Made by a program: the position numbers and the translations under genes. This document shows positions 1-64,000 of a stretch of DNA of 64,000 nt, piece by piece; the stretch's first letter is position 1, and each line of letters starts with the position of its first letter. The notes below the pieces were generated by a model. The model searched no databases, was not told the DNA's origin, and was given only the letters and a program-made list of their open reading frames with translations. The stretch comes from Pseudomonadota bacterium (GTDB taxonomy: Bacteria > Pseudomonadota > Alphaproteobacteria > SHVZ01): the NCBI GenBank assembly GCA_016195085.1, contig JACQAG010000048.1, positions 62,001 through 126,000 of the forward strand, in the 5' to 3' direction.

Positions 1-630
1 GCGGTCGAGCTCGAGCCCGTGCGGCTTCGGCCGGCCGGCGGTGGGATTGAGAAGCGTATAGGGCAGGTTGATGAGCTGGAACAGTTCGGTCGCGAGCAGC
101 TGGCGGACCTCCTCGCCGTCATTGCCGCGACAGACGAACCCGGCATGGCGCGCCTTTCCGGATTTGACGATCCGCCGAATGCCGTCCAAGGCGCCACCCG
201 GCCGCATGAAGTCCTCGAGCCAAAGCGTGGCGTAGGAGCGTCCTTCCATAAGGGGACGCACGGCGACGGGGCCGTTGTGGATCTCAATGGCATCCAGCGC
301 ATCGATCCCTAGCCTCTGTAGGCTGTCCTCGGTCGAACGAACGATGCGTCCGGCAATGTCGCCCAGATCCTCGGCGCGGATTTCCACCTTGGACGTCACG
401 AACGGACGGAACTTCAGCTCCTTGAGCACGCGGCCGAGATTGCGCTCGGCCGCACCCGCACCGTAGTCCGGCGCGATGTCGAAATAGTTGACGCCCAGTT
501 CCCAGGCGCGGGCGACGGCATGACGCTGCTCTTCGAAGCTTCCCTTGACCATCAGGCCGGCATTGCCGCCGCAACCGAAGCCGACCTCGGAAAACGAGAA
601 GTCGATCGAGCCGACATGCCGGTATCTCAT
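1..630 (-). CDS. Aldo/keto reductase, 3' part missing (runs off the window)
   Basis: NADPH-dependent aldo/keto reductase, TIM-barrel family. The ATG is at 630 and 210 codons are open to the window edge, so the C-terminus is missing. Visible family features are the N-terminal strand MRYRHVGSIDFSFSEVGFG, the catalytic Asp/Tyr segment NYFDIAPDYG (about residues 49-58), the lysine in FVTSKVE and the histidine in AIEIHNG. It is the last visible gene of a leftward operon and begins only 14 nt after the Rieske oxygenase stop, so it probably reduces an aldehyde or ketone made in the same pathway. The substrate cannot be told from the sequence. Family call firm, substrate unknown. Confidence 0.85.
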   Translation of the reverse strand, partial: MRYRHVGSIDFSFSEVGFGCGGNAGLMVKGSFEEQRHAVARAWELGVNYFDIAPDYGAGAAERNLGRVLKELKFRPFVTSKVEIRAEDLGDIAGRIVRSTEDSLQRLGIDALDAIEIHNGPVAVRPLMEGRSYATLWLEDFMRPGGALDGIRRIVKSGKARHAGFVCRGNDGEEVRQLLATELFQLINLPYTLLNPTAGRPKPHGLELDR

Positions 631-644
631 GGCAAGTGCGCGGG

Positions 645-1988
645 TTAGCGCCTGGCATCGACGGCAGCGCGGGTTTTCACCTCGTGCGCCTCGATAGCCC
701 GATGCAGCTCTTTGACCTCTTCGATGATCGGGCCATAGCGGTCCACGTCATCGTTCACGAAGCCCTTGTGATAGTACTTTCTGAAATTGTGGCGCAGCAG
801 GGTCTCGGGCTTGGAGAAGTCCGGCGGCGCCTCGTTGCCGTAGATGATGTCCGGGCTGGTGTGGAAGGTGTTCATCGGCTCCTGGCCTTCCTCCACCCGT
901 CGAATCTGCTCATCAAGCTGGCGGCGCAAGAGCACGATGGCGATATCGGTGCGGCCGAGCAGTTCCTGGGTGCGATCGGCGATCGGTCCTTGCGCGACCC
1001 AGACGATCGCATCCTGCGCCAGGACATAGTCGAGAATGGGTTCGCCCTTCTCGTTGTGGGTCGGCGGCACGTAATAGGGCACGACATCCTGGCTGGGCGC
1101 ACCGACGCCAGGCGGGGCCGCATAGACCTGATAGCAGATATGGTAGGTGTGGGTGTCGTCCATGGGCACGCGGATCTGATATTCGCTGCGTGGGGCGCCG
1201 GTCTTTCCCGTCTGGGTGTAGAAGGGGAAGACGACGGTCGAATGCTGTTTTTCGTGATCGGATTCCGCGCCGAGCTCCTTCGAATAGCGAATGCCCTTGG
1301 CGAATCCGTATTTTGTCTGGTGCGCGTAGAGCTCCTTGATGCCGATCCCTGTCTTCTTGCGGGTATGAAGCGTGTGGAGCTGGCTCGACGCCCGCTCATC
1401 GAGCCTTCCCTGCCGTTCCAGGGTGTACTCGAATGCGTGGCCATGGGCATAGGCGCTGTGGGTCGGATCGCCGGTATTCTCCTGGCACTGGAGCCAATTG
1501 CAGTCGATCACCATGACGGCGATTTGACGGATCGCATTCGGCCAGACGAACAGATCCCAGCGCGGCAAATCGGGTGCGGGATGCGGGCCCATATAGGCGA
1601 AGACCAAGCCTCCCAGCTGGCGCACCGGATAGCCCTTGAGCTTCTGTTTGAGCTCGGCCTTCGGGGTGCGCTCCATCGGCCGCTCGCGGCAGGCGCCGGT
1701 CTCGTCATAGAGCCAACCGTGATACGGGCAGCGCAAGCCGCACTCATCGGGGATGCCGTATTGCAGATCGACGCCGCGATGCAGGCACCGATCGCCGATC
1801 AGCCCGAGCTTTCCCGCCTTGTCCTTGTAGAGGGTCAGATCCTCTGAGAGGATCCGGACTCTCCTGACGGGGTTTTCCAATAGCTGAGCATAGGGAGCGA
1901 TCGGGATCCAATAGCGACGCATCAATTCCCCGCAAGGCGTTCCAGGGCCAATGCGGGTCAGACGCTCGTTCTGTTCTTTGGTCAGCAT
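645..1988 (-). CDS. Rieske (2Fe-2S) aromatic ring-hydroxylating oxygenase, alpha subunit
   Basis: Terminal oxygenase of the phthalate dioxygenase / vanillate demethylase type, 447 aa. The Rieske cluster ligands are C68-x-H70 and C87-x2-H90 (CPYHGW). The mononuclear iron site is the motif E170-x3-D174-x2-H177-x4-H182, with D174 the likely bridge between the two iron centres. The start at 1988 (MLTKEQNERL) is preceded by GGGAGG at good spacing; the frame stays open further upstream but there overlaps the ATPase gene. It lies between the ABC ATPase (34 nt upstream) and the aldo/keto reductase (14 nt downstream). No ferredoxin or reductase partner is visible, so electrons must come from elsewhere or from genes beyond the left edge. 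Confidence 0.9.
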   Translation of the reverse strand: MLTKEQNERLTRIGPGTPCGELMRRYWIPIAPYAQLLENPVRRVRILSEDLTLYKDKAGKLGLIGDRCLHRGVDLQYGIPDECGLRCPYHGWLYDETGACRERPMERTPKAELKQKLKGYPVRQLGGLVFAYMGPHPAPDLPRWDLFVWPNAIRQIAVMVIDCNWLQCQENTGDPTHSAYAHGHAFEYTLERQGRLDERASSQLHTLHTRKKTGIGIKELYAHQTKYGFAKGIRYSKELGAESDHEKQHSTVVFPFYTQTGKTGAPRSEYQIRVPMDDTHTYHICYQVYAAPPGVGAPSQDVVPYYVPPTHNEKGEPILDYVLAQDAIVWVAQGPIADRTQELLGRTDIAIVLLRRQLDEQIRRVEEGQEPMNTFHTSPDIIYGNEAPPDFSKPETLLRHNFRKYYHKGFVNDDVDRYGPIIEEVKELHRAIEAHEVKTRAAVDARR

Positions 1989-2022
1989 GCTGTACCTCCC
2001 AAAGGAGCGGCATTTGCCGAGA

Positions 2023-3150
2023 TCATAGAGCTTTGCCTGCCCGATCGATCCGGTCGTGCAGAATGATGCATTTCTCCGGATCGATGTCGATATGGACCGA
2101 TCCCCCGACCGGCGTGCGCAGCGAAGGATGCGCCCGCGCCAGGAGCTGGACCCCGTCGATCTTGAGCTTGAAGTCCACGCACTCGCCGAGGAAGATCTTG
2201 GCCTCGACGATGCCGGTGAGCGCATTCTCCGAACCGGATTGCGCGCCGGAAGCATCCGAAAGCCGGAGATCCTCCGGCCGGATCGACAGCGAGACCATGG
2301 CACCGCCCGAAAGCTCGCCCGCAGCGGCGACGCTGATGAGCCCGATCGGCGTTTCCAAGAGATACCGCTCGCCCTGACGGCCGCGAACGGCGCCCGCGAG
2401 AAAGTTCGTATTGCCGATGAAGTCGGCGACAAAGGCGGTGGCCGGGCGCTCATAGATATCGCGGGGCGGACCGATTTGGACAATCCGGCCCTGGTCCATC
2501 ACCGCGATCTCATGCGACAAGGCAAGCGCCTCGCTTTGGTCGTGCGTCACGTAGACGGTCGTCAGGCCAAGCTCGCGCTGAATGGTCTTCAGCTCGAAGC
2601 GCATCTTCTCGCGCAGCTTGGCATCCAGGTTCGACAGGGGCTCATCCAGCAGCAGAAGCTTCGGCTCCATCACCAAAGCGCGGGCCAGCGCCAGGCGTTG
2701 CTGCTGGCCGCCGGACAGACGGGTTGCTTCGCGATCCGCAAGATGGTCGAGCGAGACCGCGCCCAAGACCTTCATGACCTTGTCGCGAATGTCGAGGCTG
2801 GAGAGGTGCTGCCCGCGCACCTGTAGCGGAAAGGCGGCGTTTTCGAACACGTTCATGTGCGGCCAGATGGCGTAGGACTGGAAGACCATCCCGAAGTTCC
2901 GCCGGTTCGGGGCCACAAAGATGTTCTGCCGCACCGAAAAGACGATCTGGCCGTTCGCCCGTATTTCGCCCTCGATCGGTCGTTCGAGCCCGGCGATCGA
3001 GCGAAGGGTGGTCGTCTTGCCGCAGCCGCTCGGGCCGAGAAGGGTAAACAGCCGCCCTTCGGGGACCGAAAACGTGACGCCGTCGGCGGCCCGGACCGGA
3101 TTGCCGATGCTGCTCTGGTAGACCGTGCTGAGGCCTTCGACCGTAAGCAT
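2023..3150 (-). CDS. ABC transporter ATP-binding protein (Fbp/Pot type)
   Basis: ATPase subunit of an importer, 375 aa. Walker A GPSGCGKT lies at residues 39-46; a Q-loop (MVFQSYAIWPHMNVFENAAF), signature LSGGQQQR, Walker B LLLLDEP and switch His (VTHDQSEA) follow. A C-terminal TOBE-like domain (SIRPEDLRL) is typical of Fe3+, spermidine and related importers. The start is placed at MLTVEGL (3150) because the upstream extension overlaps the permease gene and is serine/arginine-rich shadow. It sits 19 nt after the permease stop and should be co-transcribed with it. Association with an oxygenase and a reductase argues that the cargo may be an organic acid rather than iron. Confidence 0.9.
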   Translation of the reverse strand: MLTVEGLSTVYQSSIGNPVRAADGVTFSVPEGRLFTLLGPSGCGKTTTLRSIAGLERPIEGEIRANGQIVFSVRQNIFVAPNRRNFGMVFQSYAIWPHMNVFENAAFPLQVRGQHLSSLDIRDKVMKVLGAVSLDHLADREATRLSGGQQQRLALARALVMEPKLLLLDEPLSNLDAKLREKMRFELKTIQRELGLTTVYVTHDQSEALALSHEIAVMDQGRIVQIGPPRDIYERPATAFVADFIGNTNFLAGAVRGRQGERYLLETPIGLISVAAAGELSGGAMVSLSIRPEDLRLSDASGAQSGSENALTGIVEAKIFLGECVDFKLKIDGVQLLARAHPSLRTPVGGSVHIDIDPEKCIILHDRIDRAGKAL

Positions 3151-3169
3151 GCTCTCCCCGGAGGCGGCT

Positions 3170-4909
3170 TCAGCTCTCGCTGACGCCAAATCGCTTCGAT
3201 GCGAGCTGAACGAACATGAGAAAGCTGAATAGAACGACAATCAGCATCACGCCGAACGCCGACAGCTCGACATATTGCCCATTCTGCCAGAACTCCCAGA
3301 TCATGATCGACACGACTTCGTTCCCGGGGCTGTAGAGGAGGATCGAGCTGGAAAACTCCCGAATCGAGACGATCACGATATAGATCCAGCCCGCCACCAG
3401 GCCGGGCTTGAGCAACGGCAGGACGATCCGCCGGAAGACGACGAGCCAGGAAGCGCCGCTCATCGCCGCGGACTCCTCCAGCTCCTTGTGGATCTGCAGC
3501 ATCGAGGTGCTGTTGTACCGCATTCCATGCGGCAGGAACTTCGTCGCATAGGCGATGAGCATGATCCACAGCGTGCCGTAAATGCCGATGTCGAAGTTCA
3601 GGTAGAAGATCATCAGCGACAAGCCGAGCACGATGCCCGGAAAGGCGAGCGGCAGGGATGCGAGCACGTCCAAGACCCACCTTCCCGGGATCTTGGTCTT
3701 GATCGTGATCCAAGCGATCGCCGACGTCAGCAGCATGACCAAGGTGGCGGCGCCGACCGCCAGCAGCGCGCTGTTCCAGACCGACCGGAAGAACCCGGGA
3801 TGCTCCAGCACCCGCTCATAGGCGCCGAGCGAGACGTTCCGCATCGCGGCCCAGGACGGCACCGTGTAGTAGCGCTGCAGCGAGGACCACAAGAGGACGA
3901 GAAACGGCAAAACGACGACGACCGCCACATAGGCGAGAAACAGGCTCGCGGACGCATAGCGCCATCGTCCGATATCGATGGTCCGTGGGCGGAAGCCCTT
4001 ACCGGTGACGGTGGAATACTTGTCGCCCTGCCTGAGGAAACGGGACTGATAGTAGATGCCGCCAGCCGTGATCAGGAGGAGCGTCACCGAATAGGCCGAG
4101 GCAAGGCCGATATCGCTCGGGTATCTGTTGACCGCTTCGTAGATGGCCGAGGTGAAGACGCGCAGGCCGATCGGAAGCCCGAGCAAGGCCGGAACCTCAA
4201 AGGATTCGATGGCGCGGACGAAGAGGATCAGAAAGGCGCCGAGGATGGCAGGCCATGCCAGCTTCAAGGTGATCCGGCGCGCGATCTGGAAGGTCGAGGC
4301 GCCGCTCATCATCGCGGATTCTTCGAGCGAGGGATCCATCGATCGAAAAGCGGCGGTGGCGAGCAGAAAAGCGACGGGCGCATAGTGCAAACCGTCGACC
4401 CAGATCATTCCGGTCATCGAATAGATGTTAAAGAGCGGCGCTTCGGCGCCGAACCAGCTCTTTGCAATGAGGTTTAGGATTCCGATCCGGGGACTGGCGA
4501 GCATGATCCAGGCGACCGTGAACAGGATGCCGGGGATGACCAGCGGAATGATCGACATCGCGAAAAACAGCGGTTTCAGCGGCGTGTTGGTTCGCTCATT
4601 GACCCAGGCGAAGAACGTGCCGATGCACAGCGAAAAGGCCGCCGTGCCGAATGCGAAGGTGAGCGAGGTCGCCAGCAGCTCGAAGGACTCCGAGCTGAAA
4701 TAAGCGGCGAGGTAGTGCTGCAGCGTGAACGCGGCATGCGCCTGGAGCGTGTCTGCGGTGAGAAAGCTTTGCCAAATGAGGAAGCCGAGAGGGATCAGGG
4801 CCAGCCAGGCGACGATCGCGACCGCGATGCCGATGAGGAGCCATTTCGGATCGGTTCGTGGGATGGAACCGCCGTCATTTTCCCGGTGCAGCGCATCCGA
4901 GCGCAGCAT
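3170..4909 (-). CDS. ABC transporter permease, two fused membrane domains (FbpB-like)
   Basis: Inner-membrane permease of 579 aa made of two homologous halves, as in FbpB-type importers where one polypeptide supplies both membrane domains. Each half carries an EAA-like loop, ESAMMSGASTFQIARRITLK in the first and ESAAMSGASWLVVFRRIVLP in the second, which dock to the ATPase. Around a dozen hydrophobic segments are visible. The start is set at MLRSDALHRE (4909); earlier in-frame codons lie inside the divergent binding-protein gene. It is first in the leftward operon permease-ATPase-Rieske-reductase and diverges from the binding-protein gene at 5065. Confidence 0.9.
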   Translation of the reverse strand: MLRSDALHRENDGGSIPRTDPKWLLIGIAVAIVAWLALIPLGFLIWQSFLTADTLQAHAAFTLQHYLAAYFSSESFELLATSLTFAFGTAAFSLCIGTFFAWVNERTNTPLKPLFFAMSIIPLVIPGILFTVAWIMLASPRIGILNLIAKSWFGAEAPLFNIYSMTGMIWVDGLHYAPVAFLLATAAFRSMDPSLEESAMMSGASTFQIARRITLKLAWPAILGAFLILFVRAIESFEVPALLGLPIGLRVFTSAIYEAVNRYPSDIGLASAYSVTLLLITAGGIYYQSRFLRQGDKYSTVTGKGFRPRTIDIGRWRYASASLFLAYVAVVVVLPFLVLLWSSLQRYYTVPSWAAMRNVSLGAYERVLEHPGFFRSVWNSALLAVGAATLVMLLTSAIAWITIKTKIPGRWVLDVLASLPLAFPGIVLGLSLMIFYLNFDIGIYGTLWIMLIAYATKFLPHGMRYNSTSMLQIHKELEESAAMSGASWLVVFRRIVLPLLKPGLVAGWIYIVIVSIREFSSSILLYSPGNEVVSIMIWEFWQNGQYVELSAFGVMLIVVLFSFLMFVQLASKRFGVSES

Positions 4910-5064
4910 GGCGTTCCCTTCGTCCGACCGAACATTCCGGACCAAACGATGCGATCTCCGGCCGTTGAAGGCCGGTTGCGTCGGAGATTTTGCAGTAAAT
5001 CGGCGCGTCCGTCCCGCTAGAATGTCGGTGAGCTGCAGATCAGGGCGGCCGGGGAGGAGCAGGG
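4910..5064. promoter_or_regulatory. Divergent promoter region of the Fbp-type transporter with nested inverted repeats
   Basis: The 155 bp between permease and binding-protein genes must hold both promoters. It contains CCGGCC-GTTGAA-GGCCGG (4958-4975), and around it ATCTCCG (4954-4960) pairs with CGGAGAT (4982-4988). This could be an operator or a hairpin in either leader. No -35/-10 pair is convincing by eye. Confidence 0.4.
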
Positions 5065-6117
5065 ATGAAATCGTCGCGCATCGCCACGCCCGTGGTCGCC
5101 GCCGCCTTCTTGTGGCTCGCCGGCATCGCCAACGGTGCCTGCCAGACGAACAGCGCGCTCTTGACCTCGACCGCACCCAATCGTCATCAGCGGCTGGAGG
5201 AAGCGGCCAAGGCCGAACGTACGATGACGCTCTACACCTCGATCGCGCAGAACGATCTTCAGCAAATCATTCGCCCGTTCGAGCAGAAATACGGGATCCG
5301 CGTCACGGTCTGGCGCGCCAGCGGCGACAGCGTCTTGCAGCGGGTGATGCAAGAGCAGAAGGCCGGCCGCGCCACCGTCGATGCGATCCATACCAGCGCG
5401 CCGGAGCTCGAAGCCCTGTCGCGCGAGGGCGTGCTGCAACCGGTGACCTCCCCGGAGTTTGCCAATCTGCTGCCGGGCTCCGTGCCCAGCCATCGCAATT
5501 GGGCGAGCACGCTGTTGTCGGTCTGGGTCCAGGCCTACAACACCAACCTCGTAAAGAAGGCAGATCTGCCGAAGACCTACGAGGATCTCCTCGAGCCAAA
5601 ATGGAAGGGCAAGCTCGGCTACGAGGTGGAGAATATCGATTGGTTCTCCACCGTCGTCAGGTCGATGGGCGAGGAGAGGGGCCTCAGGTTCTTCCGGCAG
5701 CTTGTCGCCGAAAACGGCTTGTCGATTCGCAAGGGCCATTCCTTGCTGAACACCCTCGTCATCGCCGGCGAAGTGCCGCTGGCCCTCACGCTGTACAACT
5801 ACATGCCGGCCCAGGCGAAGAGCCAGGGTGCGCCGATCGACTGGTTTGCGCTCGAGCCGGTGGTCGCCCGAGCGAACGGCGTCGCCGTCGTCAAGAACGC
5901 GAAGAGCCCCAATGCAGCGGCCCTGTTCGAGGACTACATGCTGAGCGAGGCGCAGTCGATCCTGGTTTCGCTCAACTATGTTCCCACCTCGAAAAAAGCC
6001 CAATCCCCATTGGCGAATATCGGCGTCGTGATCGCCGATCCGGCGGACAAGCTCGACAATGCCGCAAAATGGGAGCCGCTGTATCAGCAGATCATTCTCA
6101 GAAGCCGCCCGAAGTGA
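5065..6117 (+). CDS. ABC transporter periplasmic binding protein (Fe3+/organic anion type)
   Basis: Extracellular solute-binding protein of 350 aa with a Sec signal peptide (hydrophobic stretch VVAAAFLWLAGIANGACQ). The mature part has the FutA/AfuA-like opening MTLYTSIAQNDLQQIIRPFE, followed by Y-x-T-N-L-V-K and the PKTYEDLLEPKWKGKLG segment typical of this cluster. GGGGAGGAG precedes the ATG. It is transcribed divergently from its likely permease and ATPase. Fe3+-binding members use a cluster of tyrosines; I cannot prove those are conserved, so the ligand may be iron or an organic acid related to the Rieske enzyme encoded in the opposite arm. Confidence 0.88.
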   Translation: MKSSRIATPVVAAAFLWLAGIANGACQTNSALLTSTAPNRHQRLEEAAKAERTMTLYTSIAQNDLQQIIRPFEQKYGIRVTVWRASGDSVLQRVMQEQKAGRATVDAIHTSAPELEALSREGVLQPVTSPEFANLLPGSVPSHRNWASTLLSVWVQAYNTNLVKKADLPKTYEDLLEPKWKGKLGYEVENIDWFSTVVRSMGEERGLRFFRQLVAENGLSIRKGHSLLNTLVIAGEVPLALTLYNYMPAQAKSQGAPIDWFALEPVVARANGVAVVKNAKSPNAAALFEDYMLSEAQSILVSLNYVPTSKKAQSPLANIGVVIADPADKLDNAAKWEPLYQQIILRSRPK

Positions 6118-6145
6118 AGGGTCTGGCGGTGGCCGCCGGGCGCGC

Positions 6146-6415
6146 TCACGTGCGCCAGAACGACTTGTAGATTTCCCTTTCCGCATTCAGGCGCGACAGG
6201 CCGATGTCGGCAAGCTCGCGGTCGCCCCGCGTCGCCAGATGGTGCCGGCTGCTGGCGCGCTCCTGCCATGTCAGCATCGTCTTCCACAGACGACGCATCC
6301 ATAGGCTTGGCCGGAACAAGGCCGCCGCCGGATCCCAGGACCGGACCTGGGTGCGGTCCACACCGAGCGTGCCGGGTAAGAGCGGATGGTCGATAAACTG
6401 CTGTTGGGTGCACAT
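6146..6415 (-). CDS. DUF1127 domain small protein
   Basis: 89-residue protein whose C-terminal half is a DUF1127 (YjiS-like) domain: an arginine-rich helix followed by RGDRELADIGLSRLNAEREI and a terminal aromatic/basic KSFWRT. Family members in alphaproteobacteria are small regulators linked to phosphate, carbon or RNA metabolism; the role here is unknown. The N-terminal 40 residues are longer than usual and no good ribosome-binding site precedes the ATG at 6415, so translation may begin at an internal methionine such as that of MRRLWKTML. It stands alone between the binding protein and the SOD-rhodanese gene. Confidence 0.7.
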   Translation of the reverse strand: MCTQQQFIDHPLLPGTLGVDRTQVRSWDPAAALFRPSLWMRRLWKTMLTWQERASSRHHLATRGDRELADIGLSRLNAEREIYKSFWRT

Positions 6416-6466
6416 CCTATGACTCGCTTTCTTGAGTTGTGATGAAATCGCCGCCTATGGCGACGA

Positions 6467-7507
6467 TCAGGTCTCGATCGCGCTCTGCTCGGGCGCCTTC
6501 AACACCCGCTCGCCGCCCGCCGCGTACCAGGCGGACAAGCCGCCGCGGACGTATTTCGCATCGAAGCCCCGCTCGCGGAGTGCGGCGGTGACGCTGCAAC
6601 CGACATGGAAGCCATAGGCGCAGTAGACGAAGACGGGGGTATCGGCTGAGAGCTCCTTCGACCACTCCTCGACGCGGTTCGGATCGCGCCAGCACGCTCC
6701 CTGCATCATGTCGACGTTGCGCGAGAAGTAGTGTTTGGGGCGGGCATCGAGCACCTGTACCCGCCGCTCCCCTTTGGCGAGCTCGGCCGATAGCTCCTCG
6801 ATGGAGATCGAGGGCAGGTTGAGCCGCGCGATCGCCGCGGCATCGGAGCCGGCCGAGAGCCCCTTGACGAAGATCGGGGGTGCCGCCTCGGCGGCCGGAT
6901 CCGGCCTTGGCGGCGCCGTGCCGCTCGCGTCCATGAGCCGGTCTTCGACCACCTTCCAGTCGATGTTGCGCATGAAGGCATCGATATAGGCGGTGGCGTT
7001 CGCGCCGAAGTCCATGTGATAGGCGTGCTCGTACATGTCGAGCGCCAGAATTGGCAACGCGTCGACCAGGGCCTGGGTGTGGTCGAAGCCGACCTGGATA
7101 TGAAGCCGGCGGTCGCGCCGCGCGTAGCTCAGCAGCACCCAGCCGGAGCCGCCGCGCATCGCCTGGGCGGCAGCCACGAATTCCTGCCGCCAAGCGTCGA
7201 CCGCGCCGAAATGCTCCTCGAGCAAAGGTGCTATGGACTGGGTCAGCTTGCCGTCGCCGCCCAGATTGCCGAAGTAGAGCTCGTGCAGCGCCACCGAGCC
7301 CATGGCGACGAGCTCCTCGCGCTTGAGGGCCCGGAGCAGGTAGCCCTGCGTCTTGGCGAGGTCGAGGCGATCCAGCTCGTCCCGGATCGAATTCAGGGAC
7401 CTGACGGCACCCCCGTAGTTGTTCTCGTAATGGCTCACGATCAGCCGTTCGGACAATCCGTTCAGCATCCAGGGCCGGCAGGCGATGGGGAGGATGGGCT
7501 GGCGCAT
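6467..7507 (-). CDS. Superoxide dismutase (Fe/Mn) fused to a rhodanese domain
   Basis: 346-residue fusion. Residues 1-195 are a Fe/Mn superoxide dismutase with metal ligands H26 (SHYENNYGG), H75 (ALHELYF), D157 and H161 (DMYEHAYHMDFG). After a Pro/Ala-rich linker (about 196-228), residues 232-335 form a rhodanese domain with predicted active-site Cys296 in VYCAYGFHVG. No signal peptide is visible, so it should be cytoplasmic. The start at 7507 has AAGGAGA nine bases upstream. It diverges from a LysR regulator whose promoter region holds two perfect palindromes. Dismutation plus sulfur transfer in one chain suggests handling of superoxide and a thiol or persulfide by-product; the rhodanese substrate is unknown. 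Confidence 0.9.
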   Translation of the reverse strand: MRQPILPIACRPWMLNGLSERLIVSHYENNYGGAVRSLNSIRDELDRLDLAKTQGYLLRALKREELVAMGSVALHELYFGNLGGDGKLTQSIAPLLEEHFGAVDAWRQEFVAAAQAMRGGSGWVLLSYARRDRRLHIQVGFDHTQALVDALPILALDMYEHAYHMDFGANATAYIDAFMRNIDWKVVEDRLMDASGTAPPRPDPAAEAAPPIFVKGLSAGSDAAAIARLNLPSISIEELSAELAKGERRVQVLDARPKHYFSRNVDMMQGACWRDPNRVEEWSKELSADTPVFVYCAYGFHVGCSVTAALRERGFDAKYVRGGLSAWYAAGGERVLKAPEQSAIET

Positions 7508-7588
7508 GGAGGTCTCCTTGAACTTGCGATGGCGCGCCTGGGGCGGCGCCAAGGAGACAGGGAAATAGGACCGGAAAGCCTTGCCGAC

Positions 7589-7625
7589 AAAGCATGCTTT
7601 CTCTAGCCTGCCTGAGAATTTCTCA
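7589..7625. promoter_or_regulatory. Two palindromes between SOD-rhodanese and LysR genes
   Basis: AAAGCATGCTTT (7589-7600) is a perfect 12-bp palindrome and TGAGAATTTCTCA (7613-7625) a perfect 13-bp one. Both sit between the divergent starts at 7507 and 7639. The second fits the LysR-type T-N11-A rule and ends 13 bp before the regulator start, suggesting autoregulation and control of the fusion gene. Confidence 0.55.
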
Positions 7626-7638
7626 TGAAGTCGCCCGC

Positions 7639-8553
7639 ATGCTCCGCCGCCTGCCGCCCTTGAACGCGCTGAGGTCTTTCGAGGCTGCCGCCCGGCATGA
7701 GAGCTTCACCCGGGCGGCCGAGGAGCTGTTCGTCACCCAGGGTGCGGTCAGCCATCAGGTCAAGGCGTTGGAGACGGAGCTCGGGGTAAAGCTGTTCAAT
7801 CGCGAGCGCCAGCGCCTGGTGATCACCGAGGCAGGAAGGCAATATCTCGGCGTCGTCCGCGATGCGCTCGACCGGATCGCGCTGGGGACGGAACGCCTCT
7901 TGGAGCGGCAGACATCGGGCGTGCTGACGGTCAGCACCTCGCCTGACTTTGCCGCAAAGTGGCTGGTCAATCGTCTCGGCGGCTTCTCGGAGGCCCATCC
8001 GGGGATCGACCTCAGGATCTCGGCCGCCATGCATCACGTCGACTTCGCACGCGAGGACGTCGACCTAGCCGTCCGCCACGGCGACGGCAATTGGGCGGGG
8101 CTCCACGTCGAGCGCCTCTGCACCGATCAGCTCTTCCCGGTTTGCAGCCCCAAGCTCCTGACCGGGCGTCATCGGTTGAGCGAGCCCGCGGACGTGCTGA
8201 GGTTTCCCGTGCTGCACCTCGACGATCGCACGGAGTGGCCGCGATGGCTGGATGCCGCCGGCGTGGCCGATGCCGAAGTCACGCATGGTCCGGTCTTCAA
8301 CCGGGCGAGCATGCTGATCGATGCGGCCATCGATGGCCAAGGTGTGGCGCTCGCCCGCACCTCGCTGGCGGCTTGGGATCTCATCAACGGTCGCCTCGTC
8401 CGGCCGTTCGCCACGGCCTTGCGGCTGTCGAGGTTCTTTTGGATCGTCTGTCCCAAGGCGACCTCCATGCTGCCGAAGATCGCGACCTTCCGCGCCTGGC
8501 TCTTGGCGGAAGCTGCCGAGGATGTGCGGCGCTTGAAGGCGCTCGGTCCTTGA
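7639..8553 (+). CDS. LysR-family transcriptional regulator (GcvA-like)
   Basis: 304-residue LysR regulator. The N-terminal winged HTH is MLRRLPPLNALRSFEAAARH through SFTRAAEELFVTQGAVSHQVKALE, typical of the GcvA/AmpR branch; the substrate-binding domain follows from about residue 90. The frame is open upstream to 7594, but MLRRLPPLNALR is the usual family start, so 7639 is chosen. It diverges from the SOD-rhodanese gene across 131 bp containing two palindromes and converges with the secreted lectin-fold gene. It most likely controls the divergent SOD fusion, perhaps in response to oxidative or sulfur stress. The effector is unknown. Confidence 0.88.
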   Translation: MLRRLPPLNALRSFEAAARHESFTRAAEELFVTQGAVSHQVKALETELGVKLFNRERQRLVITEAGRQYLGVVRDALDRIALGTERLLERQTSGVLTVSTSPDFAAKWLVNRLGGFSEAHPGIDLRISAAMHHVDFAREDVDLAVRHGDGNWAGLHVERLCTDQLFPVCSPKLLTGRHRLSEPADVLRFPVLHLDDRTEWPRWLDAAGVADAEVTHGPVFNRASMLIDAAIDGQGVALARTSLAAWDLINGRLVRPFATALRLSRFFWIVCPKATSMLPKIATFRAWLLAEAAEDVRRLKALGP

Positions 8554-8574
8554 ACCCGAGCGTTTCGCCGGCGG

Positions 8575-9216
8575 TCATGCCGCCGGGGTGATGACCACAT
8601 CGCGGAACGCTGTCACCGAATCCGCCTTGGTCCAGAGCCCGACCTTGCCGGCGGCGAAGCGCCGGTCGCGGTGGTCGATGAGAGGCTTGTCGTCGAGCCA
8701 TCCCTGGATGCGCTCGCCGGTCGCAGCGATGCGCACGGTATGCCATTGGCCGAGAGCGGGTGCGGCGACGTTGGCAGAGGCGATCTCGCGGCGCCCGCGA
8801 TCGTAGGTGTAAAGCCGGAAATTGCCCTCGAGCGCATTGGCGCGGACGACATAGTAACGCCCCTCGGCAAAGCGGAACACCACGCCCCCCGAGGCATCCT
8901 CCCGGCCCGAGATCGGCTTGAAGCGCATGGAAACCTCGAGATCGGCGAAGGGCCCCGCCGGAGCGGCGATGACGTTGAACTCGTTCTTGGTGGCGCGCTG
9001 TACCAGCGCCGGACCCGGATCGCCCGGCAGATCCTCGACCGCCCATTGGCCGGCGACGACCGCCCAATCGGCGATGCTGCGGCTCTGGAAGTCGTAGCGT
9101 GTTGGCGACGCCGCCATCGCCGAGCGGATGCCAGTGCGTGAATATCCGAGGCCGATGGCGGCGCCGGAGAGCGTCGCGGCGAGGGCGCCGCGGCGGGTCA
9201 TGCGAGGACGCTTCAT
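8575..9216 (-). CDS. Secreted concanavalin A-like (DUF1080/LamG-type) protein
   Basis: 213-residue protein with a Tat-like leader (RMTRRGALAATLSGAAIG) followed by a beta-sandwich pattern: DFQSRSIADWAVVAGQWAVE, GGVVFRFAEGRYYVVRANAL, LGQWHTVRIAATGERIQGWL and AAGKVGLWTKADSVTAFRDV. These match the DUF1080 / laminin-G-like jelly roll of family-16-related sugar-binding or hydrolase proteins. No catalytic pair could be assigned. It is the last gene of the operon that begins with chromate transporter genes, 42 nt after the exported SOD. Both exported products would lie outside the cytoplasmic membrane. Its place in a metal/oxidative operon is odd. Confidence 0.7.
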   Translation of the reverse strand: MKRPRMTRRGALAATLSGAAIGLGYSRTGIRSAMAASPTRYDFQSRSIADWAVVAGQWAVEDLPGDPGPALVQRATKNEFNVIAAPAGPFADLEVSMRFKPISGREDASGGVVFRFAEGRYYVVRANALEGNFRLYTYDRGRREIASANVAAPALGQWHTVRIAATGERIQGWLDDKPLIDHRDRRFAAGKVGLWTKADSVTAFRDVVITPAA

Positions 9217-9258
9217 TTGCCAGTCTCCAGGTCTTGCGTTGACCGTCGAAGGTCTCTT

Positions 9259-9984
9259 TCAGCTTTCTGCGCTGTACTTGGCGTGCAGCCTTGTCACGTT
9301 CTCCCAGCGGATGACCTGCATGAAGGCATCGACATAGGCTGCGGCCCGTGCGCCGTAGTCCATGTGATAGGCATGCTCGTACATGTCGAGGGCCAGGATC
9401 GGGCGGCCATTCGCGAGGTTCATGGTGTGGTCGGCGGCCCAGGTGTTGATCAGTCGCTTGTCACGCGGCGACCAGCATAGGAGTCCCCAGCCGGAGCCTC
9501 CGCCCTGGGCCTTGCCCATGGCCGCAAACTCCGCCTGCCAGCGATCATAGCCGCCGAAATCCCGGTCGATCGCCTCGGCCAGCGCGCCCGATGGTCTGCC
9601 CCCACCCTCGAGGCCGTCGAAATAGACCTCATGCAGGATCATCGAATTCGCGGCCACCAGCTCCTCGCGCTTCAAGCCGTTGACGGTGAAGACCGGGGCG
9701 CCGGCCCAATCGAGGCCGGTGAGCTGTGCGCTAATGGCATTCAGACGCTTCACCGCGCCGCTATAGTTGTTCTCGTAGTGGCTCGTCAGCAGCTTCTCCG
9801 ACAGGCCTTTGATCGCTTTGGGATCGAAGGATAGCGGCTTGATGTCGTAGGTCATGGGCTTGAATCCTGTGTTGGATGCGGTTTGGGCGAGAGCGGTCCG
9901 CTCGGTGAGCGCAGCCACCATCGCTGCGCCGGCAATGAGGGCGCTGGCCCGTATGAGATCGCGTCGTTCCAATCCATGGGTCAT
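9259..9984 (-). CDS. Exported Fe/Mn superoxide dismutase (ChrC-like), Tat signal
   Basis: 241-residue Fe/Mn superoxide dismutase with a twin-arginine leader (ERRDLIRASALIAGAAMVAA) predicting folded export. Metal ligands are H69 (TSHYENNYSG), H118 (ILHEVYF), D200 and H204 (DMYEHAYHMDYG). AGGAGG precedes the ATG. It follows the chromate transporter stop by 16 nt. In the Ochrobactrum TnOtChr chromate determinant, chrC is an SOD gene next to chrA, so a role in removing superoxide formed during Cr(VI) reduction is plausible, here outside the cytoplasm. It is a paralogue of the SOD-rhodanese fusion 1.7 kb away. Confidence 0.9.
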   Translation of the reverse strand: MTHGLERRDLIRASALIAGAAMVAALTERTALAQTASNTGFKPMTYDIKPLSFDPKAIKGLSEKLLTSHYENNYSGAVKRLNAISAQLTGLDWAGAPVFTVNGLKREELVAANSMILHEVYFDGLEGGGRPSGALAEAIDRDFGGYDRWQAEFAAMGKAQGGGSGWGLLCWSPRDKRLINTWAADHTMNLANGRPILALDMYEHAYHMDYGARAAAYVDAFMQVIRWENVTRLHAKYSAES

Positions 9985-10000
9985 GTCAGTCCTCCTTCCG

Positions 10001-11212
10001 TCATCGGGCCAATCGTTCGATACGGTCCCACGTGCTGCTCTTCATAAATCCGATCACAGCACCGCCTAACATCAATGGAAGCGGTCCGACGTTCCGCAGC
10101 AGCATGAATCCGACGGTGAGCGCAAGAAGACACCAAGCGAATGGATCGGGAGCTGCATGCGGAGCCATCTGAACGATCGAGACGGCAAGCGCACCGATCA
10201 CGGCCGGTCCGACCCCACGCATGAATGCCTTCAGCCACTGCAGGTCTTTCATCTTCCGAAGCAATGGGAGGATCGAGAGCATCATCAAGAAAGACGGCAG
10301 AAAAATCGCCGCCGCGGCGACCGCAGCCCCCTGCGCGCCGGCGAGCTTGAACCCAACGAAGGCCGCGAGCATCAGGATCGGTCCCGGCGTGAGTTGACCG
10401 AGGGCGAGGCCGTCGATGAATTCCTGCTGCGTCAACCAACCCGACTGATTGACGACCTGGTCCTGAATGAAGGCGAGCATGGACAGCCCACCGCCGAAGC
10501 TGAACGCGCCAACCTTGAGGAAGAACGTTCCCAGCTCCCACAATCGGGGCAGGTCCGGATTGGATTGCCGTGCAAGGCCGGCGATCGGCATGGTCGATGG
10601 GACGACCAGGAGGTCGACCGCGACGTAGGCGGCAGCGGCAGCGATCAGAAGGAGAAGCGACATCGCGCCCCGGCGCCGCGCGTGGAACAGAGCCATTCCG
10701 ATACAGCCGGCGGCAAAGAGCGCTGTCACGAGGCCGACCGACGTAAACTGCAGAACGGAAGCCGCAGCGATGAGGATCGCGATTTGCGAGCGCTCTTTGA
10801 TCGTGGCTCTTCCTAGACGGTAGATCGAGGCAGCAAAGATGCCGACAACGACCGGTCCGATCCCGTAGAACGCGCTTTGCGAGGCCGGTAGCGCCCCGAA
10901 AGCAACGTAAGCGGCCGTGAGCAGGAGCATGATCAGAAAGGCCGGCAGAATGAAACAAACGCCGGCGAGGATACCGCCGGGCAGGCCCGCCTTAGCGTGG
11001 CCGATGAGTATGCCGAGTTGGGTCGCGCCAGGCCCGGGCAGCATGTTGACGAGCGCGAGGCCTTCGACGAATTGCAGCTTCGAGAGCCACTGCCGCTTTT
11101 CCTGAATTTCCGTTTGCATGATGCCCATGATGGCCGGCCCACCATAGCTCATGGCGCCGATCTTCAGAAAGACACGGGCAATCTCCGCCAGACCGGCCCG
11201 CCGTTCGCTCAT
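10001..11212 (-). CDS. chrA: Chromate transporter, two CHR domains
   Basis: 403-residue inner-membrane protein of the CHR superfamily made of two homologous halves. Each starts with an amphipathic segment and a FGG/YGG motif (VFLKIGAMSYGGPAIMGIM, TFFLKVGAFSFGGGLSMLAF) and has a PGP motif (ALVNMLPGPGATQLG, ALGQLTPGPILMLAA). ChrA proteins expel chromate in exchange for, or together with, other ions. Two start codons lie close together; the ATG at 11212 (MSERRAGLAE) has AGGAG seven bases upstream, whereas that at 11218 would sit one base from it, so 11212 is preferred. It is the third gene of the operon starting at 12870. Confidence 0.88.
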   Translation of the reverse strand: MSERRAGLAEIARVFLKIGAMSYGGPAIMGIMQTEIQEKRQWLSKLQFVEGLALVNMLPGPGATQLGILIGHAKAGLPGGILAGVCFILPAFLIMLLLTAAYVAFGALPASQSAFYGIGPVVVGIFAASIYRLGRATIKERSQIAILIAAASVLQFTSVGLVTALFAAGCIGMALFHARRRGAMSLLLLIAAAAAYVAVDLLVVPSTMPIAGLARQSNPDLPRLWELGTFFLKVGAFSFGGGLSMLAFIQDQVVNQSGWLTQQEFIDGLALGQLTPGPILMLAAFVGFKLAGAQGAAVAAAAIFLPSFLMMLSILPLLRKMKDLQWLKAFMRGVGPAVIGALAVSIVQMAPHAAPDPFAWCLLALTVGFMLLRNVGPLPLMLGGAVIGFMKSSTWDRIERLAR

Positions 11213-11264
11213 GGGCATGCTCCTGACGATGGCATCGCGTCCGGAAACGATCCTCCGAAAACGA

Positions 11265-11684
11265 TTACGACATAGGAACGGTTTCAGTATGAAGACGGCG
11301 CAGCAGCGCCTCGACCCGGCCGACGATGAACCTGCGCGCGACCGCATAGTCGTCGCTGACGGCCGGACAGTCGTCCCAGCGCTCGATGGCGACTCCGGGC
11401 GGGGCCAGCGCCGTCAGATCGCAGCCGAAGGAGACGATGTGCGTGGCCCGCGCCAGCGCGTCCTTGCTGAGGCGCTGGGGCCGCTTGCCGCGGACGTCGA
11501 TGCCCTCGCCGAGCAATCCGTCGATGACTTGTTGCGGGATCTCCGCGTCGGGTTCCGGGCCCGACGTCGTGGCCGCGAGCGGAATGCCGCCCTGCAGGGC
11601 CAATCGGTTGCAATATTCGGCGGCAATCAGGCTCTTTGCCGCCCCATGCAGGCAGACAAAAGCGATGGCGTGGGGAGCACGCAT
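11265..11684 (-). CDS. Low-molecular-weight phosphatase / arsenate reductase-like protein with altered P-loop
   Basis: 139-residue member of the LMW protein tyrosine phosphatase / thioredoxin-type ArsC fold. The N-terminal P-loop is C11-LHGAA-K17-S, i.e. CX5K where the family has CX5R. A second cysteine in VSFGC (C88) matches the ArsC resolving-Cys region, and RWDDCPAV (about 102-109) stands where the general-acid Asp loop lies. AAAGGA precedes the ATG. It is sandwiched between two chrA genes (13 nt and 52 nt gaps), so a substrate related to oxyanions such as arsenate or chromate is likely. With Arg replaced it may act as a redox or sensor protein rather than a phosphatase. Confidence 0.75.
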   Translation of the reverse strand: MRAPHAIAFVCLHGAAKSLIAAEYCNRLALQGGIPLAATTSGPEPDAEIPQQVIDGLLGEGIDVRGKRPQRLSKDALARATHIVSFGCDLTALAPPGVAIERWDDCPAVSDDYAVARRFIVGRVEALLRRLHTETVPMS

Positions 11685-11697
11685 GTATTTCCTTTCG

Positions 11698-12870
11698 CTA
11701 CTGCACCATGACCCAGGTCGGGTTCAGGATCGGGAAGGCGATGAGACCGATAGCGGCGGTGACCGCCATCAGAAGCGGGTTGGATAGCTTCTTCCAATAG
11801 AACAGGGCCGCCAGGGAGGCGAGCCCGATGGCGACTGTCAGCCAGTCGCCGATCGCGATCTTGCCCAGGAGGATCGAGGCGCCGGCGATGGTGCCGATGG
11901 CTGCGGCATAGGCGCCTTTGACGAAGCCTTGAACGTTCGGATTGCCGCGGTGTCGGATCAGGATCGGTGCCACGATCAGCACCAGGAGGAAGGACGGCAG
12001 GAAGATGCCGACGGTGGCAACGAGCGAGCCCCAGAACCCGGCGACGAGAAAGCCGACGAAGGTCGCGGTGATCACCACCGGCCCCGGACTGATCATGCCG
12101 ATGGCGACTGCAACCAGGAACTGGCGCTCGTCGAGCCATGCGGCCTGCTGCACCAGCCCCTTCTCGAGGAAGGGAACGATCACCAGCCCGCTGCCGAAGG
12201 TGAGCGAGCCCGCCTTGAGGAAGAACCAGCCGAGCTGAGCGATGGTAGAAGCGCTGGCCGGGGTCCCGGTCACGCCGATGCTGAGCGGGAGCGCGGCCAA
12301 TGCCGCTTCCGGCGGAACCTTCCCGCCGCGAAACAGCGTGCCGTAATAGAGCATGCCGGCGATCCCGGCCGCGATGAACAGGATCGCAATTTCCGCCTCC
12401 AGGACCACGGTCACCACGAAGCAGATCGCCGCGATGGCCCATTGCGGCCAATCCTCCATGCCGAGCTTGGAGAGCCGCCAGCAGGAATGCAGGATGAGCG
12501 CGATCACCGCCGGGCTCACGCCATAGAAGATCGCCGTCACCCAGGAGAGGCCGCCGAAATAGACATAGAGCGCGCCGAGCCCGGCGACGATGACGAAATT
12601 CGGCAGGATGAAGCACCAGCCGTCGGCCCAGGCGCCCCAGAAGCCGCAGCGAAGATAGGAGATGTAGATCCCGACCTGGATCGCCAGCGGCCCCGGCATC
12701 GACTGGCAGACGGCGATGGCATCGCGCATTTCTTCGCGGGTTAGCCATTGGCGCTCGGTCACCAGCTCCCGCTCCATCTGGCCGACCAGTGCCACCGGCC
12801 CGCCGAAGCCAAGCGTCCCCAGCTTCAGGAAGTAGCCGACAAGTTCAGAAATGCGTCCGCGCTCGGCCAT
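11698..12870 (-). CDS. chrA: Chromate transporter, two CHR domains (second copy)
   Basis: 390-residue CHR-superfamily permease, full-length two-domain type. Signature segments are YFLKLGTLGFGGPVALVGQM and VCQSMPGPLAIQVG in the N-half and WFFLKAGSLTFGSGLVIVPF and AIGMISPGPVVITA in the C-half. It is only distantly similar to the other ChrA in the same operon, so this is not a recent duplication. It is first in the leftward operon chrA / LMW-phosphatase-like / chrA / sod / lectin-fold. No chrB regulator or chrF repressor is seen nearby. The cargo could be chromate or another oxyanion. Confidence 0.88.
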   Translation of the reverse strand: MAERGRISELVGYFLKLGTLGFGGPVALVGQMERELVTERQWLTREEMRDAIAVCQSMPGPLAIQVGIYISYLRCGFWGAWADGWCFILPNFVIVAGLGALYVYFGGLSWVTAIFYGVSPAVIALILHSCWRLSKLGMEDWPQWAIAAICFVVTVVLEAEIAILFIAAGIAGMLYYGTLFRGGKVPPEAALAALPLSIGVTGTPASASTIAQLGWFFLKAGSLTFGSGLVIVPFLEKGLVQQAAWLDERQFLVAVAIGMISPGPVVITATFVGFLVAGFWGSLVATVGIFLPSFLLVLIVAPILIRHRGNPNVQGFVKGAYAAAIGTIAGASILLGKIAIGDWLTVAIGLASLAALFYWKKLSNPLLMAVTAAIGLIAFPILNPTWVMVQ

Positions 12871-13283
12871 GGGTCATGCCCCCCGTTCGAAAACACCTGG
12901 AAATCGTAATGATGCGGGGCCGCTGGACGCCGGCAAGCACGCGCATGCTGCGGCGAGCGCGGCTGCGTCTCCGGCACCGGTTCGGCCTGTCGTCGATAGC
13001 GGTGATCTGTGGATCACGATGCCCATGCGCCCAGCCCTCGATCTTCGCGAGTGATGGGCAGCGCTTGGACGGAGCACCGTCTTGGGACGCCGGGAGCCTG
13101 CCAACCCCGACTTTTTATAGATTAAGCCGGGCTCCCATGGAGATCAAGCCCGGCCGCCCCAACCGGGACAAAACGGCTCCCGATGATCAATCGCTTATCC
13201 AGTCGGATCAGCGACTTGCCGATGTCCCGCTGTCCCAGTCCCGGGCACGCGCGGGGCGGGACAGCCATGGACTGGATCCAAGC
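12871..13283. other. Intergenic region upstream of the chromate operon; two hairpins, no gene
   Basis: 413 bp with no convincing coding sequence on either strand. It must hold the leftward promoter of the chrA operon. Two inverted repeats stand out: GCCGGGCT / AGCCCGGC around 13126-13155, and GTCCCGC / GCGGGAC around 13226-13264. Either could act as a transcript end or a palindromic element. A T-rich stretch (CTTTTTATAG) lies near 13110. Confidence 0.4.
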
Positions 13284-14591
13284 CTACCCGCCCGATGCGG
13301 CCGCGCGCGCCATCAATCGACCACGCATCGGTTTCAGTACGAACAGCGCCAAGAGGCCGGTCAGGATGTCCATGGCGATCACCAGACCGAACACCGGCAT
13401 CCAGCTGCCGGTCCCCTCATAGATCATGGCGGCAACCGGGGCGCCGAGGATCGAGCCCACACCCTGCGCCATATAGAGAAAGCCGTAATTGGTGGTCGCG
13501 TAGGTGGAGCCGAAGGTATCGGTCAAGGTCGAGGGGAACAGCGAGAAGATCTCGCCCCAGCCGAAAAACACCAGACCGGACAGCACGATCAGCAGAAACG
13601 GATCGGTGCGGTACTGGAGCATCAGGAAGATCGCCGCACCCTCGAGGATGAAGGCGATCCCCATGGTGTTCTCGCGGCCGATGTGGTCGGAAACCCAGCC
13701 GAAGAACGGCCGCGTCAGCCCGTTGGTGATGCGGTCGAAGGTCAGCGCCGCCGGGATTGCGGCCAAGGTCATGCCGAGGATGACGACGGTCGTCTTGGCA
13801 TCGATCCCGAACGATCGGGCAAAGCTGGTGAACTGCGTGATCACCATGAGACCGCCGGTGGACATCATCGACATCATGATGAACAACAGCCAGAAGGTCG
13901 GCGTTTTCAGCATCTCGCGGGGCGTGGCGCCCTCTGTCGCCACGGCGCCGGGGCGCGCCGGCGGTGCGGCGACTTCGCCTTCCTTGGGAGAGCGCAGCAT
14001 GAGCGCACCCACCAAGCCGATAGCGGCAAAGATCGCGCCGAAGACGACCAGCGTCCGTTGGTAGCCCGAGGCTTTCAGCATGTCGTCGATCGGGAATGTC
14101 GTGAGAATGGCGCCGAAGCCATAGCCTGCCGCGACCACGCCGGTGGCGAAGCCGCGCCGATGCGGGAACCATCTGACCATCAAACCGATGATGCCGATGT
14201 AGACGATGCCCGTTCCCACACCGCAGAGGAGTCCGTAGGTCGCGTACAGCCCCCAGAGCGTGGCGATGGTCGAGGACGCGATCCAGCCCGCACCGCTCAT
14301 CAGCGCGCCCAGGCCGATCAGGATCTTCGGCCCCAGCTTCTCCACGAGAAAGCCTTGCAGCGGCGAGAGCCATGTCTGCAGCACGATGAGAAACGTGATC
14401 GTCCATTGCACCTCGGAGAGAATGGCACCCGTGGTCTTCTGGAACGATGGCACGAACAGCGTCCAGACATATTGCGGGCTCGAGATCGTCATCATGACGA
14501 TGAAGCCGAACGCGAGCTGCATCCACGCCGCAGACCTGGCGGCGGTCGCGTCGCCCCGAGAAGCGGTTTCGATTGTTTGGATGTGTGCCAT
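13284..14591 (-). CDS. oxlT: MFS transporter, oxalate/formate antiporter (OxlT) type
   Basis: 435-residue major facilitator with about 12 membrane segments. It shows the OxlT-family features: N-terminal FGFIVMMTISSPQYVWTLFV, VQWTITFLIVLQTWLSPLQG, the cytoplasmic motif MVRWFPHRRGFATGVV, and in the second half TNGLTRPFFGWVSDHIGREN. OxlT exchanges external dicarboxylate oxalate for internal formate, but many homologues carry other mono- or dicarboxylates. The start at 14591 (MAHIQTIETA) has GGGAAGG upstream. No oxalyl-CoA decarboxylase or formyl-CoA transferase gene is nearby, so the substrate is uncertain. Confidence 0.82.
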   Translation of the reverse strand: MAHIQTIETASRGDATAARSAAWMQLAFGFIVMMTISSPQYVWTLFVPSFQKTTGAILSEVQWTITFLIVLQTWLSPLQGFLVEKLGPKILIGLGALMSGAGWIASSTIATLWGLYATYGLLCGVGTGIVYIGIIGLMVRWFPHRRGFATGVVAAGYGFGAILTTFPIDDMLKASGYQRTLVVFGAIFAAIGLVGALMLRSPKEGEVAAPPARPGAVATEGATPREMLKTPTFWLLFIMMSMMSTGGLMVITQFTSFARSFGIDAKTTVVILGMTLAAIPAALTFDRITNGLTRPFFGWVSDHIGRENTMGIAFILEGAAIFLMLQYRTDPFLLIVLSGLVFFGWGEIFSLFPSTLTDTFGSTYATTNYGFLYMAQGVGSILGAPVAAMIYEGTGSWMPVFGLVIAMDILTGLLALFVLKPMRGRLMARAAASGG

Positions 14592-14818
14592 CTTGCCTTC
14601 CCTGCTTATTCGCCGTGCAGATGCATCGCGCAGGGTAGAGCCGCAAGGATTATGCCACCGCGAGAGCCCGCGGCGGGACGTGCGCAATCAACGGATTGCG
14701 ATTGCTGCCCATCGGTTCAGGATTCGGCGCATGCATTTGGTCGCGAGCCGATGGGGCAACAAACTGCCTGATTTTTGGGCTTATCCTGCGCGAGGACGGG
14801 TTCGGGACTCCGATGGCG

Positions 14819-15862
14819 CTATGCGCGCGCCGGCCTCTTCCCGGTCTCATGCAATCCCGCCGCCCAATAGGCGTGCTCGACCAGGCGCAGGGTCTGGAGA
14901 TTGTCCGCGGGATCGGTTTCGAAGGGCTGGCCGGTCTCCAGGCATTCGATGAAATGCCGGATCACGCCGTCGAAGCTCGCCTGGTAGCCCTGGTCGCGGT
15001 CATAGCGCTGGCTCCGCGGCTTCGGCCCGAGGAGGCGGAGCTCGTCGTTCTCGAAAAGCACGCTGGCCGTGCTGCCGAGAATCTCCAGGCGATCGGGCAC
15101 GCGCGGCTGATAGCCCGCCGCCGCCATGGTGCCGGTGACCACCGCCGAGGCGCCTTCGGCGGTTTCGAGAAAGATGGATGCCATGGTCTCGCCGACGATG
15201 TCCGGCACCGTGCGCGTCGCCCGTGCCGCGCCGACCCGAAGCTCGCCCAGGAGATAGCGCATCACATCGAGGTGGTGGATCAGCACCTCGGCGATCATCA
15301 GCCGCTTCTCATGCTGCATGAAGGGCTGGCGGTTCAAGGAGAAGCGCAGCCCTTCTGCGTCCGGGAGGAAGCCCGAGTTGATCATCGCCATGTCGGCATG
15401 GAGGATGCGGCCGAGGGCACCCTCCTCGATCCATGCCTTGAGCACCCGGTACCACGGCCGAAAGCGCCAGTTCTCGTGCACCATGAGGCGGATGCGGTCG
15501 CCCACGCGGCGAACCAGCGCTTCCGATTCCGCCAAGGTGGGCGTCATCGGCTTCTGGCAGAGCACGTCGATGCCGCGCCGGGCGGCGGCTTCGACCCAGG
15601 CCGCGTGCGTCTCTCGGGGCGAGGCGATGTCGAGCACATCGATCGCCTCGGCCTCCAGCATGCGGTCGCGGTCCTGATAGACCTTGGCGATGCCGAACTC
15701 CTTGGCGCGCGCTTGCCCACGCTCCGGGTCGGGATCGCAGAGGGCGACGAGCTCGACCCGGTTGCCCAGCTTCTGCCAGCCCTTGAGATGGAAGGCGCTG
15801 ATCATGCCGGCGCCGGCCAGCGCCATCTTGAACGGGCCGAGTTTCTTTGCGCCACCGGTCAT
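14819..15862 (-). CDS. Gfo/Idh/MocA-family NAD(P)-dependent oxidoreductase
   Basis: 347-residue oxidoreductase. The N-terminal Rossmann fold shows MALAGAGMISAFHLKGW and the dinucleotide-linked motif VLCQKPMT, the family's (E/Q)KP signature whose lysine is catalytic. The C-terminal alpha/beta domain contains VHENWRFRPWYRVLKAWIEE. Such enzymes oxidise or reduce hydroxyls of sugars, inositols and uronates. It is the last gene of a leftward operon with an amidohydrolase (3 nt gap) and a sugar-type ABC transporter, so it probably acts on the imported sugar or its lactone. Exact substrate unknown. Confidence 0.88.
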   Translation of the reverse strand: MTGGAKKLGPFKMALAGAGMISAFHLKGWQKLGNRVELVALCDPDPERGQARAKEFGIAKVYQDRDRMLEAEAIDVLDIASPRETHAAWVEAAARRGIDVLCQKPMTPTLAESEALVRRVGDRIRLMVHENWRFRPWYRVLKAWIEEGALGRILHADMAMINSGFLPDAEGLRFSLNRQPFMQHEKRLMIAEVLIHHLDVMRYLLGELRVGAARATRTVPDIVGETMASIFLETAEGASAVVTGTMAAAGYQPRVPDRLEILGSTASVLFENDELRLLGPKPRSQRYDRDQGYQASFDGVIRHFIECLETGQPFETDPADNLQTLRLVEHAYWAAGLHETGKRPARA

Positions 15863-15865
15863 TGC

Positions 15866-16693
15866 TTAAGCTCCAAAGCCGAACAGCCCCATGGGATTCT
15901 GCCACAGCACCTGCCGGCGCTGGGCCGGCTCGGGCAGGAAACGCTCGAGGGCCCAGAGCGCCCGATCGTAGCGGAAGCCGCCGGGAAGATTGATGAAGGG
16001 CCAGTCCGAGCCCCAGATGCAGCCCTCGATGCCGAAGGCTTCGAGGAGTGCCGCCGCAACCGGGTCGAGATCGGCGAAGCCGTTCTTCCGGTCGGCGATG
16101 CGAAACGGTGCCGAGAGCTTGACCCAGGCCTTGCCGGCGCGCCCGAGGCCGAGAACCGCCTGGAAGCCCGGCTGCTTCACCCCGTTGGCGGCATTGCGGA
16201 TGCCGAAATGGTCGACCAGCACCTTGACGCGGCTCCTGGCCAGCACGCCCGCGATCTCCGCCCATTGAGCGTCGTCGGCGAAGACTTGCGCGAACCAGCC
16301 CATCGCCTCGAGTCGCGCCAGACTGCGCGCCGCCGCGGCACCGGCGAGCGCATCGGCGCGATAGCTCTGCAGATTGAAGCGCACGCCGACGACCCCGCGA
16401 TCGCCAAGGCGCCCAAGCTCGGCCTCCGGCGTCTCCGGGTCGATGACGGCGATGGCCTTGAAGCGGCCGGGAAAGCGCGCCATCGCATCCAGCATGGCGC
16501 GGTTGTCGGTGCCATAGCCGCTGGGCTGCACCAGGAGCCCATGGGCGACATGATGCGCATCCAAGACGCCGATGAACTCTTCGGCGGTTCCGGCTTCATC
16601 GGCACTGGGCTTGTAGCCGGGGCCGTCGGTGAAGGGAAAGCGCCGGGGATCGATGATGTGCGCGTGGGTATCGATGATGCCGGATACGGGCAT
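15866..16693 (-). CDS. Amidohydrolase family protein (TIM-barrel lactonase/hydrolase type)
   Basis: 275-residue metal-dependent hydrolase of the amidohydrolase-2 family. Metal-binding DTHAH lies at the N-terminus (IIDTHAHIIDP) and the C-terminal Asp is in WGSDWPF. Homologues include sugar lactonases and 2-pyrone-4,6-dicarboxylate lactonase. The ATG at 16693 lies two bases after the TGA of the upstream ATPase gene (TTGACCATG), suggesting translational coupling; a TTG at 16699 is a poorer alternative. With the sugar dehydrogenase immediately downstream, a dehydrogenase-lactonase pair acting on an imported sugar is a reasonable inference. Confidence 0.85.
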   Translation of the reverse strand: MPVSGIIDTHAHIIDPRRFPFTDGPGYKPSADEAGTAEEFIGVLDAHHVAHGLLVQPSGYGTDNRAMLDAMARFPGRFKAIAVIDPETPEAELGRLGDRGVVGVRFNLQSYRADALAGAAAARSLARLEAMGWFAQVFADDAQWAEIAGVLARSRVKVLVDHFGIRNAANGVKQPGFQAVLGLGRAGKAWVKLSAPFRIADRKNGFADLDPVAAALLEAFGIEGCIWGSDWPFINLPGGFRYDRALWALERFLPEPAQRRQVLWQNPMGLFGFGA

Positions 16694-16695
16694 GG

Positions 16696-17826
<1,131 letters not shown>

Positions 17827-18668
17827 TCAGCGCACCGCTCCGGCGGTCATGCCTTTGATCATGGTCTCGGAGAACAAGGCGTAGAAGACGATGATCGGCG
17901 CGATCGCGATCATGAGGCCGGTCGCGACCATGCCGACATCGAGCTGATGGCTGCCCATGAAGTGCATGAGGCCGAGGGGGAGCGTGCGCTTGTCGTCCTC
18001 GGTCAGGAGCACGACCGCGTAAAGGAACTCGTTCCACAGGATGATGAAGTTGAGCGTGACCGTGGTGAACAGCGCCGGAACGCCGATCGGCAGGGTGATG
18101 CGCCAGAAGATCTCGAAATCCGAATAGCCGTCCATCCTTGCCGCATCGAAGAGGTCTTGCGGGATCTGCTGGAAGAAGCCTTCGAGGATGTAGACGGTCA
18201 TCGCGAGATGGCCGGCGACGTAGACGATGACGAGCCCGGTCAGCGTGTTGTAAAGCCGGTATTCCAGGAGGATCTGGAAGAGCGACAGGATCATCAGCTG
18301 CGGCGGCAGGATCATGCCCGACAGGATGACGAAGCGGACCAGCCGGCTGCCGCGGAAGCGGTAGCGCGCCAGCGCATGCGCCACCATGGCGGCGATCACC
18401 GTCAGCAGCACCACCGCCGTCACCACCACCACCGTGCTGTTCCAGAAATAGGTGCTGTAGTTCGATTTGGTCCATGCCACGGCGAATTTCTCCCAATGCC
18501 AACGGCCGGGCCAGGCATAGGGCGAGGCGAAGATCTCCGGCGTGGTGCGGACCGACATCGCGGCCACCCAGAGGAACGGGCCGCCGGTCAGGGCCGTGTA
18601 GAGGAGAGGAACAGGACGAGAGGCGAGCGCCGGAGATGGATGAGCCAGGATGCGGCGATCGGGCTCAT
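17827..18668 (-). pseudogene. Sugar ABC transporter permease (MalG type), frameshifted near its start
   Basis: MalG-type permease. From about 18610 leftwards the frame reads normally (GGPFLWVAAMSVRTTPEIF, NSTVVVVTAVVLLTVIAAMV, EAA loop LFDAARMDGYSDFEIFWRIT, end KGMTAGAVR). The expected start is the ATG at 18668, nine bases after the first permease's stop; it gives MSPIAASWLIHLRRSPLVLF and then runs into TGA in that frame. The two frames join only if one base is missing (or two extra) in the TC-rich stretch 18600-18625; the span is 842 nt, not a multiple of three. The alternative ATG at 18558 would lose the first membrane segment. Either a genuine frameshift mutation or an assembly error. Confidence 0.7.
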
Positions 18669-18674
18669 GGATCC

Positions 18675-19625
18675 CTAGAACTCCAGCTTGTCGCGTTGGC
18701 GCAAGAGCTGGGTCATGAGCGCGACGAAGGCGAGAATGATGAGGAACCACAGGACGGCGATCGCCGAGGGATAGCCCAGATCGAAGGTGTTCCAGTCGAA
18801 GGCGCGCTTGTACACATAGGTCGACACCGTCTCGGTCGACCAGAGGGGTCCGCCGCCGGTCATGATCCAAACGAGATCGAAGATCATCATCTTGCCGATG
18901 AATGACAGCACCAGGAGATTGAGGATCGTCGGCCTCAGCATCGGCACGATGATGTAGACGAGCTTGGCGAACCAGCCGCAATTGTCGAGCTCGGCCGCAC
19001 CCAGCACCTCGCCCGGCAGCGCCGATAAGGCCGCCAGGAAGACGATCATGTTGAAGCCGAGCCACTTCCAGATATGCGTCGCCATCACCGACCACAGCGC
19101 GGTCGAAGGATGGCCGAGCCAGGACTGCTCCTAGGCGCCGAGCCCGAGCCAGTGCAGGAGCTGATTGGCGAGCCCCCAGTCGTAGTCGTAGATCCATACC
19201 CAGATGATGCCGACGACGACATAGGACATGAGCACCGGGGTGAACCAGACGACCCTCAGCAGCCTCCGGAAGGGCGGCCTTGCATAGAGGCAGAGCGCCA
19301 GCAAGAGACCGCCCGCCACATCGGCGATGGTGGCGACGATGGCAAAGAGCGCGGTGTTGCCGACTGCCTTCCAAAAGACCGGGTCGAGGCTGACGAGCTC
19401 GATGAAGTTGGCGAGCCCGACATAGACCTCGACACCCTGGGGCTTGATCGTATGCAGGCTGTTGTAGAAGGTCCTGACGACCGGATAGAGCATGAAGGCG
19501 CCGTAGAGCAGCAGGGCGGGTGCGAGAAAGACGAACAGCGTCCCCGGCTGGGCGCGGCGGGCGTCGACGCGCGACAGCCTCGAGCCGGCACCGAGGCGCT
19601 GGGATAGCCAAGTCCTGACCGTCAT
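18675..19625 (-). pseudogene. Sugar ABC transporter permease (MalF type) with in-frame amber stop
   Basis: MalF-type permease of 316 codons in one continuous frame except for a TAG at codon 165 (19131-19133). The N-half reads MTVRTWLSQRLGAG to LLHWLGLGA and the C-half resumes at once as EQSWLGHPSTALWSV, then MATHIWKWLGFNMIVFLAAL and an EAA-type loop (GEVLGAAELDNCGWFAKLVY). The lesion falls in a hydrophilic loop. Without read-through the product lacks its second half and the ATPase-docking loop. Loss by point mutation, sequencing error or amber suppression are all possible. It diverges from the LysR gene at 19729. Confidence 0.75.
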
Positions 19626-19710
19626 CGTCGCCTTCGGTGTCGGGGGACGGGGAACGGTCAGCCTAAGTCGCAGAATTCATTGGAGCAAATTGATTTATCG
19701 GGGCCGAATC

Positions 19711-19728
19711 GATAGGATAATCCTATTG
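19711..19728. promoter_or_regulatory. Operator copy 1, GATAGGA-N3-TCCTATTG
   Basis: GATAGGATAATCCTATTG, with perfect ATAGGA/TCCTAT arms, directly abuts the LysR start codon in the divergent lysR/permease intergenic region. The same sequence, differing only in the 3-nt spacer, recurs at 22158-22175. Its position suggests autorepression and control of the transporter operon. Confidence 0.65.
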
Positions 19729-20634
19729 ATGAAAGCGACCCTCAGCCAGATCGAGGCGTTCTATTGGATCGCGCAGCTCGGCAGCTATCGCGCCGCCGCG
19801 GCACACCTCAATCTGACCCAGCCGACCGTGAGCCTGCGCATCCGCAGCCTGGAGCACGCCCTCGACATACGCCTGTTTGAGCGGGCCGGGCGCCAGGTCC
19901 GGATTACCGCCGACGGCGCGGCGATGCTGCCGGTGGCGCGGCGCATGGTGGATTTGGCCGACCAGGTGTCGGCCAAGCATGCCAACCGCGATCCGCTCCG
20001 CGGCCAGCTCCGCCTTGGCGCCCCCGCGAGCTTCGCCTTGAGCTGCATGGCCGATCTCTTGGGCGCGTTGAAGCAGCAATACCCGGAGCTGACGGTGGCG
20101 CTCACCATCGACAACAGCGTGGTCTTGCGCGAGCGGCTCAACAACCGCGAGCTCGACGTCGCCTTCGTCGTCGAACCCAAGGTCGAGCCCTATGTGCGCC
20201 TGGAGCCGCTCGGCGTCATGACCCATGCCTGGGTCAGAAGCCCGGTGCTGGCTCTGCCGGCCGATGTGGTCGAGCCCGGGGATCTTGTGCATTGCCAGGT
20301 GCTGACGCACCCGGAGCCCTCGAACCTGACCGTGCTGGTGCTGAACTGGTTCGCCTCGGCCGGTCTCGAGCCCGAGCATTTGAGCACCTGCAACGATCTC
20401 TCGGTCATCATCCGGCTGACCGCCGCCGGCGAAGGTGTGAGCCTGCTGCCGACGGCGATCATCGCGGCCGAGCTGGCCTCGGGCGCGTTGGTCACCATGA
20501 AAGCGCGGCCGGAGATCGCCCGCCCGCATCTCTATCTGGCATATCAGGCCGACAAGATCGGGCCCCGGATGAGCACGCTCATCGCCATCGCGCGCCGCGT
20601 GCTCTCGCGCTCGACCCTGCTTGCCTCCGGCTGA
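19729..20634 (+). CDS. LysR-family transcriptional regulator of the sugar regulon
   Basis: LysR regulator of 301 aa. The HTH is MKATLSQIEAFYWIAQLGSY to NLTQPTVSLRIRSLEHALDI, and the effector domain begins near RGQLRLGAPASFALSCMADL. A TTG at 19690 would extend it by 13 residues, but that extension is encoded by the operator itself, so ATG 19729 is chosen; then almost no untranslated leader separates operator and start. It diverges from the permease operon and converges with the binding-protein gene, whose own promoter carries the same operator. It is therefore the natural candidate regulator for both arms. Confidence 0.85.
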   Translation: MKATLSQIEAFYWIAQLGSYRAAAAHLNLTQPTVSLRIRSLEHALDIRLFERAGRQVRITADGAAMLPVARRMVDLADQVSAKHANRDPLRGQLRLGAPASFALSCMADLLGALKQQYPELTVALTIDNSVVLRERLNNRELDVAFVVEPKVEPYVRLEPLGVMTHAWVRSPVLALPADVVEPGDLVHCQVLTHPEPSNLTVLVLNWFASAGLEPEHLSTCNDLSVIIRLTAAGEGVSLLPTAIIAAELASGALVTMKARPEIARPHLYLAYQADKIGPRMSTLIAIARRVLSRSTLLASG

Positions 20635-20769
20635 CCCTCGCCCTCCCGCGACGACGCGGGTCCCTCCCTCTCCCGCGGTGCGGGAGAGAGGCTTAAGCCA
20701 ACGCGACTCCAAGCCCCTCTCCCGCAATGCGGGAGAGGGTGCCGAGCGCGAGCGAGGCGGGTGAGGGTC
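20635..20769. repeat. Intergenic palindromic repeat, family A, copy 1
   Basis: Two stem-loops built from CTCTCCCGC...GCGGGAGAG lie between the convergent LysR and binding-protein genes. The perfect 25-nt core at 20715-20739 is identical to 35937-35961, and the flank at 20738-20769 occurs inverted at 35907-35938. It may help end transcription from both sides. Confidence 0.75.
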
Positions 20770-20777
20770 TTGCCCGT

Positions 20778-22076
20778 TCAGCCCTTGAAGCAGGCGGTGT
20801 TCATCATCTTGACCGCCTGATCGACGGGCAAGAGGCCGCCCGGGAAGGCGCTGTTCGTCACCTGCGCGAAGCCGTCCTTGCACTGGCCTTGGACCAAGTC
20901 GCGCGGGCCGCCGACGAAATAGTCGACGCCCTTTTGCCGGTCCATGAGTTCGGTGAAGTAGGCAGCCCAGGGACCGCTGAACTCTTTGACCTCGGCCTTG
21001 ATCGCGGTCTGCAGATAGACCGTTTCGATCCAGCGCTTGCCCATCTCCGGCGTCGACATCGCATTCAAGAACGCGGCGGCGAGCGGCTTATTTTTGCTGG
21101 CGGCGTTGATGGCGAAGCTGGCGCCGATCGCCGAGGTCTTGCACTGGTTGCAGGCGGCGTTGTCCATGGCCGGATACTGCATGACGCCCAAGGGGAAGTC
21201 CTTGGCCTGGCCGCCCTTGTCCTCGGGCACGAAGGCGCGGCCGGTGTACCAGCTTCCCATCGGCAGCATGAGGGCGCCCGGCTTCGTATAGAAATAGTAG
21301 TGCGACTCGCCGAGCTTGAGCGTCATGAAGTTCTTGGGGTAGGCGCCGGCATCCACCCGCTCCTTGGTCCATTTGAAGACCTCGACCACCCGCGGATCCT
21401 CGAAGGAAAGCTTGCCGGTCCACAGCTTGCGATAGTCGTCCTTGCCGAGCTTCCGCAAGAGCGCCTCGCCGATGACGTAGGCGCCGGGGAAGGGGCGGTC
21501 GCCCACACCCTGGGCGATCGGGGTCATGCCCTCGGCCTTCGCCTTCTTCACCAGATCGAGGAACTGCGCCTGGGTCAGCTGGCCATTCGCCGGCAGGCTC
21601 ACGCCGAGCTTCTTCAAGAGATCCTTGTTGTAATAGATCTCGTTGGTATAGGCCTCCTGCGGCAAGCCATAGGTCTTGCCGTTATGGGTCCAGACTTGGC
21701 GCGCCCAGTCTTGGATCCGGGTCCAATCGACGAGATCGTCGAGGGGGGCGAGATAGCCGGCTTGCACGTATTCGACCCAATCCGGCTCGACATAGAGCAC
21801 GTCCGGTCCTTGCCCTGCCGGCAGCGCGGTCTTGAGCGCCGCCAGGAGCGGGTTCTTCTCGTACCAGGTGATCTTCACATGCGCGCCGGGATGCGACTTC
21901 TCCAGGTTCTTCGCGGCCAATTCGCGGAAGGCGACCTTCGCATCCTCGTCGGCCTCGTGGCTCCACACCGTCAATGTCACGTCTTCGGCCAAGGCAATTT
22001 TGGGCGAGATGCCGAGACCCGCCGCCGCCGTCAGCACCGCACCGGCGATGCAGCTCCGCATGAGGTCGGTTGCCAT
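20778..22076 (-). CDS. Sugar ABC transporter periplasmic binding protein (family 1)
   Basis: 432-residue extracellular solute-binding protein with a Sec signal peptide (CIAGAVLTAAAGLGISPKIALA). The mature protein opens DVTLTVWSHEADEDAKVAFR and shows the family-1 pattern GQGPDVLYVEPDWVEYVQAG, GKTYGLPQEAYTNEIYYNKD and GALMLPMGSWY. AGGGAGCA precedes the ATG at 22076. It probably delivered a sugar to the two damaged permeases encoded at 17.8-19.6 kb but has its own promoter, with an operator shared with the regulator promoter. A cysteine pair in NAACNQCKTS may form a disulfide. Confidence 0.9.
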   Translation of the reverse strand: MATDLMRSCIAGAVLTAAAGLGISPKIALAEDVTLTVWSHEADEDAKVAFRELAAKNLEKSHPGAHVKITWYEKNPLLAALKTALPAGQGPDVLYVEPDWVEYVQAGYLAPLDDLVDWTRIQDWARQVWTHNGKTYGLPQEAYTNEIYYNKDLLKKLGVSLPANGQLTQAQFLDLVKKAKAEGMTPIAQGVGDRPFPGAYVIGEALLRKLGKDDYRKLWTGKLSFEDPRVVEVFKWTKERVDAGAYPKNFMTLKLGESHYYFYTKPGALMLPMGSWYTGRAFVPEDKGGQAKDFPLGVMQYPAMDNAACNQCKTSAIGASFAINAASKNKPLAAAFLNAMSTPEMGKRWIETVYLQTAIKAEVKEFSGPWAAYFTELMDRQKGVDYFVGGPRDLVQGQCKDGFAQVTNSAFPGGLLPVDQAVKMMNTACFKG

Positions 22077-22157
22077 GGTTTGCTCCCTGTTCTGCCGAGG
22101 GTTCACAGACTAGGTCCCGGTCTTGGCGGGCACTAATTGGAAACATGCGAGCGCATT

Positions 22158-22175
22158 GATAGGAGTTTCCTATTG
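22158..22175. promoter_or_regulatory. Operator copy 2, GATAGGA-N3-TCCTATTG
   Basis: GATAGGAGTTTCCTATTG repeats the 19711-19728 element except for the spacer. It lies between the divergent binding-protein (start 22076) and racemase-like (start 22232) genes, about 82 bp and 57 bp from the two start codons, a typical place for a LysR-type binding site. Confidence 0.65.
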
Positions 22176-22231
22176 GCGCGCCGATCCGCGCTCCGATTGC
22201 CAAGCTTCCGCCCATCGCCGATAGTTCGCCC

Positions 22232-23380
22232 ATGACATTGGATAATCAGCAAACGGTTCAGGATCAGCATGCGCGGCCGAACCGGTTCGAGATCGATTTG
22301 GGTGCCATCGCCGGGTTCAGCCGCAACATCAGAAAGCTCGTGGGTCCCGACACCACGATCTTCGCCACGCTGAAGTGCAATGCCTATGGCTTCGGCCTGC
22401 TGCCGGTCGCGCGCACGGTCTTGAGCGCCGGCCTCGATGCGCTCGCCATGGTCGACCGCGCCAATGCGATCGAGCTCCGCCAAGCCGGCGTTGTCCAGCC
22501 GATCCTCGTCTATCCCGGCTCCATCGCCACCGCCGAGGCGGTCGCTGCCGTGGAAGCCCATGATCTCATCCCGACCTTGGTTGATCTCGAATCCGCGGCG
22601 ATCTATTCCCGCTTCGCCACGCGCCCGCTCAAGGTCGCGGTCAAGGTCGATATCGGCCAGGAGCGGCTGGGATTCCCGGCCGAAGCGGCAGCGGAGGCGA
22701 TTGCCGCCATCGGCCGCATGCAGCGGCTCCAGGTCCACATCGTGAACGCGCATCCGAACGTGCCGACGCCGCCCTCGATGGACTATCTCGAATGGCAGCT
22801 CGGCCGCTTTGAAGCGATCATGCGCCAGCTGGACAAGCGCGGCATCACGGTGCCGATCCGCATGATCGCCAGCTCGAAGATCCTCGCCATGGCGCCGCGC
22901 CTGCATTTGAGCGGCGTCGATCCCGGGCAGATGCTGTTCGGGCCGTTCAAGCAAGCGGGCGACGTGCCTTGGCCGACCCAGCGCCAAGCCTTCCGGTCGC
23001 TATCCAGCCGCCTCATCCATGTGCGCGCCATCGAGCGCAGCCAGTACCTTAAGGAAGCGCCGTTCCCGATCAAAAGCGGCATGCGCATCGGGGTCATTCC
23101 CATCGGTTCGGCCGATGGTGCCGCTGAGCTGCATGCGGGCGAGGCGCTGGTGCGCGGCAAGCGCGTGCCGGTGATCGGCGCCTCGCTCGAGCACACCCGC
23201 CTCGATCTCAGCGCCGTCAGCAATGCGGCGCTGGGCGACGAGGTGGTGCTGATCGGCGAGCAGAACGGCGAGGCGATCACCCCCGAAGTCGCCGTCGCCT
23301 TTCAGCAGCACGCCCGCGTTGCCGATCTTGCCATGGCGGTCAGGCCGAGTATTCCCAGGCGCTACATCGGACCCGACTGA
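22232..23380 (+). CDS. Alanine racemase-family PLP enzyme, non-canonical active site
   Basis: 382-residue fold-type III PLP protein of the alanine racemase family. The PLP lysine is K48 in FATLKCNAYGFG, and the barrel strands VKVDIGQERLGF and LSGVDPGQMLFG are recognisable. In true alanine racemases the second catalytic base is the Tyr of GYADG; here the motif reads PIGSADG with Ser293 in that place, so ordinary two-base racemisation is doubtful. It may be a decarboxylase-, aldolase- or epimerase-like relative, or act on another amino acid. It is controlled from the region holding operator copy 2, suggesting membership of the neighbouring sugar regulon. Confidence 0.8.
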   Translation: MTLDNQQTVQDQHARPNRFEIDLGAIAGFSRNIRKLVGPDTTIFATLKCNAYGFGLLPVARTVLSAGLDALAMVDRANAIELRQAGVVQPILVYPGSIATAEAVAAVEAHDLIPTLVDLESAAIYSRFATRPLKVAVKVDIGQERLGFPAEAAAEAIAAIGRMQRLQVHIVNAHPNVPTPPSMDYLEWQLGRFEAIMRQLDKRGITVPIRMIASSKILAMAPRLHLSGVDPGQMLFGPFKQAGDVPWPTQRQAFRSLSSRLIHVRAIERSQYLKEAPFPIKSGMRIGVIPIGSADGAAELHAGEALVRGKRVPVIGASLEHTRLDLSAVSNAALGDEVVLIGEQNGEAITPEVAVAFQQHARVADLAMAVRPSIPRRYIGPD

Positions 23381-23386
23381 GACCGG

Positions 23387-24778
23387 TTAGCGCTTCGCTC
23401 TCTTGCCGTAGCGCGTCTCCAGCTCGCTGGCTGCCTTCGCTTCCGGCAGGAGCTTGGTGCCGGCGAGCCAGAGCTCGCGCTGGCGGCCGCTCTGGCTCCT
23501 GACACGCCGGACCGCCTCGCCATGGCTTCCCGTGCCGCTGGCGAGTGCCACGCGGCCGCGATCGCGCCCGGTGACCTCGATCTCGCTCGCATCCTTGAAG
23601 GCATCGGGGAAACCCTCAGGCAGTCCGGGATTGACCACCACCACGCGCTCGCCGACCGGTAGCAGATCGAAGGTGCCCCACAGGCTCCACCAGCGGCCGG
23701 TCCAGCCTACGAGCCGCCTCGCGGGCGCGCCGTGCTTGGCGAAATGCCTGAGGATGTGGACGATGCCGTCCTGCCAGGGATGCGCGCGGCCATCGGCGGC
23801 ATTGGTCAAGACCGAGACCGTCAGATCCTGCTCGGGGATCGTGCTGGTGCGGGTGATGTAGCCTTGGAAGCCGCCGGCATGGCCGAACCAATCCCATTCG
23901 CCGGTGGTGCCGCTGATGATGCCGAGCCCGTAATAGCGCTCGAGGGCCGAATGCGGCAGGCGCCATTGCCGGCGGATCATCTCGCGCCGGCTCGCGGGCG
24001 AGAGCACGCTCGCCTTGGCCCGGGGCGAGAGCTGGTTGAAGAAGCGGGCGAGATCGGAAGCCGTGCTGATGAAGCCGGTCGCCGCCGCCAGCGCATGGGT
24101 CGAGTTGGTGCCGGGGATGGTAACGCGGCGGCCGAGGGGCAGTTTGGTCGAATGGCCGCGGGCGAACGGCGTACCCCGGGCAATGGGCACGTCCGGCTGG
24201 GTCTCCTGGAGGCCGACCGCATCGACGATCTCGCGCTTGATCCAGGAATTATAGGACTCGCCGGTGACCGCCTCGATGACGAAGCCGGCCAGCCCATAGG
24301 CGTGGTTCGAATATTTGAAGCGCGTGTTCGGCTCCAGGATCGGCGCCACGGCGAGATCGGCGCGGAGCTCGGTGGCGTTCCGAAACGGCCGCCGGTCGGT
24401 CCACTGGCCCGCATCGGTGCCGTCGCGGATGATGCCGGCGCTGTGGGAGAGGAGCTGCGCCACGGTGGCCTTGGCCACCGCGGGATGCAGATTGCGGACA
24501 TGGAGGCCTGCCGGATCGTCGAGCTTGAGCTTGCCCTGCTCGCGCAGCTTCATGATGCCGGTCGCGGTGAAGCTCTTGGAATGCGAGGCGACGCGGTAGC
24601 GGTGGCGCGGCGTCAGCGCGATGTCGCGCGCCTGGTCGGCGTGGCCATAGGCTTGTTCCAGAACGATCCGGCCCCGATACGCGACGGCGATGACGCAGCC
24701 CGGCTGCTCCGAGAGACGCATCTGGAACTCGATCCAATCGGGAATGTAGTCGAGGGCGGCGGCGAGCCATCGGTCCAT
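23387..24778 (-). CDS. Serine hydrolase, beta-lactamase/penicillin-binding protein family
   Basis: 463-residue class-C beta-lactamase-like serine hydrolase. The SxxK motif is ASHSKSFTATG, the YxN motif YSNHAYGLAG and the third motif HAGGFQG, all in the usual order. A C-terminal domain of about 120 residues (LVGWTGRWWSLWGTFDLLPV onward) resembles the lipocalin-like or DUF3471 domains of esterases and D-aminopeptidases. The ATG at 24778 has AGGAGC upstream; no signal peptide is visible, arguing for a cytoplasmic peptidase or esterase rather than a beta-lactamase. It converges with the racemase-like gene, six bases apart. Confidence 0.85.
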   Translation of the reverse strand: MDRWLAAALDYIPDWIEFQMRLSEQPGCVIAVAYRGRIVLEQAYGHADQARDIALTPRHRYRVASHSKSFTATGIMKLREQGKLKLDDPAGLHVRNLHPAVAKATVAQLLSHSAGIIRDGTDAGQWTDRRPFRNATELRADLAVAPILEPNTRFKYSNHAYGLAGFVIEAVTGESYNSWIKREIVDAVGLQETQPDVPIARGTPFARGHSTKLPLGRRVTIPGTNSTHALAAATGFISTASDLARFFNQLSPRAKASVLSPASRREMIRRQWRLPHSALERYYGLGIISGTTGEWDWFGHAGGFQGYITRTSTIPEQDLTVSVLTNAADGRAHPWQDGIVHILRHFAKHGAPARRLVGWTGRWWSLWGTFDLLPVGERVVVVNPGLPEGFPDAFKDASEIEVTGRDRGRVALASGTGSHGEAVRRVRSQSGRQRELWLAGTKLLPEAKAASELETRYGKRAKR

Positions 24779-24985
24779 GGGACGTGCTCCTGGTCGGCTG
24801 CGGGTGAGGGGGGTGGATCGGCTGGGTGTCTTCGTTCGGACGAGCATAGCGGCAGCCCGGCCAGGAGGACAAATTCGAGGGGCCCGGACCCCGCAGAGCG
24901 AATATGGACGCAACAATCGGAGCGCAGCCTTCGGCCGCGGTCTCTAGATCTGAGCCGGTTGCTTCTCTCGAAAGGGTCAGATCCC

Positions 24986-26266
24986 GTGCATGCCCCCACT
25001 TCGCCACCCCTGCCGCCCGCCTTCATTCGCCTCGCATGGTCCAATCTTGCCGCGCAATCGGCCGAACAGATCGGCCTTGCCGCCGCACCCCTCGTGGCCG
25101 TGCTGGCGCTGGGTGCGGGCGCCGGCGAGACCGGTCTCCTGCAGGCGGCGCAGACGCTGCCGTTTCTGCTTCTATCCCTGCCGGCTGGCATGCTCGCCGA
25201 CCGCAGCTCGCGCCGGCGGTTGATGGCGGCGGCCGAAATCCTGCGTGCCTTGTCGCTGCTCGCGATCCTTGCCCTAGCGGCCCTCGGCCTCTTGAGCCTG
25301 CCGCTCCTGGCGCTTTTGGGCTTCGTTGGTGCCACGGGGACGGTCGCTTATAGCGTGGCCGCACCCTCTCTCGTGCCGGCGCTGGTACCCCGCGCCGCAC
25401 TGGTCCGTGCCAATGGCCGGATCGAGCTCGCCCGCACGGCGGCGTTCGCGGCCGGGCCGGCGCTCGCCGGCACGCTGGTCGCCTGGACCGGGGCGGCACC
25501 TTCCTTCGCCTTTGCCGCAGGGCTATCGCTTGCCGCCGGGCTGCTGTTCGTGAGCCTGCCCGAGCCGCCCCGGCCGGCACCGGCGCCGCGGCACGTGCTG
25601 GATGAGATCAAGGAGGGCGGCGGCTTCGTTCTCGGCCATTCCTTGCTGCTGCCGATCTTCCTGACTCAGCTCGTCTTCAACACGGCATTTTTCGTGCTGC
25701 AAGCCGTCTACGTCCCCTATGCCGTTCATCGCCTCGGCTTGTCCGCCGCCGCCGTCGGCGCGACACTCTCCGTCTACGGAATCGGCATGGTCGCGGGCGC
25801 GCTAATGGCGCCCAGGATCAACGCCGCACTGCCCTTCGGACTGGTAATCGTCATCGGTCCCGTGGTCGGACTCGCTGCCTCGATCGTAATGGCGCTCACC
25901 ATCTGGTTCCCTTCGGCCGTCTTGGCGGCGATCAGCTTCTTCCTCATCGGCATCGGTCCGATCATCTGGGTCATCAGCACGACCACGCTCCGCCAGAGTG
26001 TGACACCGCCGGGTCTCTTGGGCCGCGTCTCCGCCATCTTCATGATGGCAACCGGCGCCCGGCCCTTGGGTGCCGCCATCGGCGCGCTCGTCGGCAGCCT
26101 CTACGGCATGGAGACCTGCCTCATCGTTGCCACCGCCGGCTTCTTGCTCCAGGCGGTGGTGATCCTAACCTCGCCCGTCCTCCGCCTGGCGCGACAGCCG
26201 GATGCCGAGGCCGATGGCAGAGTGAAATCCTCACCTGCGTTGATGGGGGCGACCCCGGCCGATTGA
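24986..26266 (+). CDS. MFS transporter (enterobactin-exporter-like)
   Basis: 426-residue major facilitator with about 12 membrane helices. N-terminal FIRLAWSNLAAQSAEQIGLA and the loop-2 motif GMLADRSSRRRLMAAAE are typical of the EntS/DHA3 subgroup; the central QSVTPPGLLGRVSAIF motif supports it. The likely start is GTG at 24986 with AAAGGG upstream; the frame is open far upstream, but there it is antisense to the serine hydrolase gene and reads as low-complexity shadow. Family members export drugs or siderophores; the substrate is unknown. It is divergent from the hydrolase. Confidence 0.82.
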   Translation: MHAPTSPPLPPAFIRLAWSNLAAQSAEQIGLAAAPLVAVLALGAGAGETGLLQAAQTLPFLLLSLPAGMLADRSSRRRLMAAAEILRALSLLAILALAALGLLSLPLLALLGFVGATGTVAYSVAAPSLVPALVPRAALVRANGRIELARTAAFAAGPALAGTLVAWTGAAPSFAFAAGLSLAAGLLFVSLPEPPRPAPAPRHVLDEIKEGGGFVLGHSLLLPIFLTQLVFNTAFFVLQAVYVPYAVHRLGLSAAAVGATLSVYGIGMVAGALMAPRINAALPFGLVIVIGPVVGLAASIVMALTIWFPSAVLAAISFFLIGIGPIIWVISTTTLRQSVTPPGLLGRVSAIFMMATGARPLGAAIGALVGSLYGMETCLIVATAGFLLQAVVILTSPVLRLARQPDAEADGRVKSSPALMGATPAD

Positions 26267-26298
26267 CGAGGTTCCGGGCCTCGCATACTTTCATCTCC

Positions 26299-26424
26299 AT
26301 GAATCGATTCTTCCGCATCGCTCGGGCCCAATCGCAACGTCGTGCAAACGGCGGCGGCCCCGGCGCGTGCGGAACGGCGAGGGGCTTCGGCGCAAAGACG
26401 AGCCCTTTGAGAGCGCTCGTCTAG
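26299..26424 (+). CDS. Possible 41-codon leader ORF
   Basis: ATG at 26299 opens a short frame beginning MNRFFRIARAQSQRRANGG and ending at TAG 26422-26424, followed 25 nt later by a strong terminator hairpin and then the LysE-type exporter. This is the layout of a transcription attenuator. There is no good ribosome-binding site and the reading frame is only weakly gene-like, so it may equally be non-coding. Confidence 0.25.
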   Translation: MNRFFRIARAQSQRRANGGGPGACGTARGFGAKTSPLRALV

Positions 26425-26449
26425 CTCGAGGCCTCGACCCACCTGGCAA

Positions 26450-26492
26450 CGAAAGGCCCCGCCGATCACCCTCGGCGGGGCCTTTCGTTTTT
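26450..26492 (+). terminator. Strong intrinsic terminator / possible attenuator before lysE
   Basis: A perfect 16-bp stem (26450-26465 with 26472-26487, top strand CGAAAGGCCCCGCCGA), 6-nt loop TCACCC and a run of five T. It lies 184 bp after the MFS stop and only 33 bp before the LysE-type start, so it may end the MFS transcript, a small RNA, or act as an attenuator for the exporter. Confidence 0.75.
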
Positions 26493-26525
26493 GCCGCTCG
26501 CATCGTTCAACGCAAGGGGACAGAA

Positions 26526-27143
26526 ATGATCGACATCGAGCTCTATCTTGCCTTCGTGCTCGCTACCAGCATCCTCATGCTCATTCCCGGCCCGAACGTG
26601 GCCCTCATCATCGCCAACAGCGTCGCTTACGGCGCGCGCTACGGCTTCTTGACCGTGGCCGGCACCAGCTCGGCCATGGTCGTGCAGCTTGGCCTGACCG
26701 CGCTCGGCATGTCGGCGGCGCTGGGCACGCTCGCCGATTGGTTCGAGTGGATCCGCTGGCTCGGCGTCCTTTACCTCGTCTATGTCGGCCTGCAGCAGTG
26801 GCGGGCGCCGGCGACCGATCTCACCCAGACGCGGCCGCAGCCGAAATCCTTCCGCGCGATCTATGCCCGCGGGCTCCTGGTCTCGCTCACCAACCCGAAG
26901 ACCTTGCTGTTCTACGGTGCCTTCTTCCCGCAATTCGTGGTGGTGAACGACACCATGGCAGCCCAGATCGTCCTCCTCTCGGCCACCTTTCTCTTCCTGG
27001 CGGTGTTCTGGGATTTCGGCTGGGCGGCGCTGGCAGGGCGGGTGCGGCACCTGTTGGCCAGAAGCGGGCGGCTCAGGAACCGCATCTCCGGCGGGCTTCT
27101 GATCGGCGCCGGCATCGGCTTGGCTTTGGCGCGCCGATCCTGA
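26526..27143 (+). CDS. LysE/RhtB-family amino-acid or metabolite exporter
   Basis: 205-residue inner-membrane protein with six hydrophobic segments. It has the LysE-family hallmark SILMLIPGPNVALIIANSVA near the N-terminus, then YLVYVGLQQWRA and SLTNPKTLLFYGAFFPQFVV. AAGGGGA precedes the ATG. Family members export lysine/arginine, homoserine/threonine or cysteine-pathway metabolites; the sequence does not say which. The upstream 41-codon frame with a strong terminator directly before the start suggests control by attenuation. Confidence 0.88.
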   Translation: MIDIELYLAFVLATSILMLIPGPNVALIIANSVAYGARYGFLTVAGTSSAMVVQLGLTALGMSAALGTLADWFEWIRWLGVLYLVYVGLQQWRAPATDLTQTRPQPKSFRAIYARGLLVSLTNPKTLLFYGAFFPQFVVVNDTMAAQIVLLSATFLFLAVFWDFGWAALAGRVRHLLARSGRLRNRISGGLLIGAGIGLALARRS

Positions 27144-27242
27144 TTTGAGCGTTTGGGTCGGAGCCTGCCTTCTTGCTAAGCTTGAAGGCGGGCCGGCGGC
27201 CCTGATCGTCTCTGAACGTCCTTCGGCGGCGGGAGAATGCTG

Positions 27243-29468
27243 ATGCAGATCTCAAGGCGCGATCTCTTGGCCGGCAGCGGCTCGCTCGTCGTGACCCTCG
27301 CTTTCGCCCGACATGTCGAGGCGGCGAATGCGCCGGCGGACGCCATCGGCAAGACGCTGGATCCGGCCAGGGTCGACGGCTTCCTTGCCATCGGCCGGGA
27401 CGGATCAATCACCATCTACAGCGGCAAAGTCGATCTCGGCACCGGCTCCAGGGCGGCCTACCGCCAGATGGTGGCCGAGGAGCTGGACGTCGCACCCGAG
27501 CCGATCGAGCTCATCGATGGCGACACGGCACTCACTCCTGACCAGGGCGGGACCGGCGGTAGCACCGGCATATCCCAGGGCGGCGTCCAGCTTCGGCAGG
27601 CCGCAGCGACGGCGCGGGCGGCACTGCTGGCCCTCGCTGCAGAGCGCCTCAAGACGCCGGTGGAGAGCCTGGTGGTCGTCGACGGCAAGGTCGGCGCTCG
27701 TGACGGCGGCGAGACCTTATCTTACGGGGCGCTCCTCGAAGGCCGCAGTTTGGAGCTCAAGGTCGATCCCAAGGCGCCGCTCAAGGATCCGCGCCTATAC
27801 AAGACCGTCGGCACGCCGATGCGCCGGCCCGATCTGCCGGCGAAGCTGACCGGGCGCCATACCTATCTGCAAGATCTCAAGCTTCCGGGGATGCTGCATG
27901 CGCGCGTCCTCCGGCCGCCCGCGATCGGTGCCAGCCTCATCGACTTCGATCCGGACTCGGTCAAGCACATCGCGGGTATGGTCACGGTTCTGCGCATCAA
28001 GGACTTCCTCGCCGTGGTCGCGGAAACGGAATGGGCCTCGGTCAGGGCGCTCCGCGAGCTGAAAGCGCGCTGGTCAGATTGGCAGGGACTACCCGAGCAG
28101 CGCGATCTCTACGCCCATGTGCGCGGCTCCGAGATCGAGCGCGTCGATGACGTGGCGAAGCAGGGCGACGTCGCGGCCGCGCTCGCATCGGCGGAGCGGG
28201 TGATCGCCGCCAGCTACCGCTGGCCGATCCAGAGCCACGCCTCGATGGGACCGTCCTGCGGCGTGGCCGACGTCAGGGACGACGGGGCGACGGTCTGGAG
28301 CGCCTCGCAAAGCACCCACCGCTATCGCGCCGCCTTCGCGCGGTTTCTGGGATTGCCGCAAGAGCGGGTGCGTCTGATTTTTCTCGATGGCGCCGGCTCC
28401 TACGGCACCAACGGCCATGACGATGCCGCGGCCGATGCAGCCCTCATCTCCCAGGCCTTGAAGCGCCCGGTTCGGGTGCAGTGGATGCGCGAGGACGAGC
28501 ATGGCTGGGATCCGAAGGGCCCGCCGCATCTGCTCGAGCTCAAGGCCGGGATCGACAAGAGGGGACGGGTGGTGGCCTGGCAGGCCGATGCCTGGCTGCC
28601 GGCGGCCACCCGCGGCTTGCCGAATGTGCCTCTCATCGGGCCGATTGCCGCGGGGCGCGAGCAGCCCGTCGGCCTTTCCACTGGAATGATCGGGCAGAAC
28701 ATCAATCCGCCTTATGCGGTTGCCCATCAGGCGGTGCGCGTGCACTGGCTGAAGACGACGCCGCTCAGGCCGTCCAACATCCGGGCACCCGGCAAGATCG
28801 CCAATAGCTTCGCGGTGGAATCGCTCTATGACGAGCTCGCGACCGCCGCCGGCGCCGACCCGCTCGCCTTTCGCCTGGCCCAGCTCGAAGACAAGCGCGG
28901 CCGCGAGGTGCTGGAGCTGGCCGCCAATCGCTTCGGCTGGCGGCCCAAATCCGGGCGCGCGCCATCCGCGGGCGGGCCGGCGATCGGCGCCCCTACGCTC
29001 GGCTGGGGCATCGCTTATGTGCATTACAAGCTGAATGAGACCTATGTGGCGCTGGCCGTCGAGGTGGCGGTCGAGCCCTCGACCGGCGCGATCAAGGTCA
29101 CCCGCGCGGTCTGCGCCCAGGATTGCGGACTCATGATCAACCCCGACACCGTCCGCGCGCGGGTCGAGGGCGGCATCATCCAGACCTTGAGCCGCACGCT
29201 CAAGGAGGAGGTCACCTTCGATCGCTCGCGGGTTACCAGCATCGATTGGGCGACATACCCGATCCTCACCTTCCCGGAAGTGCCGGTCATCGAGTGCGAG
29301 CTGATCCAGCGCCTCCAGGAAAAACCCATGGGAGTCGGCGAGGCGCCGGCGACGCCGGTGCCCGCCGCCGTCGCCAATGCCGTCTTCGATGCCGTCGGCG
29401 TGCGCCTGCGGGAGGTGCCGTTCACTCCAGAGCGCGTCAAGGCGGCTCTGCAAGCGAAAGGAGCCTGA
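27243..29468 (+). CDS. Xanthine dehydrogenase-family molybdopterin-binding subunit
   Basis: 741-residue catalytic subunit of a molybdenum hydroxylase of the isoquinoline 1-oxidoreductase / aldehyde dehydrogenase (IorB) group. A Tat-type leader MQISRRDLLAGSGSLVVTLA suggests export. Molybdopterin-binding segments include GKVDLGTGSRAAYRQMVAEE, GGTGGSTGISQGG and, near the C-terminus, KPMGVGEAPATPVPAAVAN with the catalytic Glu. ATG 27243 is preferred over 27237 because GGGAG lies seven bases upstream of it. The substrate may be an N-heterocycle or aldehyde. It is directly followed by its iron-sulfur partner; no FAD subunit is present. Confidence 0.88.
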   Translation: MQISRRDLLAGSGSLVVTLAFARHVEAANAPADAIGKTLDPARVDGFLAIGRDGSITIYSGKVDLGTGSRAAYRQMVAEELDVAPEPIELIDGDTALTPDQGGTGGSTGISQGGVQLRQAAATARAALLALAAERLKTPVESLVVVDGKVGARDGGETLSYGALLEGRSLELKVDPKAPLKDPRLYKTVGTPMRRPDLPAKLTGRHTYLQDLKLPGMLHARVLRPPAIGASLIDFDPDSVKHIAGMVTVLRIKDFLAVVAETEWASVRALRELKARWSDWQGLPEQRDLYAHVRGSEIERVDDVAKQGDVAAALASAERVIAASYRWPIQSHASMGPSCGVADVRDDGATVWSASQSTHRYRAAFARFLGLPQERVRLIFLDGAGSYGTNGHDDAAADAALISQALKRPVRVQWMREDEHGWDPKGPPHLLELKAGIDKRGRVVAWQADAWLPAATRGLPNVPLIGPIAAGREQPVGLSTGMIGQNINPPYAVAHQAVRVHWLKTTPLRPSNIRAPGKIANSFAVESLYDELATAAGADPLAFRLAQLEDKRGREVLELAANRFGWRPKSGRAPSAGGPAIGAPTLGWGIAYVHYKLNETYVALAVEVAVEPSTGAIKVTRAVCAQDCGLMINPDTVRARVEGGIIQTLSRTLKEEVTFDRSRVTSIDWATYPILTFPEVPVIECELIQRLQEKPMGVGEAPATPVPAAVANAVFDAVGVRLREVPFTPERVKAALQAKGA

Positions 29469-29471
29469 GCC

Positions 29472-29948
29472 ATGGCGAGCAAGATTTCGCTCGAGGTCAA
29501 CGGTGCTGCCGTCGAGATCGCAGTCGACGATCCGGCGATGCCGCTGTTGTATGCCTTGCGCAACGACCTCGCCTTGAAGGGCCCGCGCTTCGGCTGCGGC
29601 CTCGGCCAATGCGGGGCCTGCACCGTCATCATCGACGGCGAGGCGGTGCGATCCTGCGTGACCACGCTCGAAGCGGCGGCGGGCCGCAAGGTCACCACCT
29701 TGGAAGGGCTCGGCAGCCCGGAGCGCCCGCATCCGATCCAAGCCGCTTTCATCGAGCACCAGGCGGCGCAATGCGGCTATTGCTCGAACGGCATGATCAT
29801 GCAGGCGAAGGCGTTCCTCGACCGCAACAAGCGCCCGAGCGACGGCGAGATCCGCCAGGCGCTTGCCGACAATCTCTGCCGCTGCGGGACCCATATCCGC
29901 GTGCTGGCAGCGATCAAGCTCGCCGCCGAGCGGATCCAACGCGGCTAG
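29472..29948 (+). CDS. (2Fe-2S) iron-sulfur subunit of molybdenum hydroxylase
   Basis: 158-residue electron-transfer subunit (IorA/CoxS type). The N-terminal plant-type ferredoxin cluster uses C42, C47, C50 (GCGLGQCGAC) and C62; the second all-helical cluster uses C101-x2-C104 (QCGYC) and C136-x-C138 (LCRCGT). It lies three bases after the large-subunit stop with AAAGGAG at the junction. It passes electrons from the molybdenum centre to an acceptor, probably a cytochrome in the two-subunit members. It has no leader of its own, so a hitch-hiker Tat export with the large subunit is likely. Confidence 0.92.
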   Translation: MASKISLEVNGAAVEIAVDDPAMPLLYALRNDLALKGPRFGCGLGQCGACTVIIDGEAVRSCVTTLEAAAGRKVTTLEGLGSPERPHPIQAAFIEHQAAQCGYCSNGMIMQAKAFLDRNKRPSDGEIRQALADNLCRCGTHIRVLAAIKLAAERIQRG

Positions 29949-30000
29949 TATCCTGATTGAGAGTTCGTCAGTGCATGATGAAGTTTTGGACTGCCGCCCT

Positions 30001-30097
30001 GCGTCCTTCGACGAGCTCAGGATGAGGCTATTCTTTCTTCCACGCCGGTCTTTCTGCCACGCACAATTCCCCTCATCCTGAGCCTGTCGAAGGACGC
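30001..30097. repeat. Inverted intergenic repeat, family C
   Basis: Arms 30001-30027 and 30071-30097 are 27-nt inverted copies with two mismatches, based on GTCCTTCGAC...CAGGATGAGG. Similar GAGCCTGTCGAAGGA elements are widespread between genes of many alphaproteobacteria. It separates the molybdenum hydroxylase genes from the dehydratase gene. Confidence 0.7.
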
Positions 30098-30156
30098 ACG
30101 ATCGACATGCAGGTGCGGATTTATCTGACGGACGTCTCGATCAGGACACGAGGATA

Positions 30157-31017
30157 ATGTCGGTTTCCTCCGCTCCTGGGGCGGCCGATCTGAAGAGCTG
30201 GATCGGCCGGCGCGCTGAGGTCGAGGACATCGCCGCGGCATGGCCGGCCGCCGCCCTCTCGGCCACGCTCGACCGCGAGGATGCCCCGCCCGCGACGGGT
30301 GAGGCGCTGCCGCCGGGCTGGCATTGGCTCTATTTCCTGGAAGCGGTGCGGTCGAGCCGGCTTGGCGAGGATGGCCATGCCGAGCGCGGCGGCTTCTTGC
30401 CGCCGGTGGAGCTGCCGCGGCGCATGTGGGCCGGGGGACGGCTCATCTTTCACCGGCCGCTCTGCGTGGGCGAGGCGATCCGGCAAGAGTCCGAGATCCT
30501 CGCCATCGAAGAGAAAGAAGGGCGGAGCGGCAAGCTGGTGTTCGTCACCGTTCGCCATGTCGTCACCTCCGAGGGCGCGCTCGCGGTCGAGGAGGAGCAC
30601 GACATCGTCTATCGCGGGGCGCCCGGCACGGCCGAGCGGGCGAAGCGATCGGAGCCGGCGCCGCCCGAGGCGGCCTGGCAGCGCCGGGTCGTGCCGGATG
30701 CGGTCATGCTCTTCCGCTTCTCTTCGCTCACCTTCAACGCTCACCGCATCCACTACGACCATCCCTATGTGACCCAGGTGGAAGGTTATCCCGGCCTCGT
30801 CGTGCACGGGCCGCTGCAGGCGATTCTGCTGCTCGATCTCTGTCGGCGGCTGGCGCCTCGGCCGGTCAGAAATTTTGCCTTTCGTGCTCTGGCCCCGGTG
30901 TTCGCCGGCGAGACCCTGACACTCCAGGGAAAACCGGCCGAAGACGGCGCTTCGGCAGCGCTTTGGGTGGCCGGGGAAGATGGCCGCCAAGCGATGACGG
31001 CGGAGGCCAGGTTCTAG
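30157..31017 (+). CDS. MaoC/FAS1-like hot-dog dehydratase (mesaconyl-C4-CoA hydratase type)
   Basis: 286-residue protein with two hot-dog halves. The N-terminal half (LKSWIGRRAEVEDIAA to RRMWAGGRLIFHRPLCVGE) is a FAS1-like dehydratase domain; the C-terminal half holds the hydratase motif FNAHRIHYDHPYVTQVEGYP followed by LVVHGPLQAILLLDL, with the expected Asp/His pair. Relatives hydrate mesaconyl-C4-CoA or act as 3-hydroxyacyl dehydratases. No other genes of such a pathway lie next to it. It is flanked on both sides by intergenic repeats and probably transcribed alone. Confidence 0.85.
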   Translation: MSVSSAPGAADLKSWIGRRAEVEDIAAAWPAAALSATLDREDAPPATGEALPPGWHWLYFLEAVRSSRLGEDGHAERGGFLPPVELPRRMWAGGRLIFHRPLCVGEAIRQESEILAIEEKEGRSGKLVFVTVRHVVTSEGALAVEEEHDIVYRGAPGTAERAKRSEPAPPEAAWQRRVVPDAVMLFRFSSLTFNAHRIHYDHPYVTQVEGYPGLVVHGPLQAILLLDLCRRLAPRPVRNFAFRALAPVFAGETLTLQGKPAEDGASAALWVAGEDGRQAMTAEARF

Positions 31018-31044
31018 AACAAACCAGCGCAAATACACGCCGAC

Positions 31045-31146
31045 GCCCCCACCCCGGCCCTCCCCCGCGTTCGCGGGGGAGGGAGCTCAAGGGCGCTTCG
31101 GTTGCTCCCTCCCCCGCTGGAGGCGGGGGAGGGCCGGGGTGGGGGC
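31045..31146. repeat. Intergenic palindromic repeat, family B, copy 1
   Basis: Begins GCCCCCACCCCGGCCCTCCC and ends with its inverse; internally it holds two smaller CTCCCCCGC...GCGGGGGAG hairpins. The same design is found at 40655-40756 and 57419-57474. It lies just after the dehydratase stop, where a terminator role is possible. Confidence 0.75.
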
Positions 31147-31230
31147 CTCACTGGGTCCGCAATACGTGCCTGTGGATTCGTTTCAGCACATGGCCGCGGC
31201 CGCTTGAACGATGCAGGCGGGCGTGCCTAG

Positions 31231-32034
31231 ATGCCGGCCGACATGATCGACGCCAGCCACGGGGAATCGCGCGGAGCGAAGAGCGGTCTCATTCCGCCCG
31301 ATCCGATGTCGGATGCTTGCGCCCGATTCTTTCGCAGCCACGTGGAGCTCTGGCGCTTCATCGGCTTCGTCTCCGATTTGGCGCTCAGGGTCGACGACAT
31401 GGCCCGCATCGCCGCCGACGCCTTGCCCCCCGGCGTTTCCGGCCGGCCGGCGGGCGGCGCTAATTCGGCGCCTGAAGGCGCCATGGCGCGGGGGCTCCGA
31501 GCGCAGCGCCACGTGTTCCTGCACATGGTGCTGGCGCGCGCGGTCGATAACTATCTCGTCTACCTGGCCGAGCTCATGTCGGCCTTGTTCGTCAACAGCC
31601 CCCAGGCGCTGGCGGCGGCCGAGCAGGTCACGCTCGCCACCGTGCTCGAGCACGACACCATCGAGGAGCTGGTGGAGGACTTGGCCCAGGAGCGGGTGGG
31701 CGAGCTCGGGCGGCAGGGGGTGGACGCGCTCGAACGCTATCTCGCCGACCGCTTCGGCTTTCAGCTGTTTCTCGCCGATGGCGAGCTCGACCGCGCGATC
31801 AGGCTGACCGAGACCCGTCGCCTGATCGTGCATCACCGGGGCTGCGTCACCAGGCGCTTCCTCAATCGCCTGCCCAACCAGCTCTACAAGCTGGGCCAGC
31901 CGCTCGAGCTCGCGATCGATCAGGTGTTCGAGGATTGCAGCTTCCTCGCCGCCTCGGTCGCCGACATCGATGTCAGGGCCGCCGATCAGTTCGATCTGTC
32001 GCGGCCGATCACCGGAACTCTGCCCATCGGCTGA
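31231..32034 (+). CDS. Uncharacterised helical protein with HEPN-like motif
   Basis: 267-residue, mostly helical protein that I cannot assign firmly. The segment ETRRLIVHHRGCVTRRFL (about 205-222) resembles the R-x4-6-H element of HEPN-fold (Swt1/RiboL-PSP/Abi-type) proteins, here without the usual Asn after Arg. The preceding helices (LEHDTIEELVEDLAQERV, ALERYLADRFGFQLFLADGE) fit such a four-helix bundle. HEPN proteins are often RNases in toxin or defence systems, but no partner antitoxin or nucleotidyltransferase gene adjoins. The start may be internal (MSDACARFF). It lies just upstream of the sRNA candidate. Confidence 0.6.
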   Translation: MPADMIDASHGESRGAKSGLIPPDPMSDACARFFRSHVELWRFIGFVSDLALRVDDMARIAADALPPGVSGRPAGGANSAPEGAMARGLRAQRHVFLHMVLARAVDNYLVYLAELMSALFVNSPQALAAAEQVTLATVLEHDTIEELVEDLAQERVGELGRQGVDALERYLADRFGFQLFLADGELDRAIRLTETRRLIVHHRGCVTRRFLNRLPNQLYKLGQPLELAIDQVFEDCSFLAASVADIDVRAADQFDLSRPITGTLPIG

Positions 32035-32196
32035 TGCTTGGCCGATATTGACCCCGGGCCGAAATTAACCAATCCGTGTTGCGACGCAGCAACACTGGGC
32101 CGACCGAAAGGCCCCTCGAATAGCCTAGCGGCATTGAATCAAAGGCAAAATATTCGATGTTTGACTTTGCTGCGCCGCGGTATTATCTCTGATCTT

Positions 32197-32294
32197 GCGG
32201 CAAGCGGGTGCCCTTCGGGGTCCGGTTGCCGTGGCCCTTCTTGGGCGTTTCCTCCCTAAACTCGGGCCGTGGTTCGCCACGGCCCGTTTTTTTT
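32197..32294 (+). ncRNA. mmgR: Small RNA resembling MmgR/suhB (alpha-r8 family)
   Basis: A structured intergenic transcript is predicted on the + strand. The 5' stem-loop is CGGCAAG... to ...GGTTGCCG with a TTCG loop (32198-32231), a short hairpin GCCC-TTCTT-GGGC follows (32234-32246), and then the single-stranded decamer TTTCCTCCCT (32248-32257), complementary to Shine-Dalgarno sequences and, from memory, the conserved motif of the alphaproteobacterial MmgR/suhB family. A textbook terminator (32263-32286) and eight T end it. TTGACT at 32161 may be the -35 element. MmgR limits polyhydroxybutyrate accumulation in Sinorhizobium. The 5' end is a guess. Confidence 0.6.
32263..32294 (+). terminator. 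Intrinsic terminator of the sRNA
   Basis: CGGGCCGTGG-TTCG-CCACGGCCCG, a perfect 10-bp stem with a TTCG tetraloop, followed by T8. It also faces the end of the convergent N-formylglutamate amidohydrolase gene 34 bp away. Confidence 0.9.
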
Positions 32295-32327
32295 CGTGGG
32301 GGCCGCCTTTTTTGGGTGTGCAGGGGC

Positions 32328-33269
32328 TCAGCGATCGGCGAGCTGGCGGATGGTGAGCCGGCCCAACTCTTTCAGAACCTCGCGCATGTCGCGGGCGAGC
32401 GTCGGCAGATAGGCTGTCCGCTCGAGCGCGCGCTCGTCCATATAAAGCGCGCGGTTGATCTCGATCTGGAGAGCGTGCAACCCGTCCTGCGGGCGTCCGT
32501 AGTGCCGGGTGGTGTAGCCGCCGGCATAGGGCGCGTTGCGGACCACGCGGTAGCCCTTGGCGCGGAGCCGCGTCTCCACCGTCTCGACCACCACGGGCGC
32601 GCAGGCCGAGCCGAAGCAATCGCCCAAGACGAAGTCGGCGGTGGCGCGACCGCCATCGGTATCCGCGGGTCCGCCGGCCGAGGGGCCGGTGGCGGACGGC
32701 ATGGAATGGCAATCCAAGAGGATCGAGCAGCCGAAGCGCATCGTGGTCGCCTCGACGAGACCGCTCAGGGCCGCGTGATAGGGCCGGTAGCATGCTTCGA
32801 TGCGGGCCAAGGCATCGCCCACCCGGAGCTTGCGGGCATAGATGTCGTCGCCGCCCGCCACCACGCGGGCGATGGTGCCGAGCCCGGCGGCGACACGGGG
32901 AGACCGGGTGTTGGCATAGGCCGGGAGTTCGTCCTCGAACATGAGCGGATCCAGCTCATAGGGCTCCCGGTTGGCATCGACATAGACCCGGGGGAAGAGG
33001 GCGCAGAGCAGGGGCGCGCCCAAGCCCGGGGCAGCGGCGAAGATCTCGTCGACGAAGCTGTCTTCCGAGCGTCGGAGCGCCTGGCGGTCAAGCGCGCAAT
33101 GGGAGAGAAAGCCCGGCGGATACTCGCGCCCGCTATGGGGCGAGGCGCAAACGAGCGGCAGGGTTTGCTCCAGCGGCGCCGAAAGCACGAAGGGCGGGAA
33201 GGCGTTGCCGGGGCCTGGCGGGATCGAATCCATCGATTCGGATTTAGATGAATCGGCCGAATCTGTCAC
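32328..33269 (-). CDS. N-formylglutamate amidohydrolase
   Basis: 313-residue hydrolase of the N-formylglutamate amidohydrolase family (Zn-dependent), which converts N-formyl-L-glutamate to glutamate and formate at the end of one histidine-degradation route. Family landmarks are LVCASPHSGREYPPGFL, the DANREPYELDPLMFEDELP segment, LLDCHSMPS and QIEINRALYMDE. The frame opens with GTG at 33269; an ATG at 33233 (MDSIPPGPGN) is an equal alternative and neither has a strong ribosome-binding site. No other hut genes are near, so it may belong to another N-formyl or N-acyl amino-acid pathway. Confidence 0.88.
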   Translation of the reverse strand: MTDSADSSKSESMDSIPPGPGNAFPPFVLSAPLEQTLPLVCASPHSGREYPPGFLSHCALDRQALRRSEDSFVDEIFAAAPGLGAPLLCALFPRVYVDANREPYELDPLMFEDELPAYANTRSPRVAAGLGTIARVVAGGDDIYARKLRVGDALARIEACYRPYHAALSGLVEATTMRFGCSILLDCHSMPSATGPSAGGPADTDGGRATADFVLGDCFGSACAPVVVETVETRLRAKGYRVVRNAPYAGGYTTRHYGRPQDGLHALQIEINRALYMDERALERTAYLPTLARDMREVLKELGRLTIRQLADR

Positions 33270-33280
33270 CTGCGTCTTGG

Positions 33281-33316
33281 CCTAGGCCTGGATTCCCGAG
33301 GGATTCCGGGCCTAGG
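33281..33316. repeat. Inverted repeat between tRNA-Val and N-formylglutamate amidohydrolase
   Basis: CCTAGGCCTGGATTCC (33281-33296) is the near-perfect inverse of 33301-33316, with a CGAG loop and two non-identical positions. There is no T run, so a simple terminator is unlikely. It lies 91 bp upstream of the tRNA and just before the divergent gene's start. Confidence 0.5.
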
Positions 33317-33407
33317 AGGGTGTGCTTCGGACCCAACCGCCAATTGCCAAGGACGCGTCTTTGGTGCTAAGGGTCGCCGCCGTTCGCGGCAAGACCCCTT
33401 GTGGTAC

Positions 33408-33482
<75 letters not shown>

Positions 33483-33509
33483 TTTCCCTACCTCTGGCAC
33501 GCGGAAGCC

Positions 33510-34268
33510 TTATTCGATCCGCTGCATCATCCGCCCGAAGCGGATCATCGCCGGCCATTCCCAGGGGCGCCAGAAGGATGCACGCTCGTCGATCGAGGCA
33601 TAGACGATCATGACCGGGCCGATGAGGTTCTCCGCCGGCACATAGCCGACCCCGCCCGCGTCCTCGGCATAGCGGCTGTCGAGGGAGTCGTCGCGGTTGT
33701 CGCCCATCATGAAATACTGCCCGTCGGGCACCACGAAGCGGCCGCTGGCGCTTCCATGGGCGCGCTCCAAAATGCGGAGGATGCGGTGGCGCGGGCCTTG
33801 CGGCAGCGTCTCCCAATATTCGCGCCCATGGAGCGGAGCGCCGGGGCCCGCCAATGCGAGATCGCGGATCGGCTCCAATTGCGCCGGCTCGCCATTGATC
33901 GAGAGGCTGCCGTCCCCGGCCACCTCGATCCGGTCGCCGGGTAGGCCGATCAGCCGCTTCACGTAAACTTGGGCGGTGTCCCGCGGCAGGCGAAAGACCA
34001 CCACGTCGCCCCGCTCGGGCGGCCGAGCCAGGATCCGGCCGCGAAAGAGATCGAGGTCCACCGGCAAGGAGAAGCGGCTATAGCCATAGGCGACTTTGGA
34101 GACCATGAGCTGATCGCCTACGAGCAGGGTCGGTACCATGGACGGCGTGGGCACGAAATAGGTCTCCGCCACTGCCGTGCGCACCAAGAGCGCAACCGCC
34201 AGGCTCAACAGGATCGGAATGATCTCGGCTCTCGCCCTCACGCGAAACCAACCGAAGAAACGCCGCAT
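33510..34268 (-). CDS. lepB: Signal peptidase I
   Basis: 252-residue leader peptidase that cleaves Sec and Tat signal peptides at the outer face of the cytoplasmic membrane. One N-terminal membrane segment (IIPILLSLAVALLVRTAV) is followed by the catalytic Ser43 in PTPSMVPTL and Lys104 in YVKRLIGLPGD. The C-terminal box GDNRDDSLDSR is intact. AAAGGAG precedes the ATG. It appears monocistronic, convergent with tRNA-Val. It may not be the only signal peptidase, since lepB usually sits near rnc and era and neither is here. Confidence 0.93.
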   Translation of the reverse strand: MRRFFGWFRVRARAEIIPILLSLAVALLVRTAVAETYFVPTPSMVPTLLVGDQLMVSKVAYGYSRFSLPVDLDLFRGRILARPPERGDVVVFRLPRDTAQVYVKRLIGLPGDRIEVAGDGSLSINGEPAQLEPIRDLALAGPGAPLHGREYWETLPQGPRHRILRILERAHGSASGRFVVPDGQYFMMGDNRDDSLDSRYAEDAGGVGYVPAENLIGPVMIVYASIDERASFWRPWEWPAMIRFGRMMQRIE

Positions 34269-34533
34269 ATGCCAGGCTCCTTTGTCTCAAGCCTCACCTC
34301 TCGCTCGCCGCCGACCCGCCGCAAGCACGCATGACGCTACCGCCCGGGCCCACTCTCTTGCAACCAATCCCCCGCCATCGGTCCCGCCCCGCCATGCCAG
34401 CGATAGGGGTTGGCCCGCCCGCTTCTTCTGGGCTAGCGTATTCGGCGATTTCCGATCGTGCACGGGCGTCCTTGCGGCTCTGCGAGCAGGTGCGCGGGGC
34501 CTCCCGGCAAAACCAATTTGAGGAGGTAGCGTC

Positions 34534-35877
34534 ATGACCAGCAAGCCCAGATCTGGCAAGGGAGTCGACCGTCGAACCGCCTTGAAGCTCGCCGCCGGCG
34601 CCGGGTTGGCGAGTGCTGGCGGGTTCGGCTTTGCGCGTCCGGCCAAGGCCGCCGACGTCACCCTCAATGTGTGGACGGGATATCCCGAGCTGGTGCCCTA
34701 CTACAAGGCGGTCGCCGACGAGTACGCAAAGACCCATGCCGGCTTCAAGATCAACCTGCTCTCCACCTCCTTGCGCGAGCATGAGCAGAAATTGTCGGCG
34801 GCGATGCCGACCGGCACCGGCCCCGACATCTTCGACGTCGGCGCCAACATCTCGATCAAGTTCGCCGGCGCCAACCTGCTGAAGCCGAACTCGGCCGAGA
34901 TCGACCAGTACATGAAGGCGAACTGGAGCAAGTATACGATCGACTTCCTGTCGTTCAAGGGCAAGACCTACGGCATCCCGCTGCTCGAGGGCCGCGCCGC
35001 CATGTACTGGAACAAGGCGATGTTCAAGGAGGCAGGCGTCAACGGTCCGCCGACCACCTTCGGCGAGCTCATCGAGGCGGCGCAGAAGATCGTCAAGATC
35101 GACTCCACCGGCAAGATGACCCGGAGCGGCATCAGCATGCGGCTGTCCGGTCAGGGCAGCGGCATCACCGAGAAGTTCCGCTTCGTGCTCGAGCCCGCCG
35201 GCGGCAAGTTCATCGAGGAGACCAAGAGCGGCAAGTGGCATAACGGCTACGACAACGAGGCCGGCCGCAACGCCCTCCAGCTCTATGTCGACATCGTGCA
35301 GAAGCTCAAGGTCGACGACCCGAAGGTCCCGCACGATGCCGACGCCTTCGCCAACGGCACAACGGCCATGCTGTTCCGCGAGGCCTGGGTCATCGGCGAG
35401 ATCCAGAAGAAGAGCCCCACTCTCGACTTCGGCGTGGCGCCGATCCCGCGCTGGGACGCGAAGAGCCCGTACAAGATGCTGGTGCAGCCCTGGGCCGTCT
35501 ATGTCAGCGGCAAGAGCAAGAACGAGGCGGCATCCTGGGACTTCCTCAAATTCCTCTCGCAGCCGAACAATGCGCGGCTGATCACCGAGATGACCGGATG
35601 GGGCTGCAACCGCCAGGGTGTGGATTGGACGCCCTTGCTGAAGAAGACCCCGCAGTTCGAGGTCTTCGTGCAGCCGCCGAAGGACGTCCAGACCTTCTCC
35701 GATCCGGTCATTGCCGTCTTCGACGAGCTCGAGAGCCGGGCCGCCGACAAGCTCCCCGGGCTCTACGTCGATTCGAGCCTCAACGGCAATCCGGCAAAGG
35801 TCGCCGAGGCGATCAAGGCGCTGGCGGCGCAGACGGACAGCATCCTCAAGACGGCCGGCATCTACGGCACGAGTTGA
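34534..35877 (+). CDS. Sugar ABC transporter binding protein, Tat leader
   Basis: 447-residue solute-binding protein, family 1. The leader VDRRTALKLAAGAGLASAGG is Tat-like (RR followed by a hydrophobic stretch and AKAAD cleavage region). The mature domain starts VTLNVWTGYPELVPYYKAVA, with GTGPDIFDVGANISIKFAGA, GKTYGIPLLEGRAAMYWNKA and TAMLFREAWVIGEI typical of carbohydrate binders. GGAGG precedes the ATG. It is first in an operon with two permeases; a family A repeat stands between it and them. No ATPase gene follows, so the ATPase must be shared with another locus. Confidence 0.9.
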   Translation: MTSKPRSGKGVDRRTALKLAAGAGLASAGGFGFARPAKAADVTLNVWTGYPELVPYYKAVADEYAKTHAGFKINLLSTSLREHEQKLSAAMPTGTGPDIFDVGANISIKFAGANLLKPNSAEIDQYMKANWSKYTIDFLSFKGKTYGIPLLEGRAAMYWNKAMFKEAGVNGPPTTFGELIEAAQKIVKIDSTGKMTRSGISMRLSGQGSGITEKFRFVLEPAGGKFIEETKSGKWHNGYDNEAGRNALQLYVDIVQKLKVDDPKVPHDADAFANGTTAMLFREAWVIGEIQKKSPTLDFGVAPIPRWDAKSPYKMLVQPWAVYVSGKSKNEAASWDFLKFLSQPNNARLITEMTGWGCNRQGVDWTPLLKKTPQFEVFVQPPKDVQTFSDPVIAVFDELESRAADKLPGLYVDSSLNGNPAKVAEAIKALAAQTDSILKTAGIYGTS

Positions 35878-35905
35878 GACAGCGGACCTGATCATCGTCC
35901 CACGC

Positions 35906-35994
35906 TGACCCTCACCCGCCTCGCTGACGCTCGGCACCCTCTCCCGCAATGCGGGAGAGGGGGGACCCGCGTCTTCGCGGGTGGGTGAGGGTCG
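35906..35994. repeat. Intergenic palindromic repeat, family A, copy 2 (inside an operon)
   Basis: Inverted copy of the 20.7-kb element: GACCCTCACCCGCCTCGC... leads into the 25-nt perfect palindrome at 35937-35961, then a CCCGCG-TCTT-CGCGGG hairpin. It fills most of the gap between the binding-protein and permease genes and could stabilise the upstream mRNA or attenuate permease expression. Confidence 0.75.
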
Positions 35995-36006
35995 GTGTCC
36001 GCACCG

Positions 36007-37002
36007 ATGCAAGACGCTCCCAACAGCATAGCCATCGCCGAAGGCCGCCAGCGCGACCTGCACGCGCGCTTGCGCCGGGCCTATCTGGCTTGGGTGGACA
36101 TGTATGTGTCCCGCGGCCAATGGCGGGTGATGACGTTCTGCTATCTGGCGCTGCTGCCGGTGCTGGTGCTGTTCGGCTATGTGCGCGTGCTGCCGACCAT
36201 CAACGCCTTCATCCTCAGCGTCTACAAATGGGAGCTGATCGACCCGATCCGGCCGTTCGTCGGCCTCGACAACTATTGGGGATTGCTGGAGGACGAGAAC
36301 TTCCTGCTCGCCCTCAAGAACACCTTGATCTTCTCGCCTTCGGTGGTGGTCGCCAGCACGTTGCTGTCGCTGCCGCTGGCACTTTTCCTGGCGCGCAAGG
36401 GCAAGCTCTCGGTCGTCTACCAGACGATCTACTTCCTCCCCGTGATCACGCCCCTTGTGCCGGTCTCGATCGCCTGGAAATGGATCTACGATTACAACTA
36501 CGGCCTCCTCAACTACGGGCTGTCGCTGGTGGGGCTGCCGGCGGTCGCCTGGCTCACCGACGCGGACATCGCCCTCTGGGCCCTCGTCATCATGAGCGTC
36601 TGGAAGCACCTCGGCCAAAATCTCGTGTTCTTCCTCGTCGGCATCCGCAACATCCCCTCGGTCTATCTCGAGGCGGCGATGATCGACGGCGCCGATGCCT
36701 GGCAGCAGTTCCGCTACATAACGCTGCCCTTGTTGCGGCCGATCCTGCTCTTCGTGGTGGTGACCTCGACCATCAATGCCTTCACAGTCTTCACCCAGGT
36801 CTATGTGATGACGCTCGGATCGCAGGCGGCACCCGGGCAGGCGGTGCGGGTGATCGCGCTCGACATCTACTACAACGCCTTCCAATACCTGCACATGGGC
36901 TACGCCTCGGCGGAGTCGGTGCTGCTGTTCATCATGGTCCTGGCGTTCACCATCATCCAGTTCCGCCTCGCCCGCAGCCAAAAGGAGGGGTTGGATGGTT
37001 AG
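36007..37002 (+). CDS. Sugar ABC transporter permease (MalF type)
   Basis: 331-residue inner-membrane permease with six predicted helices. The EAA docking loop is EAAMIDGADAWQQFRYITLP, followed by LLRPILLFVVVTSTINAFTV, as in MalF/UgpA proteins. ATG 36007 (MQDAPNSIA) is preferred to an in-frame GTG at 35995 that lies at the edge of the repeat. It overlaps the next permease gene by eight bases (ATGGTTAG), so translation is coupled. Unlike the permeases at 17.8-19.6 kb, both genes here are intact. Confidence 0.92.
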   Translation: MQDAPNSIAIAEGRQRDLHARLRRAYLAWVDMYVSRGQWRVMTFCYLALLPVLVLFGYVRVLPTINAFILSVYKWELIDPIRPFVGLDNYWGLLEDENFLLALKNTLIFSPSVVVASTLLSLPLALFLARKGKLSVVYQTIYFLPVITPLVPVSIAWKWIYDYNYGLLNYGLSLVGLPAVAWLTDADIALWALVIMSVWKHLGQNLVFFLVGIRNIPSVYLEAAMIDGADAWQQFRYITLPLLRPILLFVVVTSTINAFTVFTQVYVMTLGSQAAPGQAVRVIALDIYYNAFQYLHMGYASAESVLLFIMVLAFTIIQFRLARSQKEGLDG

Positions 37003-37864
37003 ACCAGAAGATGATTCCGGGCCGGTCACGCGGCCAACGTCGCTCGGGCGCTTGCTGAATGGGATCGGTCACATCATCTTGGCCGTCGGTGCCATCTTCA
37101 TGGTGCTGCCGATCCTGTGGATGGTGTCGACCTCGTTCAAGCCGCCGACCGAGGTGTCGCTCTGGCCGCCGGAGCTCATTCCTAGCCAGCCCACCTGGGA
37201 CAACTACACCGGCATCTTCGACGATGCGCCGTTCCATGTGTATTTTCTGAACAGTGTCGGCTACTCGCTCGTGGCGACGATCAGCGTGATGGTGACCTCG
37301 CTGCTCGCCGGTGCCATCTTCGGCAAGTACAACTTTCCCGGTCGCGTCTTCCTCTTCATGGTGATCATCGCGACCGCGATCGTGCCATTCGAGGCCTACA
37401 TCATCCCGCTCTACATCCAGATCATCGATCTGGATTGGGTCAATACGCCCCAGGGCATCGTGCTCCCGACCCTGTTCCTCAGCTTCGGGGTGTTTCTCCT
37501 GCGCCAGCACGTCTCTTCGGCCATACCGACCGAGCTCCTGGAAGCCGGCCGCGTCGACGGGGCTTCGGAATGGTGGATCTTGCGGAGGGTGATCACGCCC
37601 TTGTCGGCGCCGGCCTTGAGCGCCATCGGCATCTTCGCTTTCATCCAGGCCTGGGGCGCGTTCTTTTGGCCGCTGATCGTGGCGAACGATCAGGATTTGT
37701 TCAACATGGAGCTTGGCCTGCAGATCTTCCAATTCCGCTTCAGCGCCGACTACGGCAAGCTGATGGCGGGTTCGGTCATCTCCACCCTACCGATGCTGAT
37801 CGCCTTCCTCGTCCTCCGCCGGCGCATCATCGAGAGCGTGGCTCTCTCCGGCCTCAAGGGCTAG
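36995..37864 (+). CDS. Sugar ABC transporter permease (MalG type)
   Basis: 289-residue permease, partner of the preceding MalF-type protein. N-terminal VLPILWMVSTSFKPPTEVSL and PTWDNYTGIFDDAPFHVYFL are standard for MalG/UgpE proteins, and the EAA loop is ELLEAGRVDGASEWWILRRV. It should form a heterodimer with the 36007-37002 product and needs an ATPase encoded elsewhere, for instance the intact UgpC-type ATPase at 16.7-17.8 kb. The DUF2252 gene begins seven bases after its stop. Confidence 0.92.
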   Translation: MVRPEDDSGPVTRPTSLGRLLNGIGHIILAVGAIFMVLPILWMVSTSFKPPTEVSLWPPELIPSQPTWDNYTGIFDDAPFHVYFLNSVGYSLVATISVMVTSLLAGAIFGKYNFPGRVFLFMVIIATAIVPFEAYIIPLYIQIIDLDWVNTPQGIVLPTLFLSFGVFLLRQHVSSAIPTELLEAGRVDGASEWWILRRVITPLSAPALSAIGIFAFIQAWGAFFWPLIVANDQDLFNMELGLQIFQFRFSADYGKLMAGSVISTLPMLIAFLVLRRRIIESVALSGLKG

Positions 37865-37870
37865 GCGCGC

Positions 37871-38962
37871 ATGTCCGGCAAGGGAGCCGGCATGACGAGC
37901 ATCGGCGCCGCAACGCGTTCCTACGAAGCCTGGCTCCGCCGCGAGCTCAAGGTGCGCGAAGCCGATCTCGCGCTCAAGCATCGCTTGATGGCATCGGGGG
38001 TGCTGCCGTTCCTCCGCGGCACGTTCTACCGCTGGGTCTCGCTTTGGCATGAGCGCTGCCCCGAGCTCACTGACGCACCCAGCGTGCTCGCCGTCGGCGA
38101 TCTCCATATCGAGAATTTCGGCACCTGGCGCGACGCCGAGGGGCGGCTCGTCTGGGGCATCAACGACGTGGATGAGGCCGCGTCCATGCCCTACACCATC
38201 GATCTCGTGCGTCTGGCGACGAGCGCGGTGCTTGCCGCCAAGGATCGGCATTTGACCATGTCGGCGAAGGCCCTGTGCAAGGCCATTCTCAAGGGCTACC
38301 GGACGTCGCTCGCGAGCGGCGGCCGCGCCTTCGTGCTCGAGGAGGGCCAACCAGCGCTTCGCGCCATCGCCCTCTCGGCCGAGCGCGAGCCGGACCGGTA
38401 TTGGCAACACCTGGCGAGCCTCCGCCCGGTGGCGGCCCCGGCGACGGTGCGCGACCTCATTGCCGCGCAGCTTCCGGGTCCGCTCGCCCTGTTCAGGACC
38501 GTCCGTCGCGTCGCCGGCATCGGCAGTCTCGGCCGGCCGCGCTATGTCGGGATCGGCCTCTGGCATGGTGCCTATGTGGCGCACGAAGCGAAGGCGATGC
38601 TGCCCTCGGCCTATGACTGGGCACTCGACCGCCCGACGGCGAGGATCCGCGGCGCCGAGATTCTCGCCCGCGCCGTGCGGTGTCCCGATCCGTTCCTGAC
38701 GATCGGCGACCGCTGGCAGCTGCGCCGCCTGGGGCCGCACTGCTCGCGCATCGAGCTTGCGATGCTGCCCGAGCGGCGCGACGAGCGGCATCTCCTCGAG
38801 GCCATGGGTTGGGAGACCGCAAATCTGCACCTCGGCAGCCCCAAGGCTGCCGCCCTGGCGGCGGCCGATCTGGAGCGGCGCCCGAAATTCTGGCTCTTCG
38901 AGGCAGCCAAGCGCATGGCAAAGGCGACAACGGCGGACTGGCAGGAGTGGCGCCGGCGCTAG
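37871..38962 (+). CDS. DUF2252 kinase-fold protein
   Basis: 363-residue DUF2252 protein. The sequence LAVGDLHIENFGTW followed by LVWGINDVDEA matches the catalytic-loop and metal-binding-Asp pattern (GDxHxxN ... D-x-D) of the aminoglycoside-phosphotransferase/protein-kinase-like fold. The family has no established substrate. It starts seven bases after the sugar permease stop (an in-frame ATG at 37892 is possible), so it may phosphorylate the imported compound, but chance co-location cannot be excluded. Length is at the short end for the family. Confidence 0.8.
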   Translation: MSGKGAGMTSIGAATRSYEAWLRRELKVREADLALKHRLMASGVLPFLRGTFYRWVSLWHERCPELTDAPSVLAVGDLHIENFGTWRDAEGRLVWGINDVDEAASMPYTIDLVRLATSAVLAAKDRHLTMSAKALCKAILKGYRTSLASGGRAFVLEEGQPALRAIALSAEREPDRYWQHLASLRPVAAPATVRDLIAAQLPGPLALFRTVRRVAGIGSLGRPRYVGIGLWHGAYVAHEAKAMLPSAYDWALDRPTARIRGAEILARAVRCPDPFLTIGDRWQLRRLGPHCSRIELAMLPERRDERHLLEAMGWETANLHLGSPKAAALAAADLERRPKFWLFEAAKRMAKATTADWQEWRRR

Positions 38963-39050
38963 GCAGCGGCAGCCTTGCCGCCGATGGACCGCCGGCACCG
39001 GCCGGTGCTAGCCTGTTTCCGATCCGACACAACGCCAGGGGAGCACGGCC

Positions 39051-40643
39051 ATGACCCACCCTCTTTGCTGGTCCGCCTTGCAGAGCGCGCCGGCGCTGCT
39101 GCTTGCCGCAAGCCTGCTGGCGCCGGGCACGGCCTCAGCCCAGCCGAAGGTGCTGAAATACACGCCCCAGGCCAATGTCGGCACCATGGACCCGGTCAAC
39201 AATTTGAGCTCGGTCACCCACCAGCATAGCTGGCTCATCTACGACAATCTCTTCGGCCTCGACGGCACCGGATCGCCACAGCCGCAGATGGTCGAGAGCT
39301 TCAAGCTCAGCCCCGATGGCCGGGACTACAGCCTCACCTTGCGGCCCGGCCTCAAGTTCCACGACGGCACGCCGGTGCGCGTGGCCGACGTCATTGCCTC
39401 CATCAAGCGCTGGGCGGCGAAGGATCCCGGCGGCAGACGTCTCGTCGGTCTCGGCATGGAGCTGAAGCCGGCTGATGAGCGCAGCTTCACGCTGACCCTC
39501 AAGGAGCCTTGGGGCTCGACCACGACGGTGCTGGCCCAGGGCGCCACGGCGCTCTTCATCATGCGCGAGAAGGAGGCCACGAGCGATCCCAGCACACCGG
39601 TCACCGAGTATGTCGGCTCCGGACCGTTTCGCTTCGTCAAGGACGAGTGGCAGCCCGGCAGCAAGCTCGTCTACCAGAAATTTGCCGACTACGTGCCGCG
39701 TGCGGAACCGGCCAATTCCGTCGCCGGCGGCAAGGTCGCCAAGGTCGACCGCATCGAATGGGTGATCCTGCCGGACGCCACCACCGCGGTGGCGGCCTTG
39801 AACCAGGGCGAGATCGACATCTACGAAACGCCGCCCCTGGATCTGCTGCCGGTCTTGAAGCGCAACAAGGACATCCAGATCAAGGTCATCAACCGCCAAG
39901 GTGCTCTCGGCTATTTCCGGCCGAATTTCCTCTTTCCGCCCTTCAACGACGTACGCGCGCGCCATGCTCTCCAGCTCATCGTCAACCAGGAGGACTACAT
40001 GCGCGCCGCCGTCGGCAGCGACCCGGACAATTGGCGGGTCTGCTGGGCGGTCATGGTGTGCGGCACGCCGACCGCGAGCGAGGCCGGCAGCGAGCCCTAC
40101 CGCAAGCCCGACCTCGCCAAGGCCAAGGCGCTCATGGCCGAGGCCGGCTACAAGGGCGAGAAGATCGTCGTCCTGCAGCCCGTCGACCAGCAGATCATCC
40201 GCGACATGGCGCAGGTGACGATCCAGCGCCTGACCGATATCGGCGTCAACGTCGAGGCGGTCGCGGTCGATTGGGCGTCGGTGCTGCAGCGGGGCAACAA
40301 GAAGGATCCGCCCGGCCAAGGCGGCTGGCACATATTCTCCAGCTGGTCGGTGGGCCAGATCATGGGCAGCGCCATCAACAACGTGCAGATCGACTCGCCC
40401 TGCGACGGCAGCGGCTATCGCGGCTGGTCCTGCGACCCGGAGATGCAGAGGCTGTTGGGGGAGTGGGCCAAGGAGGGCGATCTCGCCAAGCGCAAGGCCA
40501 TCGGCGAGAAGATCCAAATCCAGGCGATGACCTTCGTGCAATACGTTCCGGTCGGCCAGTTCTTCCAGCCCTTGGCCATGCGCGCCAATATCAAGGGCAT
40601 GCAGGAGAACATGATCCCGGTGTTCTGGAACGTGGAGAAATAG
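39051..40643 (+). CDS. ABC transporter binding protein, family 5 (peptide/opine type), orphan
   Basis: 530-residue periplasmic binding protein with a Sec leader (APALLLAASLLAPGTASAQ). Family-5 features are MDPVNNLSSVTHQHSWLIYD, LRPGLKFHDGTPVRVADVIA, the YVGSGPFRFVKDEWQPGSKL segment and a CW...VCG cysteine pair around residue 330. Substrates of the family include peptides, opines and oligosaccharides. GGGGAG precedes the ATG. No DppBCDF-like permease or ATPase genes adjoin. It is clearly paralogous to the binding protein at 49918-51495. Confidence 0.9.
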   Translation: MTHPLCWSALQSAPALLLAASLLAPGTASAQPKVLKYTPQANVGTMDPVNNLSSVTHQHSWLIYDNLFGLDGTGSPQPQMVESFKLSPDGRDYSLTLRPGLKFHDGTPVRVADVIASIKRWAAKDPGGRRLVGLGMELKPADERSFTLTLKEPWGSTTTVLAQGATALFIMREKEATSDPSTPVTEYVGSGPFRFVKDEWQPGSKLVYQKFADYVPRAEPANSVAGGKVAKVDRIEWVILPDATTAVAALNQGEIDIYETPPLDLLPVLKRNKDIQIKVINRQGALGYFRPNFLFPPFNDVRARHALQLIVNQEDYMRAAVGSDPDNWRVCWAVMVCGTPTASEAGSEPYRKPDLAKAKALMAEAGYKGEKIVVLQPVDQQIIRDMAQVTIQRLTDIGVNVEAVAVDWASVLQRGNKKDPPGQGGWHIFSSWSVGQIMGSAINNVQIDSPCDGSGYRGWSCDPEMQRLLGEWAKEGDLAKRKAIGEKIQIQAMTFVQYVPVGQFFQPLAMRANIKGMQENMIPVFWNVEK

Positions 40644-40654
40644 CCGCGCGTAGC

Positions 40655-40756
40655 GCCCCCACCCTAACCCTCCCCCGCCTAAAGGCGAGGGAGGGAACAT
40701 GCAGCCGAGCTCCTTTCCCTCCCTCGCCTTTAGGCGGGGGAGGGTAGGGTGGGGGC
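40655..40756. repeat. Intergenic palindromic repeat, family B, copy 2
   Basis: GCCCCCACCCTAACCCTCCC at one end is inverted at the other, with CGCCTAAAGGCG-type hairpins inside. It lies between the orphan binding protein and the GMC remnant, only four bases from the remnant's stop codon. Confidence 0.75.
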
Positions 40757-40760
40757 ATCG

Positions 40761-40905
40761 TCAAAGCCTCCCCTTCCGCATGCGCTGGGCCACATGCGCG
40801 CCGATCATGGCGGCGGTCAGATGCGTGTTGGCGTGGCACCAGGGTCGGCACGACCGCCGCATCGATGAGGCGGCAGTCGGCATCGACGGCCGTCGGCTCG
40901 TCGCC
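40761..40905 (-). pseudogene. C-terminal remnant of a GMC-family oxidoreductase
   Basis: Two frames together resemble the C-terminus of a glucose-methanol-choline oxidoreductase: DEPTAVDADCRLIDAAVVPT in one frame, then after a shift near 40833 ANTHLTAAMIGAHVAQRMRK and a stop. The usual segment between the DADCR and IDA elements is shortened. Nothing of the FAD domain remains, because the uronate-dehydrogenase-like gene starts at 40989 in the opposite direction. It looks like a decayed fragment beside a repeat. Short and therefore uncertain. Confidence 0.45.
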
Positions 40906-40988
40906 GGGTCGAGATTGGCATCGTTGGTGGAAACGCGCCGCCCGTCCGGCGTATTGTTGATGGCGTAAGGCGTCTCGGAGGCGTTGCC

Positions 40989-41786
40989 ATGATCGACCCA
41001 GCCAGCGACCGCGTGCTCATCACCGGTGCTGCCGGCGCGATCGGCACCACGCTCCGCCGGGGCTTTCGCGAGCGCTACAAGCACCTCCGGCTGATGGACA
41101 TCCGCCTCATTCCCGACCTCGCCGACAACGAGGCGTGGATCCAAGCCGACGTCGCCGATGCCGCCAGCCTCGAGCGGGCGCTGGAGGGGGTAGCCGGTCT
41201 CGTGCATCTCGCCGGCTCGGGCCAGCCGGAGAACTTGGATTCGCTGGTGCATGTGAACCTCATCGGACTCGTCCGCATCTTTGATGCGGCGCGTGCGGCA
41301 GGTGTCAGGCGGATCGTGTTCGCCAGCAGCAATCACGCCTTCGGCATGTATCCGATCACCGAGCGGGTGACGCCGGCGCATCCGCCGAGGCCCGACAGCC
41401 TCTACGGCGCCTTCAAGTTGCTGGGCGAGACCTTGCTGCGCTACTACTACGACAAGCACCGCATCTCCTCGGTGTCCTTGCGCATCGGCACCTTCCGGCC
41501 GGAGCCGATCGATCAGCGCTCGCTGGCAACCTGGCTCAGCCCCGCCGACATGGTGCAGCTCGCCGACAAGTCGCTGATCCATCCCAATCCCGGCTGCCTG
41601 GTGATCAACGGCTATTCCGCCAATACCCGGATCAAGACCTACGATCCGAATTGGGACACCTTGGGCTACCGTCCGCTCGACGATGCCGAACGCCATCGCG
41701 ACGCGCTGAAGGCGAAGGGCATCGATATCGACGGCCCGTGGGAGTGGCCCGAGCATGGCGGCACCTATCCGAGCGAGCCTTGGTGA
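40989..41786 (+). CDS. NAD-dependent epimerase/dehydratase, uronate dehydrogenase-like SDR
   Basis: 265-residue extended SDR. The NAD-binding motif is VLITGAAGAIGTTLRRGF, the active-site Ser is in IVFASSNHAFGMY and the YxxxK pair in LYGAFKLLGE. The short length and HLAGSGQPENLDSLVHVNLI pattern match uronate dehydrogenases, which oxidise galacturonate or glucuronate to the aldarolactone. Its end overlaps the region upstream of pcm. Given the sugar importers nearby, a role in hexuronate catabolism is reasonable; the actual sugar is not shown by the sequence. Confidence 0.85.
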   Translation: MIDPASDRVLITGAAGAIGTTLRRGFRERYKHLRLMDIRLIPDLADNEAWIQADVADAASLERALEGVAGLVHLAGSGQPENLDSLVHVNLIGLVRIFDAARAAGVRRIVFASSNHAFGMYPITERVTPAHPPRPDSLYGAFKLLGETLLRYYYDKHRISSVSLRIGTFRPEPIDQRSLATWLSPADMVQLADKSLIHPNPGCLVINGYSANTRIKTYDPNWDTLGYRPLDDAERHRDALKAKGIDIDGPWEWPEHGGTYPSEPW

Positions 41787-41871
41787 GGTGGCGAAACCTT
41801 CGGCCCTGGCAAGGCTCAGCACCGTCTGGCGATCGCTCGCGCACACCCGTCGTCGTGCCCGGAAACCGGCC

Positions 41872-42528
41872 ATGACGGGGATGCGGGCGCTCATGGAGGA
41901 GATCGATGCCGAGATGGCGTGGACGGCCGAGACGACCGGTCGTGCCCGCCTGTCCGAACGGGTGCGGAACGTGATCGCCAAGGTGCCGCGCCAGGCCTTC
42001 GTGCCCGAGGGGGCGGCGGAGTTCGCTTGGCTCAATCACCCCTTGCCGATCGGCCATGGTCAAACCATCTCCCAGCCCTTCATCGTCGCCTTGATGACCG
42101 ATCTCCTCGACCTCGCGCCGGAGGACGTGGTGTTGGAAGCGGGCACCGGCTCCGGCTATCAAGCAGCAGTGCTCTCCGAGCTGGCGCGCTTCGTCTATTC
42201 GGTGGAACTGGTGCCGGATTTGGCGGCAGCGGCGGCGGAGCGCCTGAAGCGTCTCGGCCACGGCAATGTCGAGGTCAAGGCCGGCGACGCCTGGCAGGGC
42301 TGGCCGGAACGCGCACCCTTCGATGCGATCATCGTCACCGCGGCGGCAGCCAGGCTGCCGGAGACATTGGTCGACCAGCTCAAACCCCGCGGGCGCCTGG
42401 TCGTTCCGATCGGACCCAGGCGCGGGCCGCAAATGCTGACCCGCCTCGTCAAGGAGGCGACCGGCAAGCACCGAATGGAAGACGTGCTACCGGTCGCCTT
42501 CGTGCCTTTCGTCAGCGCGTCCGCTTAA
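41872..42528 (+). CDS. pcm: Protein-L-isoaspartate O-methyltransferase
   Basis: 218-residue S-adenosylmethionine-dependent methyltransferase that starts repair of isoaspartyl residues in aged proteins. Family motifs are FAWLNHPLPIGHGQTISQPF, the SAM loop VVLEAGTGSGYQAAVLSELA, VYSVELVPDLAAAAAERL and APFDAIIVTAAAARLPETLV. The frame is open upstream into the epimerase gene, but ATG 41872 (MTGMRALMEE) gives the usual family length; 41881 is possible. It precedes a Clp-fold protease gene by 49 bp, so the pair may form a protein-quality unit. Confidence 0.9.
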   Translation: MTGMRALMEEIDAEMAWTAETTGRARLSERVRNVIAKVPRQAFVPEGAAEFAWLNHPLPIGHGQTISQPFIVALMTDLLDLAPEDVVLEAGTGSGYQAAVLSELARFVYSVELVPDLAAAAAERLKRLGHGNVEVKAGDAWQGWPERAPFDAIIVTAAAARLPETLVDQLKPRGRLVVPIGPRRGPQMLTRLVKEATGKHRMEDVLPVAFVPFVSASA

Positions 42529-42577
42529 GGCCGGCGGCGGCGCACCCAGCGGCAATCCCTCCATAGGAATGTCAAAC

Positions 42578-43408
42578 ATGGATATCGGCAACCTGTTTTG
42601 GCTGTTCTTCATCGTCACCGCGCTGCAGCCGATGATCCGTCAGCGCATGCTCGTCTATATGCGCCGGCGCGCCATCGCCCGGCTGCAGGAGCGCCGGGGC
42701 AGCCGGGTGATCGCGCTCGTCCATCGCCAGGAGACCATGCGCCTCCTCGGCTTCCCGGTGATGCGCTACATCGACATCGACGATTCCGAGGCGATCATCC
42801 GGGCCGTACGCTCGACCGATCGCGGCACGCCCTTGGATCTGATCATGCATACGCCGGGCGGCTTGGTGCTGGCCTCGCTCCAGATCGCCCGCGCGCTCCG
42901 CGAGCATCCCTCCAAGGTGACGGTCTTCGTGCCGCATATGGCGATGTCCGGCGGCACCTTGATCGCGCTCGCGGCCGACGAGATCGTCATGGCCTCCCAC
43001 GCCATGCTGGGTCCGATCGATCCGCAGATCGGCGAGTACCCCGCCGCCTCGCTGGCGAAGGTCTTGCGCGACAAGCCGATCGCCGAGATCGACGACCGCA
43101 CCGTCATCCTGGCCGACGTCGCCCGCAAGGCGACCGACCAGGTTTGCACCGCCGCCGCCGACCTGTTGAGCAAGCACATGACCCCCGACCAGGCGAAAAG
43201 CCTGGCCGAGCGCCTGTCGAGCGGGATCTGGACCCACGACTACCCGATCACCGCAGTCGAGGCGCAGGGCCTCGGGCTCAAGATCTCCATCGACATGCCC
43301 CAGGAGGTCCTGGACATGATGGCGCTCTATCCCCAGCCGGTCCGGGCGGTGCCGTCGGTGGAGTACTTGCCGACGCCGCCGCCGGCCCCGTACCGGCAAG
43401 GGCGGTGA
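42578..43408 (+). CDS. Membrane-anchored Clp-fold serine protease (SDH/SppA-related)
   Basis: 276-residue protein with an N-terminal membrane anchor (IGNLFWLFFIVTALQPMI) and a ClpP/crotonase-fold protease domain. The oxyanion loop is IMHTPGGLVLAS, the predicted nucleophile Ser124 in HMAMSGGTLIALAADE and a likely base His141 in ASHAMLGPIDPQIG. It resembles the SDH-family proteinases that relate to SppA. ATG 42578 has AGGA nine bases upstream; ATG 42569 would touch it. Likely role: cleavage of membrane or signal-derived peptides. It follows pcm closely. Confidence 0.85.
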   Translation: MDIGNLFWLFFIVTALQPMIRQRMLVYMRRRAIARLQERRGSRVIALVHRQETMRLLGFPVMRYIDIDDSEAIIRAVRSTDRGTPLDLIMHTPGGLVLASLQIARALREHPSKVTVFVPHMAMSGGTLIALAADEIVMASHAMLGPIDPQIGEYPAASLAKVLRDKPIAEIDDRTVILADVARKATDQVCTAAADLLSKHMTPDQAKSLAERLSSGIWTHDYPITAVEAQGLGLKISIDMPQEVLDMMALYPQPVRAVPSVEYLPTPPPAPYRQGR

Positions 43409-43543
43409 GGGACAACCAAGGCGAAATTGATCTCGTACGGGGTCCGTTGGTGCCGACGGAATTACCTGTCCGGGCACGCGCTGGCACGGTGACGGGACTT
43501 GACGCGGTCGGCAGTACGATCGCGGAGAGGTTCATGCCGCTTT

Positions 43544-43578
43544 ACTACGTCATTGACGGATCTACGTCAGTGACGTAG
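43544..43578. promoter_or_regulatory. Tandem palindromic operator of the toxin-antitoxin pair
   Basis: CTACGTCAGTGACGTAG (43562-43578) is a perfect palindrome ending 8 bp before the brnT ATG. A degenerate copy, CTACGTCATTGACG, starts at 43545, exactly 17 bp earlier. Two spaced operator copies are typical for cooperative autorepression by a toxin-antitoxin complex. Confidence 0.7.
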
Positions 43579-43586
43579 TTATTGCA

Positions 43587-43862
43587 ATGATCTTCGAGTG
43601 GGATGCGGCGAAGAGTCGTGTGAATGCCAAGGCGCGCGGCCTGCCATTCGAGATCGCGGTGGCGATGTTCGATGCGCCGACCTTGGAGGTTCCAGACAGG
43701 CGGCAGCAATATGGGGAGCTCAGAGTAAAGGCGACCGGGATCGTGAGAGGGATCGTGTTGGCGGCAATTTATACGGATCGGCCCGGCGCGCGGCGGATCA
43801 TCAGCCTGCGCGTCGCCAACAGAAAGGAGCGTCATGCCTACCGTGCGGCGTACCCGAGCTGA
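43587..43862 (+). CDS. brnT: BrnT-type toxin (DUF497)
   Basis: 91-residue BrnT-family ribonuclease toxin, RelE-like fold. The hallmark start IFEWDAAKSRVNAKARGLPF EI is followed by the usual VFD-type strand (AVAMFDAPTLEVPD), YTDRPGARRIISLRVANRKE and a terminal YRAAYPS. Its gene overlaps the downstream HTH antitoxin gene by 29 bases, so the two are co-translated. A tandem palindrome upstream is the likely autorepression site. BrnT normally pairs with a ribbon-helix-helix BrnA; the partner here is an XRE-type HTH protein, a less usual pairing. Confidence 0.88.
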   Translation: MIFEWDAAKSRVNAKARGLPFEIAVAMFDAPTLEVPDRRQQYGELRVKATGIVRGIVLAAIYTDRPGARRIISLRVANRKERHAYRAAYPS

Positions 43863-44250
43863 TGTGGATCTCTCGAAGGTCGATTGGGCACGTCTCGAGG
43901 CGACGACTGATGCCGAGATTGATGCCCAGATTGCCGCCGATCCAGACACGGCGCCGATCTTCACCGAGCGAGAGCTGGCACGAGCACGTCGGATCGTGCC
44001 GTCCGTTGACGCCGACGACGTGCGGGGTATCCGCCGGCGTCTTGGCCTGAGCCAGGCGGCGTTTGCGGCGCGGTTCGGGTTTACGGTCCAGACCGTGCGC
44101 AACTACGAGCAAGGTCATCGCCGGCCGGCGGGGCCGGCGCGCGTGCTGCTGCGGGTTGTGGCCAGTGAACCGGATGCGGTCACCCGTGCTCTTGGTCGCG
44201 GATCTGGAGCGAGGCGCGCGCCCGGCCGCCACCCCCGCCAACCCCGTTGA
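43834..44250 (+). CDS. XRE-family HTH antitoxin partner of BrnT
   Basis: 138-residue DNA-binding protein. Residues 1-60 are acidic (LSKVDWARLEATTDAEIDAQ, AADPDTAPIFT) like the toxin-binding arm of BrnA antitoxins; residues about 62-118 are an HTH-XRE domain (VRGIRRRLGLSQAAFAARFG, VQTVRNYEQGHRRPAGPA). The ATG lies inside the toxin gene, as in many toxin-antitoxin pairs. It should neutralise the toxin and bind the palindromes at 43544-43578. The arginine-rich tail is atypical. Confidence 0.85.
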   Translation: MPTVRRTRADVDLSKVDWARLEATTDAEIDAQIAADPDTAPIFTERELARARRIVPSVDADDVRGIRRRLGLSQAAFAARFGFTVQTVRNYEQGHRRPAGPARVLLRVVASEPDAVTRALGRGSGARRAPGRHPRQPR

Positions 44251-44287
44251 CAGGGGCCTCCGGCCTCCTTATGTTCCGCGCTCCCTC

Positions 44288-44340
44288 GGGGGTGGACTTT
44301 GGGCGGGGGTGGTCCCCAGCCCCTCCCAAAGTCCACCCCC
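44288..44340 (+). other. Long hairpin directly upstream of rpmJ
   Basis: GGGGGTGGACTTTGGG (44288-44303) and its exact inverse (44325-44340) form a 16-bp stem with a 21-nt G/C-rich loop. It starts 37 bp after the antitoxin stop and ends 27 bp before the rpmJ start. No T run follows, so it is either a repeat element or a structured leader of rpmJ. Confidence 0.6.
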
Positions 44341-44367
44341 GGGAAAGCCCAGCTCGGACGAGAAGCC

Positions 44368-44493
44368 ATGAAGGTCGTCAACTCGCTGAAGTCGATGAAG
44401 GCGCGGCACAAGGATTGCCGCGTGGTCAGGCGCAAGGGCCGGGTCTACGTCATCAACAAGACGAACCCGCGCTTCAAGGCCCGCCAGGGCTGA
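44368..44493 (+). CDS. rpmJ: 50S ribosomal protein L36 (zinc-free type)
   Basis: 41-residue ribosomal protein L36 of the large subunit, [20 protein letters not shown] followed by [21 protein letters not shown]. Only one cysteine is present, so this is the C-minus, zinc-independent form common in alphaproteobacteria. The frame is open upstream but MKVVNS is the invariant start. As in other genomes it is encoded alone, away from the ribosomal operons. A 16-bp hairpin ends 27 bp upstream of its ATG. Confidence 0.95.
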
Positions 44494-44609
44494 GCCTACC
44501 CTCGCCGCCCGGGTTCCATCGGGCCGTCGACTCCTTAACTTTCGCATCGCTTGCCGCCATCTGTGGCCTGTAAGCTAGCCCCAAGGGGTAGCCCGGGAGC
44601 CGCACAGCC

Positions 44610-46097
44610 ATGCTCATGCCGAAGCCGGACGAGGCCATCATCGCCCGCCGGCGCGAGATCGCCGCCGCCCTTCGGGAGATCGTGCCGGGCGAGGGGGTGA
44701 TCGCCGACGAGGTCGCGATGCGCGCCTATGAGAGCGACGGGCTCTCGGTCTACCGCCAGCTGCCGATGATCGTCGTACTCCCCGAGACCACCGGCCAGGT
44801 GAGCCGGATCCTCGCCTACTGCCATCGCAGCGGCGTCAAGGTGGTGCCCCGGGGTGCCGGCACCTCGCTGTCCGGCGGCGCCTTGCCTTTGGCCGACGGC
44901 ATCGTCCTGGGCCTGGGCAAGTTCAACAAGATCCTCGACATCGATTTCGCGAACCGCGCCGTGGTGGCGCAGCCGGGGGTGACCAATCTCGGCATCACCG
45001 ATGCCGTCGCCCATGCCGGCTTCTACTATGCCCCCGACCCGTCCTCGCAGATCGCCTGCACCATCGGCGGCAACGTCGCCGAGAACTCCGGCGGCGTGCA
45101 TTGCCTCAAATACGGGCTCACCACCAACAACCTGCTCGGCCTGGAGGTGGTGCTGATCGACGGCGAGATCGTTCGCTTGGGCGGCAAGCATCTCGATAGC
45201 GAGGGCTATGACCTCATGGGCCTGATGACCGGCTCGGAGGGGCTCCTGGGCGTGGTGACCGAGGTGACCGTGCGCATCCTGAAGAAGCCGGCGACCGCGC
45301 GCGCACTCCTCATCGGCTTTCCCACCTCCGAAGGTGCCGGCGATTGCGTCGCCAAGATCATCGCTGCCGGCATCATTCCAGGCGGCATGGAGATGATGGA
45401 CCGGCCGGCCATCCACGCCTCGGAAGCCTTCGTGCAAGTGGGTTATCCGCTCGACGTCGAAGCCTTGCTCATCGTCGAGCTCGATGGGCCTGAGGTGGAG
45501 GTGGATCACCTGATCCAGGCGGTCGAAGCGATTGCCGGGGCGCATGGGGCGAGCTCGATCCGGGTCAGCAACAGCGAAGAGGAGCGGCTCGCCTTCTGGG
45601 CCGGCCGCAAGGCGGCCTTCCCCGCCGCCGGGCGCATCTCGCCCGACTATTACTGCATGGACGGCACCATCCCGCGCCGCTGCCTGCCCCAGGTGCTCGC
45701 CCGCATCACCGAAATGTCGCAGGCCTACGGGCTCCGGGTCGCCAATGTCTTCCACGCCGGCGACGGCAACCTGCACCCGCTCATTCTCTTCGATGCCAAC
45801 AAGCCGGGCGAGCTCGAGACCGCGGAGAAGTTCGGCGCCGACATCCTCAGGCTTTGCGTCGAGGTGGGTGGGGTTCTGACCGGCGAGCACGGGGTCGGCG
45901 TCGAGAAGCGCGATCTCATGGGCACCATGTTCGAGGAGGTGGATCTCGATCAGCAGCAGCGGGTCAAATGCGCCTTCGACCCGAACTCGCTGCTGAACCC
46001 CGGCAAGGTGTTTCCGGTGCTGCACCGCTGCGCCGAGCTCGGTCGCATGCGCGTGCATAAAGGCCAGATGCCGTTCCCCGAGCTGCCGCGGTTCTGA
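44610..46097 (+). CDS. glcD: Glycolate oxidase, FAD-binding subunit GlcD
   Basis: 495-residue FAD-linked oxidase subunit. The PCMH-type FAD domain contains VKVVPRGAGTSLSGGALPLA, VVAQPGVTNLGITDAVAHAG and CTIGGNVAENSGGVHCLKYG; the C-terminal domain holds the substrate-side motif VFHAGDGNLHPLILFD and GEHGVGVEKR. With GlcE and GlcF it oxidises glycolate (or D-lactate) to glyoxylate at the membrane. ATG at 44610 starts 116 bp after rpmJ. It leads the glcDEF operon. No glcC regulator or malate synthase gene is seen beside it. Confidence 0.93.
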   Translation: MLMPKPDEAIIARRREIAAALREIVPGEGVIADEVAMRAYESDGLSVYRQLPMIVVLPETTGQVSRILAYCHRSGVKVVPRGAGTSLSGGALPLADGIVLGLGKFNKILDIDFANRAVVAQPGVTNLGITDAVAHAGFYYAPDPSSQIACTIGGNVAENSGGVHCLKYGLTTNNLLGLEVVLIDGEIVRLGGKHLDSEGYDLMGLMTGSEGLLGVVTEVTVRILKKPATARALLIGFPTSEGAGDCVAKIIAAGIIPGGMEMMDRPAIHASEAFVQVGYPLDVEALLIVELDGPEVEVDHLIQAVEAIAGAHGASSIRVSNSEEERLAFWAGRKAAFPAAGRISPDYYCMDGTIPRRCLPQVLARITEMSQAYGLRVANVFHAGDGNLHPLILFDANKPGELETAEKFGADILRLCVEVGGVLTGEHGVGVEKRDLMGTMFEEVDLDQQQRVKCAFDPNSLLNPGKVFPVLHRCAELGRMRVHKGQMPFPELPRF

Positions 46098-46104
46098 AGC
46101 CGAC

Positions 46105-47331
46105 ATGGTGGATTGGATCAAGCCAGCCGATGCGCAGGAGGTGCTGGACGCGGTCGCTGACGCGGTCGCCAGCGAGAGCCCGCTCGAGCTCCTGGGCCGC
46201 GGCAGCAAGCGCAGCCTCGGCCGGCCCTTTCAGGCGGCGCGCGCTCTCGACCTCTCGGGATTGTCCGGCATCGCCACCTACGAGCCCGAGGAGCTGGTGA
46301 TGACGGCGCTGCCGGGCACGCCCATCGCCGAGATCGAAGCAGCCGTGGCGGCGAAGAACCAGATGCTCGCCTTCGAGCCCATGGATCTGGGTCCGCTCCT
46401 GGGTGGGAGTGCCGCCATGGGCAGCATCGGCGGCGCCTTCGCGGCCAACCTCGCCGGCCCCAGGCGCATCAAGGCCGGGGCCGCCCGCGACCACCTCCTC
46501 GGCTTCAGGGGGGTGAGCGGCCGCGGCGAGGCCTACAAGGCCGGCGGCAAGGTGGTGAAGAACGTCACCGGCTACGATCTGAGCAAGCTCATCACCGGCT
46601 CCTTCGGCACGCTGACGGCCTTGACCGAGATCACCTTCAAGGTGGTGCCGCGGCCGGAGAAGACCCGCACCGTGCTGGTCTTCGGCCTGGAGGATGCCCG
46701 CGCCCTCGAGGCGATGGCCGCCGCGCTCGCGAGCCCGCACGAGGTCGCTGCCGCCGCCCATCTGCCCGCCGCTCTGGCCGCGGGCTCGGCCGTCTCCTAT
46801 GTGGCTGGTGCCGGTGCGGCGGCAACCGGGCTGCGCATCGAGGGCCCGGCGCCGTCGGCGGTGCATCGCTGCCGCGAGCTCAAGGAGATGCTGTCCCGCT
46901 ACGGGCCGGTCGAGGAGTTGCATGGTCAGAACTCGGCTCGGTTCTGGCGGGAGATCCGCGACGTCGAGGCCTTCATCGGCCATAGCGAGCGGCCGGTCTG
47001 GCGGATTTCGGTCGCCCCCAGCACCGGTGCTGCCGTGGTCGCCGAGATCGCCCGCCAAGGCGATGCCCGGGCCTACTACGATTGGGGCGGCGGGCTTATC
47101 TGGTTGGAGCTGGGTTTGACGATGGAGCATGCCGGCGCCGCCGTGGTCCGCCGTGCCCTGGCCGCTTCCGGCGGCCATGCGACACTCATCCGTGCGCCGA
47201 GAGAAGTGCGGGCCGTCGTACCGGTGTTCCAGCCGCAGCCCGACCCCTTGGCGCGGTTGACCCAGCGTGTGAAGGCGAGCTTCGATCCCAAGCGCATCCT
47301 CAATCCCGGCCGCATGTATGCGGGCGTCTGA
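46105..47331 (+). CDS. glcE: Glycolate oxidase, FAD-binding subunit GlcE
   Basis: 408-residue second FAD-binding subunit, truncated relative to GlcD as usual. Recognisable segments are LLGRGSKRSLGRPFQAARAL, LMTALPGTPIAEIEAAVAA-like FAD-domain pattern (written VMTALPGTPIAEIEAAVAAK), GGKVVKNVTGYDLSKLITGS and the terminal FDPKRILNPGRMYAGV. It starts seven bases after the glcD stop and is followed 11 bases later by glcF, so the three subunits are co-transcribed. Confidence 0.92.
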   Translation: MVDWIKPADAQEVLDAVADAVASESPLELLGRGSKRSLGRPFQAARALDLSGLSGIATYEPEELVMTALPGTPIAEIEAAVAAKNQMLAFEPMDLGPLLGGSAAMGSIGGAFAANLAGPRRIKAGAARDHLLGFRGVSGRGEAYKAGGKVVKNVTGYDLSKLITGSFGTLTALTEITFKVVPRPEKTRTVLVFGLEDARALEAMAAALASPHEVAAAAHLPAALAAGSAVSYVAGAGAAATGLRIEGPAPSAVHRCRELKEMLSRYGPVEELHGQNSARFWREIRDVEAFIGHSERPVWRISVAPSTGAAVVAEIARQGDARAYYDWGGGLIWLELGLTMEHAGAAVVRRALAASGGHATLIRAPREVRAVVPVFQPQPDPLARLTQRVKASFDPKRILNPGRMYAGV

Positions 47332-47342
47332 GCAAGGACGGC

Positions 47343-48629
47343 ATGCAAACCGATTTCACCCTGGCGCAGCTCGCCGATCCGGATATCGCCGAGGCCAACA
47401 AGATCCTCCGGGCTTGCGTGCATTGCGGCTTCTGCACCGCCACCTGCCCGACCTATCTCTTGCTCGGCGACGAGCTCGATAGCCCGCGCGGACGCATCTA
47501 TCTCATCAAGGACATGCTGGAGGGCGACAAGCCGGCGAGCCCGCGCCTGGTCAGGCACATCGACCGCTGCCTCTCCTGCCTGGCCTGCATGACCACTTGT
47601 CCATCCAGCGTCAACTACATGCACCTCGTCGATCAGGCGCGCCGGCGCATCGAGGAGACCTTTCGGCGGCCACCGCTCGATCGCTGGCTGCGCAGCCTCC
47701 TGGCGTTCCTGCTGCCGCATCCCATGCGCTTCCGCCTGGCGCTCGTCGGCGCCGGCCTCCTCAAGCCCATCGGGCGCCACCTGCCCGGCAGGCTCGGCGC
47801 CATGTTCACTCTAGCTCCGTCACGCCTTCCCGGGCCCTCGAGCGTCGACCGGCCCCAGATCTTTCCGGCTGGCGGGGTCCGCAAGAAGCGCGTGGCGCTG
47901 TTGACCGGCTGCGCCCAGCAGGTGCTGGCCCCGGAGATCAACGAGGCGACGATCCGGCTATTGACCCGCCATGGCTGCGAGGTGGTCGTGGCCCAGGGGG
48001 CCGGATGCTGCGGGGCCTTGGTTCACCACATGGGCCGCGAAGAAGCAGCGCTCGCTGCCGCCAAGGCCAACATCGCCGCCTGGTGGCGGGTGCACGAGCA
48101 GGGCGGGCTCGATGCAATCGTCATCAATGCGTCGGGCTGCGGCACCGTGGTCAAGGACTACGGCTACATGCTCCGCACCGATGCCGCATGGGCGGACAGG
48201 GCCAAATTCGTCTCGGCGCTCGCCCGGGACGTGAGCGAGCTCATGACCGAGCTCGGCTTGGAGGCACCGAGAAGGCCGATTGGATTGCGCGTTGCCTATC
48301 ACGCGGCCTGCTCGCTGCAGCACGGCCAGAAGATTCACAAGGAGCCCCGGGCGCTCTTAGAGGCTGCCGGCTGCCACGTTGTCGAGGTGCCGGAGGGGCA
48401 CATCTGCTGCGGCTCGGCCGGGACCTATAATCTCCTGCAGCCGGAGCTGGCCCGGAGCCTGGGGCGGCGCAAGGCCGCGAACATCGCCAAAACCGGCGCC
48501 GACGTGGTGGCCGCCGGCAATATCGGCTGCATCACCCAGATCGCCGAGGCGACGGCGCTCCCGGTCTTGCACACGGTCGAGCTTCTGGACTGGGCGACCG
48601 GCGGTCCGATGCCGGCACGGCTCGGATAG
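47343..48629 (+). CDS. glcF: Glycolate oxidase, iron-sulfur subunit GlcF
   Basis: 428-residue iron-sulfur subunit. Two [4Fe-4S] motifs are visible, C25-x2-C28-x2-C31-x3-C35 (CVHCGFCTATCP) and C76-x2-C79-x2-C82-x3-C86 (CLSCLACMTTCP). Two CCG domains follow (AQGAGCCGALVHHMG, EGHICCGSAGTYNLL), the heterodisulfide-reductase-like units that relay electrons to the quinone pool. The start at 47343 (MQTDFTLAQL) follows glcE by 11 bases; the longer open frame upstream lies inside glcE. Confidence 0.93.
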   Translation: MQTDFTLAQLADPDIAEANKILRACVHCGFCTATCPTYLLLGDELDSPRGRIYLIKDMLEGDKPASPRLVRHIDRCLSCLACMTTCPSSVNYMHLVDQARRRIEETFRRPPLDRWLRSLLAFLLPHPMRFRLALVGAGLLKPIGRHLPGRLGAMFTLAPSRLPGPSSVDRPQIFPAGGVRKKRVALLTGCAQQVLAPEINEATIRLLTRHGCEVVVAQGAGCCGALVHHMGREEAALAAAKANIAAWWRVHEQGGLDAIVINASGCGTVVKDYGYMLRTDAAWADRAKFVSALARDVSELMTELGLEAPRRPIGLRVAYHAACSLQHGQKIHKEPRALLEAAGCHVVEVPEGHICCGSAGTYNLLQPELARSLGRRKAANIAKTGADVVAAGNIGCITQIAEATALPVLHTVELLDWATGGPMPARLG

Positions 48630-48772
48630 CCCGACCTCTCAGTGACCACAAGGACCAAGGCGGCGTGGGGCGCTCGGTTCAAAATATCCCGGCCGCCCGC
48701 GGGTCTTGGGTTTGTGCGGCGTGGTTTCGGGAACTAAGCTGGCCGTGCTTATGGGGATAGGGGGGACAACCG

Positions 48773-49840
48773 ATGCCTGAAAAATACAACACGCTCATCC
48801 TGGGCGCATCCTATGGGTCGCTGCTCGCGACCAAGCTCGCGCTTGCCGGCCACGACACCATGCTCATCTGCCTGCCGGCGGAGGCCGACCTCATCAATGC
48901 GGAGGGTGCGCGCATCCGCCTGCCGGTCAAGGGCCGGAGCGGGCTGGTCGAAATCGACTCGCGTAAGCTCAAGGGCAAGGTCACGGCCGGCGGTACCGCC
49001 GGCGTCGATCCGTCGAAATACGACCTCGTCGCCCTCGCCATGCAGGAGCCGCAATACCGCTCGCCTGGCGTGCGCGAGCTGCTCGATGCCGTCGCGCGCT
49101 CCCGCGTGCCCTGCATGTCGATCATGAACATGCCGCCCTTACCCTATCTCGCGCGGATTCCCGGACTTTCGCTCGACGCGCTCAAGCCCTGCTACACCGA
49201 TGCGACCGTCTGGCAGAACTTCGATCCGAAGTTCATGACGCTCTGCAGTCCGGATCCCCAGGCGTTCCGCCCGCCCGACGACAAGGTCAACGTGCTGCAG
49301 GTCGCCCTGCCGACGAACTTCAAGGCCGCCCGCTTCGAGTCGGACGCCCACACCCAGATCCTCCGCCGGATGCAGGACGGCATCGAGGCGGCGCGCTTCG
49401 AGGCCGGCGACGGCAAGGTCGAGCTGCCGGTCAAGCTCAAGGTCCATGAATCGGTCTTCGTGCCGCTGGCCAAGTGGTGCATGCTGCTGACCGGCAACTA
49501 CCGCTGCGTCCAGAAGGACGGCATGCGGCCGATCAAAGAGGCCGTGCATACCGACCTCGCGGCCTCGCGCGGGGTCTACGCGTGGGTGACGGCACTCTGC
49601 CGCTCGTTTGGCGCCGCCGCCGACGATCTCGTGCCTTTCGAGAAATATGCGTCGGCGGCGATGAGCCTGATCCGGCCGTCCTCCGCCGCCCGCGCGCTCG
49701 CGAACGGCGCCAAGGCGATCGAGCGCGTCGATCTTCTGGTGCAGACCATCGCCGCGTCGCGGGGCATGAAGAACGACGAGGTCGACAGGGCGGTGTCGCT
49801 GGTCGACGGCTGGCTCGCGGCGAACCGCAAGAAGGCGTGA
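48773..49840 (+). CDS. Ketopantoate reductase-like NAD(P)-binding protein
   Basis: 355-residue protein with an N-terminal Rossmann-like start YNTLILGASYGSLLATKLAL, where GASYGS replaces the usual GxGxxG, followed by AGHDTMLICLPAEADLINAE, similar to ApbA/PanE ketopantoate reductases. The middle (KYDLVALAMQEPQYRSPGVR) fits the same family, while the helical C-terminal half (VPLAKWCMLLTGNYRCVQKD) is less clear. The substrate is unknown, and the altered glycine motif means even cofactor binding is not certain. It lies alone between glcF and the convergent binding-protein gene. Confidence 0.65.
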   Translation: MPEKYNTLILGASYGSLLATKLALAGHDTMLICLPAEADLINAEGARIRLPVKGRSGLVEIDSRKLKGKVTAGGTAGVDPSKYDLVALAMQEPQYRSPGVRELLDAVARSRVPCMSIMNMPPLPYLARIPGLSLDALKPCYTDATVWQNFDPKFMTLCSPDPQAFRPPDDKVNVLQVALPTNFKAARFESDAHTQILRRMQDGIEAARFEAGDGKVELPVKLKVHESVFVPLAKWCMLLTGNYRCVQKDGMRPIKEAVHTDLAASRGVYAWVTALCRSFGAAADDLVPFEKYASAAMSLIRPSSAARALANGAKAIERVDLLVQTIAASRGMKNDEVDRAVSLVDGWLAANRKKA

Positions 49841-49917
49841 CCGGCGGGGCCAGAACCCGCGTTAGAGCCCGAATTAGGCCTGCGGTATCGCTCGAACCCT
49901 CCGACCGGCGCCCTCGG

Positions 49918-51495
49918 CTACTCCTTCTCCACGTTCCACAGGAAGACGACGGGCGCCACGATCAAGCCTTTCAGCGTCTTGCGATAGGCCGTTGGGATCA
50001 GGAACTGGCCCGTCGGGATGTAGCTCACGATCTCATAGGCCCGTTCCTGGATGGCGGCGGCGAGCTTCTTCTGCGCCTCCAGATCCGGCGCCTTGAGCCA
50101 GGCGGCGCGGAGCTCTTCTAGTTTGGCATCGCTGGGCCAGCCGAACCAGGCACCGTCGCCGCTGGCGCGGACCGCGTTGTTGAGCGCCGGCGTCAGCACG
50201 TCGGGAGCGACGACCCAGGTGTGGAAGATGCTCCAGCCGCCCTTGTCCACCGGCTCCTTGCTGGTGCGCCTGGAGATGAGCGTGCCCCAATCCATGGCCT
50301 GCAGATCGATATTGAGGCCGGCGCGCTTGAGCGTTTCCGTCGTCACCGTCGCCTGGCCATGCACCACCGGCTGGTCGGTCGCCGAGATGATGACGATGCG
50401 TTCGTTGTTGTAGCCGGACTCCTTGATGAGGGCCTTCGCCTTCTCGAGGCTGCGCGGGCCCAACAACGCCTCGGCGCCGACATTGCTGGCCAGAGGCGTG
50501 TCGCAGCCGAACATCGCCGCGCACGCCTTCCAGTTCTTCTCCGCCCCGGCGATGGCGCGCATAGTGTCGGTCTGGTCGATGAGATAGAGCAAGGCTTGCC
50601 GCAGCTTCACGTTGTTGAAGGGCGGCTGGATGTGGTTGAACCGGAGCACGCCCTGATTGCCCAGGGGATCGATGTTGTCGATGACGATCTCCGGGTTCTT
50701 GGCGAGCGTGGGCAGAAGATCGACCGGCGGCTGCTCGATCCAGTCGACCTCGCCCGATTGCAGGGCGGCGGCCTGGGTGGCGCCGTCGGGGATGTAGAGC
50801 CAGTCGACCCGGTCGACCTTCACCGCCTTGCCGCCGGCGGCGAAGCTCGGGGGCTCGGACCGCGGCACATAGTCGACATTCTTTACATAGACGACCTTGT
50901 TGCCGGGGACCCATTCGTCCTTGACGAACTTGAAGGGCCCGGATCCGATCGACTCGGTGATCTGCGTCATCGCGTCGGTCTTGGCGAGACGCTCGGGAAA
51001 CATGAAGGGGGTATTGCTGGAGAGCTTCGCCAGCCCCTCGATCAGGAGCGGGAAGGGCTCCTTGAGCGCAATGGTGAAGGAGCGCTCGTCGGTGGCGGTC
51101 ATGTTGGCCACCGCCTCCAGCAGCTTCTGGCCCAGGGGATCGCGCTTGCCCCAGCGCTGGATGGACGCGACGCAATCGGCGGCGGTCACCGGCTGCCCGT
51201 CATGCCATTTGAGGCCGGCGCGGAGCGTAAACCGGTAGGTGAGCTTGTCGGGGGCGACGGTGAAGGCGTCCACCATCTGCGGCTGCGGTTTCAGATCCTT
51301 GTCGAGGGCGAACAAGGTGTCATGAACCATGTAGCCGTGATTGCGGGTGATGTAGGCCGTGGTCCAAATGGGATCGAGCACGCGCAAATCCGCCTGGGCG
51401 ACGAAGCGCACGGTCTTTTGCGCAGATGCGGTCGTGGGCGAGAGCGCAACCAACAACGCTCCGGCGAGCGCCAGTGATCTGGTCGTGGGGATCAT
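49918..51495 (-). CDS. ABC transporter binding protein, family 5 (peptide/opine type), second orphan
   Basis: 525-residue periplasmic binding protein with a Sec leader (SLALAGALLVALSPTTASAQ). It parallels the protein at 39051-40643 through most of its length: LRAGLKWHDGQPVTAADCVA, IGSGPFKFVKDEWVPGNKVV, a matching cysteine pair (NWKACAAMFGCDTP) and an almost identical end (FLWNVEK). ATG 51495 is used; GTG 51501 is six bases upstream. No permease or ATPase genes adjoin. The two orphans probably bind related ligands and deliver them to a transporter encoded elsewhere. Confidence 0.9.
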   Translation of the reverse strand: MIPTTRSLALAGALLVALSPTTASAQKTVRFVAQADLRVLDPIWTTAYITRNHGYMVHDTLFALDKDLKPQPQMVDAFTVAPDKLTYRFTLRAGLKWHDGQPVTAADCVASIQRWGKRDPLGQKLLEAVANMTATDERSFTIALKEPFPLLIEGLAKLSSNTPFMFPERLAKTDAMTQITESIGSGPFKFVKDEWVPGNKVVYVKNVDYVPRSEPPSFAAGGKAVKVDRVDWLYIPDGATQAAALQSGEVDWIEQPPVDLLPTLAKNPEIVIDNIDPLGNQGVLRFNHIQPPFNNVKLRQALLYLIDQTDTMRAIAGAEKNWKACAAMFGCDTPLASNVGAEALLGPRSLEKAKALIKESGYNNERIVIISATDQPVVHGQATVTTETLKRAGLNIDLQAMDWGTLISRRTSKEPVDKGGWSIFHTWVVAPDVLTPALNNAVRASGDGAWFGWPSDAKLEELRAAWLKAPDLEAQKKLAAAIQERAYEIVSYIPTGQFLIPTAYRKTLKGLIVAPVVFLWNVEKE

Positions 51496-51550
51496 GAGCA
51501 CCTCTGTTCCTGTTCAATTAAGCGACGTTGCGCCATTGCGCGGAGACTAA

Positions 51551-51603
51551 GTCGGAATCCGACGATGTGCAAAACTGGCTCAGAACCGTGCATTTGCTCA
51601 GAA
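51551..51603. promoter_or_regulatory. Palindrome and direct repeats between binding protein and GNAT genes
   Basis: GTCGGAATCCGAC (51551-51563) is a palindrome with 5-bp arms. GCTCAGAA occurs twice, at 51578-51585 and 51596-51603, 18 bp apart, each followed by GTGC after two or three bases. This may be regulator-binding sequence for either divergent gene. Confidence 0.3.
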
Positions 51604-51653
51604 AAAGTGCAGCAGGCGCGCGAACCTACTTGATCCGGCGCGAGGCCCGATCG

Positions 51654-52241
51654 ATGCTCACTCGGATGGTGATGCAAACGGACGAGCCGGCTCGCTTCGA
51701 TGATATCCGCACGACGCGGCTGATCTTGCGACGCATGCTGCCGGAGCTGATGACCGCCGGGCTTGCGGGCGATCTTCAGCGCGCCGAGCAGCTTTTGGGA
51801 GCAGCCATTCCGCCGGACCTCGTCGAGCGGCCGGCGGTCCTGAGATTTGCTCTAGAACAGCTAGCGGCTGATCCTGGCTACGAGCCGTGGTCGGCGCGCG
51901 CGCTCGTGCTTGCGGGAGTTGGCAGGATGGTCGGGCATGTACGCTTCCACAGCCGGCCTGATCCGCCCTATCTACACCCCTATGTGCGCGATGCGGTGGA
52001 GCTCGGCTATACTATCTTCGGCGCCGATCGCCGGCGCGGCTATGCGAGCGAAGCGGTGGAGACGATGATGAGCTGGGCCGGAGCGACCCATGGAGTGCGC
52101 CGCTTCGTCGCCTCGGTGTCGCCGGAGAACGCTCCTTCGCTGGCGCTCATCGCCCGGTTCGGCTTTCGGCGGATCGGCGAGCATGTCGACGAGGTCGATG
52201 GCCTCGAGCACATCTTCTTGCGCGAGACGGCAGATGCATGA
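51654..52241 (+). CDS. GNAT-family N-acetyltransferase (RimJ/RimL-like)
   Basis: 195-residue acetyltransferase. The N-terminal strand FDDIRTTRLILRRMLPELMT is typical of RimJ/RimL-like enzymes; the acetyl-CoA loop is ELGYTIFGADRRRGYASEAV, and the terminal strand-helix is VSPENAPSLALIARFGFRRI. The frame is open upstream to 51528, but that part overlaps palindrome and repeat sequence, so ATG 51654 is preferred. The acceptor substrate (a protein N-terminus or small amine) cannot be told. It appears monocistronic. Confidence 0.82.
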   Translation: MLTRMVMQTDEPARFDDIRTTRLILRRMLPELMTAGLAGDLQRAEQLLGAAIPPDLVERPAVLRFALEQLAADPGYEPWSARALVLAGVGRMVGHVRFHSRPDPPYLHPYVRDAVELGYTIFGADRRRGYASEAVETMMSWAGATHGVRRFVASVSPENAPSLALIARFGFRRIGEHVDEVDGLEHIFLRETADA

Positions 52242-52300
52242 CCCGCATCTCCATCGGCCGTTCGGCTGAGCAGCGTTTATGTCGTCTTGCGCCTACAGCG

Positions 52301-53032
52301 TCAACGACCTAACAGGCGAGCGAGGCGGGCCGGGCCGCCGCTCACGAACATCCAGTGGTGGAGCCACCAGCACAGAAACGAGGTGAAGAGGCCGGCGAAC
52401 AGCACGTCGGAGAGGAAATGGCCACCCTGAGCCATGCGCAAGGCCCCCATGGCGAGCCCGAGGGTCGCGGCGGCGGCAAGCAGCAGCGGCCGCAACCGGC
52501 CGACGGCGATCCAACCCAGCGCCATGAAGCTGAAGCCGAGCGAGACCTCGCCGGAGACGAAGGAGCAGTTGTGGCTGCACTCGTTTGCCGGCAGGAGCGC
52601 GGGAGTGAAGCGCCGATCATGGCCGAACTCGGCGATCTGCGAGGGGCGGGCGCGACCCCAATGCTCTTTGAGCACGACATTGACAAGGAGTCCGGGCCCC
52701 AGCGCCAGACACAGGATGAGGTAGAGGGCGATGCGCCCGTCGCCGCCCGGGAGCCGCCGGCGCGTCCTTCTTGCATAGAAGAACAACGCGATCGCGGCAG
52801 CGGGCACCAGTGCTGCCGCCAGGCTGAGGGCCTGGCGAAAGGCCTCCGCCCAGGGCTGCTCCGAGGCGAGCCATCGACCGGTCCCGGGATCGAGAAAGAT
52901 CGAGGATGCCTTGAGGTCGAGCTCGGGAAAGACGGTGAAGATCAAGGCCAACAACGCGAAGACGGCTCCATGGGCGAGCGCAATCGCCCTCGGTCCGGAG
53001 AGCCGAGGTTCTGGCGGGGCCGGCTCAGCCAT
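52301..53032 (-). CDS. PAP2-family membrane phosphatase (lipid A phosphatase-like)
   Basis: 243-residue inner-membrane PAP2 phosphatase with about six helices. The three catalytic boxes are KEHWGRARP, CSFVSGEVS (in place of the PSGH form) and RMAQGGHFLSD. LpxE/LpxF-type lipid A phosphatases carry similar boxes. It overlaps the GT39 stop by eight bases and so belongs to the GT2-GT39-PAP2 operon. In Rhizobium, removal of the lipid A 4'-phosphate by LpxF prepares that site for a sugar added by a GT39 enzyme, which fits this grouping. Undecaprenyl-pyrophosphate recycling is an alternative. Confidence 0.82.
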   Translation of the reverse strand: MAEPAPPEPRLSGPRAIALAHGAVFALLALIFTVFPELDLKASSIFLDPGTGRWLASEQPWAEAFRQALSLAAALVPAAAIALFFYARRTRRRLPGGDGRIALYLILCLALGPGLLVNVVLKEHWGRARPSQIAEFGHDRRFTPALLPANECSHNCSFVSGEVSLGFSFMALGWIAVGRLRPLLLAAAATLGLAMGALRMAQGGHFLSDVLFAGLFTSFLCWWLHHWMFVSGGPARLARLLGR

Positions 53033-54512
53033 AGCCCTTGAAGCCGTCGAGGAGAAACAGCCAGTAGCGGCGTTCCAGGTCGGGATAGATCGGTGCGGTG
53101 ATGAGGCCCAAGGGCTCGACCCGCTCGAAGCGGCTCAGCACCTTCTGCGGATCGGGCTCGGGGCTGACGAAGAGGAAGGGGCGGTTGCGAACGCGGGCGA
53201 TGTCGGTCGAGAGATCATAGTGGTCGCGGATGAGGCGGCTCGGATTCCATTTCACCGCATCCAGCGGGTGCGGCCGCACCGAATAGATGAGATTCGCCAG
53301 CAGCATCCGATCTTCGACGAGGAGGACGGCGTTGGCCGAGCCGGCGAGTGCCACCGCGACCTCATCGCCGATGGTCTGCCAGCCCATGAGGCGGCGGAAA
53401 GGATCGGTCCGGGCGGTGAGCTCGATGCCGGCGAGCCGGGCGATGTCGTGAAACTCCAGCATCACCCCGCCGATGGCGAGATGCAGGAGGAGCGAGGTCC
53501 TGAGCACGCCTTCGCGGCCGCGCTCGGCGAGCCAGTTCACCACCAAGAGCGTGCCCGGCACATAGACGACCGCCGCCCAGTTGGCGTTGGCCCGCGACAG
53601 CATGCTCACCGTCAGCATCATGAGCGCCATCGGCAGGATGAGCGCCAGCAGCAAGCGTGCGGCCGGCTCCCGCAGAAGCTGTCGCGGCCGAAGCATGGCG
53701 AGGAGCAGCGTGGCAAAGAGGATCGGACCGAAAACGAGGAACTGCGAGAGGACGAATTCCGCAAACGCGCCGGGATGGAGCTGGAGCCCGTGCATATCGG
53801 CATTGGCAGCCGTGTGCTGATAGCTGATGAGGCCGTTTTCGAGATTCCAGCGGAGATTGGGGGCATAGAGGAGGAGGGCAAGAGCGAGCGCCAGCAGCGG
53901 GCGCTTGAGACCCGCCACCCGCCGCGCTTCCGGTGTGGCGATGAGATAGAGCGCGATCGACAGCGGAAACATCGCCATGGCGTATTTGGAAAGCGTGCCG
54001 AGGCCGACGGCGATGCCGGCCGCCAGCCACCACGACGATCCCGCGGCATCCATGGCGCGCACCACCGCGTAAAGCGCCAAGGCCCAGAAGAACAGCAGGA
54101 ACGGATCGGTCGAGATCAGCAGCGAGGAGAGGAAGATCGCAGGCAGAGTGGCGAAGGTGATCGCCGCCAAGAATGCGATGCGCCGTCCATAGAGCCGGGC
54201 GCCGATCGCATAGAGGACGAGGCTGGTGCCGAGATGGGCAAGCGGCGAGCCCATGCGCACGGCCAGCCCGTCCTCGCCGAAGAGGCGCGTGGTGAGCCAA
54301 ATGACCCAAGCCACCATCGGCGGCTTGGAGAAATAGCCCCAAGCCGGCGCCTCGGCCCAGGTCCAGTACTGCGCCTCGTCGCCGTAGAGATCGAAGCGCC
54401 CGAGGCCGAGATAGGCGAGCCGGAGCAACGTCAGCGCCAGCACGATGCCGAGCGCAGCCCACCCCCAAAAGCGGCCGTCGGCGGCGGCGGTACCGGCCGC
54501 GCGGTCAGCCAA
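53025..54512 (-). CDS. GT39-family glycosyltransferase (ArnT/RgtD-like)
   Basis: 495-residue multi-spanning glycosyltransferase that would transfer a sugar from a polyprenyl-phosphate carrier at the periplasmic face. The first periplasmic loop carries the family's catalytic acidic motif GRFDLYGDEAQYWTWAEAPA and then WGYFSKPPMVAWVIWLTTRL, as in ArnT and the Rgt enzymes. At least ten further hydrophobic segments follow and a soluble C-terminal region. It lies 18 bases after the GT2 gene that could make its polyprenyl-P-sugar donor and overlaps the PAP2 gene. Confidence 0.88.
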   Translation of the reverse strand: MADRAAGTAAADGRFWGWAALGIVLALTLLRLAYLGLGRFDLYGDEAQYWTWAEAPAWGYFSKPPMVAWVIWLTTRLFGEDGLAVRMGSPLAHLGTSLVLYAIGARLYGRRIAFLAAITFATLPAIFLSSLLISTDPFLLFFWALALYAVVRAMDAAGSSWWLAAGIAVGLGTLSKYAMAMFPLSIALYLIATPEARRVAGLKRPLLALALALLLYAPNLRWNLENGLISYQHTAANADMHGLQLHPGAFAEFVLSQFLVFGPILFATLLLAMLRPRQLLREPAARLLLALILPMALMMLTVSMLSRANANWAAVVYVPGTLLVVNWLAERGREGVLRTSLLLHLAIGGVMLEFHDIARLAGIELTARTDPFRRLMGWQTIGDEVAVALAGSANAVLLVEDRMLLANLIYSVRPHPLDAVKWNPSRLIRDHYDLSTDIARVRNRPFLFVSPEPDPQKVLSRFERVEPLGLITAPIYPDLERRYWLFLLDGFKGYG

Positions 54513-54530
54513 GGGTGCCTCGCATCGGGC

Positions 54531-55262
54531 TCATCGACGCCGGAGCTCCTCGAAATCGATCGGGAACCGGGCGCGGCGTTGCAACCAGCGAACACCCAGG
54601 AGATCGATGATGCCGACGGCGAGCCGGCCGAGCTGGCCGTAGTTGGAGCGGCCGGTCAAGCGCGGGCGATGATTGACCGGGACCGAGACGACACGGCCGC
54701 CATGGCGGAGCGCCAAGGCGGGCAGGAACCGGTGCATATGGTCGAAATAGGGCAGCTCCAGAAACAAGGCGCGCCGGAACAGCTTGATGCCGGTGGCAGA
54801 ATCGGGCGTGGCGTCGCCCAGCAGCCAAGCGCGCAGCCCATTGGCGAGCCTGGAGCCGGTGCGCTTGGCCCAGCTGTCGCGGCGCTGGACGCGGTGGCCC
54901 ACCACCATGTCGATTCCCTCCCGCGCCTGCCAGAGACGGGGGAGGTCGGCCGGATCGTTCTGCCCGTCGCCGTCGAGGGTGAAGATCCAGGTGCCGCGCG
55001 CTTGGCGCACGCCGGTCCACACGGCCGCACTTTGGCCGCGGGTCACCTTCCCCCTCAGCACGCGGAGCCTGGGATAGCATGCCAACGCCTGGCCGAGGCG
55101 GGCGGGGGTGGCATCGGTCGAGCCGTCATCGACCACCAAGACCTCGTGCGCGAAGTCCTGCGCCACTCGGTCGATCTCCGCCAGCAGCGGCAGGATGTTG
55201 CCCGCCTCGTTGCGCACGGGAATGACCACGGAGAGTTCGATGGGGCCAGCGGGAAGCGGCAT
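54531..55262 (-). CDS. GT2-family glycosyltransferase (polyprenyl-phosphate sugar synthase type)
   Basis: 243-residue cytoplasmic GT2 enzyme of the DPM1 class. The GT-A nucleotide site includes LSVVIPVRNEAGNILPLLAE and VLVVDDGSTDATPARL; the metal/donor DxD-like motif is FTLDGDGQNDPADLPRL. No C-terminal membrane helices are present, as in short DPM1/RgtE-like enzymes. It probably loads a sugar onto undecaprenyl or dodecaprenyl phosphate for the GT39 enzyme encoded next. It is first in the three-gene leftward operon and diverges from the TPR gene. Confidence 0.88.
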   Translation of the reverse strand: MPLPAGPIELSVVIPVRNEAGNILPLLAEIDRVAQDFAHEVLVVDDGSTDATPARLGQALACYPRLRVLRGKVTRGQSAAVWTGVRQARGTWIFTLDGDGQNDPADLPRLWQAREGIDMVVGHRVQRRDSWAKRTGSRLANGLRAWLLGDATPDSATGIKLFRRALFLELPYFDHMHRFLPALALRHGGRVVSVPVNHRPRLTGRSNYGQLGRLAVGIIDLLGVRWLQRRARFPIDFEELRRR

Positions 55263-55475
55263 CGGGATCTTCGCGAGAGGGCCCCCTCGATGGGCGGCGG
55301 ACCGATCGGCGCCGAGGGTGAAAAGCGGGCTTTTGCGCGCGCGATTGTGATCGGCTCGGGGCCACGCTGATTGCGGCGCGGTTTATAGCAGAAGCGCGAT
55401 CTCAGCCCCAGTCCTTAATCGGTCCGATCCACGAATCGGCTTGAGGGCAGGCCGGGCGAGTTCCATACTTGGGAG

Positions 55476-56045
55476 ATGCGAAGTCTACGCTTGGTCGCAA
55501 GCTTGGTCTGGCTGATCGCCTGCGCCGTCCCGGTCATCGGCATGGGCTCGGCTGCGGCGCAATCCTCGGCGCAGCTGGACGTGCTCTTCGAGCGCTTGCA
55601 CAAGACCCAATCGGAGGGCGAGGCGTCCGCCATCACGCGGACGATTTGGGCGTTGTGGACGACGTCGGACGATTCGAACGTCAACGAGCTGATGCGCCAA
55701 GGCCTGATCGCCATGCAGCGCCAAGACCTGGAGGCGGCACTCGACCGCTTCGACCAGATGGTGAAATACGCGCCGGAGTTCGCCGAAGGTTGGAACAAGC
55801 GGGCCACTGTCTATTACATGATGGGCCAATATCCGGAATCGGTCGCCGACATCGAGCGCGTGCTCGAACTCGAGCCCAGGCATTTCGGCGCGCTTTCCGG
55901 CCTCGGTATGATCAATGTCGAGCTCGATCGCAAGGAGTTGGCCATGAAGGCGTTCGAGGCGGCCCTCCAGGTCAACCCGTTCCTGCCCGGCGCCAAGCAG
56001 CAGATCGAAGCCTTGCGTAAGAAGATCAAAGGCGCGCCGACCTGA
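55476..56045 (+). CDS. Secreted TPR-repeat protein
   Basis: 189-residue protein with a signal peptide (LVASLVWLIACAVPVIGMGS to AAAQ). After a short N-terminal helix region (LDVLFERLHKTQSEGEASAI) come about three tetratricopeptide repeats: LMRQGLIAMQRQDLEAALDR, WNKRATVYYMMGQYPESVAD and ALSGLGMINVELDRKELAMK. Such periplasmic proteins act as scaffolds; the partner is unknown. It starts 213 bp from the divergent GT2 gene and ends 34 bp before the dihydroorotase-like gene. Confidence 0.85.
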   Translation: MRSLRLVASLVWLIACAVPVIGMGSAAAQSSAQLDVLFERLHKTQSEGEASAITRTIWALWTTSDDSNVNELMRQGLIAMQRQDLEAALDRFDQMVKYAPEFAEGWNKRATVYYMMGQYPESVADIERVLELEPRHFGALSGLGMINVELDRKELAMKAFEAALQVNPFLPGAKQQIEALRKKIKGAPT

Positions 56046-56079
56046 GCGGAACTCCGCGGCCCGCTCTCTTTGAGACGTG

Positions 56080-57417
56080 ATGGCTCCTTCCTACGATCTC
56101 ATCGTTAGAGGCGGCACCGCGGCCACGCCCTCGGGCATTGCCGCCGCCGACATCGCCATTGCCGATGGGCGCATCGCTGCCATCGGCGATCTCGCCCGGG
56201 CCGGCGCGGCGGAGATCTTCGATGCCTCCGGCCTGCACGTGCTGCCTGGGATGATCGACACCCAGGTACATTTCCGCGAGCCCGGGGCGGAGCACAAGGA
56301 GGATCTCGAATCCGGCACCCGAGCCGCCGTGCTGGGCGGCGTCACCGCCGTCTTCGAAATGCCGAACACCAAGCCGCTCACGCTGACCCCGGCAGCGCTG
56401 GCCGACAAGCTCGGGCGCGCCAAGGGCCGGGCCTGGTGCGAGCATGCCTTCTTCATCGGCGGGGCGGCGGAGAACGCCGATCAGTTGGCCGAGCTGGAAC
56501 GTCTTCCGGGATGCTCCGGCGTCAAGGTGTTCATGGGATCCTCGACCGGCGATCTCCTGGTCGAGGACGACGCCACGCTGGCCCGCATCATCGCCCATGG
56601 CATGCGACGCATGGCCGTCCATGCCGAAGACGAGCCGCGCCTAAAGGAGCGGCGCGGCATCGCCGAAAAGGCGGCCCACGCCCGCGCGCACCCGGTGTGG
56701 CGCGACGAGGAGGTCTGCCTCAAGGCGACGCGGCGGCTCCTGGGGCTCGCCGCCAAGGCGAGGCGGCGCGTGCATGTCCTGCATGTGACCACCGCCGAAG
56801 AGATGGCGCTGCTCGCCCGCCACAAGGCTTTCGCCACCGTCGAGGTCACCCCGAGCCATCTCATCCTGACCGCGCCCGAATGCTACGAGCGGCTCGGCAC
56901 CTATGCGCAGATGAATCCCCCGGTGCGCGAGCAGCGCCACCAGGATGCGCTGTGGCGGGCGATCGCCGAGGGGGTGGTCGATGTTGTCGGCAGCGATCAC
57001 GCACCCCACACGCGCCAGGAGAAGGACAAGCCCTATCCCGGCAGCCCGTCGGGCGTGCCGGGCGTGCAGACGACGGTGCCGTTGCTCTTGGATGCGGTCC
57101 ACCGCGGCAAGCTCAGCCTCGAGCGCCTGGTCGATCTCCTCTGCCACGGACCGCAGCGGATCTACCAGATCGCCGGCAAAGGCCGGCTGACCGTCGGCTA
57201 TGACGGCGATCTGACCCTGGTCGATCTCAAGCGCCGGCAACGCATCGAACATAAGCTGATGGCGACCAAATCCGGCTGGACGCCCTTTGACGGCATGACC
57301 GTGACCGGCTGGCCGATCGCCACCATCATCCGCGGCCATCTCGTCATGCGCGACGGCCAGGTCCTCGGCGCGGCCCTGGGCCAGCCGGTGCGCTTCCAGG
57401 AGTACCTACCGGCATAA
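56080..57417 (+). CDS. Dihydroorotase-family amidohydrolase with QxH metal motif
   Basis: 445-residue cyclic amidohydrolase of the dihydroorotase/allantoinase group. Key segments are VLPGMIDTQVHFREPGAEHK, the carboxylated-lysine region SGVKVFMGSSTGDLLVEDDA, VLHVTTAEEMALLARHK and VVGSDHAPHTRQEKDKPYPG. The first metal motif is normally HxH; here it is Q62-V-H64, a variant I recall from many alphaproteobacterial proteins labelled dihydroorotase. ATG 56080 directly follows an in-frame GTG. It is not next to pyrB, so its role in pyrimidine synthesis or in hydantoin/allantoin-like ring opening is open. Confidence 0.85.
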   Translation: MAPSYDLIVRGGTAATPSGIAAADIAIADGRIAAIGDLARAGAAEIFDASGLHVLPGMIDTQVHFREPGAEHKEDLESGTRAAVLGGVTAVFEMPNTKPLTLTPAALADKLGRAKGRAWCEHAFFIGGAAENADQLAELERLPGCSGVKVFMGSSTGDLLVEDDATLARIIAHGMRRMAVHAEDEPRLKERRGIAEKAAHARAHPVWRDEEVCLKATRRLLGLAAKARRRVHVLHVTTAEEMALLARHKAFATVEVTPSHLILTAPECYERLGTYAQMNPPVREQRHQDALWRAIAEGVVDVVGSDHAPHTRQEKDKPYPGSPSGVPGVQTTVPLLLDAVHRGKLSLERLVDLLCHGPQRIYQIAGKGRLTVGYDGDLTLVDLKRRQRIEHKLMATKSGWTPFDGMTVTGWPIATIIRGHLVMRDGQVLGAALGQPVRFQEYLPA

Positions 57418-57418
57418 C

Positions 57419-57474
57419 GCCCCCACCCCGTCCCTCCCCCACGCGTTAACCTGGGGGAGGGACGGGGTGGGGGC
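57419..57474. repeat. Intergenic palindromic repeat, family B, copy 3
   Basis: A perfect inverted repeat with 23-bp arms (57419-57441 and 57452-57474) beginning GCCCCCACCCCGTCCCTCCC and a 10-nt loop. It is the simplest copy of the family and starts one base after the dihydroorotase-like stop codon, where it may end transcription or protect the message. Confidence 0.8.
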
Positions 57475-57560
57475 AGAGATCCGGCCGGATTTGGCCCACG
57501 CCGTTCGAGTTGCTATATCTAGTCCAGACGTCTCGTCCGATCTTCCGGGAGCTTTCCGCC

Positions 57561-58730
57561 ATGACCGCATGCATCGTCGGCTGGGCGCACACGCCCTTCG
57601 GCAAACATGACAAGGAGGACCTCGAGAGCCTCATCGTCAAAGTCGCGGTGGACGCGGTCGCCGATGCGGGCCTGGCGCCCAAGGACATCGACGAGATCTT
57701 CATCGGCCATCTGAATGCCGGCTTCGTGCGCCAGGAGTTCCCTTCATCCCTGGTCCTGCAAGCCGATCCGGTGTGGCGATTCAAGCCGGCGACCCGGGTC
57801 GAGAACGCATGCGCCACCGGCTCCGCCGCAATCCATCAGGGCCTGAATGCGATCGCCGCCAAGAAGGCCAGGCGCGTGCTGGTGGTCGGCGTCGAGAAGA
57901 TGACGGAGGTGACCGGCCAGGAGGTGGGCGACATCCTCATCAAGGCGAGCTACCTCAAGGAGGAAGGGCAGATCGAAGGCGGCTTCGCCGGCGTCTTCGG
58001 CCGTATCGCCCAGCAATACTTCCAGAAGCATGGCGACCAATCCGATGCGCTGGCCCGCATCGCCGCCAAGAACCACAAGAACGGCGCGGTCAATCCATTG
58101 GCGCATATGCGCAAGGATTTGGGCTACGCCTTCTGCCGCGAGATCTCGGAGAAGAACCCGATCGTCGCCGGGCCGTTGAAGCGCACCGATTGCTCGCTCG
58201 TCTCCGACGGCGCGGCGGCACTGGTGCTGGCCGATGTCGACACCGCGCTCGCCTTGAAGAAGGCGGTGATCTTCCGCGCCGCCGAGCACGTCAACGACTT
58301 CCTGCCCTTGAGCAAGCGCGACATCACCCTGTTCGAGGGCTGCGAGCTCGCCTGGAAAAGGGCGCTGGCAGCGGCCGGCCTCAAGCTCGAGGATCTCAGC
58401 CTGGTCGAGACCCATGACTGCTTCACCGTGGCCGAGCTGTTGGAATACGAGGCGATGGGGCTGACACCAAGGGGCCAGGGGGCGCGGGCGATCGCCGAGG
58501 GCTGGACCGAAAAGGACGGCAAGCTGCCGATCAATCCCTCGGGTGGGCTCAAGTCCAAGGGCCATCCCATCGGCGCCACCGGCGTCTCCATGCACGTGAT
58601 CTCGGCGATGCAGCTGACCGGCAGCGCCGGGGCGATCCAGGTGAAGGATGCGAAGCTTGCCGGCATTTTCAACATGGGGGGCGCGGCGGTCGCGAACTAT
58701 GTGAGCATCCTCGAGCCCTTGCGCAGCTGA
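57561..58730 (+). CDS. Thiolase-family protein (SCP2/acetyl-CoA acetyltransferase type)
   Basis: 389-residue thiolase superfamily member. The nucleophilic cysteine is in RVENACATGSAAIHQGLNAI and the His box is LKSKGHPIGATGVSMHVISA. Classical thiolases end with a second catalytic Cys in a CxGxG motif; here that position reads FNMGGAAVANYV, as in SCP2-type thiolases, so degradative or non-thiolytic acyl transfer is uncertain. ATG 57561 (MTACIVGWAHTPFGKHD) has GGGAG upstream. It is followed 26 bases later by an AcuI-type reductase, suggesting joint acyl-CoA metabolism. Confidence 0.88.
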   Translation: MTACIVGWAHTPFGKHDKEDLESLIVKVAVDAVADAGLAPKDIDEIFIGHLNAGFVRQEFPSSLVLQADPVWRFKPATRVENACATGSAAIHQGLNAIAAKKARRVLVVGVEKMTEVTGQEVGDILIKASYLKEEGQIEGGFAGVFGRIAQQYFQKHGDQSDALARIAAKNHKNGAVNPLAHMRKDLGYAFCREISEKNPIVAGPLKRTDCSLVSDGAAALVLADVDTALALKKAVIFRAAEHVNDFLPLSKRDITLFEGCELAWKRALAAAGLKLEDLSLVETHDCFTVAELLEYEAMGLTPRGQGARAIAEGWTEKDGKLPINPSGGLKSKGHPIGATGVSMHVISAMQLTGSAGAIQVKDAKLAGIFNMGGAAVANYVSILEPLRS

Positions 58731-58756
58731 GACGGGCCCCGCGGGAAGGCCGGCCG

Positions 58757-59749
58757 GTGACCGACAGCTTTCGCGCCCTCCTCCTGCGCGAAGCCGGCGG
58801 CAAGGTCTCGGCTGCGCTCGAGACCCTCAAGGCTTCCGACCTGCCCGACGGCGACGTCACCGTGCGCGTCCGCTACTCCACCCTCAACTACAAGGATGGA
58901 ATGATCCTGAAGGGGCTGGGGCGCCTGGTGCGCAGCTACCCGCATGTGCCCGGCGTGGATTTCTCCGGCACGGTGGAAGACTCAAGCCACCCCGGCTTCG
59001 AGCCCGGCGAAGAGGTGGTGCTCACCGGCTGGCGGGTGGGCGAGCAGCGCTGGGGCGGTTATGCAGGCCTGGCCCGGGTCAAGGGCGAGTGGCTGGTCAA
59101 GCTGCCTTCCGGCCTGTCCCTGAAGCAGGCGATGGCGATCGGCACGGCAGGCTTCACCTCCGGCATGGCGGTGGCGGCTCTGGAAGCCCATGGCCTTACG
59201 CCGGAGAAGGGCGAGGTGCTGGTGACCGGTGCCGCCGGCGGCGTGGGCTCGGTTGCGGTGGCACTCCTGGCAAGGGGCGGCTACCGGGTCGCCGCCTCCA
59301 CCGGCCGCCCCGAAACCAGCGCCTATCTCAAGGATCTCGGCGCCTCCCAGATCATCGATCGGGCCAGCCTCGCAGCATCACCCGGGCGCCCGCTCCTCTC
59401 CGAGCGCTGGGCCGGCGCCGTCGATTCCGTCGGCGGCAGCACCCTTGCCCACATTCTGGCCGAGATGAAGACCCGCGCCGCGGCGGCTTCCTGCGGGCTC
59501 GCCGGCGGCGCCGAGCTCAACACCACGGTCATCCCGTTCCTGCTGCGCGGCGTCAGCCTCATCGGAATCGATTCCGTGCTCTGTCCCATGGAGGAGCGGC
59601 AGCGCGTCTGGCAGCGCCTCGCCCGCGATCTGCCGAAGGACACGCTCGATGCCATCACCGACACCGCCAAGCTCGAGGACTTGCCGCGCCTTGCCGACGA
59701 CATCCTCGCGGGCCATATCCGCGGCCGCATGGTGGTTGAGATCGAGTGA
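58757..59749 (+). CDS. acuI: MDR-family acryloyl-CoA reductase-like oxidoreductase (AcuI/YhdH type)
   Basis: 330-residue zinc-free medium-chain dehydrogenase/reductase. AcuI/YhdH landmarks are VRVRYSTLNYKDGMILKGLG, VPGVDFSGTVEDSSHPGFEP, TGWRVGEQRWGGYAGLARVK and the NADP-binding VLVTGAAGGVGSVAVALLAR. These enzymes reduce acryloyl-CoA to propionyl-CoA or similar enoyl thioesters with NADPH. The start is GTG 58757 with GGGAAGG upstream. It lies in one transcription unit with the thiolase-family gene; whether acryloyl-CoA is the true substrate is inferred from the family. Confidence 0.88.
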   Translation: MTDSFRALLLREAGGKVSAALETLKASDLPDGDVTVRVRYSTLNYKDGMILKGLGRLVRSYPHVPGVDFSGTVEDSSHPGFEPGEEVVLTGWRVGEQRWGGYAGLARVKGEWLVKLPSGLSLKQAMAIGTAGFTSGMAVAALEAHGLTPEKGEVLVTGAAGGVGSVAVALLARGGYRVAASTGRPETSAYLKDLGASQIIDRASLAASPGRPLLSERWAGAVDSVGGSTLAHILAEMKTRAAAASCGLAGGAELNTTVIPFLLRGVSLIGIDSVLCPMEERQRVWQRLARDLPKDTLDAITDTAKLEDLPRLADDILAGHIRGRMVVEIE

Positions 59750-60024
59750 CTCTGTTGGTGCGTCGCCATGCCCGGATTTGATGCGGGCATTGAAAGCACA
59801 ATGACCCGCCGCCAGCCGCAATCATCAAGATTTTATCAGCAAGCCACGCATTAACTTTTTTCGGCACTGATTGCCGGCGCCACGGCGGTATCGCTCCCTG
59901 TTTGCTGTTGCACGGGTCTTGGTCCCTGGAGTTCAATCGCCGAATTCAGGGCGCGGGTCCGTCTGCGTTAGGGAGATGTGCTCGGTATCGCTGCCGAGTG
60001 CCGTTGCGCCGGCGTTTTCGTGAC

Positions 60025-60030
60025 GGAGGT
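60025..60030 (+). promoter_or_regulatory. Strong ribosome-binding site that points to a CTG start
   Basis: GGAGGT lies five bases before the in-frame CTG at 60036. No ATG, GTG or TTG occurs in this frame between the preceding TAG (60030-60032) and the ATG at 60174. The site therefore selects CTG as the pentapeptide-protein start. Confidence 0.6.
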
Positions 60031-60035
60031 AGCCA

Positions 60036-61391
60036 CTGTCAGACACTCCCAAGAGCGATGACAAGCCGACATCGCAGCTGAAGGAGATTTCTCCGGCCGA
60101 GCTCTCCAAGGTCATAAAGAAGCATCAGCTGTGGCGGCAGAGCCGGGCCGGCGGCGCACGCGCCGATCTCAAGATGTGCGACTTGAGCCAGCAAATGCTG
60201 GCGACGGTCGACCTCTCGCAAGCGGAGCTCACCGGTGCCAGGCTCGCCGGCTCCGATCTGAGCAGCGCCAAGCTTGTGGCCGCCATCCTCTTCGGCGCCG
60301 ACTTCAGCAAGGCGCAACTCGTCGGCGCCGACCTGTCGCGCGCCGACCTTAGGGGCTCCATCATGCGCGGCGCCGATCTGACGAATGCGGTGATCATCGA
60401 TGCGGATCTCCGCGACGGCATCTTGTACCGCGCTGCCCGCGACGGCGGCTTCACCGTCATGAACAACGAGGCGGCGGCAACCGAGAGGGGCACCGCGGTG
60501 GTCAAGAACGCCAACCTCACCCAGTCGAAGCTGTCGAGCTCCTTCGTCAACCAAACGGACTTCACCGATGCCGTTCTCAAGAACGTGAAGCTGGTCCGCG
60601 CCAATCTCAGCAATGCGAATTTCACGGGGAGCAATCTGGAGGGCGCCGACCTCCGCGATGCCAACCTGTCGGGCGCGGTGCTCCACGGCGCCATCCTCAG
60701 CGCCTGCCTCTTGAACGGCGCCAACCTCAAGGGTGCCGATCTCGGCGGCGCTGTCATCGATGCCGCCGACCTGTCGAGGGTTTTGCAGGCTGGAGCCAAG
60801 GTGCCGCGCACCATCGCGTCCCTGGGCGCGCCGCTGCACGAGCTGTTGCGCGACCATTCCGAATGGCTCAAGAGCGGCGGCGCCCGGGGTAAGCGGCTTG
60901 ACCTCTCCCGGATGGATCTTCGCGCCCAGGATCTCGCCCAGTTCGACCTGTCGGCGTGCGATCTGAGCTACGCTACCTTGACCGACGCCAAGCTCGCCAG
61001 CTGCACCTTGGTCATGGCCAACTTCAGCTTCTGCGATCTGCGCAACGCCGATCTGAGCTTCGCCGACCTGCGCGGCGCCACTCTGTCGCGCGCCAACTTT
61101 TCCGGTGCCCAGCTGGTGAAGGCGCGCCTGGATGTGCTCATTGTCTCCTCGAAGGGCACGCAACAATTTCCGACCAAGGCCGAGAGCGCCAAGTTCGACC
61201 GAGCCAATCTCATCGGCGCGGTCCTGGCCGGTGCCCAGCTCGCCTCCGCCAGCTTCACCGGCGCCATTCTGACCGACGCCGACATCAGGCGGGCCGACCT
61301 TCATGATGCGGTCTTCACCAATGCCGAAATCGCCGGAGCCAAGTTCGAGGGCGCCAACCTCCAAGGCGTGATCGACCTCTGGATGGATTAG
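60036..61391 (+). CDS. Pentapeptide-repeat protein, probable CTG start
   Basis: 451-residue protein dominated by pentapeptide repeats (A(D/N)LXX). A leader SDTPKSDDKPTSQLKEIS and helix LSKVIKKHQLWRQSRAGGAR precede two repeat blocks, roughly residues 46-245 (DLSSAKLVAAILFGADFSKA, ANLSNANFTGSNLEGADLRD) and 290-445 (ADLSFADLRGATLSRANFSG), separated by a linker. The repeats form a right-handed beta-helix used for protein or DNA-mimic contacts. An ATG at 60174 is possible but would delete the conserved leader; GGAGGT before CTG 60036 favours the longer form. It stands alone, convergent with the transporter operon. Confidence 0.82.
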   Translation: MSDTPKSDDKPTSQLKEISPAELSKVIKKHQLWRQSRAGGARADLKMCDLSQQMLATVDLSQAELTGARLAGSDLSSAKLVAAILFGADFSKAQLVGADLSRADLRGSIMRGADLTNAVIIDADLRDGILYRAARDGGFTVMNNEAAATERGTAVVKNANLTQSKLSSSFVNQTDFTDAVLKNVKLVRANLSNANFTGSNLEGADLRDANLSGAVLHGAILSACLLNGANLKGADLGGAVIDAADLSRVLQAGAKVPRTIASLGAPLHELLRDHSEWLKSGGARGKRLDLSRMDLRAQDLAQFDLSACDLSYATLTDAKLASCTLVMANFSFCDLRNADLSFADLRGATLSRANFSGAQLVKARLDVLIVSSKGTQQFPTKAESAKFDRANLIGAVLAGAQLASASFTGAILTDADIRRADLHDAVFTNAEIAGAKFEGANLQGVIDLWMD

Positions 61392-61402
61392 CGAGATCGG
61401 GC

Positions 61403-62239
61403 TTAGTTCTCCCGCTTCACCGCGCTTTCGTGCCAGGAGCGGAGCGCCAGGTGCGTGATGAGGGTGAAGACGAGGAAGATGACGATGCCCGACGCGGAGA
61501 TCAGCACCAGCGAGGCGAACATGCGGGGGATCTCGAGCCGGTAGCCCGCCTCCAGGATGCGGAAGGCGAGGCCCGAGCCCTCGCCGGCGCTGCCGGCCAC
61601 GAACTCGGCGACGATGGCGCCGATCAGCGCCAAGCCGCCGGAGATGCGCAGCCCGCCCAGGAAATACGGCAAGGCCGTCGGCAGCCGGAGGTGCCACAGC
61701 ACCTGCAGCCGCGATGCGCCGTAGAGCTGCATCAGGTTCAAGAGATTGTGGTCGGCGGAATTGAGGCCGATGGTGGTGTTGGAAAGGATCGGGAAGAAGG
61801 CGACGATCCAGGCGCAGATGAGGAGGGCCACGGTCAGGTTGGGCACATAGATGATGATCAAGGGCGCGATCGCCACGATCGGCGTCACCTGCAGGATCAC
61901 CGCATAAGGAAAGAGGCTGAGCTCGACCCAGCGGGAGCTGGCGAACAACACCGCCAAGCTCACCCCACCCACGACCGCCACCGTCAGCGCCAGGAAGGTT
62001 ACCCTCAGCGTGTTCACCAGCGCCGGGAAAAGGATGTGCCAATCCTTCACCATGGAGCGGGCGATGTCGCTCGGCGCCGGCAGGATGTACCAGGGAATCT
62101 CCCAGATCCGGCACATCGCCTCCCAGCCGGCGACCATGAGCACCCCGATGGCGATCGGCGCCAGCACCCGCGCCATCGATCCGGAGGCAAGGCCGGGCAC
62201 AAGGCGCTGGCGATCGCCATTGGCACGTTCCGAAGCCAT
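61403..62239 (-). CDS. ABC transporter permease (SsuC/TauC type)
   Basis: 278-residue inner-membrane permease of the nitrate/sulfonate/taurine class with six helices. Typical segments are PSDIARSMVKDWHILFPALV, NTLRVTFLALTVAVVGGVSL and the docking loop NLMQLYGASRLQVLWHLRLP. The ATG at 62239 (MASERANGDR) is eight bases after the ATPase stop, preceded by GAGGGGAGG. It forms an operon with the ATPase and the binding protein upstream. The family also imports pyrimidine precursors and other aromatics, so the cargo is open. Confidence 0.9.
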   Translation of the reverse strand: MASERANGDRQRLVPGLASGSMARVLAPIAIGVLMVAGWEAMCRIWEIPWYILPAPSDIARSMVKDWHILFPALVNTLRVTFLALTVAVVGGVSLAVLFASSRWVELSLFPYAVILQVTPIVAIAPLIIIYVPNLTVALLICAWIVAFFPILSNTTIGLNSADHNLLNLMQLYGASRLQVLWHLRLPTALPYFLGGLRISGGLALIGAIVAEFVAGSAGEGSGLAFRILEAGYRLEIPRMFASLVLISASGIVIFLVFTLITHLALRSWHESAVKREN

Positions 62240-62247
62240 TCCTCCCC

Positions 62248-63057
62248 TCAGTCGGCGGTCATGGCGTCGTGCAGATGCTGCGACACCAGCCGGCAATAAT
62301 CGTTGTAGGTGCCGGACGTGCGGAGGCCTTCCGCACGCGGATAGGGAATCTCGATGTCGAGGTCGGCGATGATCCGCCCCGGGCGCTTGGTCATGACGGC
62401 GATGCGGCTCGACAGGTAGACGGATTCATAGACGCTGTGGGTAACGAAAACGACGGTCCAGCCCTGGCGTTGCCAAAGCGCCAAGAGATCGTCGTTGAGA
62501 CGGAAGCGGGTGATCTCGTCGAGCGCGGCGAAAGGCTCGTCCATCAACAGGACACGGGGCCGCGTCACCACGGCACGGGCGATGGAAACGCGCATCTTCA
62601 TTCCGCCCGAGAGCTGGCGGGGATAGCGGTCGGCGAAGCCCTCCAGCCCCACCATGGCGAGCGCTTCGGCGACGCGATCCTCGGCTTCCGCACGGGAGAG
62701 GCGGGCGATCTTGAGCGGCAGCAGCACGTTTCCCGCGACCGTCGCCCAAGGCATGAGCGTCGGCTCCTGGAAGACGAAGCTGAGCCCATGGCTAGGACCG
62801 GCGGCCCCCGAGGTACCCGCCCCCGGCCAGACGATGGTGCCGCTGGTAGGCTCGCCCAGGCCGGCGATCATCCTCAGCACCGTGCTCTTGCCGCAGCCGG
62901 ACGGTCCCAGCACGGAGAGAAATTCGTTGCGGCCGATGGCCAGCGAGAAGTCGCGGACCGCAACGGTTCCCTCGGAAAACACCTTCCCGATCCGCTCGAG
63001 GCGAACCAGCTCCGCTTGGCCGGCAAGGCCCCGGCTCGCCTCCTCGTATGCGGTCAT
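62248..63057 (-). CDS. ABC transporter ATP-binding protein (SsuB/TauB type)
   Basis: 269-residue ATPase with Walker A GPSGCGKS (51-58), Q-loop SFVFQEPTLMPWATVAGNVL, signature LSGGMKMR, Walker B VLLMDEPFAALDE and switch His in FVTHSVYES. The SFVFQEPTLMPW box is characteristic of the SsuB/TauB/NrtD group. The C-terminal domain is short, without TOBE. The start is MTAYEEASRG at 63057. It stands between the binding-protein gene (stop at 63196) and the permease gene. Confidence 0.92.
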   Translation of the reverse strand: MTAYEEASRGLAGQAELVRLERIGKVFSEGTVAVRDFSLAIGRNEFLSVLGPSGCGKSTVLRMIAGLGEPTSGTIVWPGAGTSGAAGPSHGLSFVFQEPTLMPWATVAGNVLLPLKIARLSRAEAEDRVAEALAMVGLEGFADRYPRQLSGGMKMRVSIARAVVTRPRVLLMDEPFAALDEITRFRLNDDLLALWQRQGWTVVFVTHSVYESVYLSSRIAVMTKRPGRIIADLDIEIPYPRAEGLRTSGTYNDYCRLVSQHLHDAMTAD

Positions 63058-63195
63058 GCCGGGGGATCCATCCTCGCCGTCGCTTGGGGGTGGCAGGCGG
63101 AAGCGGACCCTCACCCGCTCGCGGGTTGCGCGGCGGGCGAAGGCTCATGGGCGGCGCGGCGGCGCTTCACGGTCGTCGCGCGATCTCGTCGGCGA

Positions 63196-64000
63196 CTACA
63201 GGCCGACTTTCTTGTTGACGAACTGCAGAGTGAATGCCTTCTGCCAATCCATGGTGGCGGGGTAGACCCCGAACGCCACCGCATCCTCGAAGCTCTGTTT
63301 CCACCGCTGCGCGGTCATGGCGCCGATGCCCAATGTCTTGGAGTCGCCGGAATCGACGATGCCGTACTTGATCATCGCCTGTCGCGAGAACTCGAGCTGA
63401 TCGTCAGCCATCTCCGGGTTGTCCTTCTTGATGAGGTCGTTTCCGGGCTTGGGATTGCCGAAGAGGTAGTCCTTCCAGCCGAGGATGCTGGCATCGACGA
63501 AGCGCTGCACCAGGTCCGGCTTCTCGGTGACCAGCTTGAGGCTGGTCTCGATCGTGGTCGAGTAGGTGGCATAGCCATAGTCGGCGAGCAGGTGGACCAC
63601 CGGCTGCACGCCCGCCTTCATCACCGCGAAGGGCTCGCTGGTGGCGTAGCCCTGCATGCTGAGGCTCTTGTCGGCGAGGAAGGGCTGCGGGTTGAAATTG
63701 TAGGGCAGCACCATGTCGTCGGTGAAGCCGAAGCGCTTCTTGAGATAGGGGTAGTAGGTCTGCAAGCCGGACTTGCCGACGAGGATCTTCTTACCCTTGA
63801 GCGCCGGCAGCGTGTCGTTGCCTTGGCCCGGGTGGGAGATGATCACCTGCGGGTCCTTCTGGAATATGGACGCGACCGCGAGGAACGGCAGGCTCTTCTC
63901 GGCGAAGGCGAAGGCCTCGTCGTTGTTGCCGCCCATGGTGAAGTCGATGCGCCCGGCCGCCAGCAGGAGCGTGTTGTCGACATTGGGTCCGCCCTGGCGG
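63196..64000 (-). CDS. ABC transporter binding protein (SsuA/NMT1 type), 5' part missing
   Basis: C-terminal 268 codons of a periplasmic binding protein; the start lies beyond the right edge. The NMT1/THI5-like pattern is clear: GRIDFTMGGNNDEAFAFAEK, KGKKILVGKSGLQTYYPYLK, GYATSEPFAVMKAGVQPVVH and TLGIGAMTAQRWKQSFEDAV. It reads into the SsuB- and SsuC-like genes 138 and 956 bp further left. The ligand class is sulfonate, nitrate, taurine or a thiamin/pyrimidine precursor; nothing in the fragment decides between them. Confidence 0.88.
   Translation of the reverse strand, partial: RQGGPNVDNTLLLAAGRIDFTMGGNNDEAFAFAEKSLPFLAVASIFQKDPQVIISHPGQGNDTLPALKGKKILVGKSGLQTYYPYLKKRFGFTDDMVLPYNFNPQPFLADKSLSMQGYATSEPFAVMKAGVQPVVHLLADYGYATYSTTIETSLKLVTEKPDLVQRFVDASILGWKDYLFGNPKPGNDLIKKDNPEMADDQLEFSRQAMIKYGIVDSGDSKTLGIGAMTAQRWKQSFEDAVAFGVYPATMDWQKAFTLQFVNKKVGL

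Follow-up and report, generated by a model that had tools for sequence, protein, structure and literature searches.

The locus lies within a 64,000-nt stretch of DNA, hereafter the window, whose ORF list places five ORFs on the minus strand at 8575-12870. These ORFs and two adjoining genes are as follows:

11698..12870, minus strand: ChrA1, a full-length chromate transporter of 390 aa (PF02417, two domains, 1e-81; TIGR00937)
11265..11684, minus strand: LMWP, an ArsC/LMW-PTP-fold protein with the P-loop CLHGAAKS (weak PF01451 match; ArsC profile, 1e-13; AF2 model)
10001..11212, minus strand: ChrA2, a second, divergent full-length chromate transporter of 403 aa (PF02417, two domains, 5e-79)
9259..9984, minus strand: Fe/Mn SOD of the ChrC type with a twin-arginine leader, predicted to be exported (PF02777, 2e-27)
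8575..9216, minus strand: DUF1080-type beta-sandwich protein with a CBM66-like fold and a twin-arginine leader, predicted to be exported (PF06439, 2e-8)
7594..8553, plus strand: LysR regulator of the GcvA subfamily (PF00126/PF03466; NF008352 over its cut-off)
6467..7507, minus strand: SOD-rhodanese, a leaderless ChrC-ChrE fusion (Sod_Fe_C, 2e-23, and Rhodanese, 2e-7; NF033833, ChrE, 4e-21, below its cut-off)

An earlier note on this DNA had described a compact five-gene order on one strand with gaps of 13-52 nt, and the ORFs bear this out: from ChrA1 to the DUF1080-type gene, the gaps are 13, 52, 16, and 42 nt. The limits of 8575-12870 that it drew are too narrow, however, as they leave out the SOD-rhodanese and LysR genes at 6467-8553. 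The LysR gene is convergent with the operon, 21 nt from the operon end, and divergent from the SOD-rhodanese gene; its true start is probably at 7639, and the SOD-rhodanese ORF can begin at 7552. A scan of positions 6300-13400 returned 12 terminator-like sites (4.5 expected), none of which lies wholly inside any of the four gaps of the five-gene run. The five genes have a GC content of 62–69%, close to the 66% of the window. Upstream of them, on their strand and at a distance of 413 nt, a gene at 13284-14687 of the window encodes an oxalate/formate-type MFS antiporter (TIGR04259 over its cut-off). An ABC transporter encoded at about 2-6.1 kb was considered as part of the module and rejected: genes for a solute-binding protein, a permease, and an ATPase occur in chr loci on plasmids of Sphingopyxis and Pedobacter (L073:8554-11887 and L077:2441-5740) and in those of Cupriavidus, but the solute-binding protein of the window is unmatched there.

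The two transporters are, as the earlier note had stated, divergent and full-length: both have two PF02417 domains and exceed the TIGR00937 cut-off, and they share 33–34% identity. For ChrA2 the mechanical ORF runs from 11347, and an ATG with a ribosome-site-like sequence is present at 11212. ChrA1 is 45% identical to the ChrA of Cupriavidus metallidurans CH34, and its orthologs in other genomes (70–77% identity) adjoin LMWP or ChrC. In a tree of 38 rows, in which some long branches leave the deeper joins unsure, ChrA1 clusters with LMWP- or ChrC-linked orthologs from Alphaproteobacteria and Rokubacteria (support 100/99); the sister of this cluster is the group that contains CH34 ChrA (joint support 100/99). 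ChrA2 and its Rokubacteria counterparts, at 52% identity, form a deep clade of their own (100/100). ChrA1 is rare: when 385 genomes from the class were sampled, only one other had a close homolog, and there the neighbors are genes for a ChrC-type SOD and a ChrB-type protein. A third ChrA of the genome, encoded on contig C60 with a ChrB-C gene, is placed elsewhere on the tree. The absence of chrB and chrF that had been reported is true locally, with a ChrB-C gene adjoining the third ChrA elsewhere in the genome; a genome-wide search for ChrB_C finds only contigs C60 and C13 and nothing in the window, and a search of the whole genome finds no DUF1259 (ChrL). The LysR gene stands where other loci have ChrB. 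The locus therefore contains chrA and the chrC-type SOD/chrE rhodanese of a chr determinant and lacks chrB (or ChrB_C/chrF), and given that chrB is missing locally we regard it as a variant and not as a textbook member.

The exported SOD of the earlier note is supported by a visible twin-arginine leader, ERRDLIRASALIAGAAM, together with the Sod_Fe_C match, and this Tat-like leader type is common to the homologs in L014, L015, and L045. The core of the protein is 71% identical to CH34 ChrC over 185 aa. Alignment to a solved SOD places the metal ligands His, His, Asp, and His in the motifs SHYENNY, LHEVYF, and DMYEHAY, the first of which is common to CH34 ChrC and most of the chr-linked SODs examined. 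In the SOD-rhodanese, the SOD part shares 52% identity with ChrC of CH34 and the rhodanese part 38% with ChrE of that strain, and a homolog of the fusion (68%) adjoins chrB/chrC/chrE/chrF-type genes in L046. This fusion is probably cytoplasmic; with a leaderless SOD-rhodanese and a leader-bearing SOD, the strain therefore encodes ChrC-type SODs of both kinds. Homologs of the LysR regulator (73–75%) are encoded beside a SOD-rhodanese (L048), LMWP and DUF1080 (L061), and ChrB-ChrA-LMWP (L063). Genes for a TauE/SafE-type permease were also observed within chr loci, next to SOD and DUF1080 genes (L052:5785-6528 and L094:8249-8971). ChrC of Ochrobactrum tritici is an Fe-SOD predicted to be periplasmic, and ROS levels under chromate are higher in chrC mutants (PMC4779226); an exported ChrC is therefore not without precedent.

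The Tat-like lectin-fold protein proposed for the last gene of the run is likewise upheld, by a match to 3keto-disac_hyd (PF06439; 2e-8, 35 bits, above the cut-off of 26.8) and a twin-arginine leader, TRRGALAATLSGAAI. Its model has a CBM66-like, concanavalin-like fold with CBM66 (4b1m) as the best Foldseek match and, since this match is a binding module, a predicted binding role is as likely as a hydrolase. Homologs occur in 11 plasmid records. ChrA and ChrB-type genes are found in six of the seven plasmid neighborhoods examined (C. metallidurans Ni-2, Cupriavidus USMAA2-4, Sphingopyxis, Methylobacterium, Burkholderia vietnamiensis, and Pedobacter), and the seventh, from Nocardia, pairs the homolog with DUF1259; two further plasmid records duplicate the Sphingopyxis and Burkholderia strains or species already counted and have the same pairing by coordinates. 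Among 15 other alphaproteobacterial matches, 5 are in chr loci and 10 are outside recognizable chr loci. By eye, the leaders of these homologs vary (Tat-like, Sec-like, or lipoprotein-like), and a leader is present in all but a fusion protein in L050, described below. We rejected the DUF1080-type protein as a new chr component, as a similar exported protein, Cep, is encoded in a chr operon (PMC7060636).

The protein first described as LMW-phosphatase-like does have the ArsC/LMW-PTP fold, as both profile and predicted fold confirm, with a Pfam match to LMWPc below the cut-off (4e-4, 21 bits; cut-off 23). Its closest profiles are ArsC and not PTP, and the best PDB match of its AF2 model (pLDDT 88.9) is Cg_ArsC2 (3rh0; Foldseek E 9e-8). 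The P-loop retains the catalytic cysteine, C11, which is invariant among 15 aligned homologs, and has a lysine in place of the arginine; across these 15 sequences, the arginine position of CX5R is occupied by lysine 13 times and by asparagine twice. The arsenate reductase Cg_ArsC2 likewise has a lysine where most have an arginine; LMWP may therefore still be catalytic, and we rejected the Arg-to-Lys replacement as a firm sign of a dead enzyme. Based on the model, the P-loop likely holds tetrahedral oxyanions.

When 84,980 species genomes were scanned with a three-member alignment, 15 LMWP loci emerged, which with those of genomes G357 (L014) and G280 (L015) make a set of 17 gathered from sequence alone. 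ChrA is encoded within about 3 kb of LMWP in 15 of the 17; of the remaining two, L061 has DUF1080 and LysR, and L015 has a YncE-type gene together with a SOD of the ChrC type. Members are found in Rokubacteria, Bradyrhizobium, another Hyphomicrobiales MAG, and one alphaproteobacterial MAG, and in L049, L050, and L056 the neighbor is a CH34-type ChrA (56–59% identity). The main branch has the P-loop CLHG[SA]AKS. Three LMWP-like proteins of Bradyrhizobium have hydrophobic N-terminal leaders and the P-loop CLHG[SV]V[KN]S (L061:7908-8396, L062:7905-8405, and L052:12256-12777) and, judged from their sequences, probably constitute an exported branch of the family. In L050:7986-8951, LMWP and DUF1080 domains form one ORF with no signal peptide, on one MAG contig in which an assembly fault is possible. 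LMWP is truncated in L014 (9433-9609), and in L015, from the same genus, it is left as a C-terminal piece behind a rhodanese-like start (9698-10072); given that these two related genomes keep the SOD, LMWP can be lost and is dispensable there. In Rokubacteria an ABC exporter-type pair of 620 and 661 aa is encoded after LMWP (L060:8138-11808; also L054 and L056-L059).

These data bear on two alternative roles for LMWP. It could act in regulation as a phosphatase, or serve as a scaffold in the form of a dead pseudo-phosphatase, in either case devoid of oxyanion chemistry and within an otherwise ordinary chr locus, as its membership of the LMW-PTP superfamily, the replaced P-loop arginine, and the sub-threshold Pfam score would allow; we consider this unlikely given that the closest profiles are those of ArsC and that LMWP adjoins ChrA across phyla, and the leader-bearing Bradyrhizobium versions make a family-wide function in intracellular signaling less likely. 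Alternatively, the oxyanion exported by the CHR pumps could be another one, such as arsenate, vanadate, or sulfate, with LMWP acting as an arsenate reductase of the ArsC type or as a thiol-transferase for oxyanions. CHR substrates are known in part only, and LMWP shares the fold, the P-loop cysteine and, with Cg_ArsC2, the P-loop lysine of ArsC arsenate reductases; however, it differs from these in having CLHGxAKS instead of an Asn-containing loop, in its identity of about 20%, and in being linked to ChrA and not to arsenic efflux. No arsenite efflux gene adjoins LMWP in the loci examined, and the sole ACR3 gene met lies at one end of a Pedobacter plasmid region in which LMWP is missing. The partners in LMWP loci are instead ChrB, ChrC, ChrE, ChrL, and ChrK-type genes, and the chr genes of Arthrobacter sp. 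FB24 are induced by chromate, most having little or no arsenate response (PMC2751784). This alternative appears rather improbable to us.

The earlier note had named no conservation of the cluster in relatives, together with no co-transcription, as the outcome that would refute it, and half of this applies: the exact order, sought in other genomes, was found only at the window locus, whereas its pieces recur, each of the five families being found in loci with ChrA, ChrB, or chrL/chrK accessory genes. The order ChrA1-ChrA2-LMWP is present in Rokubacteria L054, L057, and L060, and in L054 and L060 it faces a divergent ChrB-DUF1080-DUF1259-ChrB_C-YVTN run; the ChrA1-LMWP pairing recurs in other Alphaproteobacteria, and DUF1080 in plasmid chr loci. 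A chance neighborhood, in which a pair of generic pumps and exported proteins of unrelated kinds share no function, would agree with an exact order found only here and with DUF1080 proteins in many other contexts, but it is very hard to reconcile with compact same-strand spacing and with linkage repeated in separate lineages and plasmids.

The locus is related in different ways to several known systems. It resembles the system taken for reference, chr1 of CH34 pMOL28 (chrB-A-C-E-F ... DUF1259 - YncE), in ChrA1, whose group is sister to the ChrA clade of chr1, in the SOD, and in the SOD-rhodanese, which corresponds to ChrC and ChrE fused; it differs in lacking chrB and chrF and in having a second ChrA and an exported SOD, and the pMOL28 stretch examined lacks the LMWP and DUF1080 genes of the window locus. 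With TnOtChr of O. tritici (chrB, chrA, chrC, chrF) it shares the idea of SODs in two compartments, ChrF being a second SOD that is predicted to be cytoplasmic (PMC4779226). Unlike TnOtChr, the window lacks chrB/chrF and adds ChrA2, LMWP, and DUF1080, and its leaderless SOD is a rhodanese fusion. In the chrB2A2CF-cep-chrL operon of Cupriavidus neocaledonicus STM 6070, cep, which encodes an exported concanavalin A-like protein (PMC7060636), is like the DUF1080 gene when compared by description; that operon has a single ChrA and a chrB that is present though frame-shifted, and no LMWP is reported for it. Genes of the chrL/chrK type, which accompany LMWP and DUF1080 in Rokubacteria and are absent from the window locus, recall chrJ, chrK, and chrL of Arthrobacter sp. 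FB24, where exported accessory proteins contribute to resistance and the chrL/chrK-type genes are required for high chromate resistance (PMC2751784). For both the SOD and the lectin-fold protein, exported forms encoded in chr operons are therefore already on record and are not new here (PMC4779226, PMC7060636).

We consider it likely, from the sequence comparisons, that the locus is a variant chr determinant that combines chromate efflux (or that of a similar oxyanion), superoxide defense on both sides of the membrane, and a P-loop accessory protein that handles oxyanions. This assignment is based on the family matches and the sister relationship of ChrA1 to the CH34 ChrA clade; on the adjacency of LMWP homologs to ChrA, including CH34-type ChrA in Rokubacteria; on the Rokubacteria loci L054 and L060, which join ChrA1-ChrA2-LMWP with ChrB and chrL/chrK-type genes; on DUF1080 in plasmid chr loci and the LMWP–DUF1080 fusion in L050; and on four gaps of at most 52 nt without a whole terminator-like site. 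Against it are the lack of chrB locally, the order that is not conserved, the truncation of LMWP in two relatives, and the alphaproteobacterial DUF1080 matches outside chr loci. In the mechanism that we posit, chromate or a similar tetrahedral oxyanion would enter by sulfate uptake and be pumped outward by ChrA1 and ChrA2. The cytoplasmic SOD-rhodanese and the external SOD would remove superoxide from chromium redox cycling on both membrane sides, and LMWP would act in the cytoplasm, where its Cys/Lys P-loop pocket would bind the oxyanion and might also reduce it or conjugate it to a thiol. A role in the envelope, probably via glycan binding, would fall to the DUF1080 protein, and LysR would probably control the gene set. 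The oxyanion defense acting partly outside the cytoplasmic membrane that the earlier note envisaged is thus favored by comparative genomics, as the families recur in chr-type loci; the exact five-gene order is not conserved, and the exported ChrC and lectin-fold parts had precedents.

Chromate resistance is usually described in terms of ChrA efflux and poorly understood accessories. The least-known part of the locus is the ChrA-linked ArsC-fold family with the P-loop CLHGxAKS, which appears to be unstudied; judged by the hit lists of a literature search that covered few subscription papers, LMWP is nowhere described as a chr gene. One speculative and on balance doubtful proposal is that this family is ArsC-derived and dedicated to chromate, capturing, reducing, or thiol-conjugating it in the P-loop and partnering ChrA as ArsC partners arsenite efflux pumps, with the secreted branch doing likewise outside the membrane. 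Our comparison adds to chromate resistance an ArsC-fold family that accompanies ChrA in different phyla, with a fold suited to the binding of tetrahedral oxyanions. The comparison points to a testable counterpart of arsenate reductase in chromate defense and supports the idea that this defense takes place partly outside the cytoplasmic membrane.

What the first reader, a model, noticed from the sequence alone, without database searches (positions are those of the whole stretch)
32161..32294. Candidate MmgR/suhB-family small RNA
A short intergenic unit has a possible -35 (TTGACT, 32161), stacked hairpins, the exposed anti-Shine-Dalgarno decamer TTTCCTCCCT and a perfect TTCG-loop terminator with T8. 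That combination is, to my knowledge, the signature of the alphaproteobacterial MmgR sRNA, known to limit PHB accumulation. If right, it extends the family to this lineage and gives a post-transcriptional regulator in the window.
Basis: partly seen in the sequence, partly recalled or inferred. Interest (0 to 1): 0.6.

Follow-up and report, generated by a model that had tools for sequence, protein, structure and literature searches.

The report
MmgR-type small RNA beside FGase gene
The short stretch is a real member of a known bacterial small-RNA family that blocks the translation start of messenger RNAs; here its promoter carries a likely switch tied to carbon storage and its best predicted targets are nutrient-uptake genes, which is sound but mostly expected.

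Summary
Rfam suhB (RF00519, MmgR/alpha-r8) matches window 32227-32300 (+) over its whole length: 72 bits against a cut-off of 41, E 6.5e-13. The locus is canonical: the sRNA converges on an N-formylglutamate amidohydrolase (FGase) gene, and 51 of 80 named FGase loci carry a suhB hit, all in this arrangement. The lineage is not new for the family.

Predicted pairing with the two phasins is weak.

Most likely it is an Hfq-assisted, PhaR-gated repressor of nutrient-uptake mRNAs. Family membership is near certain; targets and PhaR control are inferred; a PHB role here is untested. New member of a known kind.

The parts
   Evidence: Sequence; TTGACTTYGCTGCRNCGCGG once in each of 7 of 7 family-level loci, own plus six
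32165..32185 (+). PhaR/AniA-type box CTTTGCTGCGCCGCGGTATTA, 20 of 21 to the S. meliloti consensus WNWDDNYGCRNYGCRNHHWNW
   Evidence: 1 mismatch; 3 such matches in the window against 4.6 expected, so not significant alone; consensus from PMC12542648; TGCNNYGC upstream of 67 of 79 loci against 13.4 +/- 3.2 in shuffles
32183..32188 (+). -10 element TTATCT (17 nt from TTTGAC)
   Evidence: Sequence; inferred, not found by the generic scan
32197..32232 (+). 5' stem-loop SL1, upstream of the part modelled as paired by Rfam
   Evidence: fold; z mean -2.33 in 51 named loci against -0.01 for a far-upstream control in the same loci
32227..32300 (+). Rfam suhB (RF00519, MmgR/alpha-r8) core
   Evidence: 72 bits, cut-off 41, E 6.5e-13, model 1-77 of 77
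32234..32246 (+). weak hairpin SL2, GCCC-UUCUU-GGGC
32248..32257 (+). anti-Shine-Dalgarno decamer UUUCCUCCCU, the seed
   Evidence: unpaired probability 0.88-1.00
32263..32294 (+). intrinsic terminator: 10-bp stem, UUCG loop, U8
   Evidence: the pairs vary and are kept in an alignment of 77 sequences
32328..33269 (-). FGase gene (N-formylglutamate amidohydrolase), convergent neighbour and family landmark
   Evidence: PF05013, 249.7 bits; linkage
33408..33482 (+). tRNA-Val(GAC) beyond FGase; a tRNA also lies upstream of FGase in 63 of the 80 named loci

Best explanation
This is the FGase-linked alpha-r8 (MmgR/SisA-type) sRNA gene of this alphaproteobacterium. A roughly 98-100 nt RNA, from about 32195-32197 to 32294, is made from its own promoter (inferred). 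PhaR, the PHB-sensing repressor, probably binds the box between -35 and -10 and holds it down until PHB accumulates (inferred from the box, from S. meliloti data and from a phaR gene in this genome). The RNA consists of SL1, a weak SL2, the single-stranded UUUCCUCCCU seed and a terminator (shown by sequence and folding). With Hfq (gene present) the seed pairs with the ribosome-binding site of target mRNAs and blocks translation (shown for SisA in Caulobacter, inferred here). The strongest predicted targets in this genome are mRNAs of ABC-transporter substrate-binding proteins, so its main job is most likely to throttle nutrient uptake; an effect on PHB would be one output or an indirect one.
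For: Family: Rfam hit; hits above cut-off in 6 of 6 same-family genomes and 32 of 60 class-level relatives. Synteny: 51 of 80 named FGase loci, all downstream and convergent; FGase also found in 22 of 31 genome-search loci, all convergent. Fold and accessible seed. SL1. PhaR box: 67 of 79 upstream regions; PhaR, PhaC and two phasins in the genome, each phasin promoter with two YGCRNYGCR boxes 55 bp apart. S. meliloti PhaR binds the mmgR box in EMSA (PMC12542648). Hfq gene. Targets: 6 of 12 own GGGAGGAAAN1-4RTG sites start substrate-binding proteins, 10 of 25 inspected of 37 in six relatives, 0 of 30 inspected control AAGGAGR sites. At ORF level 6 of 11 against 0 of 14, p 0.0026. Duplex energies for the 9 annotated own targets are -17.2 to -23.0 kcal/mol against a mean of -8.3, sd 3.2, for 50 window ORFs. 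SisA directly represses transporter mRNAs through the same decamer (PMC12559287).
Against: No transcript, Hfq or target data exist for this organism. The PhaR box alone is not significant in the window (3 matches against 4.6 expected), and the window promoter lacks the second box that the same-family relatives show near -10. The promoter is invisible to the generic scan. Not all substrate-binding protein genes carry the target site: at least two in the window score weakly (ORFs at 39051 and 49918, -12.5 and -7.5; judged as such by eye, not by Pfam). One background ORF reaches -18.4. Other anti-SD sRNAs (AbcR, NfeR1 types) could be what selects the same SD motif. The control sample was 30 of 148 sites.
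Confidence: 0.75

Rival explanations
1. It acts as in S. meliloti chiefly as a limiter of PHB, by repressing the phasin mRNAs post-transcriptionally.
For: Same family; phaR, phaC and two phasins present; PhaR-type box in the promoter. In S. meliloti loss of the MmgR core raises PhaP1, PhaP2 and PHB (PMC8401924 passages).
Against: Predicted pairing with phasin start regions is -12.4 and -10.5 kcal/mol, within about 1.3 sd of background and far weaker than the substrate-binding protein set. No direct phasin pairing is known even in S. meliloti (PMC12559287 discussion).
Confidence: 0.3
2. It is only the terminator region between two converging genes, or a decayed sRNA remnant without activity.
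For: It lies 33 nt from the FGase stop codon; no transcript data; one generic promoter scan is negative.
Against: Full-length model match with an intact decamer, a promoter block conserved in 7 of 7 loci, a conserved SL1 and terminator pairs kept through change.
Confidence: 0.03
3. It belongs to another sRNA family (SorY, BjrC1505 or ncS54).
For: Weak matches: SorY 29.7 bits, ncS54 26.0, BjrC1505 25.7.
Against: All are far below their cut-offs (111, 43, 50), whereas suhB is 31 bits above its own.
Confidence: 0.01

Closest known systems
Rfam RF00519 suhB / MmgR (alpha-r8) of Sinorhizobium meliloti
   Same: Full-length model match, decamer, weak hairpin, terminator; a PhaR/AniA-type box in the promoter, as EMSA-tested in S. 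meliloti
   Different: Predicted RNA about 98-100 nt against 77 nt; long GC-rich SL1; a second, weaker family copy in this genome (37.6 bits) where S. meliloti has one; phasin pairing predicted weak
SisA of Caulobacter crescentus (alpha-r8)
   Same: FGase-linked copy, same decamer, same inferred mode: SD pairing on transporter mRNAs
   Different: SisA targets include many TonB-dependent receptors; here the predicted targets are ABC substrate-binding proteins. No CrfA-like sponge was seen among the 12 non-self decamer-complement sites, but the check was of short contexts only
AbcR1/2 and NfeR1 sRNAs of S. meliloti
   Same: Anti-SD seeds that silence ABC substrate-binding protein mRNAs (PMC8844928 passages)
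   Different: Different families, structures and seeds; an analogue in action only

Membership tests
Rfam RF00519 / alpha-r8 (MmgR, SisA) | Covariance-model score above the curated cut-off over the whole model | tested here: met
   72 bits against 41, positions 1-77 of 77
Rfam RF00519 / alpha-r8 (MmgR, SisA) | Single-stranded 10-mer UUUCCUCCCU downstream of a weak hairpin | tested here: met
   32248-32257, unpaired probability 0.88-1.00 after hairpin 32234-32246; feature as described in PMC12559287
Rfam RF00519 / alpha-r8 (MmgR, SisA) | Rho-independent terminator | tested here: met
   32263-32294
Rfam RF00519 / alpha-r8 (MmgR, SisA) | Linkage to an FGase gene (usual, not universal) | tested here: met
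   FGase at 32328-33269; 51 of 80 named FGase loci have the sRNA
Rfam RF00519 / alpha-r8 (MmgR, SisA) | Independent small transcript | not testable with these tools
   Only a conserved promoter block; the generic scan was negative
Rfam RF00519 / alpha-r8 (MmgR, SisA) | Hfq association | not testable with these tools
   An hfq gene is present
S. meliloti MmgR in function | PhaR/AniA site in the promoter between -35 and -10 | tested here: met
   20 of 21 positions at 32165-32185; weak as a single site, strong across 79 loci
S. meliloti MmgR in function | Represses phasins and limits PHB | tested here: inconclusive
   Phasin genes exist, predicted pairing weak; no experiment possible
S. meliloti MmgR in function | Activation by NtrC under nitrogen limitation | not tested
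   No NtrC site search was made
SisA in function | SD pairing represses transporter mRNAs | tested here: inconclusive
   Strong enrichment of substrate-binding protein starts among perfect complements; no experiment

The most novel reading that the evidence does not exclude
In this order, and perhaps ancestrally, the FGase-linked alpha-r8 RNA is the arm by which PHB status feeds back on nutrient import: PhaR, when drawn to PHB granules, frees the sRNA promoter, and the sRNA shuts the start sites of ABC and TRAP substrate-binding proteins. Phasin or PHB effects would then be secondary.
Probability: 0.35. Interest if true: 0.55.

Novelty: new member of a known kind. Interest (0 to 1): 0.32.

Why it matters
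As a find it confirms a family member at its usual place. What could matter is the pattern around it: a PhaR-type box upstream of most FGase-linked alpha-r8 genes examined, and seed-complementary Shine-Dalgarno sites concentrated on importer genes. Together they offer a direct, testable reason why a storage-linked RNA should carry one invariant decamer across the Alphaproteobacteria.

Tried and rejected
Other Rfam families: SorY, ncS54, BjrC1505 and anti-hemB score far below their cut-offs. A CrfA-like sponge: the perfect complement AGGGAGGAAA occurs 14 times in the genome, two being the sRNA loci; only short contexts of the other 12 were read, five of them Shine-Dalgarno sites, and none was seen as an obvious sponge. 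This is a shallow check. Control SD AAGGAGAAAN1-4RTG gave one site and was uninformative, so AAGGAGR was used. RNAalifold on a MAFFT alignment of 77 sequences recovered only the terminator, because SL1 varies in length and sequence; SL1 rests on single-sequence z-scores. The PhaR box in the window alone is not significant. Plasmid records gave only short partial matches. Duplicate genomes exist between the two locus sets (for example L020 with L097, L032 with L119), so the 79 upstream regions include a few repeats; 77 distinct RNA sequences remained. L002 and L036 were left out of the 79.

Full report
WHAT IS THERE. Rfam's suhB model (RF00519, described as Makes More Granules Regulator RNA, mmgR) matches 32227-32300 on the + strand from model position 1 to 77 with 72 bits; the cut-off is 41 and E is 6.5e-13 for the window. 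A focused scan gives the same hit; the next families are SorY (29.7 bits, cut-off 111), ncS54 (26.0, 43), BjrC1505 (25.7, 50) and anti-hemB (19.1, 49.5), all rejected. The RNA 32193-32297 folds at -54.2 kcal/mol, z -4.83. Modelled from 32195, it has SL1 at 32197-32232, SL2 at 32234-32246, the decamer UUUCCUCCCU at 32248-32257 (88-100% unpaired) and the terminator at 32263-32294.

IS IT UNUSUAL FOR THE LINEAGE? No. In 60 relatives, 35 have a match at E <= 0.001 and 32 are over the cut-off; all 6 same-family genomes are among them. Of the 25 without a match, 19 have genomes listed at 1.9 Mb or less, and that search used stricter filters. A 2025 paper states that the family occurs in all Alphaproteobacteria except Rickettsiales and that most species carry one copy next to an FGase gene (PMC12559287, section 7). 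That arrangement is here: the FGase gene (PF05013) lies at 32328-33269 on the - strand, 33 nt past the terminator, facing the sRNA.

SYNTENY TEST. A profile of 12 FGase proteins brought 80 named loci. Rfam, run on all 80, found suhB above the cut-off in 51 (13, 12, 13 and 13 in the four batches), every one downstream of and convergent with FGase, at 5 to 2362 nt. In 31 oriented loci from the genome search (including the second own copy), FGase was found in 22, always convergent. In same-family relatives a further gene lies between sRNA and FGase; it looks like a GNAT acetyltransferase, a name recalled from the sequence and not tested.

PROMOTER. All 7 family-level loci (own plus six) carry TTGACTTYGCTGCRNCGCGG once. 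The block holds a -35 element and a palindrome YGCRNYGCR. This is the core of the PhaR (AniA) site: WNWDDNYGCRNYGCRNHHWNW in S. meliloti, where PhaR binds the mmgR promoter in EMSA (PMC12542648, passages), and TGCRNYGCASMA in Bradyrhizobium (PMC6201568, passages). The window box matches 20 of 21 positions at 32165-32185. Alone this proves little, because the window has 3 such matches against 4.6 expected. Across 79 upstream regions, however, TGCNNYGC occurs in 67, against 13.4 +/- 3.2 in 200 shuffles (largest 23); the stricter TTGTGCNNYGC occurs in 39 against 0.3. The genome encodes PhaR, PhaC and two phasins, and each phasin start is preceded by two YGCRNYGCR boxes 55 bp apart. Whether box conservation upstream of alpha-r8 genes outside rhizobia is in print I could not settle: searches showed only the S. 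meliloti case, and the 2016-2018 papers of the MmgR group (known only through citations) were not read; the one looked up by its PMC number (2017) is not held.

THE 5' HAIRPIN. Rfam models the first seven positions as unpaired. Here they are the 3' arm of SL1. In 51 named loci the 40 nt at this place fold with mean z -2.33 (42 of 51 below -1), against -0.01 (11 of 51) for 40 nt further upstream in the same loci. Its sequence varies widely, so it looks like a structural 5' cap; the review literature mentions three stem-loops for MmgR (PMC7143759, passage).

TARGETS. The perfect complement AGGGAGGAAA occurs 14 times in the genome, the reversed control 0. Two occurrences are the sRNA loci, and five lie 2-3 nt before a start codon. 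With the start codon built in, GGGAGGAAAN1-4RTG gives 12 sites. Ten were scanned with Pfam; six are substrate-binding proteins (Peripla_BP_4, SBP_bac_5 three times, Peripla_BP_6 twice), and the others are Band_7, DUF190, Lactamase_B_2 and one without a family. The two sites not scanned are a repeat of that last one and a 4-codon frame. In six relatives there are 37 sites. Twenty-five were fetched and 20 scanned, and ten are substrate-binding proteins. Control: AAGGAGRN3-6RTG gives 148 sites; 30 were fetched, 14 start frames of 60 or more residues, all 14 were scanned, and none is a substrate-binding protein. Fisher tests: own sites 6 of 12 against 0 of 30, p 1.8e-4; frames of 60 or more residues 6 of 11 against 0 of 14, p 0.0026; pooled sites (12 own plus 25 from relatives) 16 of 37 against 0 of 30, p 1.7e-5. 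The frame-level figure is the fairest, since many control sites are chance. Duplex energies with the 17-nt seed are -17.2 to -23.0 kcal/mol for nine own sites, -12.4 and -10.5 for the phasins, -6.0 for phaR and -8.3 +/- 3.2 for 50 window frames, the lowest of which is -18.4. Two caveats: strong pairing of the nine follows from how they were chosen, so the informative result is which genes they are; and AbcR/NfeR1-type RNAs with similar seeds also act on such genes (PMC8844928, passages), so the motif may serve several RNAs.

HOW IT MOST LIKELY WORKS. Shown here: family, structure, synteny, promoter-block conservation, and the kind of gene whose start site matches the seed. Shown elsewhere: SisA of Caulobacter represses transporter mRNAs by pairing this decamer with the 5' UTR, with Hfq, proven by compensatory mutation (PMC12559287, sections 7-9); its targets are rich in TonB receptors and other transporters. 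S. meliloti PhaR represses mmgR, and deletion of the MmgR core raises phasins and PHB (PMC8401924, passages). Inferred: in this organism PhaR gates the sRNA, and the sRNA throttles substrate-binding proteins.

A SECOND COPY. G000:C55:96419-96493 (-) scores 37.6 bits, below the cut-off of 41. It shares the decamer and the following AAACTCGGGCCG, has no YGCRNYGCR in the 250 nt upstream, and its decamer is partly paired. It resembles the sibling copies of Caulobacter, which have unrelated promoters.

PAPERS, WHAT I SAW. PMC12559287: abstract, outline, sections 6-9, first part of the discussion, passages. PMC7143759, PMC8401924, PMC9049629, PMC12542648, PMC6201568 and PMC8844928: passages only. 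All others: search listings only.

VERDICT. A genuine, canonical alpha-r8 sRNA and a new member of a known kind. The interest lies in the PhaR box and the importer targets, which are predictions.

Noticed in passing
window 13058-13110 (-): Rfam chrB-b cis-regulatory RNA (56.2 bits, cut-off 36.5) lies just upstream of a - strand gene, 11698-12870, that looks by eye like a chromate transporter.
   Followed up: no
L002 (G000:C55:96419-96493, - strand): Second alpha-r8 copy in the same genome, 37.6 bits, below the Rfam cut-off, with the exact decamer but no PhaR box in 250 nt upstream.
   Followed up: partly
L028 (G059:C34:9344-9417): A family copy with the decamer TTTCCTCCCT twice in tandem, 20 nt apart, the first in place of the usual region before SL2.
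   Followed up: no
G039:C7:54432-55030: Three suhB hits above the cut-off in tandem within about 600 nt.
   Followed up: no
L150 (record CAJCJG010000241.1): A record titled Solirubrobacterales bacterium (actinobacterial) carries the FGase plus alpha-r8 locus; probably a mis-binned alphaproteobacterial contig.
   Followed up: no
L038 and L039 (phasin genes): Both phasin genes have two PhaR-type boxes with the same 55-bp spacing, at -151/-96 and -88/-33 from the start codon used.
   Followed up: partly
window about 31050-31145: GC-rich inverted repeat (ggccctcccccgcg...cgcgggggaggg...), which looks like an interspersed genomic repeat.
   Followed up: no
window 33408-33482: tRNA-Val(GAC) on the far side of FGase; a tRNA also lies upstream of FGase in 63 of the 80 named loci, so the tRNA-FGase-sRNA order looks conserved.
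   Followed up: partly
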